A stretch of 43,482 bases of DNA from Prochlorococcus sp. AG-676-M04. Lineage in GTDB: Bacteria; Cyanobacteriota; Cyanobacteriia; PCC-6307; Cyanobiaceae. The notes beneath the pieces were generated by a model. The model was not told the DNA's origin. It saw only the letters and a program-made list of their open reading frames with translations, and made no database searches. Below, one piece after another: positions 1-43,482 of the stretch (positions are counted from its first letter, which is position 1; each line of letters starts with the position of its first letter). The stretch covers positions 1 to 43,482 of the forward strand of contig QCUB01000007.1 of the NCBI GenBank assembly GCA_003210895.1, given 5' to 3'. The translations under genes and the position numbers were made by a program.

Positions 1-68
1 AATGGCCAGAAGAAGTTAAAGAAGAAATAAAAGAAGATATTCAAGAAGAAAATAAAGTTAACTCTTAG
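1..68 (+). CDS. C-terminal end of a truncated unknown protein
   Basis: Reading frame 3 is open from the window edge and ends at TAG (66-68). It gives a tail of about 21 residues that is very rich in Glu and Lys (EEVKEEIKEDIQEENK). This looks like a charged, probably helical C-terminus. The rest of the gene lies outside the window and the family cannot be named. A small ORF starts five bases after the stop, so the two may be co-transcribed. Confidence 0.5.
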   Translation, partial: WPEEVKEEIKEDIQEENKVNS

Positions 69-73
69 TTGTA

Positions 74-160
74 ATGTCAGATAGATTTGAATGTGACGAC
101 TCAGATATCGTTGAGTTACTAAGAAGTATTGCTAAAAATATTGAAGATAATGGCTTATAA
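74..160 (+). CDS. 28-residue hypothetical peptide
   Basis: An ATG at 74 opens a 28-codon frame ending in TAA. The peptide is acidic (MSDRFECDDSDIVELL...). It has no membrane segment and no motif I recognise. Tight spacing behind the preceding partial gene (5 nt) is the main reason to list it, since this genome packs genes closely. It could equally be a chance ORF. Conservation in other Prochlorococcus genomes would decide. Confidence 0.3.
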   Translation: MSDRFECDDSDIVELLRSIAKNIEDNGL

Positions 161-199
161 ATATTTATAAATTTATTTTTAATAAATTTGCTTAAAACT

Positions 200-1141
200 T
201 TATAATCTTTCAACTGAATCTAATAATTTTAATGTAATGCCTTTTTCGCTCATAGAATGACCCGCATCATCAACGATTATTAATTCCGAATTTATTAATT
301 TTTTACTAAGATCCCAAGCACTTCTAACAGGACAAACCACATCATATCTACCTTGAATTATTTGAGTTGGTATAGATTCTATAATCTTTATATTTTTCAA
401 AATAAAATCGTCTTCTAAAAAGATATTATTTATAAAATAATGGCATTCTATTCTAGCAAAAGCATCTGAGAAGGAATTAGTTTTGCTTTTACCAAAATCA
501 ATATCTTTTTTTTTAAGATGACTTGTGGAAAGTTCCCAATTTGTCCAGGCAGCAGCAGCTTTTGATCTAAGTTCAATATCTGAGGAAGTTAGATATTTAT
601 AAAAAGAAGCTATCAAATCAAGCCTTTCATCTTTCGGAATAACTGAGATATATTTTTCAAACTCTTCAGGGAATATTTCACTTGCGCCATATTGGTAAAA
701 CCATAAGAGTTCAAATTTTCTACATAAAAATATTCCTCTTAAGGTCAGACTTAAGACTCTTGATGGATTTTTTATTGCATAAATTAAAGCCAGAGTAGAT
801 CCCCATGAACCCCCAAACAAATGCCAAGAATCTATTTTCAAATTTACTCTTAATTTTTCAATATCATTTACTAGGTCGCCAGTTGTATTTTCTCTTAATT
901 CTGAAAAAGGTCTTGAAGAACCGCAACCTCTTTGATCAAATTGAATAATATCAAATTTTTCGGGATTAAAGTATCTCCTATATCTTGGCTGACTTCCTCC
1001 ACCAGGGCCACCATGAATTACTAATATCTTTTTACCTTTTGGATTTCCAGATCTTTCCCAATAAATAGAATGAATTTTACTTACTTGTAAAAAACCCTTT
1101 TGTCTTGGTTCTATGGAGGGGAATAAATTTTTCTTTTTCAT
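200..1141 (-). CDS. pip: Proline iminopeptidase (alpha/beta hydrolase, peptidase S33)
   Basis: The 313-residue length is normal for bacterial proline iminopeptidase, a cytoplasmic exopeptidase that removes N-terminal proline from peptides. Visible signatures are the oxyanion-hole motif HGGPGG (residues 43-48), DQRGCGSS (69-76), the nucleophile elbow GGSWGS with Ser112, and late GRYD and AGHS segments supplying the catalytic Asp and His. The ATG start has no competitor upstream. The gene runs opposite to its right neighbour across a 550-bp gap that seems to hold a non-coding RNA. The family call is secure; preference for proline is inferred from the family. Confidence 0.93.
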   Translation of the reverse strand: MKKKNLFPSIEPRQKGFLQVSKIHSIYWERSGNPKGKKILVIHGGPGGGSQPRYRRYFNPEKFDIIQFDQRGCGSSRPFSELRENTTGDLVNDIEKLRVNLKIDSWHLFGGSWGSTLALIYAIKNPSRVLSLTLRGIFLCRKFELLWFYQYGASEIFPEEFEKYISVIPKDERLDLIASFYKYLTSSDIELRSKAAAAWTNWELSTSHLKKKDIDFGKSKTNSFSDAFARIECHYFINNIFLEDDFILKNIKIIESIPTQIIQGRYDVVCPVRSAWDLSKKLINSELIIVDDAGHSMSEKGITLKLLDSVERL

Positions 1142-1218
1142 TTTATAAATATAATTTATTTCAAATTTAAAATTAATATTAACTAATAATAACCATTTAT
1201 AATTATATGAATCAGTAA

Positions 1219-1248
1219 AAAAGAGGCCTGTGAAAACAGTCCTCTTTT
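1219..1248 (-). terminator. Intrinsic terminator-like hairpin, upstream of pip
   Basis: AAAAGAGG (1219-1226) pairs with CCTCTTTT (1241-1248). The stem continues through CTGT/ACAG after one C/T mismatch to a GAAA tetraloop. Read on the minus strand, the hairpin is followed by a run of six T, and on the plus strand by four T. It lies upstream of pip, not downstream of any recognised gene, so it implies a transcript in the gap to its right (minus strand) or a short plus transcript. Confidence 0.6.
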
Positions 1249-1379
1249 AGATTTCTTATTTCCTTCTTTAGGATTTATGATACATAATAAAAGTTCATTT
1301 ATTCATGAGCTTTAAATACGTGAAATTAGGGGACATTTCTCGATAAATTTTGTCCTTTTTTGTCGCTAGTAATTATAAG

Positions 1380-1576
1380 GCGAAGTCTTATCAGACTAAT
1401 TGATTGAACTTTATTTTTCGAGTAATCCCATTGTCAGGAATACGCTTCCTATATTTGTAAATTTGCTAAATTTCAGGCGGACTATCAATCATTTAGATTG
1501 CCTCCTAACTCAACATTCATAAATTACTCCTATCTCTACTTTAAGTAAATCCGTAAATATGCTGATTTACTTTTTT
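1380..1576 (+). ncRNA. Candidate structured non-coding RNA with intrinsic terminator
   Basis: There is no useful ORF here, but successive hairpins are visible. AGTCT/AGACT (1384-1397) has a TATC loop. AGGAA/TTCCT (1436-1450) and CAATC/GATTG (1486-1500) follow. A seven-base long-range helix GAGTAAT (1420-1426)/ATTACTC (1523-1529) encloses the last two. The region ends in a strong plus-strand terminator (1543-1576). Both flanking genes point away, so no coding transcript needs that terminator. The 5' end is not determined. It matches none of the tmRNA, SRP, RNase P or glutamine-riboswitch motifs I looked for. It could be one of the known Prochlorococcus Yfr RNAs, which I cannot check. Confidence 0.5.
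1543..1576 (+). terminator. Rho-independent terminator of the candidate ncRNA
   Basis: There is a perfect nine-base stem, AAGTAAATC (1543-1551) with GATTTACTT (1564-1572), and a twelve-base loop. It runs into TTTTTT on the plus strand. The minus-strand reading lacks a T tract, which fixes the direction. It lies about 120 bp before the next plus-strand gene, so it is unlikely to terminate that gene's own mRNA unless by attenuation. Confidence 0.75.
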
Positions 1577-1693
1577 ATCGATTTGTAAGAGGATTTTATT
1601 GCTTTGTTTGTTCTATGCTATTTGAGTAGATTGTAAAGCCATACTTTTAATATTAAAAAAGTATCTATAAACTCTAATTGTTAGAGACAGGAA

Positions 1694-2902
1694 ATGATTT
1701 TAAACGCAAATAGCATTCTCTTATATTTGGGCTTTTTATCTTTTTTTCTTATATCATTTACTTTTTTTTATGAAATATATATTCTTAATAAATCACCTTT
1801 TTTAAAAGATTCTGTTTATTCACAGCCACTTAATGAGAGTCTATCAATTTTAATACCGGCTTACAATGAGGAGATAAATATAGTCAATTGCCTTAAAGCA
1901 TTAAGTGAAATAAAAAAACCTTGCCAAACTTTTAAAATTTTAGTTGTTGACGATTCAAGTACTGATGATACTTATAATGAGGCTCTAAAATGCAAAAATA
2001 AATATTTTCAAAAAAATGATGATGTAGAAATTATTTCGTCAGGGGATAGACCAACTGACAAAAATTGGGTTGGCAAAAATTGGGCTTGCTATAAAGGATC
2101 AAAACAAGTCAGCACTGATTGGATTTTGTTTATAGATGCGGACGTCATAATAGGTAAAAATTGTATTTTTAATGCATTATTAAAATCTTTTAAAGAAGAT
2201 ATAGATTTATTATCTTTGGCTCCAAAAATAAATTGTAATTGTTTAGCAGAATGGATAGTCCAACCAATAATGACTAGTCTTCTTATGCTAGGTTTCCCAA
2301 TTTTTAAAACTAATGATATATCAAATAAAGATTCTTTTGCCGCAGGGCCATTTATGCTATTTAAAAAAAAATCTTATGATCTAATTGGTGGACATTTAGA
2401 AACATATAATGAAGTCGTTGAAGATTTAGCATTAGCCAAAAAAATAAAATCAAATAATTTAAAATTGAATTTCTCTATAGCTATTAATGATATTTCTCTT
2501 AATATGTATAGAAATTTAAATTCATTGATAGAAGGATGGAGTAAGAACTGGTTCCTAGGGCTTGAGAAAAACATTTTAAAATCACTAGCGGCATCTATAT
2601 TTGTATTTTTCTTATATTCATTTCCTTTGATTTTATTTCTGATATCACTAATAAAAATTAATTTTACTGATAATACAAAAATATATTTTCTAACTTTTCT
2701 AATTTCTTGTATATGTATTATTAGTTATGGATTAAAAAGGCTAATATTTAAAAATAAATTTAATATCCCAAACAATTACTGGTTCCTCAATAGCATAGGC
2801 GGTTTTATTGTAATTTATATTAGTTTTTTGTCTATTTATCGAACAGTTACGGGAAATGGATGGACTTGGAAGGGGAGGAAATTATATGAAAAATTAGATT
2901 GA
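1694..2902 (+). CDS. Membrane glycosyltransferase, family 2 (HpnB/CrtQ-like)
   Basis: This 402-residue protein has an N-terminal membrane helix (about 8-32), a GT-A domain and a C-terminal membrane block (about 295-390). GT2 motifs are SILIPAYNEE (51-60), VVDDSSTDD (84-92) for the nucleotide sugar and DAD (148-150) for metal binding. GKNWAC (127-132) and the C-terminal end W-x-W-x-GR resemble the carotenoid or hopanoid-associated GT2 proteins CrtQ, CruC and HpnB. It is therefore likely to glycosylate a lipid or carotenoid at the membrane. The acceptor is unknown. The ORF track's 66-aa minus frame inside it is a shadow. Confidence 0.8.
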   Translation: MILNANSILLYLGFLSFFLISFTFFYEIYILNKSPFLKDSVYSQPLNESLSILIPAYNEEINIVNCLKALSEIKKPCQTFKILVVDDSSTDDTYNEALKCKNKYFQKNDDVEIISSGDRPTDKNWVGKNWACYKGSKQVSTDWILFIDADVIIGKNCIFNALLKSFKEDIDLLSLAPKINCNCLAEWIVQPIMTSLLMLGFPIFKTNDISNKDSFAAGPFMLFKKKSYDLIGGHLETYNEVVEDLALAKKIKSNNLKLNFSIAINDISLNMYRNLNSLIEGWSKNWFLGLEKNILKSLAASIFVFFLYSFPLILFLISLIKINFTDNTKIYFLTFLISCICIISYGLKRLIFKNKFNIPNNYWFLNSIGGFIVIYISFLSIYRTVTGNGWTWKGRKLYEKLD

Positions 2903-2910
2903 TAAAAGTT

Positions 2911-3099
2911 TTAACTTTCTTCAGTTTCATAAAGTAAAATACTCTCAATTATTCTCAGATCACTATCTGTTAATTCATAATTTTCTATTTTCCATTCTGC
3001 AAACTTTATACAATCATCAATTGATGGATTTTCTTTTCTACATTTTCGCCACTCTCTTATCCAATCTGCTAGGGCATAAGTAATTTTTGTTGTAAGCAT
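2911..3099 (-). CDS. Small hypothetical protein, 62 aa
   Basis: This is a soluble, charged, Trp-rich protein (LADWIREWRKCRKENPS...), probably all helical. No family is recognised. It starts only three bases after the stop of an upstream 46-residue minus-strand ORF, so the two probably form a mini-operon. It converges with the glycosyltransferase gene, with eight bases between the stops. The composition looks protein-like. Confidence 0.6.
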   Translation of the reverse strand: MLTTKITYALADWIREWRKCRKENPSIDDCIKFAEWKIENYELTDSDLRIIESILLYETEES

Positions 3100-3102
3100 T
3101 TT

Positions 3103-3243
3103 TTACCAATCTGGATAAATTAAATCTTCTCCAATAGGCTCCTCATAAAATTCGCCTTTTTTTAAACCTCTTTCGTATTGATCAATAATTTTCTGATAGG
3201 AGGTTACTGAGGGTATTAAATCTCCAACGTAGCTAGGTTCCAT
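3103..3243 (-). CDS. 46-residue hypothetical protein (not in ORF track)
   Basis: This minus frame runs from ATG (3241-3243) to TAA (3103-3105). It encodes MEPSYVGDLIPSVTSYQKII and then a short acidic tail. No membrane segment is present. The next gene starts three bases downstream on the same strand, which supports translation of both as a pair. Function unknown. Confidence 0.5.
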   Translation of the reverse strand: MEPSYVGDLIPSVTSYQKIIDQYERGLKKGEFYEEPIGEDLIYPDW

Positions 3244-3310
3244 CAATATGTTATGAATTTTATCTTATTAATAACTATAGATAGAAATCACAGAAATTAT
3301 GAATTACAAA

Positions 3311-3652
3311 TTATTTTCCCATCGCTCTTCTTAATTTTGCAGCTTCATCTAAACCCTCCATTATTGTAAATGTAGAATTCTTAGTTGCTTTTTTTCTAAG
3401 CTTCGAAAGTTCTCTATATTCTTCAGATTCATAAGCTTCTACTGCTTCCCTCATGGAAGGAAATTCACAAATAACAGCTAAATTCGAATTCTCAGTTCGT
3501 TCCTTACCTAATGGTTCTGTATCTTTTGCAAATACTTCCCCACCAACATCTTTTAGCCATGGACTAACTTTATTTACATATTCATCAAATAATTCCTTGT
3601 TAATTATTCTGGTTGTTGATATCCAGTAGCCCTTTGCTCCTTTTTTATCCAT
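3311..3652 (-). CDS. DUF1330-family protein
   Basis: This 113-residue protein has the pattern of DUF1330, a small alpha/beta dimeric ferredoxin-like fold. Near the start is KGYWISTTRI. It is followed by the Y(V/E)xxxxPWL segment, GGEVFAKD, and a VCEFPSMREAVEAYESEEY stretch, where the family usually has FPS...A..WY.S..Y. The biochemical role of DUF1330 is not established. The start is the ATG before DKKGAKG. It appears monocistronic. Confidence 0.75.
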   Translation of the reverse strand: MDKKGAKGYWISTTRIINKELFDEYVNKVSPWLKDVGGEVFAKDTEPLGKERTENSNLAVICEFPSMREAVEAYESEEYRELSKLRKKATKNSTFTIMEGLDEAAKLRRAMGK

Positions 3653-3823
3653 AAAATTAAATAATCTTTAAACTCAATTTAAATATAATATCCAGTTTAG
3701 TATTGATCTTTATGAAAATATTTATTAATGTGATATGTTTTTTTTGAAGACAATAATTGAATTCAAAACAAAATAAGCTTAGCTTTTAAAAAGAAAACTA
3801 GTTATTAATTATCTATATCAAAT

Positions 3824-3919
3824 ATGGATTTCATCAAGAAAAACAAGATTATTGTATTTATGGCTATTATAGCGATTTTATCATTTGTTTTAGAAAAAAC
3901 AGGGTTAATTCACCCTTAA
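3824..3919 (+). CDS. 31-residue single-helix membrane micro-protein
   Basis: ATG at 3824 opens a frame encoding a basic start (MDFIKKNK), about 17 hydrophobic residues (IIVFMAIIAILSFVL) and a short EKTGLIHP tail. This is the layout of photosystem or cytochrome small subunits, but it matches none that I know. It stands alone in the spacer between the DUF1330 gene and a convergent micro-ORF. The evidence is its protein-like composition and topology only. Confidence 0.5.
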   Translation: MDFIKKNKIIVFMAIIAILSFVLEKTGLIHP

Positions 3920-3960
3920 AAAAATTTTAAACTAAAAATTTCTAGATAACAAAATTCAAA

Positions 3961-4050
3961 TTAATGAAATAAATAAACTACAAGAATTGCTGCAACAATA
4001 AGTATTGGAGATAATGCTGTAAACATTAAAGTCTTGAAATTAAGTTCCAT
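3961..4050 (-). CDS. 29-residue single-helix membrane micro-protein
   Basis: This minus frame starts at ATG (4048-4050) and stops at TAA (3961-3963). MELNFKTLMFTALSPI is followed by LIVAAILVVYLFH, one hydrophobic span with a short polar N-terminus. It resembles small thylakoid subunits in size and shape, but I cannot match it to Psb30, PsbX, PetM or PetN. It converges with the 31-aa micro-protein. The following 285 bp (4051-4335) show no gene or clear structure. Confidence 0.45.
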   Translation of the reverse strand: MELNFKTLMFTALSPILIVAAILVVYLFH

Positions 4051-4335
4051 TACATTTAAATAAATATACAAACTAAGTAAAGAATACTTTTAAATATTGG
4101 CAATAAGTAAAATTTACATTGTTTAAATATAAAAAAATAAAGATTAAAATACACAACTAATAATATGATGCAAATTATATTTGCTTTGGGCTTTTGAGAA
4201 GATAAAATTCCGGAAAATTTTATAGAAATTTATCTCATCTATTAAAAATTATAGAAAGAAATAAGTAAAAAAATTAAATTTTATACAATAATTTGTTCTT
4301 AATAGTCTTGCGGAAAAGTAGATTTTAAAACATCT

Positions 4336-5103
4336 CTAATGAAAATTTCTTTTATTATAAATTTTTTTTTGCCTTATCTCTTTTGCTGCCAATATTTGTT
4401 CTTTTCTTTTAATTTTATGATCACTTATAGGGTTATTATCATTGTAAACATACAATATTTCACTAATAAACTCTTGTCGCTTTCCTGCCATTTCTAGCAT
4501 TGGAAACATCATTGCTAAATCCCAAGCTACAGGATAATATTCCTTTTTCATATTCAATAAATCTTGAGGATTAATTGCTAACCACAAATCATGTCTAAAT
4601 GTTCTCAAATGGGAACCGTACCAAAAGTATTTTCTAAACAAATTAAATTCTCTAATTAATCGAGGATATTTTTTTCCTTGTATTCCTTTTGATGATATAT
4701 GAGATCCATAAGTTATTAAGCAATTTGTTTCCAAATACTTTTCTTTAACAATATTAAGAACATCGCCACTATATAAATAGTCATCTCCGTCAATTATCAG
4801 ATCTACTGTTCTAGAAGGTTCTTTAATCTTTGTATCAAGTAAATTAGATATATTATTCAATGCTCCTATTCTTCTAGAATTCTTTAAGATCTTAAAATTT
4901 TTATTCATATCACATATCGAAGATGCAATTTCATAAGAAGAATCACTAGAGCAATCATCTACAACTTGAACTTGAAATCTTTTATATGATTGTTTTAATA
5001 TGGATTTAAGGCATTTTTCTATATATTGTTCTGCATTAAATACAGGTACAATAATATTAAATAAAAAGTTTTTATTTACATTATGATCAAGCTTTTTCAC
5101 CAT
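4336..5103 (-). CDS. Glycosyltransferase family 2
   Basis: This 255-residue protein consists mainly of a GT-A domain. FNIIVPVFNAEQYIEKCL (about 15-32) is the N-terminal nucleotide-sugar strand, VVDDCSSD (48-55) binds nucleotide, and a DGDDYL motif near residue 105 supplies the metal-binding DxD. There is no membrane segment. Polysaccharide or lipopolysaccharide sugar transfer is typical of the family, but the substrate is not predictable. It is divergent from the CPBP gene across only 41 bp. It is AT-rich like its neighbours, with no sign of recent transfer. Confidence 0.82.
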   Translation of the reverse strand: MVKKLDHNVNKNFLFNIIVPVFNAEQYIEKCLKSILKQSYKRFQVQVVDDCSSDSSYEIASSICDMNKNFKILKNSRRIGALNNISNLLDTKIKEPSRTVDLIIDGDDYLYSGDVLNIVKEKYLETNCLITYGSHISSKGIQGKKYPRLIREFNLFRKYFWYGSHLRTFRHDLWLAINPQDLLNMKKEYYPVAWDLAMMFPMLEMAGKRQEFISEILYVYNDNNPISDHKIKRKEQILAAKEIRQKKIYNKRNFH

Positions 5104-5144
5104 TAATCTTAGATTAAATAAATTAACTTTATATTAATATACAG

Positions 5145-5969
5145 ATGAAGAAGTCTAAAATATTTTCAACAATTCTCTTCATCCCTCTTCTTTACTTATT
5201 GGGTTGGCTTCTAGCAAAACCCTTTTTATTAATTGGTGTAGAAAAAGCACAGATATCTTTAATAGGGACAGCATTTACATTCATATTATTTACTATTTCA
5301 ATGCCCAAATGGTTCGAAATACGTTGGGGATTAAAAAACACATGGATAATTCTGGGGATAAACAAAGTTGAAAAAAAGGGGGATAGATTTTCTTATTTTC
5401 TAAGAGGGATATTATATTCAATTATTTTGTTATCACTAATATTAATTCCAATTGTTAGTAATGTATGGGGTAATTGGTTAGGAATATTATCCTCTGAAAT
5501 ATTATTGAATTGCCTACTTTTAATAATTGGGATTGGATTTGCTGAAGAGCTTGTATTTAGGGGTTGGCTTTTAGAAGAATTAAAAATTCAATATGGATTT
5601 AAAAAAGCAATCATTTTGCAAGCATTAGTATTTAGTATTGCTCATATTGGATTTGATATGCCTTTTTGGCAAATGCTCAGTATCCTTTTTGGACTATTTT
5701 TGTTTGGTATTCTATTATCACTTTTAAGAATAAAAAATAATAATTCCTTGTGGGGTTGTGTAGGTCTTCATGGAGGTCTTGTAGGAATATGGTTTCTCAC
5801 AAATAATGGTTTAGTAAATATATCTAAAGATGCACCAGGCTGGTTAGTTGGTTATGGTACGAATAACACAAATCCATTAGGTGGTTTATATGGAATTTCG
5901 CTATTGTTAGTCTCTTGCATTTTTTACTTTTTAAAATTTAAGAATCAGATATTCAAATTTATAAAGTAA
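5145..5969 (+). CDS. CPBP-family intramembrane protease (Abi/CAAX-like)
   Basis: This 274-residue polytopic membrane protein has the three motifs of the CPBP (Abi, type II CAAX prenyl protease) family. These are EELVFRG with Glu134, Glu135 and Arg139, FSIAHIG with His167, and a later GLHGG with His209. These residues form the presumed glutamate/histidine active site, so the enzyme looks intact. Substrates of cyanobacterial CPBP proteins are mostly unknown. The divergent pairing with a glycosyltransferase could indicate envelope work, but that is inference. Confidence 0.85.
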   Translation: MKKSKIFSTILFIPLLYLLGWLLAKPFLLIGVEKAQISLIGTAFTFILFTISMPKWFEIRWGLKNTWIILGINKVEKKGDRFSYFLRGILYSIILLSLILIPIVSNVWGNWLGILSSEILLNCLLLIIGIGFAEELVFRGWLLEELKIQYGFKKAIILQALVFSIAHIGFDMPFWQMLSILFGLFLFGILLSLLRIKNNNSLWGCVGLHGGLVGIWFLTNNGLVNISKDAPGWLVGYGTNNTNPLGGLYGISLLLVSCIFYFLKFKNQIFKFIK

Positions 5970-5988
5970 ATAGAATTGGTTTTGTAAT

Positions 5989-6276
5989 TTATATTAATTT
6001 CGCTAAAATCAACAACGAATTTAGACTTTCTAATCTTTTTTGAGATTGAATAATCATTCTTTTAGAATCTGGTACGCAATCAGCCTGCAGTGATAATGCA
6101 TAAGAATATTCTTCATTAGTGCAAGCAATGCATTTTTCGATCTTAGATTTTGCATCAGAATTAATCATATTAATACTATCTAATAATTTTTTACCCGCAA
6201 TTTGAAAAAGGAGTTGATTAAAAGCTTCTTCTGATAATTTATTAGTCAAAATTTTTGTTTTTTTAATAATAGGCAC
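5989..6276 (-). CDS. Hypothetical protein, 95 aa
   Basis: This predicted soluble helical protein contains two cysteines close together (EKCIAC) and a third further on (QADCVPD). The C-terminal half is helix-forming (SKRMIIQSQKRLESLNSLLIL). I do not recognise the family. It is convergent with the CPBP gene, 19 bp apart. The three cysteines could bind metal or form disulfides, but there is no clear motif. Confidence 0.6.
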   Translation of the reverse strand: MPIIKKTKILTNKLSEEAFNQLLFQIAGKKLLDSINMINSDAKSKIEKCIACTNEEYSYALSLQADCVPDSKRMIIQSQKRLESLNSLLILAKLI

Positions 6277-6441
6277 TGTACAAAAAAATTACTATAAATA
6301 AAAAATAAATTAACTTTTTTATTTGTATAAATGAATCGCTTAATTTTTTAAGATGTAAAGTTTTCTCTTAAATAGAGATAAATACTGATGTCTTTTTATT
6401 AAAAAATTGTCAGATTTAAACAAAAGTTTAAATATTAAACT

Positions 6442-6609
6442 ATGAACTTAGAGGCAGGATTTCTATTCATTATTTTTTTGGCATTATTTGGATTCACTAA
6501 TTATTTGATAATGCTAAAAAGATATGAAAATGACCTCAAACAAAGTCAGATTATAAAAAAGAATAGAATTGCAGTTTTATATCCTAAAGGAACTTTTATA
6601 AGTGTATAA
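6442..6609 (+). CDS. 55-residue membrane micro-protein
   Basis: ATG at 6442 opens a frame with an N-out or N-in helix (AGFLFIIFLALFGFTNYLIM). A basic, polar cytosolic-type tail follows (KRYENDLKQSQIIKKNR), then a short beta-like end. It was missed by the ORF track because of its length. Unknown family. The single helix plus charged tail suggests a small regulator or assembly subunit, which is inference. Confidence 0.5.
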   Translation: MNLEAGFLFIIFLALFGFTNYLIMLKRYENDLKQSQIIKKNRIAVLYPKGTFISV

Positions 6610-6730
6610 ATTTATAAATCAAAAATTTTAATAATTTAGTTTTTAAATTTTAAAACTGATATTTGAATACCTTTTAAAAACGAATAAACTCGTTTTCTTG
6701 AAGTAAAATTAATTTTCATTAAAAATTTAT

Positions 6731-6979
6731 TTACCATTTAGGATTGGTTTTTTGCCATCCTTCATTTATTAAATTTTTCCAAAATAATCTTGCATCTTCG
6801 ATCTTAATTTCTTTTCTCGTTTTCATTAAAGGTGGATTTTCCCCATGACTACCCATGACAATACCCTCTTCAATAAACATATATTCAATTAAATCCTCTT
6901 TATTTTCGTTATTTTTATAAAAACGAATTACTCCAACAGAGTTAGAATCAATTAGCCAAAAATCATTTTCTTTTTTCAT
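6731..6979 (-). CDS. DUF1651-like small protein
   Basis: At 82 residues, it has an early Trp (DFWLIDSN), a middle basic stretch followed by PPLMKTRKEI, and a C-terminal ARLFWKNLINEGW. This matches my recollection of DUF1651, a family largely confined to cyanobacteria, with its R-R-x-L then A-x-x-x-W-x-x-L-x-x-x-GW pattern. Function unknown. No neighbours in an operon. Confidence 0.6.
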   Translation of the reverse strand: MKKENDFWLIDSNSVGVIRFYKNNENKEDLIEYMFIEEGIVMGSHGENPPLMKTRKEIKIEDARLFWKNLINEGWQKTNPKW

Positions 6980-7085
6980 TTTTGAAAGTTTAATGAAAAG
7001 AAATCACATAAAAGATACATTTAAAATAATCCAATTTGGATATTGAAAGTTAAAATATATTTTCATCAAAATTAATTTAAATAAT

Positions 7086-7502
7086 TTAATATTTTTTCTG
7101 TCGATTCTTCTTTAATTCTCCTCGTTTTTTTTTGGAATCAAGTCTTCTATTTTGAGAAGCATTAGATGGTTTAGTTACTTTTCTAACTTTAGATGGATTT
7201 TTTAATGAATTTCTAATAAGCGAAGAAATTCTGACGATAGCTAGTTTTCTATTTAGTAATTGATTTCTTTGATCCTGGACAGCAATACAAATAGAGTTAT
7301 TGACTAATTTGTTTTTCAATTTTTTAATTATGACTATCTTTTGATAATCATTTAATACTTTTGATTCTCCGATATTAAAAATTATTTCTACTCTAGAATC
7401 AGTTTTATTAACTTTTTGACCTCCAGGACCAGATGATCTAGAAAAACGCCATTTTAATTCCCTTGAAGGGATTACTAATCTAGGTGAAATAATCAAATCC
7501 AT
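7086..7502 (-). CDS. arfB: Alternative ribosome-rescue factor ArfB-like (class I release factor domain)
   Basis: This 138-residue protein carries the peptidyl-tRNA hydrolysis motif GPGGQ (25-29) in the context SRSSGPGGQKVNKTDSRVE. It lacks the codon-recognition domains of RF1 and RF2. The strongly basic C-terminal tail (RRLDSKKKRGELKKNRQKK) is the part that, in ArfB/YaeJ, enters the empty mRNA channel of stalled ribosomes. It should therefore rescue non-stop ribosomes independently of tmRNA. Length and layout fit the family well. The structured element at 7571-7641 lies upstream and might form its 5' leader. Confidence 0.9.
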   Translation of the reverse strand: MDLIISPRLVIPSRELKWRFSRSSGPGGQKVNKTDSRVEIIFNIGESKVLNDYQKIVIIKKLKNKLVNNSICIAVQDQRNQLLNRKLAIVRISSLIRNSLKNPSKVRKVTKPSNASQNRRLDSKKKRGELKKNRQKKY

Positions 7503-7570
7503 TTTTATTGTTCAAAACATTCTCAATTCTTATCAGAATATCTTTATACATTACCAATTAAAAATAGATC

Positions 7571-7641
7571 GGTAAATACTGGGCGGTTTAGTTAGGTAAA
7601 CCGAAATTCGGTGTATTTGCCGTATTAATTCCTTCGGTTTA
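7571..7641. promoter_or_regulatory. Structured intergenic element with alternative pairings
   Basis: An outer helix GGTAAATAC (7571-7579)/GTATTTGCC (7613-7621), with one G-T wobble, encloses a perfect seven-base hairpin, CGGTTTA (7584-7590)/TAAACCG (7597-7603), with a GTTAGG loop. CGGTTTA occurs again at 7635-7641, so TAAACCG can pair with either copy. CCGAA/TTCGG (7601-7611) is a third, competing option. The element lies between divergent genes: 62 bp before the plus-strand 79-aa gene and 69 bp before arfB. The owning strand is not clear. A leader switch, operator or small RNA are all possible. Confidence 0.5.
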
Positions 7642-7702
7642 AATCCTTACAAGATTCAAATATTTATAGGATATTTAATTTGTACTTAATTTAAAGGTCA
7701 CT

Positions 7703-7942
7703 ATGTATTCAATGTTTGATCTTCTTTTTGAAACCCCTTCATATCGTCCAGTATATGTTATTTCTGATAGCGAGATGAAAGAACTAAAGAAAAACCATCA
7801 TCAAGAAGAACTTGATGAAATTACAACTCAAAGAAAAAGACTTGAAGATGCTTTTAAGTCACAATTAAAACATCTTCAAGAAAGAGAAAAAGAAGTTAAG
7901 AATGAACTTAAATTACTTTCTGGAGCTAATGGAAAAGCATAG
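7703..7942 (+). CDS. Conserved-looking small coiled-coil protein, 79 aa
   Basis: The N-terminal part (MFDLLFETPSYRPVYVISD) is followed by a long, highly charged helix of Lys, Glu and Leu heptads (about 25-70) predicted to form a coiled coil. I recall similar proteins in marine picocyanobacteria, but no function. Context marks it as a well-defined gene: a structured element upstream and a very strong terminator 28 bp after the stop. It has no membrane segment. Confidence 0.75.
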   Translation: MYSMFDLLFETPSYRPVYVISDSEMKELKKNHHQEELDEITTQRKRLEDAFKSQLKHLQEREKEVKNELKLLSGANGKA

Positions 7943-7970
7943 TTATTTTTTCAAAAAAGTTATTAGTACA

Positions 7971-7999
7971 AAGACGGTTATTTTTTAACCGTCTTTTTT
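7971..7999 (+). terminator. Rho-independent terminator
   Basis: AAGACGGTTA (7971-7980) pairs perfectly with TAACCGTCTT (7986-7995) across a T5 loop and runs into TTTTTT. It ends the mRNA of the 79-aa coiled-coil gene and is among the strongest hairpins in the window. Confidence 0.88.
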
Positions 8000-8061
8000 C
8001 TTAATTTATTTAATAAATTTATTTAACCACGAATTCATAAAATCTTATCCATAATAGAATA

Positions 8062-8166
8062 ATGAAAAATAATAAGGAACAAATAAGAATGTTTTTGCCC
8101 TTTAGTTGGGTAATTTGTGCTGTTATATCTTTCGCTTACATAAATGCTCATTTAATAAATACTTAA
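8062..8166 (+). CDS. 34-residue single-helix membrane micro-protein
   Basis: ATG at 8062 opens MKNNKEQIRMFLPFSW and then a hydrophobic stretch (VICAVISFAYINA), ending five bases before the next plus-strand gene. The tight spacing to the 114-aa membrane protein suggests a two-gene operon. No family recognised. Confidence 0.5.
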   Translation: MKNNKEQIRMFLPFSWVICAVISFAYINAHLINT

Positions 8167-8171
8167 TTTGA

Positions 8172-8516
8172 ATGAATAAATTATCAAAAGAACAAATACT
8201 AGCTTCTTCAAGTGGATGGGTGGCATCTTTATTAAATTTCTTACCAGGAGTTGGAGCAGGTTATTTATATCAGAGAAGATGGTTACCATATTTTATTACT
8301 GCCGGAACAGTAACTGCATGGTTTTTTATCGGAATAATTTTGCAAGGTGATAAAGAACCAAGTCAAACAGAACAATTAGTAGGTATCGCAGGTTTATTTC
8401 TGATATCAACAATAACAGTAGTAGAAGCTAAATTAGCTTTTAAAAAAGCTGAAAAAATAGCTTCTATTAAAAAAGAAGAAACAAAAACTCCGATTAAAAA
8501 AGGTTGGTTTAAATAA
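8172..8516 (+). CDS. TM2-like membrane protein, 114 aa
   Basis: Three hydrophobic segments are visible: LLNFLPGVGAGYLYQ (about 20-34), YFITAGTVTAWFFIGIIL (about 40-57) and LVGIAGLFLISTITVVEA (about 69-86). A basic Lys/Glu-rich tail follows. The early G-x-G-x-x-Y followed by RRW and an aromatic helix recalls TM2-type small membrane proteins. The function of that group is unknown. It begins five bases after an upstream micro-ORF. Confidence 0.65.
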   Translation: MNKLSKEQILASSSGWVASLLNFLPGVGAGYLYQRRWLPYFITAGTVTAWFFIGIILQGDKEPSQTEQLVGIAGLFLISTITVVEAKLAFKKAEKIASIKKEETKTPIKKGWFK

Positions 8517-8774
8517 ATACTTTTGCCTCAATTTTCAAAAAATAATTTAACTTATCTAATGCATAATTGTTTTTTCATTTTTGGAGTATATGAATCTTGA
8601 ACAATACTAAAATAAGGATATTTTATTATTAGCAATCATTTCATTTTTTTTTGAAATATTTTTAATTCCTTTGCGAAAAATTTGTTTTTTGATCTTTTTT
8701 CCAATTATCAACGCATAAAGTAGTTGGGGATAAAAGTTAATTTGTTTTGGTTAAATTTCTTAAATAAAAAAATA

Positions 8775-9047
8775 TCAATTATAAAAAAATAAAATTTCTT
8801 TTTCTTTTAGGCCTTCCCAACCAGAATCAATTAATAATTGATCTAAAGTTTCTTTATCAAAATGCTTTGAACCTGTTTTAACACATCTATTTCTCATTGA
8901 CTTTTTGACTCCGCTTCTTTCTCTTTTGTTTTCTTCATTCATAATCTTGTTGTAAAGCTCAAGCATTTTTGGAGGAATTGGAGTCCCATCAAGGTCAACA
9001 CCATTTTTAATTGCTTCATCAACAGCTTGCATTCCTATTTTGTTCAT
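8775..9047 (-). CDS. Hypothetical protein, 90 aa
   Basis: This basic, soluble protein has an RERSGVKKSMRNRCVKTG block in the centre, followed by a C-terminal LDQLLIDSGWEGL segment. Its composition, rich in Lys and Arg and with one Cys, could suit nucleic-acid contact, but no motif is recognised. I recall similar sequences in marine Synechococcus and Prochlorococcus without a function. The 258 bp upstream of its stop (8517-8774) contain nothing I can identify. Confidence 0.6.
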   Translation of the reverse strand: MNKIGMQAVDEAIKNGVDLDGTPIPPKMLELYNKIMNEENKRERSGVKKSMRNRCVKTGSKHFDKETLDQLLIDSGWEGLKEKEILFFYN

Positions 9048-9118
9048 AAATTTAAATTTATTTCTAGAAAATATTCTATAAAGAAGAGGATTAATCTATA
9101 AGATTTTGAATAATTAAT

Positions 9119-9568
9119 TTACTGATTTTGAATTTCCTTTAAAACTCTTATAGCTTCTTTTATATGTTCTGGGCCATTCAATAAATCTCTAAAAATATGT
9201 TTAATAAATCCATTTCTATCAATAATATAGGTAACTCTTCCATCCAATAAACCTAGTACTTTTGGTACTTTGAAAGCTTTTCTTAGTGCATCGTTTTTAT
9301 CACACAGCAATGGATATTGTAATCTATTTTTATTAGCGAATGCTAAGTGGCTTGATGAACTACCATTACTTACACCCCAAACTTGCGCACCAAGTACTTT
9401 AAAAAGGTCATACTTATCTCTAAATCCGCAAACTTCTATAGTGCATCCAGGCGTATCATCCTTTGGATAGAAAAATAAAACCAGAGGCGTTTTTAATCCA
9501 TTATTTGTTCTTTTTGTTCCATTCTGATCTAATAAAGAAAATTCTGGAACCCTATCACCAATCTGCAA
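9119..9568 (-). CDS. bcp: Peroxiredoxin, PrxQ/Bcp family
   Basis: This 149-residue thiol peroxidase reduces hydrogen peroxide and organic peroxides using thioredoxin. FYPKDDTPGCTIEVCGFRD (33-51) holds the peroxidatic Cys42, and Cys47 sits five residues later, as in two-cysteine PrxQ proteins. The start codon is TTG (MQIGDRVPEF); no ATG gives a better N-terminus. An eight-base palindrome lies directly before it. Antioxidant roles next to photosynthesis are expected, given that Prochlorococcus lacks catalase. Confidence 0.92.
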   Translation of the reverse strand: MQIGDRVPEFSLLDQNGTKRTNNGLKTPLVLFFYPKDDTPGCTIEVCGFRDKYDLFKVLGAQVWGVSNGSSSSHLAFANKNRLQYPLLCDKNDALRKAFKVPKVLGLLDGRVTYIIDRNGFIKHIFRDLLNGPEHIKEAIRVLKEIQNQ

Positions 9569-9569
9569 A

Positions 9570-9588
9570 ATAGTTTTTATAAAACTAT
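9570..9588. promoter_or_regulatory. Perfect palindrome at the bcp start
   Basis: ATAGTTTT (9570-9577) and AAAACTAT (9581-9588) are perfect inverted repeats around TAT. They sit one base from the TTG start of bcp, where a ribosome-binding site would normally be. It could be an RNA hairpin limiting initiation or a protein operator. It could also be chance in AT-rich DNA. Confidence 0.3.
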
Positions 9589-9718
9589 ATCTTAGGAGTA
9601 ATTAATATTTTTCTGTGAGTATTAACGACAAAGTTTTGGATAATTTTTTCATACTTTGTTCTAAAAGATACAAAAAAATTCTTGAGATTTACTAGTGTAA
9701 TTTAATATATCTATTCTC

Positions 9719-9838
9719 ATGGAATTTGCCATATATAGTTTTTTGTTTCTTATTCTCTTTCTAGGAATACTTTTTAATTTAAAAATAACAAATACTAAGA
9801 GAGTTAATGAAATAAGAAATAAATTAAAAAAAAATTAA
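9719..9838 (+). CDS. 39-residue single-helix membrane micro-protein
   Basis: ATG at 9719 opens a strongly hydrophobic helix (AIYSFLFLILFLGILFNL) and then a basic tail (KITNTKRVNEIRNKLKKN). It converges with the gene at 9878. It is the same type as the other short single-span proteins in this window: helix first, lysine-rich tail after. No family recognised. Confidence 0.45.
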   Translation: MEFAIYSFLFLILFLGILFNLKITNTKRVNEIRNKLKKN

Positions 9839-9877
9839 AATTGAACTAAAAGAATTTAAATTCTCTAAAAATGATGT

Positions 9878-10117
9878 TTAGAATTCTATTTTTTCATTTG
9901 GGGTAAATACAGAACAGTAATTACTAACTATATTTTTTAAGCCAATTTCGGAAGAATTCTTAGACTCTAATTTTAATTTTTCTATAGCTTCTTTTGCATC
10001 AATCTCTTTAAGCCTGTATCTAGCACACGTATCCAATACTTTAAACATTTTTGTAGTAACTGCCTTTGATGGAGGCAAAAAGGCAAATAAGAAAAGAGCC
10101 GGTAATAAGATTTTCAT
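9878..10117 (-). CDS. Small exported hypothetical protein, 79 aa
   Basis: A signal-peptide-like start (KILLPALFLFAFLPPSKA, cleavage likely near residue 19-20) precedes a mature domain of about 60 residues. That domain has two cysteines, in LDTCARYRL and NYCSVF, which could form a disulfide in the periplasm or lumen. Family unknown. Confidence 0.6.
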   Translation of the reverse strand: MKILLPALFLFAFLPPSKAVTTKMFKVLDTCARYRLKEIDAKEAIEKLKLESKNSSEIGLKNIVSNYCSVFTPNEKIEF

Positions 10118-10328
10118 TATATTTATAAAAAGTTAATTAAAGTTTTGTAATTTGGTTTGATTTACGGGAAGATAATTTTGTAATAAGTAGGAAAGCAAAT
10201 AAAAACTCAAAGCAAAATATGATTACTTATAGAAAAATTATTACTTGCTGATAAACAAAATATAAGGATTTATCAATTTAATCCTACAAAGTTTTGATAT
10301 AAAATAGGTCTTAATTTATAAATAGATT

Positions 10329-10475
10329 TTGAAACTAATCAAAACAATTATAAAAAGACACAAGAAACTTATTAAATGGTACCAAGACATTTTAAAATTA
10401 AGTGATTATCAATTACTTTGGTTAGTTTTTTTTAAGGGTGTAATAATCACAATTATTTTTCATAAATTGCTTTGA
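10329..10475 (+). CDS. 48-residue membrane micro-protein with TTG start
   Basis: An in-frame stop at 10323 limits the frame, and TTG (10329) is the only usable start. The product is basic at the N-terminus (KLIKTIIKRHKKLIKWYQDI) and then has a hydrophobic span (LLWLVFFKGVIITIIFH). The S-D-Y-Q-L-L-W-L-x-F-x-K-G pattern feels like other marine cyanobacterial small membrane proteins, which is the main reason to list it. The lack of ATG lowers confidence. Confidence 0.4.
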   Translation: MKLIKTIIKRHKKLIKWYQDILKLSDYQLLWLVFFKGVIITIIFHKLL

Positions 10476-10567
10476 AGAGTAACAAAGCTATTTTATAAAA
10501 GATATTTTCAAATCATTAGATTATATTAAATAGTAGATTTTAATATTGAATTAAATAAACTTCTATC

Positions 10568-10858
10568 ATGAATATCTTTGGAGTAGGTTTACCAGAAGTA
10601 ACAGTTATCTTAGTTTTAGCTCTATTAATTTTTGGTCCTAAAAAATTACCAGAATTAGGGAAACAACTTGGCAAAACATTAAAAAGCCTAAAGAAAGCAT
10701 CGAATGAATTTCAGAATGAAATAGAGCAAGTAATCAATGAGTCAGAAAAAGAAGATTTACCAAAATCTCCTGAGAATAATTATACAAACGGGCTCGATCA
10801 AGTAACTAAAGAACCAGAGAAAAAGGATTTATCAAAATCAGATAGTAATGATAAATGA
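10568..10858 (+). CDS. tatA: Sec-independent translocase subunit TatA/E-like
   Basis: The 96-residue protein begins with a short membrane helix (LPEVTVILVLALLIFGP, about 8-24). The TatA hinge and amphipathic helix follow (KKLPELGKQLGKTLKSLKKA), then an acidic, low-complexity tail. It forms the pore component of the Tat pathway, which exports folded proteins across thylakoid or plasma membranes with TatC; TatC is not in this window. FGP at the hinge is diagnostic. The downstream gene overlaps its end by 11 bases, so the two are probably translationally coupled. Confidence 0.92.
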   Translation: MNIFGVGLPEVTVILVLALLIFGPKKLPELGKQLGKTLKSLKKASNEFQNEIEQVINESEKEDLPKSPENNYTNGLDQVTKEPEKKDLSKSDSNDK

Positions 10859-11255
10859 GATAATTAAGAGGCCAATTACGCCTCTAGAAGAATTTGAAAT
10901 CGCATTAAATAAAGCAGAACTATCTGATAAAGATTATGAATTAATCGACTACATCAGATATACCAGTGTTTTTACCCAACCAAGTCTTGCTAAAGATTTA
11001 AAAAGGCCATCAAAACCACCTCTTCTTACAAATCTTTGCCAAATATGCAGAAAAATTGGATCAGAGATGCCTGATCACTTTAAAAAAGTAATTGATTGGT
11101 CAATTCAAATAAGTGAACATAATACAAGATGGGATGGCCATCTAATATGTGCAGAGGCATTAAATGTAGATAATATCCCTTTAAGTCCTTCCCATGGAAC
11201 ATCTTTATTTGATGTTCTTGCAGTACACAAAGAATTATTTCTCGGTTTTGATTAG
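10848..11255 (+). CDS. Cyanobacterial hypothetical protein coupled to tatA
   Basis: This 135-residue soluble protein starts inside the last codons of tatA (ATGATAAATG region). It contains CxxC (LTNLCQICRKIGSEMP, about 62-77), a HNTRWDGHLICAEAL segment and a conserved-looking C-terminus, HGTSLFDVLAVHKELFLGF. The CxxC could be a redox or metal site. The overlap with tatA suggests co-expression, not necessarily a role in export. I do not know the family function. Confidence 0.7.
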   Translation: MINEIIKRPITPLEEFEIALNKAELSDKDYELIDYIRYTSVFTQPSLAKDLKRPSKPPLLTNLCQICRKIGSEMPDHFKKVIDWSIQISEHNTRWDGHLICAEALNVDNIPLSPSHGTSLFDVLAVHKELFLGFD

Positions 11256-11268
11256 CTAAAAATACTAA

Positions 11269-11589
11269 TTAATCATCTAGGGGAATTGAATCTGTATCAA
11301 TTACGTCTTTAGACTCTTCATATGTGCTTCTTTTAGTATCAATCCATTTATTAATAGATGCAACAAATGGAAGGGAACCTCTATAAATAAAAATTGAAGT
11401 TGGTAAAGCACTCAATAATCCAATCAAAGGATTTTTGAAAAGTAACCTTCCTGCTTTGATATTGAATAAAATTATCAGAATTGAAGGAACTAAAACTTTA
11501 ATTACTGTTTTTAAAGCCTCAATCCAACCGACACGATATATCCACCATATCAAGATTATCCCAACTACATATAAAAATAAGTAAGTCAT
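11269..11589 (-). CDS. Hypothetical membrane protein, 106 aa
   Basis: Two to three hydrophobic segments (YLFLYVVGIILIWWIY, VIKVLVPSILIILFNI and LIGLLSALPTSIFIY) are followed by an acidic tail (STYEESKDVIDTDSIPLDD). It converges with the tatA-linked gene, 13 bp apart. The family was not recognised. The N-terminal helix with WW near the interface and the polar end suggest a small integral protein. Confidence 0.6.
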   Translation of the reverse strand: MTYLFLYVVGIILIWWIYRVGWIEALKTVIKVLVPSILIILFNIKAGRLLFKNPLIGLLSALPTSIFIYRGSLPFVASINKWIDTKRSTYEESKDVIDTDSIPLDD

Positions 11590-11685
11590 TTATTTAATAT
11601 AGTATTTATTTAGTTTTAGTGATCTTTCCAAGAAAGAATTTAATTTTTCTAAGGCTTTAATATAAAATTATGCTTAAACCTTAAT

Positions 11686-11901
11686 ATGAGTTTCTCCGAT
11701 ATTAGAAAATTTTTAAAACAAATGCAGTCCGAAAATAATTTAAGAAATGAGGTAACTTCTTCTGCAACTGCCGATGATGTAGCACTTATTGCCCAAAGAC
11801 TTGGCTATAGTTTCTCTGGTGATGATCTTTTAAGATTTAATGGCCAAAAAGTAGATAAAGTTACAGTCAGAAAAGTTGATCATCCTGGTGAATATCATTA
11901 A
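11686..11901 (+). CDS. Nif11-domain protein (no core peptide)
   Basis: This 71-residue protein has a Nif11 signature: an N-terminal amphipathic helix (SDIRKFLKQMQSENNLRNEV), then ADDVALIAQRLGYSFSGDDLLRF. Nif11 domains serve as leader peptides for RiPPs such as prochlorosins. Here there is no double-Gly cleavage site, no Cys, and no downstream core, so it is unlikely to be a lanthipeptide precursor. No modification enzyme is nearby. Function in such stand-alone forms is unknown. Confidence 0.8.
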   Translation: MSFSDIRKFLKQMQSENNLRNEVTSSATADDVALIAQRLGYSFSGDDLLRFNGQKVDKVTVRKVDHPGEYH

Positions 11902-11905
11902 AAGA

Positions 11906-12397
11906 TTAAGACTTAATCCATATTGCAAGTCCTCCACCTCTTCCTCTTGCACACATCCAATTATTTTCTTTGCTTATAGCTATTAATGAGAAAAAAGGCA
12001 TTTGCTTTTCTTCTGGTTTTTTTAAAGGTTTATTAACTAAGGTAAAATTTGCAATATTTATTATTAAGTTCTCGAAAAAAAAAGGCAAAAGAGGTCTCGT
12101 ACCTTTTAATGAAGCTTGCCCATGAAAAATAATCGATAAAATCCCAAAACTTATTGAATTTTTTATCCTAAAATCAAAGCTATTATTAGGAGAATTATTT
12201 CTCTTTAATTCTAATTTTGCTGATAATACTTGAAGTATGGAACTAGATATATTGTCTATTTCTTCTGAACCTTTCTTCCATACAGAATTAAATTTCCAAG
12301 TTCCTATTAAATCTTCATATCTAATACCACTGCCATCTTTTTTAGAAATAGCTTCTAAATTTTTTATATCTTTATATTGTGGTAATTTTTTTGACAT
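11906..12397 (-). CDS. Cyanobacterial hypothetical protein, about 163 aa
   Basis: I choose the internal ATG (MSKKLPQYKDI) over the track's upstream ATG, because the extra 11 residues (MIKKIIFKIIL) look like an AT-rich intergenic extension. The body has YEDLIGTWKFNSVWKKG, resembling the start of lipocalin or fibrillin-like beta barrels, and ends with MCARGRGGGLAIWIK. That pattern (a GTW motif first, a strand-rich core and a Gly-rich end) suggests a small beta-barrel lipid-binding protein. This is inference. The stop is four bases from the Nif11 gene's stop (convergent). Confidence 0.65.
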   Translation of the reverse strand: MSKKLPQYKDIKNLEAISKKDGSGIRYEDLIGTWKFNSVWKKGSEEIDNISSSILQVLSAKLELKRNNSPNNSFDFRIKNSISFGILSIIFHGQASLKGTRPLLPFFFENLIINIANFTLVNKPLKKPEEKQMPFFSLIAISKENNWMCARGRGGGLAIWIKS

Positions 12398-12557
12398 GAG
12401 AATTATTTTAAATATTATTTTTTTTATCATAAAAAGGTTTAAAAAAAATTAAAATAAAATTTCTTATTTATTTCAAAATATTTCTAAAAAAGCAGAACAC
12501 AGGCACACATTCGTAACAAATTTCAACTATTATGTTTACATACGTTAATTAAAAAAA

Positions 12558-12668
12558 ATGGATTTCATTTCTAAAAGACAAGGTCATATTCCACTAAAGG
12601 CTGTTCCTTACATTTTTTTCCTTGCAGTTGTTCTTAGTATCACAACAACAACAAATACTTTTGTTTAA
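12558..12668 (+). CDS. 36-residue single-helix membrane micro-protein
   Basis: ATG at 12558 opens MDFISKRQGHIPLKAVPY, then a hydrophobic span (IFFLAVVLSITTT). It lies 33 bp before the carotenoid-isomerase-like gene in the same direction and may be co-transcribed with it. The short N-terminal basic region and the single helix are like thylakoid small subunits, but I cannot assign it. Confidence 0.5.
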   Translation: MDFISKRQGHIPLKAVPYIFFLAVVLSITTTTNTFV

Positions 12669-12701
12669 GCTTTAAGATTTATTCTTAGGGTTTAATTTTT
12701 G

Positions 12702-14231
12702 ATGATTAAATACGACGTAATAATTATAGGTAGTGGTATTGGAGGTTTATGTTGCGGTTCTATATTAGCTCTAGCAGGTAAAAAAGTTCTAATAGCTGAA
12801 GCTCACTCTCAACCCGGAGGTGTTGCACATAGCTTCAATATGAGAGGTTACAAGTTTGAATCTGGCCCTTCATTATGGAGTGGTATTGGCAAATGGCCTA
12901 CGACCAATCCTTTAGGACAAATACTTAGATTACTTGACGAAAAGGTTGAACTTATCAAATATCAAGGATGGTATGTCAATGTTCCTGAAGGCGAATTCAA
13001 TTTGGATGTAGGACAAGAACCATTTAAAGAAAGAATAAGATTATTAAGAGGTGAAAAGTCAGTTAAAGAGTGGGATTCATTTGTTTCAGGGATAAGGCCT
13101 CTTAGTCAAATAGTTAGCGAAATCCCACTTCTCTCTAGTTCACCTGAAACAATTAATTTTTTAGAAATTATAAAATTAGCATCTAAATTCTTACCTAACA
13201 TAAAATCATTATCAAAGCTTAATGGGGGTTTTGGAGATATTGTCGACAGTCATCTAAATGATCCTTTCCTTAGAAACTGGGTTGATTTGCTTAGTTTTTT
13301 AATAAGTGGGATGCCTATGCATGATACAAATTCTGCTGCGATGGCTACTTTATTTGATGAATGGTTTAAACCTGAATCGTATTTAGAATATCCAAAGGGA
13401 GGAAGTGAAAGTATAGTAAATGCGCTAGTTAATGCTTTCAAAAAAAATGGCGGTGAACTAATTCTTTCTTCTAAAGTAGAGGCTGTAAATTTTAGTAAAA
13501 ATATTGCCTCAGGTGTAACTTTAGAAAATGGTTCCAATTTCATTTCGAACTTTGTCGTAATGAATACTGATGCTTGGACTTCCAGAAAATTAATTCCACA
13601 AGAATTCCAAAAAAAATGGAGCCCAAAGGCTAAAGATATTAATAAATGCGGTTCTTTTCTTCATATTCATTTAGGTTTTGATGCCTCTGGTCTACAAAAT
13701 TTACCAATTCATGCAATACACGTTGATAACTGGGAGAGAGGAATTACTGCAGAAAGAAATGTAGCAGTTTTCTCAATTCCTTCTGTATTAGATAAGAGTA
13801 TGGCACCAAAAGGTAAACATGTCCTGCATGGGTATACTCCTGCCAATGAACCATGGGAAATTTGGAAGAATTTAAACTCTAATGAGTTAGCTTACAAAGA
13901 ACTTAAAGAGAAAAGATGTTCAATATTTCTCAAATCTTTGAGAAAAATAATACCTGATATAGATAATAGAATTGAGATCAAATTGCTTGGCACTCCTTTA
14001 ACGCATAAAAAGTATACAAATACTTATTGTGGTAGCTATGGCCCAGCATTATCGGCTGCTCAAGGACTATTCCCTGGATGTAAAACATCTGTTAAAAATT
14101 TGCTTACTTGTGGAGCAAGTACTTTTCCCGGAATTGGTATACCTGCCGTTTCAGCAAGTGGAGCATATGCGGCTGAAAAAATCATGGGGAAGAAGGAATA
14201 TAAAAACCTTCTTAAAACAATAGATCTTTAA
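12702..14231 (+). CDS. FAD-dependent oxidoreductase, carotenoid isomerase/phytoene desaturase superfamily
   Basis: The ATG at 12702 is preferred over the track's TTG one codon earlier, giving 509 residues. The N-terminal dinucleotide-binding motif is GSGIGG (10-15) within YDVIIIGSGIGGLCCGSIL, followed by an EAHSQPGGVAHSF segment. The C-terminus carries the FAD-contact run LLTCGASTFPGIGIPAVSASG. This architecture is shared by CrtISO, phytoene desaturases, CruE-type enzymes and retinol saturase-like proteins. It differs from canonical CrtISO in the region after GG, so it may be a paralogue with a different substrate. The call to family level is firm; the reaction is not. Confidence 0.82.
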   Translation: MIKYDVIIIGSGIGGLCCGSILALAGKKVLIAEAHSQPGGVAHSFNMRGYKFESGPSLWSGIGKWPTTNPLGQILRLLDEKVELIKYQGWYVNVPEGEFNLDVGQEPFKERIRLLRGEKSVKEWDSFVSGIRPLSQIVSEIPLLSSSPETINFLEIIKLASKFLPNIKSLSKLNGGFGDIVDSHLNDPFLRNWVDLLSFLISGMPMHDTNSAAMATLFDEWFKPESYLEYPKGGSESIVNALVNAFKKNGGELILSSKVEAVNFSKNIASGVTLENGSNFISNFVVMNTDAWTSRKLIPQEFQKKWSPKAKDINKCGSFLHIHLGFDASGLQNLPIHAIHVDNWERGITAERNVAVFSIPSVLDKSMAPKGKHVLHGYTPANEPWEIWKNLNSNELAYKELKEKRCSIFLKSLRKIIPDIDNRIEIKLLGTPLTHKKYTNTYCGSYGPALSAAQGLFPGCKTSVKNLLTCGASTFPGIGIPAVSASGAYAAEKIMGKKEYKNLLKTIDL

Positions 14232-14235
14232 AGAA

Positions 14236-14250
14236 TTCGACAAAGTCGAA
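14236..14250. repeat. Short perfect inverted repeat after the CrtISO-like gene
   Basis: TTCGAC (14236-14241) and GTCGAA (14245-14250) are separated by AAA, four bases beyond the stop codon. Neither strand has a real T tract after it, so it is at best a weak terminator or an mRNA 3'-end hairpin. Confidence 0.35.
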
Positions 14251-14315
14251 AAATTATCTTTAGTTAAGAAATAAGAAGAAAAAAAGTAATTTTTTTTACG
14301 GATGATATTCTTTAT

Positions 14316-14549
14316 TTGAATATAACTTTTACTTATAGTTTTTATATGTTTTTCTTATCTATTCCTCAGGCTTGGCACTTAGCTGGTACTTGGTCAGAGC
14401 AGCTACCAAACGATTCAAATCTAATAGGAATGAGTCAAACAGAGTTGATGATGACTTTGCATTCTATCTTTGTACCACTTTTACTAGTAATTTCATATTT
14501 TCTATTTCTAAAAATCTCTAAAAACGAATCAAAAAAAGTTAAAGGCTAA
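14316..14549 (+). CDS. Small membrane protein, up to 77 aa
   Basis: The track start is TTG; an ATG ten codons later (14346) is equally plausible and gives 67 residues. A hydrophobic N-terminal stretch (YSFYMFFLSIP) precedes a loop with AWHLAGTWSEQLP. A clear helix (IFVPLLLVISYFLFLKI) and a lysine-rich tail follow. It lies downstream of the CrtISO-like gene in the same orientation. No family recognised. Confidence 0.55.
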   Translation: MNITFTYSFYMFFLSIPQAWHLAGTWSEQLPNDSNLIGMSQTELMMTLHSIFVPLLLVISYFLFLKISKNESKKVKG

Positions 14550-14568
14550 TTTCTTTTAGAAGAAGCTT

Positions 14569-14868
14569 TTATTTTGCCGAACTTCTTCTAAAAACTTTTC
14601 TTCCAGTAGAAGTATCAACGGAAGTGGAACTACTCTCTTCTTTAGTATTGGAATTACCGTCAGGATTTTTAATATCGCTTTTATCCATTTCGGCACAAAC
14701 CCCTACTACCATTGCTGCTTGCATTTGATCTGGTAAATCCCCAATAGTTAATAAAGCTTTTAAAACTAGCTGAAGGCGAGTTTCCCTATCTATTTCTGGC
14801 CTTAGCTTTTTAACCGTATTCCAAAGTTCTTGAGTAACTTCTTTCAAAAGTTCGCGATCTACAGACAA
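14569..14868 (-). CDS. Conserved cyanobacterial hypothetical protein, 99 aa
   Basis: A TTG start gives MSVDRELLKEVTQELWNTV; no ATG lies upstream in frame. The N-terminal two-thirds are helical and well formed (LRPEIDRETRLQLVLKALLTIGD). The last third is Ser/Thr-rich and probably disordered, ending FRRSSAK. I recall similar proteins across marine cyanobacteria but no function. It converges with the small membrane protein, 19 bp apart. Confidence 0.65.
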   Translation of the reverse strand: MSVDRELLKEVTQELWNTVKKLRPEIDRETRLQLVLKALLTIGDLPDQMQAAMVVGVCAEMDKSDIKNPDGNSNTKEESSSTSVDTSTGRKVFRRSSAK

Positions 14869-14964
14869 ATTTAAAACCTTTTTTTATTTATATTAATCTA
14901 ACAAAGAATAGGGATTCTTAAAATATTTTTCGTAAAACTGAATATTAGTTGAAATTTTTTATTA

Positions 14965-15162
14965 CTAAAAGGCAAGTTGTATTTGTTTTGGAAGCTTATT
15001 ATTTTCTTGTATATTTTTAGTAGATTTTACATTTTTAAAGTTACTAAAAAACTTTTTTTTAATTTTTATTGGAGTAGTAGAGAATCTACAATTAGCTCTT
15101 GAAAGTGAGTTCCACTCTTTTGGATTAAATGTAGCGTAGGGGGAAGAAGATAAAATTTTCAT
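14965..15162 (-). CDS. Hypothetical protein, 65 aa
   Basis: This is a basic protein (many Lys and Asn) with SSPYATFNPKEWNSLSRANC near the N-terminus and no membrane helix. No family recognised. It is preceded by 292 bp (15163-15454) with no other gene and no convincing structure. Confidence rests on the clean ATG frame and moderate composition. Confidence 0.5.
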   Translation of the reverse strand: MKILSSSPYATFNPKEWNSLSRANCRFSTTPIKIKKKFFSNFKNVKSTKNIQENNKLPKQIQLAF

Positions 15163-15454
15163 TTCTAATAATACATATGTACTAATAGTAATACAAAAAT
15201 GCCATTGTGCAACTAATTAATTTTGTAAGTCTTTATTTTGATAAAATAAAATTAAAATTATTTATCTTTCTTAATTCTCTCATAAGATTTTTATATATTT
15301 CTTGGTATCATCAAAGACAAATTAATCCTTAATTTAAGCAATTCCTAACCAATATCCTTAAAAACCCTTTTATATTGAGAAATTTCTTGAAATTAATATT
15401 TACAAGTTATTTTGCCATAAAGCTCCTATAAAAAATTAAGTTATTTATTATCTA

Positions 15455-15763
15455 ATGCTTTTAAGTACTCAAAAAAGATTAAAAATCAAGGAAATAGTTA
15501 GAAGAATATCTTTAGATAAAGAAGTATCGTTAAAAGAAAGAATATACGTTGAAAAATACGCAAAACACAGCTCGTCAATATCTCTTTGGTTAAAAAAAGC
15601 AAATAGCATCAGAAGACATGGAAGACAAAGCGAAGATAGTATTAATGGGCTAATTCAATCGCTAGGTATTGATGGATTAGAAGGAGAGAATCATTTCAAT
15701 CCAAATAAAGATGATATTTCTGACTGGTTTGGAGGTTCACCTGACTGGATTAAAAGGAGCTAG
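15455..15763 (+). CDS. Cyanobacterial hypothetical protein, 102 aa
   Basis: This soluble, basic helical protein ends in DWFGGSPDWIKRS. The central SISLWLKKANSIRRHGRQ and INGLIQSLG segments look strongly conserved in type, and I recall homologues in marine picocyanobacteria. No enzymatic motif is seen. The convergent micro-ORF on the minus strand follows 15 bp after its stop. Confidence 0.68.
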   Translation: MLLSTQKRLKIKEIVRRISLDKEVSLKERIYVEKYAKHSSSISLWLKKANSIRRHGRQSEDSINGLIQSLGIDGLEGENHFNPNKDDISDWFGGSPDWIKRS

Positions 15764-15778
15764 AAAATCATTTAATCT

Positions 15779-15892
15779 CTAACTTATCCATGCATTAGAG
15801 AATAAATAAACACTAACAACTGATATGATCCCCCAGAAAATCCAAGGGAGTAACTTTATAGGGAACAAGTATTTGTTAGTAAATGTATTCAT
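15779..15892 (-). CDS. 37-residue single-helix membrane micro-protein
   Basis: ATG (15890-15892) opens MNTFTNKYLFPIKLLP, then WIFWGIISVVSVYLF and a short end (SNAWIS). The aromatic-rich helix flanked by Pro and a Ser-Asn tail is a plausible thylakoid micro-subunit. Family unknown; not in the ORF track. Confidence 0.5.
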   Translation of the reverse strand: MNTFTNKYLFPIKLLPWIFWGIISVVSVYLFSNAWIS

Positions 15893-16050
15893 AAAATAAT
15901 CTAATATCTAACTAGATTATTTGTAATTTTGAATTTTGAAAATAGGTTTAATTGCTCTAATCACTCAAAATGAATGATATGAATATTAAACAAGTAAATA
16001 ATGTACAAAATATATAGGGAAACTAGCTTAGTTTATTTCAAGCTCATAAA

Positions 16051-16191
16051 TTAAGCAGCTATCTTTTCATTATTAACTTCAAAATCAATTTTCTTGATAT
16101 TTTGTTCATTTGAATTATCCCAATATTTAATTAGTCTTTCTAACTCATTAATTCTTTTTTTAGCATTGGCAATCCTTTCAGTTGAAGTCAT
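16051..16191 (-). CDS. 46-residue coiled-coil micro-protein
   Basis: ATG (16189-16191) opens MTSTERIANAKKRINELERL, a regular amphipathic helix with Ile and Leu at heptad spacing. A polar, Asn-rich end follows (NSNEQNIKKIDFEVNN). No membrane segment. This is a good candidate for a real small gene because composition and heptads are much better than chance. Function unknown. Confidence 0.55.
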   Translation of the reverse strand: MTSTERIANAKKRINELERLIKYWDNSNEQNIKKIDFEVNNEKIAA

Positions 16192-16346
16192 TTAAAAAAT
16201 TTAGCTATTTAAAATATGCATTAAAAAAATTTTTTTTCAATACTTAATTTTGATTTGCTTAAACTTTAAAAATATTAATTATTAGTTAAGAGTTTAAACG
16301 CCTAGTATTTAAGTAATTATACTTATTAATAGAGATTGAAGTTTTT

Positions 16347-16856
16347 ATGAAAAATTTGAATTCATTTATTCTAAACAATACTGTTAAGATCCTTGATTTT
16401 GTTTATTCAGATAGGCATTTGCAGCGATTTTGGGTATTAGAAGTTATTGCAAGATCTCCTTATTTTGCTTTTCTTTCTGTTCTTCATTTCAAAGAATCAC
16501 TTGGATTAAAAAATGACATCACAATGTTTTTGATGAAAGAACATTTTTACCAAGCCATTAATGAGACAGAGCATCTAAAAGAAATGGAGAAAAGAGGCGG
16601 AGACAAGTTTTGGATTGACAGGTTTTTAGCAAGGCACCTTGTACTTGTCTATTACTGGATCATGGTTTTTTATTATTTCTGTTCTCCAAAAAATGCTTAT
16701 GACGTAAATATCAAAATTGAAGAACATGCATTTAATACCTATACAAAGTACCTAAAAGATCACCCTGAAGATCAAAAGATAAAAGAAATTGCGCAAGACG
16801 AACTTAATCACGTTGAAGAACTTAATGAAGCCTTAGCGATGATAACTAAATCCTAA
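16347..16856 (+). CDS. ptox: Plastoquinol terminal oxidase (PTOX/AOX family)
   Basis: This di-iron carboxylate oxidase transfers electrons from plastoquinol to oxygen at the thylakoid membrane, relieving over-reduction. All six presumed ligands are visible in 169 residues: Glu32 in VLEVIARSPYF, Glu73 and His76 in NETEHL, Glu125/126 in IEEHAFNTY, and Glu152 and His155 in DELNHVE. It is shorter than many PTOX proteins, mainly at the N-terminus. Known HL Prochlorococcus genomes carry PTOX in this part of the chromosome. Its stop overlaps the stop of the convergent membrane gene by three bases. Confidence is high for the family. Confidence 0.85.
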   Translation: MKNLNSFILNNTVKILDFVYSDRHLQRFWVLEVIARSPYFAFLSVLHFKESLGLKNDITMFLMKEHFYQAINETEHLKEMEKRGGDKFWIDRFLARHLVLVYYWIMVFYYFCSPKNAYDVNIKIEEHAFNTYTKYLKDHPEDQKIKEIAQDELNHVEELNEALAMITKS

Positions 16857-17287
16857 ATTAAGACTGAAAAATCAAGAAACAATACTGCAAACATTATCGA
16901 GGAAGAAATCAAGCTAATTCCGATAATCAATGAGACATACCCTTTCTGCCTAGGCAATTTATAAAAGAGCACTCCAATTACAATTGCTATTATTACGGCA
17001 AAAAATATTACGATTTTTTCAGTTAAAGAATTTAGGTGGAGTATTAAATTTGTACTTCCAAAGAGTTTTAGATAATCAGATAAAAATACTTCGCCTTCAA
17101 TTTTTTTAAAATATAAGAATGCACTTATCAGAGCAGAACTTAATAAAGAAAAGACTGCAAGAGCGCTAACTGGCTTAGTAAGTCTATTTATTGTTCTATT
17201 GAAACTTACTAGTAGAATTAATATGAGTAATGCCATACCCATTGGTATCAAGGGGATCAAGATAGAAATGTTTATGGAATTTTCCAC
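16853..17287 (-). CDS. Hypothetical four-helix membrane protein, 144 aa
   Basis: Four hydrophobic segments are visible: ISILIPLIPMGMALLILILL (7-26), PVSALAVFSLLSSALISAFLYF (38-59), IVIFFAVIIAIVIGVLFY (92-109) and YVSLIIGISLISSSIMFAVLFL (116-137). The alternation recalls the first helices of NDH-1 antiporter-like subunits (NdhF, NdhD), but without the catalytic Lys/Glu helices, so it is not a complete one. It converges and overlaps with PTOX. Whether it interacts with NDH-1 or PTOX is speculation. Confidence 0.6.
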   Translation of the reverse strand: MENSINISILIPLIPMGMALLILILLVSFNRTINRLTKPVSALAVFSLLSSALISAFLYFKKIEGEVFLSDYLKLFGSTNLILHLNSLTEKIVIFFAVIIAIVIGVLFYKLPRQKGYVSLIIGISLISSSIMFAVLFLDFSVLI

Positions 17288-17431
17288 GAAAGAATTTTAA
17301 ATTTATTTTAATTTTATAATATATAAAGACCTAATTTAACCACTTAAGATTTATATAAAAATTTTATGTATATAGTACCTATTGATTTCTGTGTCAGTTG
17401 ATACGAAAATTAAAATACTAACGATAAAGCC

Positions 17432-17533
17432 ATGCTTACAATTTCTGAAATTCTTCTTGCAAGTGCAATTTTTCTTGGAATAGTATATTGGGAGGTTCAA
17501 TTTCTATACTCCAAAACTACTGCTGTCAAATGA
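17432..17533 (+). CDS. 33-residue single-helix membrane micro-protein
   Basis: ATG at 17432 opens MLTISEILLASAIFLGIVYW followed by a polar end with Tyr, Lys and Thr. The N-terminal helix layout is typical of small thylakoid subunits, but I cannot match it to PetL, PetN or PsbJ. It is the first of four plus-strand small genes in about 1.1 kb (polyQ, Hli and DUF3104-type follow). Confidence 0.5.
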   Translation: MLTISEILLASAIFLGIVYWEVQFLYSKTTAVK

Positions 17534-17656
17534 TTTCTCTGAAAATAAAAGGCAAAACATCAGATTAAAATAAATTTAAATAAAATTTAAGAATTCAAAC
17601 AAACAAAAAAAGCTTTAAATATGAGAGAATAAACACATCTATTTTTCAATGGGCAA

Positions 17657-17794
17657 ATGAGCGAAGTAAAAACTCAAGACATCGATTCTACTCAGCAACA
17701 GCAGCAGCAGCAGCAGCAATCATATCAAGACAGTAATATTTATTCTGCGGAAACAGAACAACTTTATTTAAAAATGAAAGAAGGGTGGCTTTAA
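17657..17794 (+). CDS. Polyglutamine-containing micro-protein, 45 aa
   Basis: ATG at 17657 (MSEVKTQDIDST) leads into nine consecutive glutamines, mostly from a CAG repeat. SYQDSNIYSAETEQLYLKMK and GWL follow. Two-thirds of the protein is polar and low-complexity, and the C-terminal part looks helical and ends in Gly-Trp-Leu. A pure trinucleotide tract is unusual in this streamlined genome. The ATG frame, stop and length argue for a real gene, but conservation is unknown to me. No membrane segment. Confidence 0.5.
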   Translation: MSEVKTQDIDSTQQQQQQQQQSYQDSNIYSAETEQLYLKMKEGWL

Positions 17795-17928
17795 TCTCCC
17801 CCACTATTTAAATAAATTTTTAACGAAAACTAAAATACCTTGGTTGGTCAAATAAAATAATTTTAGAAACAACCGCTACTTTTTTTTTAATATAATTAGC
17901 TAAATTCAGAAAAGAATTAAAAAAAAAT

Positions 17929-18063
17929 TTGTTCAATAAATTAAAAAAATTAGAAAAATTAAATGGAAGAATTGCTATGGGTGGGTTAGTTTATTTATTA
18001 TTTACAAAATTAGTATCTAGTCGTACTGATATCCTTGATCAACTTAAATCTATTTTAATTTAA
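17929..18063 (+). CDS. hli: High-light-inducible (Hli/Hlip) protein, short form
   Basis: A TTG start gives 44 residues, below the ORF track's limit. The core LEKLNGRIAMGGLVYLLF contains the ExxNGRxAM chlorophyll-binding motif that defines Hli and single-helix LHC relatives. A C-terminal segment (LVSSRTDILDQL) fits the second half of the family. Hli proteins bind chlorophyll and carotenoid and protect PSII assembly and excess-light states. An in-frame stop upstream (17893) rules out a longer form beyond 11 residues. Confidence in the family is good; the exact start is less sure. Confidence 0.78.
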   Translation: MFNKLKKLEKLNGRIAMGGLVYLLFTKLVSSRTDILDQLKSILI

Positions 18064-18253
18064 AAGATCAAATACTTTAATTCTTTTTAGTTATATCTTT
18101 TAATCTCAAAATCATTTAAAAATATAAAAATTTACACTAGCTTTATAATTATTTCTAATTTAAATAGTTTGACTTTTTTATTTATAAATAATTTCTTACA
18201 TGATTAAGAGAATAAATATTGCCCATCAACTAAGACCAAAATGCAGGATTCAT

Positions 18254-18267
18254 AGTATACTTGTACT
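18254..18267. promoter_or_regulatory. LexA-box-like palindrome upstream of the DUF3104-type gene
   Basis: AGTATACTTGTACT fits the cyanobacterial LexA consensus RGTACNNNDGTWCB at 13 of 14 positions. It lies within a longer inverted repeat (ATAGTA/TACTAT, 18252-18269), 17 bases before the ATG and just before the AGAGGA ribosome-binding site. It may be an operator, an RNA hairpin or chance. No other SOS gene is near. Confidence 0.35.
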
Positions 18268-18284
18268 ATCAAGAGGATCGTACT

Positions 18285-18539
18285 ATGGCCTTTTCGGAAA
18301 CTTATGAATTTCTTTTCGTTAAGCCTGGTGATCATGTAGTAATTAGAAATGAAAAGCCTCCAGAGAATGATCAAAAAGGTCAGTATGAATATTGGATTGG
18401 GCAAGTGATTAACTGTATAGGAGGAGCGAGGAATCCAAATTCATGGACCTTGTTTCAAGTGGCAGACATTGATAATGGAGAGATTATAATAATCAATGCA
18501 GATACTGTAGAAAGGATATTAAAAACAGCTGAGAATTAA
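18285..18539 (+). CDS. DUF3104-type cyanobacterial protein
   Basis: I choose the ATG at 18285 (MAFSETYEFLFVKPGDHVVI), which has an AGAGGA site eight bases upstream, over the track's TTG. This gives 84 residues. The VKPGDHVVI start, a central W (YWIGQVINCIGG), and ARNPNSWTLFQVADIDNGEI are the pattern I associate with DUF3104, a small beta-barrel-like family of marine cyanobacteria. Function unknown. The palindrome just upstream suggests regulated expression. Confidence 0.7.
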   Translation: MAFSETYEFLFVKPGDHVVIRNEKPPENDQKGQYEYWIGQVINCIGGARNPNSWTLFQVADIDNGEIIIINADTVERILKTAEN

Positions 18540-18634
18540 CCTTCTCAAAATCTAATAAAGTAATAACTCTATAAAGTTTCTATTTATGAGAGATAAATAG
18601 AAGTAAGAAAAAATATGATGTATTAGAAACATGA

Positions 18635-19525
18635 CTAGCCCAACTCTAAACAAGCAAGCCCATATACCTGATTCATTGGGCATGAAGGTTGAATTCCTTT
18701 ATACATTCTATAAGTTTGTGAAATTTCTTTAAAACCCATATTAGATAAAAGATAATTTGCATAAGGATTGAGATTCGAACAGTCCAATAAGATTTGAGCT
18801 TCTAGATTCCTAACTAATTTTCTAATAAGTAATTCTGCTAAAGGAGGAGTATCAGCCAGAAGAGGTCCAATTCGCCAACCTTTATTATTATCTTGAAGCA
18901 TGCAAGGTCTTATCCTCCCAAAGCCATGGCACATGCCATTATTATCAACAAGCGCACTAACATTTCCAAAAGAATTCTTAAGCCAATCGTTCAAGAAGTG
19001 AGGCCTAGGACTAGGTTCTCGTTGAGAATCATATATTAAAACAGCTTCAGGGGAAATCTGATTACCTGGAACAACACTAAAAGTATTATTTTCGTCTTTA
19101 TAAAAATTACCATTTAGCAAATCTTGAGTGCCTTCTAATTTCCATCTATTTGTTATGGAGGATTTTTCAAAACCCCACGTTTGATAATCATCTAATCTAT
19201 TTGGAGCTGCTTCTAAACCAATACAGGCAACATTTTTCAAATAATCTAATGCATGTTTCCATAATCTCACTCCATAACCCATATGTCGGAATTCTTTTTT
19301 TACGATGAATAGTCCTATAAATCCATAAGAAGAATTATATTTAATACAAGCTATAGAGCCTATAGGTTCATTATCAAGACATCCAACCCATATCCCTTTC
19401 TTATCGGTATTTTTATAAATTGAAATGTCATCAAAGCCAGGAGCAAATCCTTCTAACTTCGCCCAATCAGTAACTTTCTGGATCTCATCATTAGATATTA
19501 GTCTGATTGAAAAATTTTTCGTCAT
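18635..19525 (-). CDS. GNAT-family N-acetyltransferase (two-domain)
   Basis: ATG at 19525 gives 296 residues; the track begins at a TTG two codons earlier. The N-terminal GNAT fold has the acetyl-CoA motif A region VGCLDNEPIGSIACI, then IGLFIVKKEFRHMGYGVRLW with the R-x-x-G-x-G-x-x-L loop. The C-terminal half (ALVDNNGMCHGFGRIRPC and PLLADTPPLAELLIRKL) matches the second domain of YitI-type proteins (Acetyltransf_18). Substrate unknown. The next gene to the right is also minus and ends 86 bp before this start. Confidence 0.87.
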   Translation of the reverse strand: MTKNFSIRLISNDEIQKVTDWAKLEGFAPGFDDISIYKNTDKKGIWVGCLDNEPIGSIACIKYNSSYGFIGLFIVKKEFRHMGYGVRLWKHALDYLKNVACIGLEAAPNRLDDYQTWGFEKSSITNRWKLEGTQDLLNGNFYKDENNTFSVVPGNQISPEAVLIYDSQREPSPRPHFLNDWLKNSFGNVSALVDNNGMCHGFGRIRPCMLQDNNKGWRIGPLLADTPPLAELLIRKLVRNLEAQILLDCSNLNPYANYLLSNMGFKEISQTYRMYKGIQPSCPMNQVYGLACLELG

Positions 19526-19611
19526 TAACAATATCTTAACTTAATAAAATAAGACTTTTAGTATTTTGAGGCAGTTAATTTAATCACTACTAAGAAACAT
19601 ATATTCTCGTT

Positions 19612-20193
19612 TCATAGAATAAAAATAATAAATCCACTCAATATTCCTGCAATATGTCCAGATAAGCTTATGCTTGGCAACAAAGAATAAACAATCCCTA
19701 AAGACAAAAAAACAGTCATTAATCTATAAATTTCATTATTCTTTTTCAAACCAATAAAAATATTTAAAATATATTCTTTCCCATAAATAGAGGAAAGCAA
19801 TATAAAGGAAAAGGTCCCAAATATAATTCCACTAAAACCTACCAACAAATGATTAGGGTTATAAAATAAATAATTATCTACTATAAATAAATAAAAAGTC
19901 TGAATTGGTATTAATAAAATAATTAGATAAAGGAAAAGATATGTATTCTTCAAATTCAAGTTTATAAAACAATATCTAACTACAACTATTCCAAATAAAT
20001 TAGATAATAAATGATTAAAATCTTTATGAATAAAACTATAGCTTAATATCCGATAAGGTTGATTAATAAGGTAATTTGACCAATAGGAAAGGTCTGAAAC
20101 CAAAAGAGAGTTCTTAATATTGATTATTATAAATAATAAAAAACATAAAAAAGAAGGAATAATAAATTGTGCTTCTTTATTTATTATTTTCAA
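19612..20193 (-). CDS. Rhomboid-family intramembrane serine protease
   Basis: This 193-residue, six-helix protein carries the rhomboid catalytic set: HxxxxHxxxN (H56, H61, N65) in IHKDFNHLLSN, GFSG with Ser121, and SGHIAG with His180. It should cleave membrane-spanning substrates within the bilayer. The catalytic dyad is intact, so it is active by prediction. Its length is slightly below the GlpG type (no N-terminal soluble domain). It is divergent from the aldehyde dehydrogenase gene. Cyanobacterial substrates are mostly unknown. Confidence 0.87.
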   Translation of the reverse strand: MKIINKEAQFIIPSFLCFLLFIIINIKNSLLVSDLSYWSNYLINQPYRILSYSFIHKDFNHLLSNLFGIVVVRYCFINLNLKNTYLFLYLIILLIPIQTFYLFIVDNYLFYNPNHLLVGFSGIIFGTFSFILLSSIYGKEYILNIFIGLKKNNEIYRLMTVFLSLGIVYSLLPSISLSGHIAGILSGFIIFIL

Positions 20194-20297
20194 AATATGA
20201 TTTAAAATTAATATTATTTATAAAAAATAATAAAGCCTTTTTTGTTTAAATAATTTATCGATATTTAATATTATTAATCTGATATATTAACTATCAT

Positions 20298-21704
20298 ATG
20301 AAAATTTTCAAGATGAATATTTCAGATAAATCGTATAAATCAAATATTGATATATTAAAAAATAAAGTAATTACAGGTCAAACACAGAGTATAAGTTGGA
20401 GGATCCAGCAGATTAGTAAGGTTTCTCAACTTTTAGATGAGAATAAAAAAGAAATCATAAAAGCTCTTTTCCATGATCTAGGTAAATCAGAAATTGAAGC
20501 TCTTTCAGAAATACTCTTAATTAAAGAAGAAATTTCCTTAATAAAGAAGAATCTTAGATTATGGATGCGACCAAAAAAGGTAAAAACGCCAATTTATCTT
20601 TTCCCATCATTCTCAAAAGTAATCTACGAACCTCTAGGTTGTGTCCTGATTTTAGGGCCATATAATTATCCTTTATTGTATCTCCTAAAGCCCCTCGTAA
20701 ATATTTTTTCTTCGGGAAATACTGCTGTAATAAAACCATCAGAAAAATGTTCTTCTACATCTAAAATAATCAAAAACTTAACTGATAAATATTTCCAAAA
20801 AGATATTTTGTTAACGATTGAGGGAGATTATAAAGAGTCAATAAAATTGGTAGAACAAAATTTCGATCATATTTTTTTTACAGGAAGTACTGAAACGGGA
20901 AAATCTATTATGAAATCAGCTTCAAAAAACTTAACTCCATTAACTTTGGAACTTAGTGGAACAAATCCAGTAATTATTTTCAAAAATGCAAATTTAAAAA
21001 TTGCAGCAAAAAGAATTGTATGGGGCAAATTTTTCAATTCAGGCCAATCATGTATGGCGCCTAATCATATATTTGTAGAGAAAGAAATTGAAAATCAATT
21101 AGTTGAACAGTTAAAGAAATTTATAAATATTTTTTATGGAGAAGATCCAATAATCTCAAAAAACTTATCTAAATTGCAAAAAAACCAATTTTCCATAACT
21201 TCAGAACTTCTCAAAAGATATAAAAAGGAGAAACGTATTTTGTTTGGAGGAAATTGTAGTAAAAAAAGAATGAAAATATCACCCACAATTTTAAAAGTAA
21301 AATTACAAGATAAAAATATTATTCAAAAAGAATTATTTAGCTCCCTTCTTCCAGTTATTGGGATTGACAATAAAGATTCGGCATTAAAAAAAATTAATCA
21401 AGCTTCAAAGCCCTTAGCAATATATATTTTTGGAGGAAACAAAAAAATCCATGATCATATTTCTAAAGTTACAAGCTCTGGCACCGTTTGTATTAACGAT
21501 GTTATGTTGCCTGTACTTATTCCAAATTTGCCATTTGGAGGGGTTGGAGAAAGTGGAATGGGTAAATTTCATGGAGAAGAAGGATTTAAGAACTTTTCAA
21601 ATCAAAAATCCATAACTTATAAAGGATTTTTATTTGATTTAGATTTTAGATACCCTCCTTATAAGAAAGTAATGAAAATTATAAAATTTATTTTTAAGAT
21701 TTAA
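20298..21704 (+). CDS. Aldehyde dehydrogenase, family 3-like
   Basis: This 468-residue NAD(P)-dependent oxidoreductase lacks a transit or membrane segment except a C-terminal hydrophobic tail (KKVMKIIKFIFKI). Catalytic Cys252 lies in SGQSCMAPNH and Glu218 in TLELSGTNP. The cofactor loop is FFTGSTETGK (193-202) and the Asn123 region is PYNYP. Class 3 enzymes oxidise medium and long-chain fatty aldehydes, and cyanobacterial members act on membrane-derived aldehydes. The C-terminal tail may anchor it, as in the eukaryotic ALDH3A2 form. Confidence 0.9.
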   Translation: MKIFKMNISDKSYKSNIDILKNKVITGQTQSISWRIQQISKVSQLLDENKKEIIKALFHDLGKSEIEALSEILLIKEEISLIKKNLRLWMRPKKVKTPIYLFPSFSKVIYEPLGCVLILGPYNYPLLYLLKPLVNIFSSGNTAVIKPSEKCSSTSKIIKNLTDKYFQKDILLTIEGDYKESIKLVEQNFDHIFFTGSTETGKSIMKSASKNLTPLTLELSGTNPVIIFKNANLKIAAKRIVWGKFFNSGQSCMAPNHIFVEKEIENQLVEQLKKFINIFYGEDPIISKNLSKLQKNQFSITSELLKRYKKEKRILFGGNCSKKRMKISPTILKVKLQDKNIIQKELFSSLLPVIGIDNKDSALKKINQASKPLAIYIFGGNKKIHDHISKVTSSGTVCINDVMLPVLIPNLPFGGVGESGMGKFHGEEGFKNFSNQKSITYKGFLFDLDFRYPPYKKVMKIIKFIFKI

Positions 21705-21776
21705 ATTAATTAATTTGGTTTCAAAAGTCTAGCGATTTTAAATACAGAGATTATCTTTAAGAAAATAGATAAATTA

Positions 21777-22538
21777 ATGAAATTAACGTTTATTTTATTT
21801 GCTTTCATTATTAATTTTTTCAATCCTAATTTTATAAAGGCTGAAGAAATTATTGATTCTTCAAATAATCAAATTGAAAATGCTACGAAGGTAAAATCAA
21901 CTAATAATGAAATATCAGAAATTAAAAAAATTCATATCGTACAAGTGGGCGATACGATTACAAGTATCTCAAATCTTTATTCAATAAAAAAAGATTTCAT
22001 TATTAAATTAAATAATTTAAAAGATGAAAATTATATATATGTAGGTCAGAATCTAAAAATTTATGATTCTAGTCAAGAAAGTAAACCTAATAAGGATATA
22101 AAAAATAACTATCATCTCGTCAAAAAAGGAGAGAACCTAACAGAAATCTCTACTAAATATGGTTTAAACTTTAAAGAACTTATTGAAATTAACAATCTCA
22201 AGAATCCAGATTCATTAGAAGTTGGTTCGAAATTATTTTTAAGTGAAAAGAATATCAATAATCAAGAAGTTAATACTTCACTTAAAGAAGAAAAGATTAA
22301 TCAATTTATAAGTAAAGAGAGTAAAAAATATGGTCCTTTAACAACTCAACAAACCGAATTAGAACAAGGAAGTGGCAGAAAATTTCTGAACGTTTTAAAT
22401 CAAAATAATAAAAAACTTATTATCTCTATAAGGTGTGCAACAAAAGATTTAGATGTAAGAATTCCTGGAAGAAAATGGAGAGGGTGGATTCCAGCTAAAG
22501 AAAAATTTGAAAAAGATCTAATAAATGATTTCTGTTAA
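21777..22538 (+). CDS. Exported protein with two LysM domains
   Basis: A signal peptide (about residues 1-22, LTFILFAFIINFFNPNFIKA) is followed by two LysM repeats: VQVGDTITSISNLYSI onwards (about 54-98) and LVKKGENLTEISTKYG onwards (about 113-155). LysM domains bind peptidoglycan. The C-terminal 100 residues end in a basic, Trp-containing region (KWRGWIPAKEKFEKDL), which may be a separate small domain. No lytic catalytic domain is seen, so it likely tethers or organises the cell wall. Confidence 0.85.
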   Translation: MKLTFILFAFIINFFNPNFIKAEEIIDSSNNQIENATKVKSTNNEISEIKKIHIVQVGDTITSISNLYSIKKDFIIKLNNLKDENYIYVGQNLKIYDSSQESKPNKDIKNNYHLVKKGENLTEISTKYGLNFKELIEINNLKNPDSLEVGSKLFLSEKNINNQEVNTSLKEEKINQFISKESKKYGPLTTQQTELEQGSGRKFLNVLNQNNKKLIISIRCATKDLDVRIPGRKWRGWIPAKEKFEKDLINDFC

Positions 22539-22618
22539 TTGCTTTGATTAATATCTGTGAATAATTTTTCTTTAAATATCCCTTTTGAGGTATTGTTTTA
22601 TTAGTTAAATTTAAATTA

Positions 22619-22828
22619 ATGACAATTTCAAGAGGAGATCTTGTAAGAGTTAAAAGACAAGAGTCATACTGGTACAACGAAATTGGCAAAGTTGCTTCAG
22701 TCGATACAACCGGAATAAAGTATAACTGTGTAGTCAGATTTGAAAAGGTGAATTATGCGGGAATAAGTGGAACTGATGGAGGAGCAAATACTAATAATTT
22801 TGCAGAAAGTGAATTAGAGAAAGCCTAA
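22619..22828 (+). CDS. psaE: Photosystem I reaction centre subunit IV
   Basis: This 69-residue SH3-like stromal-side subunit of PSI helps dock ferredoxin and supports cyclic electron flow. The signatures [39 protein letters not shown] and TNNFAESE closely match PsaE. The ATG start is clear. It lies four bases before mutM on the same strand; the two are probably co-transcribed. The 64-aa minus ORF in the track at 22495-22689 is a shadow. Confidence 0.95.
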
Positions 22829-22832
22829 AAAT

Positions 22833-23711
22833 TTGCCTGAGTTACCTGAAGTTGAGACTGTTAGAAGAGGTTTAGAACAAAAACTCAAGAACTTTATTGT
22901 CAAAAGAGTTGAAATCTGTAGAGAGTCAACTGTTGCGTATCCCCTTGATAAAAAAGACTTTATTGAGGGTCTTCAAAATTCACTGCTGTATAAATGGAAT
23001 AGAAGAGGAAAATATTTAATCGCGGAATTAAAGAAAACTGTTAGTAATAAAATTGAAGCAAATGAATTGTCATTTGTAGAAAATGGTGTTCTCGTCGTGC
23101 ATTTAAGGATGACTGGTTATTTCACTTTTAATAATACTCTTACTAATCCTTGTAAACATACCAGAATAAGGCTGTTTGATAACCATAATAATGAACTTAG
23201 ATATATTGATGTAAGGAGTTTTGGTCAAATGTGGTGGGTTAGAGACGGATTATCTCCTAATAATATTATTAAGGGATTAGGAACATTGGGGCCTGAGCCT
23301 TTTTCTGAAAATTTTAATGTCAATTATCTAACAAAAGTAATTCTAAACAAAACAAGATCAATAAAATCTATCTTATTAGATCAAACAATTATTGCTGGGA
23401 TAGGGAATATATATGCAGATGAAAGTCTTTACTGTGCAGGCATATCACCATTTAGAGAGGCTAGAACAATTAAAAAAAATGAAATAAAAAGACTTAGAAA
23501 AGCTGTCGTCGAAATTTTAAGAAAAAGTATTGGGGCAGGGGGAACAACCTTTAGTGACTTTAGAGATTTAGAAGGAGAAAATGGCAATTTTGGATTACAA
23601 ACTAATGTTTACAGAAGAACTGGTAAAAAATGTCGTCAATGCAAAAATTTAATTGAGAGAAAGAAAATTTCAGGAAGAAGTACGCATTGGTGTCGTAAAT
23701 GTCAGAAATAA
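22833..23711 (+). CDS. mutM: Formamidopyrimidine-DNA glycosylase
   Basis: A TTG start places Pro at residue 2 and Glu at residue 3 ([13 protein letters not shown]), the catalytic N-terminus of Fpg/MutM. It excises 8-oxoguanine and ring-opened purines and then cleaves the AP site. The DNA-binding helix-two-turn-helix ([14 protein letters not shown]) and the C-terminal four-cysteine zinc finger (CRQCKNLI...HWCRKCQK) are intact. The 292 aa length is normal. The gene follows psaE by four bases, so repair of oxidative damage and a PSI subunit share a transcript. Confidence 0.95.
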
Positions 23712-23712
23712 A

Positions 23713-23744
23713 AAAGGGCTTACTTTGAAAAAAGTAAACCCTTT
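23713..23744 (-). terminator. Intrinsic terminator of the rRNA operon (possibly bidirectional)
   Basis: AAAGGG (23713-23718) with CCCTTT (23739-23744), then TTACTTT with AAAGTAA after one C/A mismatch, closes a GAAA loop. On the minus strand the hairpin is followed by a T run beyond the stem (CCCTTTTTTATTT), so it fits termination of the rRNA transcript about 12 bases past 5S. On the plus strand it sits just after the mutM stop but has only three T before A-rich sequence. Confidence 0.72.
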
Positions 23745-23755
23745 AAAAATATTTT

Positions 23756-23873
23756 ACCTGGCATTGAGCTATTTTCTCAAGGGGCTACCCCCTAAATATT
23801 TTCGCCGCTGATGCGTTTCACAACCGAGTTCGAGATGGATCGGAGTGGTTCCACATCGCCATGAACACCAGGA
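23756..23873 (-). rRNA. rrf: 5S ribosomal RNA
   Basis: Minus-strand sequence begins TCCTGGTGTTCATGGCGATG and ends in GCTCAATGCCAGGT, giving about 118 nt with complementary ends. The core GAACTCGGTTGTGAAACGC and the GGGGGTAGCCCC arm are typical of cyanobacterial 5S. It lies 65 bp after 23S in the same operon. Confidence 0.95.
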
Positions 23874-23879
23874 TAGTGT

Positions 23880-23900
23880 GAACCTTGAGAACTGCATAGA
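23880..23900. repeat. Left arm of the 23S processing stem
   Basis: A 21-base segment here is complementary to 26919-26939 on the other side of 23S with one mismatch, and AGACAATAA (23917-23925) extends the pairing to TTATTGTCT (26900-26908). Together they would form the long helix around precursor 23S that RNase III normally cuts. It includes the ACTGCATAGA-type sequence seen in many cyanobacterial spacers. Confidence 0.75.
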
Positions 23901-23938
23901 AAATTATATAAATTAAAGACAATAAATTAAGTTTATTT

Positions 23939-26812
<2,874 letters not shown>

Positions 26813-26918
26813 AATAACTTCAATAATTGAAGCATCAGCTTAATAGAATTGTTATTTAATGCTTTAGCAAAAATAATAAATCTGCATCATTAAAGATGCT
26901 TATTGTCTTCAAAAATAA

Positions 26919-26939
26919 TCTATGCAGTTGTCAAGGTTC
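26919..26939. repeat. Right arm of the 23S processing stem
   Basis: This arm pairs with 23880-23900 (one mismatch in 21). It lies in the tRNA-Ala to 23S spacer, about 107 bp upstream of the mature 23S 5' end. It was recognised because the left arm reads as the same motif in opposite orientation on the plus strand. Confidence 0.75.
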
Positions 26940-27081
26940 TCTGAAATCAAAGAATAAATATTCAATGAGTCCAGCATCTTATTTATTGAATAAAAAATAG
27001 GAAGCTAGATTCTCTCAGAGCAATTAGGGCACGACACAAAACAAATTCCCTCATTAACAATATGTAAGAGGTGGTATTCAG

Positions 27082-27154
27082 TGGAGGTAAGCGGACTCGA
27101 ACCGCTGACATCCTGCTTGCAAAGCAGGCGCTCTACCAACTGAGCTATACCCCC
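27082..27154 (-). tRNA. tRNA-Ala (anticodon TGC)
   Basis: Minus strand starts GGGGGTATAGCTCAGTTGGT and ends TTACCTCCA, forming an acceptor stem with A as discriminator and no encoded CCA. The anticodon arm has TGC in CTTTGCAAG. The T arm has GGTTCGAGTCC. It lies in the 16S-23S spacer, the usual place for this tRNA in cyanobacteria. Confidence 0.97.
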
Positions 27155-27166
27155 AACATAGAGATA

Positions 27167-27240
<74 letters not shown>

Positions 27241-27362
27241 AGGAAAAGTGATGGGTGTGACCTAGAAAAAACTTAGAAACTGAAATTCTTAAAATTAAGA
27301 ATCTGAGATACCGATCGACCTAAGGTGACAAAATTAATATTTACATTTTGTTGTCTCCCTGT

Positions 27363-28848
<1,486 letters not shown>

Positions 28849-29461
28849 TCAAATCCTTTTGTAGACAAAAATCTACTCAATATGAATTGCTTTCTCCAAA
28901 TAAAAATAATATTGTATTAAGTTATTCAGGTTCAGCCTCCTTAGATAATTAAGGATTACTTTGAGTGCACATTAAAAATATTTCAAAGTGACTTTCCAAG
29001 ATCTCAGATCCGTTGGTTTTCAAAAAACTAAAAAGTTAGCAATTGAAAACAATTTATATATTCTTGACGGGACCTCACACCTTTATTGCAAATACATCTC
29101 AAAATTATCAAACCTAAATTTGATAAATTCTTGACGCAATAAAAGCATCAGTTCCTAAGTTTTAAATTTTCTAGGTGCAGAGTTATACCTTAATTGGTTC
29201 ACTCATTTTGAAGGGAAACCCTTCTACTGGCTGGAAAAAGTGATTAGAATCAAATCTCCATAAAACTCAATAGATTAACAAAAAATAAAATTTCAGATAA
29301 TTGTTTGAGTAATGCAAAAAAAAATATTTTTGCCCAGAAGAAAATACTAAACCATCTGACTGTAATTATGCAACCATTAATACATAATTATTTTATTAAT
29401 TTTTTATTTTCGTTTAAAGTCTGCTTAAAGAACTAGGCTTTAATAAAGGGATTTAAATAAA
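28849..29461. promoter_or_regulatory. rRNA operon upstream region, no ORF (about 610 bp)
   Basis: No gene is visible between 16S and the invertase. A 9-base helix is possible between ATCTGAGAT (27301-27309) and ATCTCAGAT (29001-29009), which would bracket precursor 16S. That would place the rRNA promoter beyond 29010 on the minus strand. A perfect hairpin GAAGGG/CCCTTC (29210-29224) has no T tract. TTCTTGACG occurs twice (29061 and 29128). I could not fix a -10/-35 pair. Confidence 0.5.
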
Positions 29462-30901
29462 ATGGCAGAAAGATTTAGTCAAAAAAATTTAAGAGTTCGT
29501 CCGAGTTCGGATGAAGAAAAAATTGTAACAAATGCAAAAAAACACTTTGAAAAGACTTTAGTTAAAATCTCGGGAGAGTTAGTGGGTAGTGTTGCTGCGC
29601 TAGAACATCCTACAAAAAAACTCAAATTAAATTACGGGGAAATATTTTTAAGAGATAATGTTCCAGTAATGATTTATCTCATTACACAAAAAAGATACGA
29701 TATTGTTAAAAAGTTTTTGACTGTTTGTCTTGAATTGCAAAGTACTAATTATCAAACAAGGGGAGTATTTCCTACAAGTTTTGTTGAAGAGAAAGGAAAA
29801 CTAATTGGTGATTATGGTCAAAGATCGATAGGAAGAATTACTTCTGCTGATGCAAGTCTATGGTGGCCAATATTATGCTGGTTTTATGTCAACAAGAGTG
29901 GTGATTATTCATTTGGGAAAAACCAAAGTGTTCAAAGAGGAATTCAACTCTTACTAGATTTAGTTTTACATCCAACCTTTGAGGGGACACCTGTTCTTTT
30001 CGTTCCAGACTGTGCATTTATGATTGATAGGCCAATGGATGTATGGGGCGCACCTTTAGAAGTAGAGGTTTTACTTCATGGGTGTTTGAAAAGCTGTATT
30101 AATCTGATGGAATTAAGTCGTGAAGACCATGTCAGTAGATTATTAGATCAAAGACTTATTCTTACTAGTCAATGGGTTGAAGATTTAAGAAGTTTTCTTT
30201 TAAAACATTATTGGGTTACAAGCCAAACAATGCAAATTTTAAGAAGAAGGCCAACAGAACAATACGGAGATGACCAACATTTTAATGAATTTAATGTTCA
30301 ACCTCAAGTAGTACCTTCATGGCTACAAGACTGGTTGGAGAATAGAGGTGGATACTTAATAGGAAATATTAGGACGGGAAGACCTGACTTTAGATTTTAC
30401 AGCTTAGGTAACTCTTTAGCATGCATGTTCGGAATTCTACCTTCTGCAGAACAAAGAGCACTATTTAGATTAGTACTTCACAATAGACAACATCTTATGG
30501 CACAAATGCCAATGAGAATTTGTCACCCTCATATGGACGTAGAAGAATGGCAGAATAAAACAGGCTCTGATCCTAAAAATTGGCCTTGGAGTTACCACAA
30601 TGGAGGGCATTGGCCAAGTTTACTTTGGTTTTTTGGGACTTCAGTTCTTTTACATCAGAAAAGATTTCCTTCTGAAGATGTAATTTTAATGGAAGAGATG
30701 AGATCTTTAATTGAAGAGTCTTATTGGTGTCAATTAAATCAGTTACCAAAACAAGAGTGGGCAGAATATTTCGATGGACCTACTGGAACATGGGTTGGTC
30801 AACAATCAAGAACCTATCAAACTTGGACGATAGTTGGTTTTCTATTAATGCATCACTTCTTGAGAGAGGAAAATAATGATTTGGATATGTTCAACCTTTA
30901 A
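29462..30901 (+). CDS. Neutral/alkaline invertase, GH100
   Basis: This 479-residue cytosolic enzyme hydrolyses sucrose to glucose and fructose at neutral to alkaline pH. It matches the GH100 pattern throughout: LRDNVPVMIYLI near residue 63, SADASLWWPILCW (about 136), RRPTEQYGDD (about 260), and the C-terminal WPWSYHNGGHWPSLLW, which is characteristic of the family. Prochlorococcus accumulates sucrose and glucosylglycerate, so a role in sucrose turnover is expected. It converges with petD, six bases apart. Not operonic. Confidence 0.94.
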   Translation: MAERFSQKNLRVRPSSDEEKIVTNAKKHFEKTLVKISGELVGSVAALEHPTKKLKLNYGEIFLRDNVPVMIYLITQKRYDIVKKFLTVCLELQSTNYQTRGVFPTSFVEEKGKLIGDYGQRSIGRITSADASLWWPILCWFYVNKSGDYSFGKNQSVQRGIQLLLDLVLHPTFEGTPVLFVPDCAFMIDRPMDVWGAPLEVEVLLHGCLKSCINLMELSREDHVSRLLDQRLILTSQWVEDLRSFLLKHYWVTSQTMQILRRRPTEQYGDDQHFNEFNVQPQVVPSWLQDWLENRGGYLIGNIRTGRPDFRFYSLGNSLACMFGILPSAEQRALFRLVLHNRQHLMAQMPMRICHPHMDVEEWQNKTGSDPKNWPWSYHNGGHWPSLLWFFGTSVLLHQKRFPSEDVILMEEMRSLIEESYWCQLNQLPKQEWAEYFDGPTGTWVGQQSRTYQTWTIVGFLLMHHFLREENNDLDMFNL

Positions 30902-30907
30902 ATAGTA

Positions 30908-31390
30908 TTAAAATAATCCCAAGGTAAGAGATTTATCTATAGGTAGGCATGCACCTATTCCTAAATAGATAGTTAAAAAAGTTCCAAAAAGGAAAACTGA
31001 CATTGCCACAGGTCTTCTAAAAGGATTAGAGAATTTATTTACATTTTCTATAAAGGGCAAAATCATTAATCCGAGAGGAATTAATGTTTGAAGAGCAATT
31101 CCAAGTAACTTATTTGGCACAACTCTCAGTATTTGAAAAACAGGATATAAATACCATTCAGGAAGAATTTCCAAGGGGGTTGCAAATGGATTAGCTTTAT
31201 CTCCCAACATGGCCGGATCTAAAACAGCTAGTCCAACTACACAAGCAATTGTTCCAAGAATTACAACTGGGAATATATATAAAAGATCATTAGGCCAAGC
31301 AGGCTCTCCATAATAATTATGGCCCATACCTTTAGCTAACTTAGCTCTTAGTTTTGGATCAGATAAATCAGGTTTTTTTAAAGTCGACAT
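30908..31390 (-). CDS. petD: Cytochrome b6-f complex subunit IV
   Basis: This 160-residue, three-helix thylakoid subunit holds the Qo-site PEWY motif ([13 protein letters not shown]). The start ([22 protein letters not shown]) and [13 protein letters not shown] match subunit IV. It is 42 bp downstream of petB on the same strand, the usual petBD operon, and should be co-transcribed. Confidence 0.98.
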
Positions 31391-31432
31391 ATAAAATTAT
31401 TAAGAAAGATAAGTTTTTCAAATTATAGAGGT

Positions 31433-32089
31433 TTATAAGGGACCTGAAATACCTTGTTTACGAATCATAAGAAAATGCATAAGCATAAACACAGCCAAAG
31501 ACCAAGGAAGAACAAATGTATGAAGGCTATAAAATCTTGTAAGGGTCGACTGACCAACACTTTCTCCTCCCCGCAGAAGTTCAACCATAAAATCACCAAT
31601 AACTGGAATTGCAGCAGGAACTCCTGATACTATTTTGACTGCCCAATATCCAACCTGGTCCCATGGGAGAGAATAACCTGTGACGCCAAATGCAACTGTT
31701 ATAACTGCCATAACAACTCCCGTTACCCATGTTAATTCTCTTGGTCTCTTAAATCCGCCAGTAAGGTATACCCTAAAAACATGAAGAATTAACATCAGAA
31801 CCATCATAGAAGCACTCCATCTATGTACAGATCTGATTAACCAACCAAAACTCACATCGGTCATTAAGTAACTTACAGAATTATAAGCTTGCGTAACAGT
31901 AGGCTTATAATAAAAAGTCATTGCAAAACCTGTTGCAAATTGAATTAAGAAGCATACTAAAGTTATGCCTCCTAAACAGTAAAAGATATTTACATGAGGA
32001 GGTACGTACTTGGAAGTTACGTCGTCGGTTATGTCTTGAATTTCAAGTCTCTCTTGAAACCAATCATAAACAGATGATGAATTCGACAT
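31433..32089 (-). CDS. petB: Cytochrome b6
   Basis: This 218-residue, four-helix core subunit of cytochrome b6f carries two b hemes and one c-type heme. [17 protein letters not shown] contains the cysteine that binds heme cn, and the heme-ligand histidines lie in [23 protein letters not shown] and HTFVLPW...[14 protein letters not shown] start is clear. It is divergent from ctpA across about 70 bp, and petD follows. Confidence 0.98.
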
Positions 32090-32159
32090 CCAAAAAAATA
32101 AAGCTTTGATATAAAGAGCTTACTTAAAATTCACTTACTTGGTGTTAACACTTAACCCA

Positions 32160-33449
32160 ATGAATTCATCTTTTAACAAATTTTTAATATTCAAAAAATG
32201 GATCATAATCACAATGGTCTGTATTTTTTCTTCAAATTTTTTGTATATTCCAAGCGCCAATGCGCTTAGTGATAGCAAGCAATTTGTCCTTGATGCATGG
32301 ACGTTAGTAAACGAGGGATATTACGATCCAGATAGGCTTGATGAGATCCAATGGAAGAGAATAAGACAAAAAACATTACAGAAACAAATTGAAACAAGTG
32401 CTGAAGCTTATTCTTCAATTGAAGATATGTTGAAGCCTCTTGAAGATCCTTTTACCAGAGTATTAAGACCAAAAGATTATGAACTCCTAAAAACAAGTAA
32501 TTTTGGGAGCGAAATTAATGGAGTAGGGCTTCAATTAGGAGAAGATGAAATTAATAAGCACATTAAAGTTATTTCAACATTAGCAGGCTCGCCTGCAGAA
32601 GAAGCGGGGATAATTAGTGGAGATCTAGTTGATAAGGTTGATGGAATATCCACTTCCGAGTTAGGACTAGCAAATACTGCATCAAAACTCAGAGGAGAGT
32701 CTGGAACAAAGGTTCTTGTACAAATCACCTCTTTATCTGATGGAATAAAAGAGATTGATTTAGAAAGAAGATCAGTTGATCTTAGACCAGTAAGGACAAA
32801 GAGATTGAGAGATGACTCCCATACCATTGGTTATCTAAGAATTACTCAATTTAGTGAAAGTGTTCCAAAAAAAATTGAAGAAGCTCTACAGGAACTCAAA
32901 GATAAAGAAGTTGAGGGAGTAATACTTGATTTAAGAAATAACTCTGGTGGTTTAGTAAGTTCTGGAATCGCAGTAGCAGATTCATTTTTAAGCGGAAAAG
33001 CAATAGTAGAAACAAAAGATAGAAATGGAATTAAGGATGCAATAACTTCTCAGGAAAATACTTTTTTTGATGGGCCAATGGTAACTTTAGTAAATAAAGG
33101 GACTGCTAGCGCGAGTGAAATACTTGCGGGATCTCTACAAGACAATGAAAGATCAACTTTAATGGGTGAACAAACTTATGGGAAAGGACTTATCCAGTCT
33201 CTGAAAAGTTTAGGTGAAGATAGTGGCATAGCTATTACTGTAGCTAGTTATTTAACACCTGAAGGTAATAATATTCAGGGGAAGGGGATAACTCCAGATA
33301 TAATTTTAAATCTTCCAGAGGCAAGAGAATACGGAAATTCTGAAGATAAATGGGTCAAAAATGCAGAAATATACTTAAACTCAATATTTGATAAAAATGA
33401 AATACAAGAGACAGAGGCTGAAGTAGAAAAAACAAATATTGAAAACTAA
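32160..33449 (+). CDS. ctpA: Carboxyl-terminal processing protease
   Basis: I choose ATG at 32160 (MNSSFNKFLIFKKWIIIT), which begins with a classic signal peptide, over the track's TTG. The protein is 429 residues. It has a PDZ domain (about 115-190, INGVGLQLGE through GISTSELG), and the S41 catalytic Ser in NKGTASASEILAGS and Lys in YGKGLIQSL. In cyanobacteria, CtpA matures the PSII D1 C-terminus in the lumen, so oxygen evolution depends on it. It begins a plus-strand run with the HD gene and minCDE. Confidence 0.94.
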   Translation: MNSSFNKFLIFKKWIIITMVCIFSSNFLYIPSANALSDSKQFVLDAWTLVNEGYYDPDRLDEIQWKRIRQKTLQKQIETSAEAYSSIEDMLKPLEDPFTRVLRPKDYELLKTSNFGSEINGVGLQLGEDEINKHIKVISTLAGSPAEEAGIISGDLVDKVDGISTSELGLANTASKLRGESGTKVLVQITSLSDGIKEIDLERRSVDLRPVRTKRLRDDSHTIGYLRITQFSESVPKKIEEALQELKDKEVEGVILDLRNNSGGLVSSGIAVADSFLSGKAIVETKDRNGIKDAITSQENTFFDGPMVTLVNKGTASASEILAGSLQDNERSTLMGEQTYGKGLIQSLKSLGEDSGIAITVASYLTPEGNNIQGKGITPDIILNLPEAREYGNSEDKWVKNAEIYLNSIFDKNEIQETEAEVEKTNIEN

Positions 33450-33483
33450 AAATATAACATGAATAAATAATTTTTTTTTAGTT

Positions 33484-34740
33484 ATGAATAGTAAAAGAAT
33501 TTTTCATGATCCAATACATAAAGAAATAATCATTGATTCAGATAGACCTGAAGAGTTAATGATAATGGAGCTCATTGATACTTTGGCATTTCAGAGATTG
33601 AGGAGAATAAAGCAATTGGGGGCAGCCTCTCTTCTTTTTCATGGTGCAGAATCTAGTAGATTTACTCACTCAATTGGTGTATTTTGCGTTGCGAGAAAGA
33701 TTTATAGAAGACTAATTGAGACAAAACCCGAATTTAGTCAAAATAAATTTATACTTTTTGGAGCTGCTCTTTTACATGATTTAGGTCATGGTCCCTTAAG
33801 TCACACAAGTGAGGTTATCTTTTCTCATAATCATGAGCACTGGTCTAAAAAACTAGTTAAAAATTATTCCCCAATCAATTCAATTCTTAAAAAATTTGGA
33901 AGCGAATTACCTGATCAGATTGCTAACTTATTTGAAACGCAAAATCTATTTTCAAAACCTTTAAAAACATTAATTAGTAGCGAAATTGACTGTGATCGAC
34001 TTGATTATTTGTTACGTGATAGTTACAACACTGGGACAAAATATGGATTAGTCGATTTAGAAAGAATTATTTCAGCGCTAACTTTTTCTCCTGATGGAAA
34101 TATCGCAATAAAACCAAAAGGTGTAATAGCAATTGAACATTTTTTAGTTCTAAGGAACATGATGTATAGAACTATTTATAACCATAGAATAAACGAAATT
34201 TCTACTTGGATTTTAGAAAAAATTATTTATTCTATAAAAAATAATTCCGCCCCAAAAAAAATATGGATAGAAGAAAGTATGCGTAGATGGATATTTTCTC
34301 CAAAAGATCTTGAGATTAAGGACTTCCTTGAAAATGACGATATAGTTTTTTATTTTCATTTAATGAAATGGAAAGATGAATCTTTTGAGCCTCTAGAATC
34401 TCTTTGTAGAATGTTTATTGATAGGAAATTATTAAAAGCATCAGATATAAGTTTCCTAACTAAATTAGAAAGACTCGAAATCTTAGCTTTTGCAAGGAGA
34501 AAATGTAAATTAAATAATTATGATTCAGAAATATTTTGTGGCATCAAAGAAAGATCTTTTAAAGGTTTTAAATCTAATAATTCATTAAAAATATGGGATG
34601 GTACATATCAAAACTCATTGGAAAATCATTCGGGATTAATAAAAACATTGATGACATCGAACAATAGTTCACTTATTATTTATCCAGGGGAGTTTAGAAA
34701 AGATATTGAAGACCAGATCAAATTATTAAGGGATAATTAA
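33484..34740 (+). CDS. HD-domain phosphohydrolase (SAMHD1/dGTPase-like)
   Basis: This 418-residue HD protein has the metal-binding pattern H62 in RFTHSIG, H98-D99 in LLHDLGHGP and a later ISSEIDCDRLDYLLRD. The IHKEIIID start and the order of motifs match SAMHD1- and YdhJ-type dNTP hydrolases. Exact substrate is unknown. It ends three bases before minC and starts 34 bp after ctpA, so it is likely part of the minCDE transcript, a linkage not explained by known division biology. Confidence 0.88.
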   Translation: MNSKRIFHDPIHKEIIIDSDRPEELMIMELIDTLAFQRLRRIKQLGAASLLFHGAESSRFTHSIGVFCVARKIYRRLIETKPEFSQNKFILFGAALLHDLGHGPLSHTSEVIFSHNHEHWSKKLVKNYSPINSILKKFGSELPDQIANLFETQNLFSKPLKTLISSEIDCDRLDYLLRDSYNTGTKYGLVDLERIISALTFSPDGNIAIKPKGVIAIEHFLVLRNMMYRTIYNHRINEISTWILEKIIYSIKNNSAPKKIWIEESMRRWIFSPKDLEIKDFLENDDIVFYFHLMKWKDESFEPLESLCRMFIDRKLLKASDISFLTKLERLEILAFARRKCKLNNYDSEIFCGIKERSFKGFKSNNSLKIWDGTYQNSLENHSGLIKTLMTSNNSSLIIYPGEFRKDIEDQIKLLRDN

Positions 34741-34743
34741 TAA

Positions 34744-35403
34744 ATGAAATTAATTTTAAGAAGCGAAGCTAATGAGTTTATTAAATCAATATCTTTCAAA
34801 AAGTTTGACCTTTGCAAAAGTTTCATTACCGAATTAGGTGCCATCAAAAAACCAGCTGCAGCTAATCTAATTACATTAGATGAAAAAATTAATTCTCATG
34901 AAATAGCAAAATTACAACTTACCCTTAAAAATAATAATATTAGCCTTACAAACATATATTCAAATGATAGGGTAACAGTAATAAGTGGAAAGTCTTTAAA
35001 AATTAACTCAACATTATTAAATATCAATGACCTTAAAAATGAATTATCTATAGTTCCTTCAGATCAAAAAAAGGATATTCTTCACAAAGGAACGGTTAGA
35101 TCAGGGGATAGAATATCTTCAAATGGTGATCTTTTTATAATGGGAGATGTTAATCCAGGAGCTATAGTTTCTGCAAAGAATAATGTTTATGTTTGGGGAA
35201 AATTATTAGGTATTGCATTCGCCGGTGAAAATGGGAATAGAAATGCTTCAATTGCCTCACTTTGTCTAAGCCCTCTACAATTAAGGATTTGTGAAGTTGT
35301 AGCTATAGGTCCAAAAGAGAAGCCAAAGTATCAATATCCCGAAGTGGCAATATTGGAAAACAAGAAGATAATCATTAAGCCTTACCCTTTAAATAAAAAC
35401 TAA
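34744..35403 (+). CDS. minC: Septum site-determining protein MinC
   Basis: This 219-residue FtsZ assembly inhibitor has the C-terminal beta-helix domain visible as RSGDRISSNGDLFIMGDVNPGA, YVWGKLLGIAFAG and AQ-type repeats, the part that binds MinD. The N-terminal domain is less conserved. It starts immediately after the HD gene (TAATAAATG) and is followed by minD after 119 bp. Confidence 0.93.
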   Translation: MKLILRSEANEFIKSISFKKFDLCKSFITELGAIKKPAAANLITLDEKINSHEIAKLQLTLKNNNISLTNIYSNDRVTVISGKSLKINSTLLNINDLKNELSIVPSDQKKDILHKGTVRSGDRISSNGDLFIMGDVNPGAIVSAKNNVYVWGKLLGIAFAGENGNRNASIASLCLSPLQLRICEVVAIGPKEKPKYQYPEVAILENKKIIIKPYPLNKN

Positions 35404-35522
35404 AAATAAAACAATATTTTGAAATAAATTAATTAACAAGCAATAAATTTAAGAATTACTTAACTTTTCTAAAATTTAACCATTTAAATCTAGCTTATTA
35501 TTTATAAAATTATTGATTTTTT

Positions 35523-36338
35523 GTGTCGGAAAATACTCGCACCATATTAATTTGCTCAGGTAAAGGTGGGGTTGGCAAAACCACCCTAACCGCAAATCTT
35601 GGTATTGCCCTTGCGAATAGTGGTGCTACAACAGCTGTTCTAGATGCTGATTTTGGATTAAGAAATCTTGACCTTCTCTTGGGTCTAGAAAATCGTATCA
35701 TTTACACAGCTCAAGATGTACTAGACAAGAACTGTCGTCTTGACCAAGCATTAGTTAGACATAAAAAGGAACCTAATTTAGCTCTCTTACCTGCTGGTGA
35801 TCCTAGGATGCTTGATTGGATGAAGCCTGAAGACATGAAACAAATTAGTAAATTACTTAGTGAAAAGTTTGATTATGTTCTAGTAGATTGTCCAGCAGGA
35901 GTTGAGGATGGTTTTAAAAATGCTCTTTCAGCATGTAAGGAAGCGATAGTAGTAACAAATCCTGAATTATCTGCTGTTCGTGATGCAGACAGAGTTATAG
36001 GAATTTTAAATACTTCTGATATAAAACCAATACAGTTAGTAATTAATAGAGTTCGCCCTAACATGATGGCTAATCAAGAGATGCTTTCAATAGAAGATGT
36101 TCAGAGTATCCTTTCATTGCCTTTGTTAGGTATTGTTTTAGAGGATGAACAAGTAATAATAAGTACCAATAGAGGAGAACCCCTTACTCTTTCAGATAGT
36201 AAATCTCCAGCTAAAAAATGTTATTTAAATGTATCTCAAAGGCTTACAGGAAAAGATATCCCAATTATCGATCCAAAGAAAGAAGGGAAAGGCCTAAAAG
36301 ATAAATTTATCAGATTAATGCAAACAAAGATTTTTTAA
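35523..36338 (+). CDS. minD: Septum site-determining ATPase MinD
   Basis: This 271-residue ParA/MinD ATPase has a deviant Walker A, CSGKGGVGKTT (11-21), a switch region with DFGLRNLDLLLG, and VLVDCPAGVEDG as Walker B. A C-terminal amphipathic helix (KEGKGLKDKFIRLMQTKI) should anchor it to the membrane. It starts with GTG at 35523. minE follows three bases later. It recruits MinC and is cycled by MinE to place the septum. Confidence 0.96.
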   Translation: MSENTRTILICSGKGGVGKTTLTANLGIALANSGATTAVLDADFGLRNLDLLLGLENRIIYTAQDVLDKNCRLDQALVRHKKEPNLALLPAGDPRMLDWMKPEDMKQISKLLSEKFDYVLVDCPAGVEDGFKNALSACKEAIVVTNPELSAVRDADRVIGILNTSDIKPIQLVINRVRPNMMANQEMLSIEDVQSILSLPLLGIVLEDEQVIISTNRGEPLTLSDSKSPAKKCYLNVSQRLTGKDIPIIDPKKEGKGLKDKFIRLMQTKIF

Positions 36339-36341
36339 AAA

Positions 36342-36659
36342 ATGATGACACTTAGAGACCTTATAAACAAATTACTTGGCAGAGAAACTGCAAGTGCTAA
36401 TACAGCTAGGGAAAGATTACAATTAGTTTTGGCTCATGACAGAGTTGACATGAGCTCTTTGACAACTGATCTTTTGGATAAGATGAGAAAAGAAATTCTT
36501 GATGTGGTTGCTAAGTATGTTGAGATTGATTTTGAGGAAGTCGCGGTAAGTCTAGAAACCGAAGATAGAATGACTGCATTGGTTGCAAATCTACCTATCA
36601 AGAGAACCATTACTGGAGAAATAGAATTAAAAAAAAACAATAATATTTCTAAAAAGTAA
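36342..36659 (+). CDS. minE: Cell division topological specificity factor MinE
   Basis: At 105 residues, the N-terminal [28 protein letters not shown] region is the MinD-binding, membrane-touching helix, and the C-terminal half is the dimerisation domain. Two ATG codons (36342, 36345) are possible. It completes the minCDE operon. Confidence 0.95.
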
Positions 36660-36727
36660 AAAAGGTTTAAAAATCTAAATTAATAAATTTTCAAATTATA
36701 CCTGGTTGAATGTAAAATAAAATTTAT

Positions 36728-36799
36728 GCCGGCTTAGCTCAGCGGTAGAGCAGCGCTTTTGTAAAGCGAAGGTCATCAGTTCAAATCTGTTAGCCGGCA
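36728..36799 (+). tRNA. tRNA-Thr (anticodon TGT)
   Basis: GCCGGCTTAGCTCAGCGGTA begins a cloverleaf with acceptor stem GCCGGC/GCCGGC. The anticodon TGT is in CTTTTGTAAAG, and the T arm is in CAGTTCAAATCTG. The discriminator is A and CCA is not encoded. It is 68 bp after minE, on the same strand but probably independently transcribed. Confidence 0.96.
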
Positions 36800-36819
36800 T
36801 TTTGAAGTTCAAGAATAGG

Positions 36820-36978
36820 TTACTCTTTTTTTGTCGAAAACAGAAAAATAAATATGAGAAAAATAAAAAGAGGTAAAAACCTTATCTCAACAAGATGAGT
36901 TAAAAATAATGTTAAAGGTTCAAATATCCAGTGAGAAAAAATTTGTATTAAAAAAATAAAAAAAATAAGAGTAATCAT
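36820..36978 (-). CDS. 52-residue, two-helix membrane micro-protein coupled to tsaC
   Basis: ATG (36976-36978) overlaps the stop of the tsaC-like gene by one base (TAATG), a sign of translational coupling. The product has two hydrophobic segments (ITLIFFIFLIQIFSHWIF and FLPLFIFLIFIFLF) separated by a short polar stretch, and ends KKE. It was missed by the ORF track. No family recognised. The coupling makes it a real gene with fair likelihood. Confidence 0.6.
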   Translation of the reverse strand: MITLIFFIFLIQIFSHWIFEPLTLFLTHLVEIRFLPLFIFLIFIFLFSTKKE

Positions 36979-37559
36979 TATCCTATTTCAGGAATTAAGA
37001 CTTGTCCCTCTCTAATTATTTTCCATTCTCCGTAATTAACCCAGGATATAATAGTACTAGCTTTACCGCTACATTTCTCCCAAGGAACGGGCCCTAAAAT
37101 ATCTACATTAGGTAAGTCAATCGAGATTCCTTTTGCACTAGTCTTTGATGGTAAACCTGAGATATTCGCACTTGAAGTTAATAGTGGGCCACTTTTCTTT
37201 ATAAGAAATTTAGCCATCATTGAATTTGGGATTCTTAAACCCAGTGTAAAGTTACTACAGGACAGTAATGATTTGCTTTCCTTAGAGATTGGAATAATCA
37301 TTGTTAATGGTCCCGGCCAATATCTAGAAGCCATATATTTGTAATCATCTAATGCAGATTCATGAACAAACTCATTAAATTGATAATTTTCTGCTCCCAT
37401 GAGTATTAAAGGTTTATTTTTACTTCTTTTTTTTACCTTATAAATTATCTCCGAGAACTTTGGTAGGCATCCAATGGCAGGTAAAGTATCAGTCTGAAAA
37501 ATTATGGGTAAACCACTATTTAGTTTTTCTAAAGCTAATTTTTGATCAATGACATTCAT
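36978..37559 (-). CDS. tsaC: L-threonylcarbamoyladenylate synthase, YrdC/TsaC-like
   Basis: This 193-residue YrdC domain has no Sua5 extension. FQTDTLPAIGC, the KxR loop (KKRSKNKPLIL) and TSSANISGLPS are the visible signatures. It makes threonylcarbamoyl-AMP from threonine, bicarbonate and ATP for the t6A37 modification of ANN-decoding tRNAs. It lies 20 bp after prmC on the same strand, and a tRNA-Thr (a t6A substrate class) happens to be next door. Likely operon prmC-tsaC-micro-protein. Confidence 0.88.
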   Translation of the reverse strand: MNVIDQKLALEKLNSGLPIIFQTDTLPAIGCLPKFSEIIYKVKKRSKNKPLILMGAENYQFNEFVHESALDDYKYMASRYWPGPLTMIIPISKESKSLLSCSNFTLGLRIPNSMMAKFLIKKSGPLLTSSANISGLPSKTSAKGISIDLPNVDILGPVPWEKCSGKASTIISWVNYGEWKIIREGQVLIPEIG

Positions 37560-37579
37560 TTAAATTATTAACCATTAAT

Positions 37580-38449
37580 TCATTTATATCTTCCAATTGT
37601 AAATCTTCCAATTCCAGAAAAATCTTTTAATACTTTTACCTCAGTAAATTTATTTTCAAGAAACAATTTTTTTACTCTCTCTCCTTGGTCAAAATGATTC
37701 TCGATCAATAAACAACCCTTATCTTTTAAATAAATGGGCGCATTTTGAACTATTTCCTTTATGTGATCTAAACCATCTTTCCCGCCCAAAAGAGCATTTT
37801 TAGGTTCGAAATTCTTCACCTCTATTGGTAATTTACTATAAGTATCTAGTGGAATATATGGAGGATTAGCTATAGCTAAATCTATTTCTCCTTTGAAATT
37901 TTCAAGAGGATCCCACCAGTTCCCATTATAAAATTTCAAATTAAATTGATTAGAATTTTTAGTAAAATTTCTCGAGGCAATCTCAATAGCATTTTTATCT
38001 ATGTCTGTTGCTATTCCATGCCAATTTGGATTTGCCATTGCTAATGCGATGCTAATTGCACCTGAACCAGTTCCTAGATCAACAAAGGTAATTTCTTCTG
38101 CCTTATTTTTAAATCTTCCCAAAATTATTTCAACTATAATTTCTGTTTCTGGTCTTGGAATGAGAACTTTATTTGAAACCTCTAATTTGAGATCTCTCCA
38201 ATATGAAATTCCGCTAACATATTGAACGGGAATAGAGGTATTAAGATGATCATCCCAAAAATATTCCAGTAATTCTAGATTTATTTTTAGTTCAAAGTTT
38301 TTTTCTGATTTTATTTTCAGTAAATTTAATTTTTCATATGATAAACCCCCCAAAGAATCAATTAAAAGGTTAAGTGATTGTTTGTCTCCTCCTTTTAATA
38401 ATTGTTTTTCTTTCCACATCGAAAATTCTTCTGCGGAAATAATACACAT
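37580..38449 (-). CDS. prmC: Peptide chain release factor N5-glutamine methyltransferase
   Basis: This 289-residue class I methyltransferase has FVDLGTGSGAISIALA as the SAM motif and ANPPYIP as the NPPY active site that binds the Gln side chain. It methylates the GGQ glutamine of RF1 and RF2. A small N-terminal helical domain precedes the SAM fold. ATG start (MCIISAEEF) is accepted; no better one is seen. It sits upstream of tsaC. Confidence 0.95.
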   Translation of the reverse strand: MCIISAEEFSMWKEKQLLKGGDKQSLNLLIDSLGGLSYEKLNLLKIKSEKNFELKINLELLEYFWDDHLNTSIPVQYVSGISYWRDLKLEVSNKVLIPRPETEIIVEIILGRFKNKAEEITFVDLGTGSGAISIALAMANPNWHGIATDIDKNAIEIASRNFTKNSNQFNLKFYNGNWWDPLENFKGEIDLAIANPPYIPLDTYSKLPIEVKNFEPKNALLGGKDGLDHIKEIVQNAPIYLKDKGCLLIENHFDQGERVKKLFLENKFTEVKVLKDFSGIGRFTIGRYK

Positions 38450-38461
38450 TAAATATTAAAC

Positions 38462-38614
38462 TTAACGTTTTGGACCAAGTTTACCTTTACTAGAGTCTGA
38501 GTAAAAGCTTGATTTTTCTCCATCCTGTGTCGAAATAAATAAACCAATCAAAAATATTGTTGGTACTCCTACAAAAAGAAGACTTGCTACGAACCCAAAA
38601 TTTGTTGTTTCCAT
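38462..38614 (-). CDS. psbM: Photosystem II subunit PsbM
   Basis: Not in the ORF track (50 residues). The N-terminal METTNFGFVASLLFVGVPT and IFLIGLFIS match PsbM, a one-helix subunit at the PSII dimer interface. The C-terminal polar tail (DGEKSSFYSDSSKGKLGPKR) is longer than in freshwater cyanobacteria (about 34-36 aa) and is, as I recall, usual in marine picocyanobacteria. Same strand as the ferredoxin gene upstream. Confidence 0.93.
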   Translation of the reverse strand: METTNFGFVASLLFVGVPTIFLIGLFISTQDGEKSSFYSDSSKGKLGPKR

Positions 38615-38717
38615 TAAAAATACAAATTTACTTATTTATTAAAGACTATAAACGTTTAAATAGAAATTGAGTAGAAAAATCAAAAAGTCTACTAACTCAT
38701 TAACAGTCTTAAACAAT

Positions 38718-39080
38718 TTATCTAGGCAACTTTTTGTTTTCAGCAGATTTTTTCAAATCTTTTAAATTTGACGGCGGGGATTGAGGCTTAGTAAGTATTA
38801 CTGCAGATGACTTTATTAAAGTTTGACAAGCAAGTCTCCAGTTATCAGGTCTATTTTTGAGTTTTTCTTCTTCAACTACAGTAAGAGGACTAAGAGAATT
38901 TTTCGTTCCTCCTTCAACTGAGACAAAACAAGTACTGCATTGCCCAACTCCACCACAATTTCCTAATATCCCTTTTAATCCATAAAGTTGTAATTGCTCT
39001 CTAATTACTAACTCTCTTAAATTCTCTCCAGGTTTACATTGAATATCTATACCTTCCCTGATGAATCTGATAGTTGTCAT
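38718..39080 (-). CDS. 2Fe-2S ferredoxin (plant-type fold)
   Basis: This 120-residue protein contains the cluster cysteines C42, C48, C51 and C85 in GNCGGVGQCSTCFVSVEGG and RLACQTLI. Spacing of the first three (Cx5Cx2C) is that of [2Fe-2S] ferredoxins. The sequence differs from photosynthetic PetF in surrounding residues and has a basic C-terminal tail (SAENKKLPR), so a dedicated partner seems more likely than bulk PSI electron transfer. It is divergent from psbB, 223 bp apart. Confidence 0.87.
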   Translation of the reverse strand: MTTIRFIREGIDIQCKPGENLRELVIREQLQLYGLKGILGNCGGVGQCSTCFVSVEGGTKNSLSPLTVVEEEKLKNRPDNWRLACQTLIKSSAVILTKPQSPPSNLKDLKKSAENKKLPR

Positions 39081-39303
39081 TTTTTTAGTTATTTTTATCT
39101 ATTTTGGCGCTTTACTTTGAGAATTGTGACCAAAATATTAACATATTTTAGTTAAAATTTCCCTGTAATCCAAGTGATAGAAAGATATCTGCCCCATTTT
39201 ACTAAGAAAATTAATTTATTTACAAAACTCTCTCAAAGCCCAAAAAACCCTTACTATCATGATGTTTAGCTGTTAATTCAGCATCGTTACAAGAATTTAA
39301 CCG

Positions 39304-40827
39304 ATGGGATTGCCTTGGTATCGAGTTCACACAGTAGTTATCAACGACCCAGGTCGACTACTAGCTGTGCATCTCATGCATACTGCATTATTAGCCGGCT
39401 GGGCCGGTTCTATGGCTTTATATGAATTAGCCATTTTTGATCCTTCAGACGCTGTTCTAAATCCAATGTGGAGACAGGGAATGTATGTCATGCCATTTAT
39501 GGCAAGATTAGGAATCACAAGTAGTTGGAACGGATGGGATATTACTGGTGCTACTGGAGTTGATCCAGGATTCTGGAGCTTTGAAGGTGTTGCCGCAGCC
39601 CACATTGTTTTTAGTGGACTTTTAATGCTTGCTTCAATCTGGCATTGGACATATTGGGATTTAGAGTTATGGGAGGATGAAAGGACAGGGGAACCTGCTC
39701 TTGATCTCCCAAGAATATTTGGGATACATCTTCTTTTGGCAGGGATTACTTGCTTTGGATTCGGTGCTTTTCATTGTGCGAATGTCGGCATTTGGGTTTC
39801 AGACCCTTATGGTTTAACTGGGCATGTCGAACCAGTATCTCCATCCTGGGGAGCAGATGGATTTAATCCATTCAATCCTGGAGGAATAGTTGCCAATCAT
39901 ATCGCAGCAGGACTTCTTGGTATTATTGGTGGAATATTTCACATTACCAACAGACCAGGAGAAAGGCTCTATAGAGCTTTGAAACTGGGGAGTCTGGAAG
40001 GAGTATTAGCAAGTGCTTTAGCGGCTGTTCTTTTTGTATCTTTTGTCGTCGCTGGTACTATGTGGTATGGATCTGCCACAACCCCTGTAGAATTATTTGG
40101 ACCTACAAGATATCAATGGGACTCTGGTTACTTCAAAACTGAAATAAATAGGAGAGTTCAAACAGCTATCGATAATGGCGCAACCAGAGAAGAAGCATAT
40201 GCTTCAATTCCAGAAAAGTTAGCTTTCTACGACTATGTAGGGAATAGCCCTGCTAAAGGAGGTTTGTTTAGGGTTGGAGCTCTTGTAAATGGAGATGGTT
40301 TACCAACTGGTTGGCAAGGTCATATTGCTTTCCAGGATAAAGAAGGTAATGATTTGGAAGTTAGAAGAATTCCTAACTTCTTTGAAAATTTCCCAGTTAT
40401 TTTGGAAGATAAGGAAGGAAATGTAAGAGCGGATATCCCCTTTAGAAGAGCTGAAGCAAAGTATTCATTTGAACAAACTGGTATTACAGCTACTATTTAC
40501 GGGGGTGATCTTAATGGGCAGACATTTACAGATCCTGCGGTGGTTAAGAGATTAGCTAGAAAAGCGCAGCTTGGAGAGGCATTCAAATTTGATAGAGAAA
40601 CTTATAAATCTGATGGAGTATTCCGAAGTTCTCCAAGAGCTTGGTTTACTTATGCACATTTATGTTTCGGATTATTATTCTTATTTGGTCATTGGTGGCA
40701 TGCTTCAAGAACTCTTTACAGAGACTCGTTTGCTGGTATTGACGCCGAAATAGGTGATCAAGTTGAGTTTGGTCTCTTTAAGAAACTTGGCGACGAAACC
40801 ACTAGAAGAATCCCTGGAAGGGTCTAA
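39304..40827 (+). CDS. psbB: Photosystem II CP47 apoprotein
   Basis: The 507-residue, six-helix core antenna protein of PSII binds about 16 chlorophylls and beta-carotene. The start [35 protein letters not shown] and the large lumenal loop (about 255-450) match CP47 throughout. The chlorophyll-ligand His motifs ([28 protein letters not shown]) are intact. A TATCAT-like -10 lies near 39254 but is not proven. psbT follows 24 bp after. Confidence 0.99.
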
Positions 40828-40851
40828 ATTAAACTTTATTATTTTTTTCTC

Positions 40852-40950
40852 ATGGAAGCTTTTGCTTACGTACTTATTTTAACTCTCGCAGTTGTCACTC
40901 TATTTTTTGCAGTCGCTTTTAGAGATCCACCTAAATTCGACAGGAAATAA
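40852..40950 (+). CDS. psbT: Photosystem II subunit PsbT
   Basis: Not in the ORF track (32 residues). [23 protein letters not shown] plus RDPPKFDRK matches PsbT, a single-helix subunit at the PSII dimer contact near D1. It lies 24 bp after psbB and is followed by an intrinsic terminator seven bases later, so psbB-psbT form one transcript. Confidence 0.97.
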
Positions 40951-40956
40951 AGTAAA

Positions 40957-40990
40957 AAATCTCTCCAATGTGTTGGAGGGATTTTTTTTT
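40957..40990 (+). terminator. Rho-independent terminator of psbB-psbT
   Basis: A 12-base-pair stem (AAATCTCTCCAA with TTGGAGGGATTT, including one T-G wobble) with a TGTG loop runs into a nine-base T tract. It is positioned directly after psbT and marks the operon's 3' end. Its reverse also has a T run. Confidence 0.9.
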
Positions 40991-41053
40991 ACCACTTTTC
41001 ATATTCGTAATATTAATCTACTATTAGAGGTATAGATTGTATTAATTCACTAT

Positions 41054-41533
41054 ATGCAGTGTCCTACCTGTCAAAACACAGATAGCAGAGTTTTAGAATC
41101 TAGATCTGCTGATACTGGTAAAAGTGTAAGAAGAAGAAGAGAATGTTTAAATTGCAGCTTTAGATTTACCACTTATGAAAGAGTTGAGACAATGCCGATT
41201 TCAGTTCTAAAAAAGGATGGAAGTAGAGAATTATTTAATAAAGATAAATTAGTAACTGGGATATCTAGAGCATGTGAAAAAACTACATTTTCGAGAGAAG
41301 CTATTATTAACTTTGTTGATGGTATTGAATCGCAAATAATACAAGACTCAAATAAAGATCTTAAATCTTCTCAAATTGGAGAATTAATTCTTAAAGGGTT
41401 AAGGAAAGAGAATGAAGTTGCTTACATAAGATATGCATCAGTTTATAGAAAGTTTAATGGAGTAAAAGACTTTGTTGCTACTCTTGAATCTTTAAAAGGT
41501 AGTTCAAAAAATGAATTAGCTTCAATTTCATAA
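41054..41533 (+). CDS. nrdR: Transcriptional repressor NrdR
   Basis: At 159 residues, the N-terminal zinc ribbon has Cys3 and Cys6 ([15 protein letters not shown]) with Cys31 and Cys34 (ECLNCSFRF). An ATP-cone domain follows ([17 protein letters not shown] onwards). It represses ribonucleotide reductase genes in response to dATP. No nrd gene is in this window. It begins 100 bp after the psbT stop and precedes rpsA in the same direction. Confidence 0.96.
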
Positions 41534-41587
41534 ATTCACCCTATCGAAGTGTAGAATATTAAATACAAATAATTTGCTCTTTAGTTT

Positions 41588-41630
41588 GCAGGCTAAAAGC
41601 ATTCCTTTCTAACTACCTTAGGTGGTCTGC
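41588..41630 (+). promoter_or_regulatory. Structured leader before rpsA
   Basis: An ACTACC/GGTGGT hairpin (41612-41617 with 41621-41626) lies inside an outer GCAG/CTGC pair (41588-41591 with 41627-41630), ending ten bases before the rpsA ATG. Known S1 genes are often controlled through their leader, so this hairpin might take part. The stems are short and could be chance. Confidence 0.3.
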
Positions 41631-41640
41631 GTTTTAACAA

Positions 41641-42732
41641 ATGATTGAAAACTCTTCCCAAACCGTAAAAGAAATTTCAGAAGACAAAGAAATTGAGAAT
41701 ATAACTGCAGAAGAAAATACTTCAGAGATTGCAAAAGAGGAAGATCTTTCATTTGACCCTAAAGACATACCTTCTGCAGATTCTTCTTCAAGTAGGCGAA
41801 ATAGTGATTTGGATAGTGCAGGATTTACTCAAGAAGAGTTTGCATCTTTATTAGGAAAATATGATTACAACTTTAAGCCTGGCGATCTTGTAAAAGGTAC
41901 AGTTTTCGCTTTAGAGCCCAAAGGCGCAATGATAGATATAGGAGCTAAGACTGCAGCTTTTATGCCTATGCAAGAAGTGTCAATAAATAGAGTTGAAGGA
42001 CTAAGTGATGTTTTGCAACCTTCAGAAAGTAGAGAATTTTTTATAATGAGTGAGGAAAATGAAGATGGCCAGTTAGCATTATCAATTAGAAGAATAGAAT
42101 ATCAAAGAGCCTGGGAAAGGGTAAGGCAACTACAAAAAGAAGATGCAACTATATATTCTGAGGTATTTGCAACTAATAGAGGAGGGGCTTTAGTAAGAGT
42201 GGAAGGATTGAGAGGTTTTATTCCTGGATCTCATATTAGTGCCCGAAAAATAAAAGAAGATTTGGAAGGTGAGTATTTACCTTTGAAATTTCTTGAGGTA
42301 GATGAGGAAAGAAACAGATTAGTTTTAAGTCATAGAAGAGCATTAGTTGAGAAAAAAATGAATAGACTTGAAGTCGGTGAAGTTGTTATAGGTTCAGTAA
42401 AGGGAATAAAACCTTATGGAGCATTCATCGATATTGGTGGTGTAAGTGGTCTTCTACATATTTCTGAAATCAGTCATGAGCATATTGAAACGCCTCATAA
42501 TGTTTTAAATGTAAATGATCAGATGAAGGTAATGATAATAGATTTAGATTCCGAGAGAGGTAGAATTTCTTTATCAACTAAAGCTTTAGAACCTGAACCA
42601 GGGGATATGTTAACTGATCCACAAAAAGTTTTTAATAAAGCTGAAGAAATGGCTGCAAAATATAAACAAATGTTACTTGAGCAAACTGATGAAAATGAAG
42701 ATCAAACAGCAGAGATTACAGAAAGCGTATAA
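41641..42732 (+). CDS. rpsA: 30S ribosomal protein S1 (three S1 domains)
   Basis: This 363-residue RNA-binding protein has an acidic N-terminal 60 residues, then S1 domains at about 78-150 (FKPGDLVKGTVFAL...), about 163-230 (VFATNRGGALVRVEGLRGFIPGS), and about 245-320 (EVGEVVIGSVKGIKPYGAFIDIGG...LLHISEI). An acidic tail follows. It helps mRNA bind the 30S subunit. The three-domain form is shorter than E. coli S1 (six domains) but normal for cyanobacteria. Confidence 0.94.
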   Translation: MIENSSQTVKEISEDKEIENITAEENTSEIAKEEDLSFDPKDIPSADSSSSRRNSDLDSAGFTQEEFASLLGKYDYNFKPGDLVKGTVFALEPKGAMIDIGAKTAAFMPMQEVSINRVEGLSDVLQPSESREFFIMSEENEDGQLALSIRRIEYQRAWERVRQLQKEDATIYSEVFATNRGGALVRVEGLRGFIPGSHISARKIKEDLEGEYLPLKFLEVDEERNRLVLSHRRALVEKKMNRLEVGEVVIGSVKGIKPYGAFIDIGGVSGLLHISEISHEHIETPHNVLNVNDQMKVMIIDLDSERGRISLSTKALEPEPGDMLTDPQKVFNKAEEMAAKYKQMLLEQTDENEDQTAEITESV

Positions 42733-42876
42733 TCTATTATTTTTTAAAGTTTTCCTTTTCTGAATAATGAATTTAAATAAATTTAATTTAGTTATTTTGT
42801 AATTTGAGCTTAATAACTATTGATTACTAATTGTGATTTAAATTAGGATTAAGATAATTATTAAAAAAAATTATAA

Positions 42877-43482
42877 ATGAGTGATTTTATTTTCACTTCT
42901 GAATCCGTTACTGAAGGCCATCCTGACAAGATCTGCGATCAAATAAGTGACGCTGTTTTAGATGCTTTATTGACCGAAGACCCAGAAAGCAGAGTAGCTT
43001 GCGAAACAGTAGTCAATACTGGTCTTTGTTTACTAACTGGTGAAATAACCTCTAAGGCAAAGCTTGATTATATAAAACTTGTAAGAAATGTAATTAAAGA
43101 AATTGGATATGAAGGTTCAAAAGCTGGAGGGTTTGACTCAAATAGCTGTGCCGTTTTAATAGCTCTTGACGAGCAATCACCTGATATTTCCCAAGGGGTA
43201 AATGAAGCAGATGATGTGAACGATGATTTGGGGGATAATACTGGGGCTGGTGATCAAGGAATAATGTTTGGGTATGCATGTGATGAAACACCTGAACTAA
43301 TGCCTTTGCCAATTAGCCTGGCTCATAGATTAGCAATACAACTTGCTAAGGTAAGACATGAAAAAGTTCTTGATTACCTCCTCCCTGATGGAAAAACTCA
43401 AGTAAGTATTGATTACAAAAAAGGTGTCCCAGTTTCAATAAACACTATTTTAATATCAACTCAGCATATGGCTGAGATTAAT
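42877..43482 (+). CDS. metK: S-adenosylmethionine synthetase, N-terminal part
   Basis: The frame is open to the window end, showing 202 of about 415 residues. [27 protein letters not shown] is the methionine and ATP-binding start of MetK, and [24 protein letters not shown] follows around residue 127. It makes SAM from methionine and ATP. It starts 144 bp after rpsA. The 72-aa minus ORF in this interval is a shadow. Confidence 0.97.

Follow-up and report, generated by a model that had tools for sequence, protein, structure and literature searches.

The window examined here, a stretch of 43,482 nucleotides from Prochlorococcus sp. AG-676-M04 (contig QCUB01000007.1), contains a 552-bp gap between the divergent genes pip (start at 1141, minus strand) and a glycosyltransferase (start at 1694, plus strand), which raises the question of what this gap encodes and whether its product is translated. 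An earlier sequence-only reading had placed at 1380–1576 a multi-hairpin, independently transcribed RNA, possibly one of the known Yfr RNAs. The answer, developed below, is that the locus holds the Yfr8/Yfr9 RNA pair, and our analysis suggests that one of the two, Yfr8, is a micro-ORF RNA; the pair itself being already known, only this sequence-based reinterpretation is new.

Identity and extent of the locus

The Rfam search that had been recommended for this region recovered RF02360 (Yfr8/9) on the plus strand at 1287–1514 with 229.4 bits (E 3.6e-55; gathering score 40), across positions 1–226 of the 226-position model, as the sole family at the locus; RF02363 (Yfr11/Yfr16) stayed below its cut-off. 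In MED4, RF02360 matches 339952–340177 on the minus strand, the strand of Yfr9, and RF02363 falls exactly on the published Yfr11 coordinates (358606–358754). The published coordinates of the pair in that genome are 339952..340241 for Yfr8 and complement(339887..340176) for Yfr9, and alignment of the window with MED4 makes its plus strand Yfr9 and its minus strand Yfr8. Both RNAs were mapped in MED4 in 2008 by Northern blot and 5′ RACE (PMC2518516). Hence, judged by sequence, the structured RNA locus between pip and the glycosyltransferase is the known Yfr8/Yfr9 antisense pair of HL Prochlorococcus, a pair that is ordinary for this organism and known since 2008.

The suspected independent transcript corresponds to Yfr9, seen as an RNA in MED4, and the feature is larger than had been proposed (about 1222–1577) and consists of two opposed RNAs of about 290 nt. 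Yfr9 extends on the plus strand from 1287 to about 1577, as indicated by the RF02360 match and the aligned ends of MED4 Yfr9, and Yfr8 on the minus strand from 1514, the position aligned with the MED4 RACE start at 339952, to about 1222; both 3′ ends are approximate. According to the sequence and the published MED4 mapping, the two have separate starts and terminators and run against each other for 228 nt, and the overlap includes the Shine-Dalgarno sequence (SD) and micro-ORF of Yfr8 described below. A likely −10 element of the Yfr9 promoter, TATGAT, is located at 1276–1281 on the plus strand, where MED4 has TATAAT. The window pair resembles that of MED4 in sequence, overlap, lengths, the two opposed terminators and the neighboring pip, whereas the glycosyltransferase neighbor is local to the window: pip adjoins Yfr8/Yfr9 in 110 of 122 loci and the glycosyltransferase in 9. 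RF02360 scored above its cut-off in 210 of the 266 genomes of the genus, and outside the genus in none of a sample of 400 family genomes.

At the downstream end of Yfr9, a hairpin (AAGTAAATC/GATTTACTT) followed by a T-run occupies 1543–1577 on the plus strand; it is formed by the inverted repeat of a promoter element (see below) and would terminate Yfr9, whose MED4 counterpart ends there. The hairpin and T-run are thus as originally noted, but the label "textbook" terminator was too strong, since the hairpin is AT-rich and was missed by a consensus terminator scan. The second terminator-like hairpin pointed out at 1219–1248 (AAAAGAGGCCTGT/ACAGTCCTCTTTT) is indeed present and ends Yfr8 on the minus strand; the alignment displays compensatory changes in its stem (pair 1223–1244). 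The gap holds no long ORF, in keeping with the earlier claim of its lacking any, but that claim overlooked a minus-strand ORF of 8 codons (1492–1466) that follows an SD.

A conserved promoter element upstream of Yfr8

The inverted repeat at 1543–1577 had been read as a plus-strand terminator alone; its other strand carries a promoter element of Yfr8. Alignment to RACE starts and HL upstream regions delimits this element, AAATCAGCATATTTACGGATTTAC, to 1545–1568 on the minus strand, i.e., −54 to −31 of the Yfr8 start, with the 24-bp consensus AAATCAGCATnnnTACnSATwTAC. Counted from the published 5′ ends mapped by RACE, it spans −54..−31 in Yfr8, Yfr11 and Yfr16 and −53..−30 in Yfr19, and the first three RNAs additionally have an SD at +9 or +10 and an ATG at +22 or +23. 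The element is found, with at most 4 mismatches, in 139 of 140 distinct HL upstream regions, all 139 of which have a TAnnnT 16–21 bases behind it (about 32 are expected from shuffles), corresponding in placement to the Yfr8 −10 element TAATTT (1521–1526, minus strand; −12 to −7). Searching MED4 with at most 3 mismatches yielded eight matches, with one palindromic place counted twice, and the reversed control none; a match within a coding region (MED4 622779) was set aside as probably due to chance. Yfr11, Yfr19 and, to a lesser extent, Yfr16 are reported to decrease in the light and to increase upon DCMU treatment, as a regulator common to them would lead one to expect. Given that Yfr9 ends there in MED4, the inverted repeat probably doubles as Yfr8 promoter element and Yfr9 terminator.

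A perfectly palindromic version of the element occurs in the organism's own genome (C10:21496–21519; L373), in MED4 (1326700–1326723; L369) and at a further locus (L383), between two small-protein genes of no assigned family, an arrangement conserved in the genomes examined; Pfam searches with small proteins beside other element sites gave nothing above cut-off. At another locus (L380; G024 1295000–1298500), two copies of a related element precede an SD-led 50-codon ORF (MKSLKKWISNLFEGMGYAFVHPIDNSLPPEIGTHSY..) with a PPEI string, for which no Pfam match was found.

A micro-ORF module common to several RNAs

The lead to a 5′ module common to several RNAs came from a weak second match of the stretch 1468–1568 within the own genome. 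The 5′ end of Yfr8 is GTTGAGTTAGGAGGCAATCTAA-ATG and reads MIDSPPEI followed by a stop codon (1466–1492, minus strand; 8 codons), with the SD GGAGG (1501–1505, minus strand) 8 bases ahead of the ATG. All 82 distinct sequences preserve start, frame and stop, and differ only at codons 3 and 4. The pattern GGAGG-N8-ATGATYGATAG occurs three times in MED4, namely in Yfr8, Yfr11 and Yfr16, and its reversed control is absent from all eight genomes searched. The HL versions form three classes, MIDSPPEI (Yfr8), MIDSPPEKFIRLV (Yfr11/16) and MIDSPPEELNYKI, each followed by a stop codon; the last is found in many HL genomes, mostly under the RF02363 cut-off. We found no earlier description of the Yfr8 micro-ORF and SD in a literature search that was not exhaustive, so that the link might already be published. 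Three further RNAs (MED4 1347611, L370; G023, L377; G001, L382) have the element and a terminator-like end without SD and micro-ORF, and two of them retain the 3′ part of the Yfr11 class.

Related by this module are Yfr11/Yfr16 (RF02363), which are like Yfr8 in promoter element, SD spacing, the MIDSPPE start of the ORF, its fixed distance from the RNA start and the end terminator, but unlike it in having a 13-codon ORF, a different and shorter body and no known antisense partner. A sequence model of 125 positions that takes in the element, the SD and the beginning of the ORF (R1) matched 141 of 400 family genomes, distributed over 31 of 59 genera. At the loci outside the genus the parts appear in the same order, with ORFs such as MIDTPPEYQIEAN, MVDTPPEYLTEAI and MDDTPPEYLKEVID, all closed by a stop codon and beginning with ATG or TTG; in one of 23 such loci the start codon was not found. 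Outside the HL strains the module takes the form M..DTPPE... A second, 277-position model built from the outside-genus RNA (R2) matched 188 of 200 genomes and 33 of 34 genera at 1–9 copies apiece, HL genomes mostly having one. Of 40 R2 copies tested automatically, 37 retain the start, the SD and the D.PP frame, and the remaining three, by inspection, have a related SD-led ORF. Genome G470, which we take to be that of Synechococcus CC9605, has seven copies.

These features recall Yfr103, which the account in PMC5069720 describes as exceeding all other transcripts of marine picocyanobacteria in abundance, an RNA of 290–328 nt with seven paralogues in Synechococcus CC9605 that make up 55% of the mdRNA-Seq reads of this strain, an imperfect palindrome at −58..−29 and an enigmatic function; that account places it also in low-light Prochlorococcus and does not list HL strains. 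The R2-type RNA is similar to it in length and spread and has the palindrome; ten R2-type loci had no match in Rfam, from which Yfr103 is absent. Based on length, spread, palindrome and copy number, the outside-genus SD/M..DTPPE RNA is apparently Yfr103. Yfr103 would resemble Yfr8 in the palindrome just upstream of the start, a length of about 290 nt and, if this identification is right, the SD and M..DTPPE module, but differ from it in its body, its many copies and the absence of a known antisense partner. The Yfr103-type 5′ module (element, SD, M..D[ST]PPE) is present at the window locus, R1 matching both, and the conserved Yfr103-type body (CTGCTCCAAC..TCTGCATCGTTTAGGTGCCC) is absent from the window; a single R2 match occurs in the own genome, where the body motif is located on another contig (L002 on C11). 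This HL copy (C11:30926–31043, plus strand; in MED4 979838–979955, L490) keeps the SD, an ORF reading MIDSLPAISE-stop and the TCTGCATCGTTTAGGTGCCCT motif. The string AAGGATCAATGATTTAGGTGCGT is common to long Yfr11-type RNAs (class B with insert, L075, L122) and some Yfr103-type RNAs (L415, L419), which suggests module exchange. Yfr8, for its part, has just the 5′ module in common with Yfr11 and Yfr103, either by descent or by recombination. By analogy, it may also be likened to dual-function RNAs such as SgrS and RNAIII, i.e., structured small RNAs with a short SD-led ORF; the Yfr8 type is set apart by a Pro-Pro ORF of 8–14 codons at the extreme 5′ end and a cis-antisense RNA partner.

Translation versus structure

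Does the conservation of this module reflect translation? Yfr8 and Yfr9 could instead be purely non-coding, as they were published (PMC2518516) and as had been assumed for this locus, with the SD-AUG-like stretch kept for structure or by two-strand constraint and Yfr8 acting by base pairing. Both strands fold better than dinucleotide shuffles, bearing out the hairpins originally noted: the strong folding of the Yfr8 strand (minus 1514–1222) gives z −3.25 (0/200), that of the Yfr9 strand (plus 1287–1576) z −2.10 (5/200), and G-U pairs are commoner on the former (39 versus 19 cells). Moreover, each of the three HL classes conserves a short SD/Pro-codon hairpin over the SD and start, in which class B exchanges one A-U pair for G-C; some of the constraint on the micro-ORF may come from this hairpin. 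Relatives lacking the ORF keep element and body, and the length of the peptide is not fixed, ranging from 8 codons to 14 or more. The covariation that had been proposed as a check is present, though modest, for nothing stands out beyond the two best pairs: with a tree-based null modeled on R-scape and all column pairs ranked, at low power for the alignment as a whole, 1296–1307 (E 0.03) is the one pair below E 0.05, followed by 1223–1244 (E 0.67), both inside predicted helices.

Against a purely structural role, third-position changes prevail at the D, P, P and E codons across clades, start codons interchange among ATG, TTG and GTG, and insertions lengthen the peptide by whole codons while the SD stays in place; the same frame is, moreover, retained in RNAs with differing bodies. 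Codon tests by column permutation, which allows for relatedness and not for RNA pairing and was applied to sequences found with models including the ORF, gave omega 0.20 for HL codons 2–7 (1/300), 0.095 for the outside-genus DTPPE (0/1000) and 0.269 for all clades (0/1000); within HL class A alone or class C alone there was no signal, and class B alone gave 27/300. Taking both sides together, we regard a wholly non-coding pair as possible and yet rather unlikely; the designation "non-coding" is doubtful for Yfr8, given its conserved SD-led micro-ORF.

The 2008 study itself proposed a type I toxin–antitoxin system, with a toxic peptide of 44 aa encoded on the Yfr9 strand and Yfr8 as its RNA antidote, a proposal favored by the overlap and by induction upon phage infection (PMC2518516). 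The exact place of that published ORF was not located, and the one tested here is the longest on the Yfr9 strand, a TTG-started ORF of 40 codons (1400–1522, plus strand). It is probably not a gene: in 42 of 82 distinct sequences a stop follows after 4 codons, and only 24 retain the full length. The ORF that is kept lies on Yfr8 and encodes 8 mostly polar residues, unlike a membrane toxin, and no conserved small hydrophobic toxin ORF was found at the locus, making this proposal very improbable. Finally, that there is no independent transcript and the terminator-like hairpins at either end just stop transcripts running in from neighboring genes is exceedingly improbable, as those genes are divergent, the glycosyltransferase is seldom the neighbor and the detection of both RNAs on Northern blots and by 5′ RACE refutes it for MED4.

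A proposed mechanism

The best explanation, which on comparative sequence grounds we consider probable, is that Yfr8 is translated from its micro-ORF and that the antisense Yfr9 covers the start codon. Yfr8 would comprise a 22-nt leader with GGAGG, the 8-codon MIDSPPEI with the SD partly in a short hairpin, and, after these, a structured body; the 5′ module of Yfr8 (element, TAnnnT, SD, M.D[ST]PPE) would be that of Yfr11/Yfr16, a diverged form being used by the Yfr103-type RNA of most picocyanobacteria. As Yfr9 covers all of the Yfr8 start region, its rise should block Yfr8 translation through duplex formation. In MED4, Yfr9 rises 1–3 h after phage infection and Yfr8 remains constant (PMC2518516). 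The published decay values are 19.7 min for Yfr8 and 6.9 for Yfr9, and in MED4 each of the two appears as bands of 180, 220 and 290 nt; the 220-nt band on both strands might represent a trimmed duplex of 225 nt.

Translation through Pro-Pro motifs slows down under EF-P shortage. It is conceivable that a ribosome slowed or held by the Pro-Pro-Glu codons at the RNA 5′ end sets the structure or stability of the RNA; within the micro-ORF, PP varies least, with length and C-terminus differing, a pattern more in line with a leader that holds ribosomes than with a peptide acting elsewhere. This preference for a held ribosome is the least certain step, a guess that we would give appreciably less than an even chance.

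Extending the same reading, we find it fairly likely that Yfr8, Yfr11/16 and the Yfr103-type RNAs belong to a single family of RNAs that conserve a promoter element and are translated from a micro-ORF starting M..D[ST]PPE, one HL branch of which gained the phage-induced Yfr9 over the start codon, with the element doubling as the antisense terminator. If so, a shared promoter element and a shared, translated micro-ORF module would underlie enigmatic RNAs that abound in the most common phototrophs of the ocean and have been called "non-coding", and three names so far separate, Yfr8, Yfr11/16 and Yfr103, would be linked at the 5′ end. The published toxin–antitoxin idea would be reversed, Yfr8 being the coding strand and Yfr9 the antisense: the MED4 pair was published as non-coding, apart from a peptide suggested for Yfr9, whereas the conserved ORF seen here is on Yfr8.

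Phage-borne copies were also sought: the window locus matched just a 43-base stretch of an Erwinia phage, which was rejected as a candidate, Yfr16 and the outside-genus RNA had no match among annotated phages, and the module pattern had no exact match in IMG/VR contigs. Elsewhere in the window, a cyano-S1 ribosomal protein leader (Rfam RF03151, 62 bits) is located at 41554–41633 on the plus strand, and 23756–28846 on the minus strand is a ribosomal RNA operon in which the 16S and 23S genes flank two tRNA genes.
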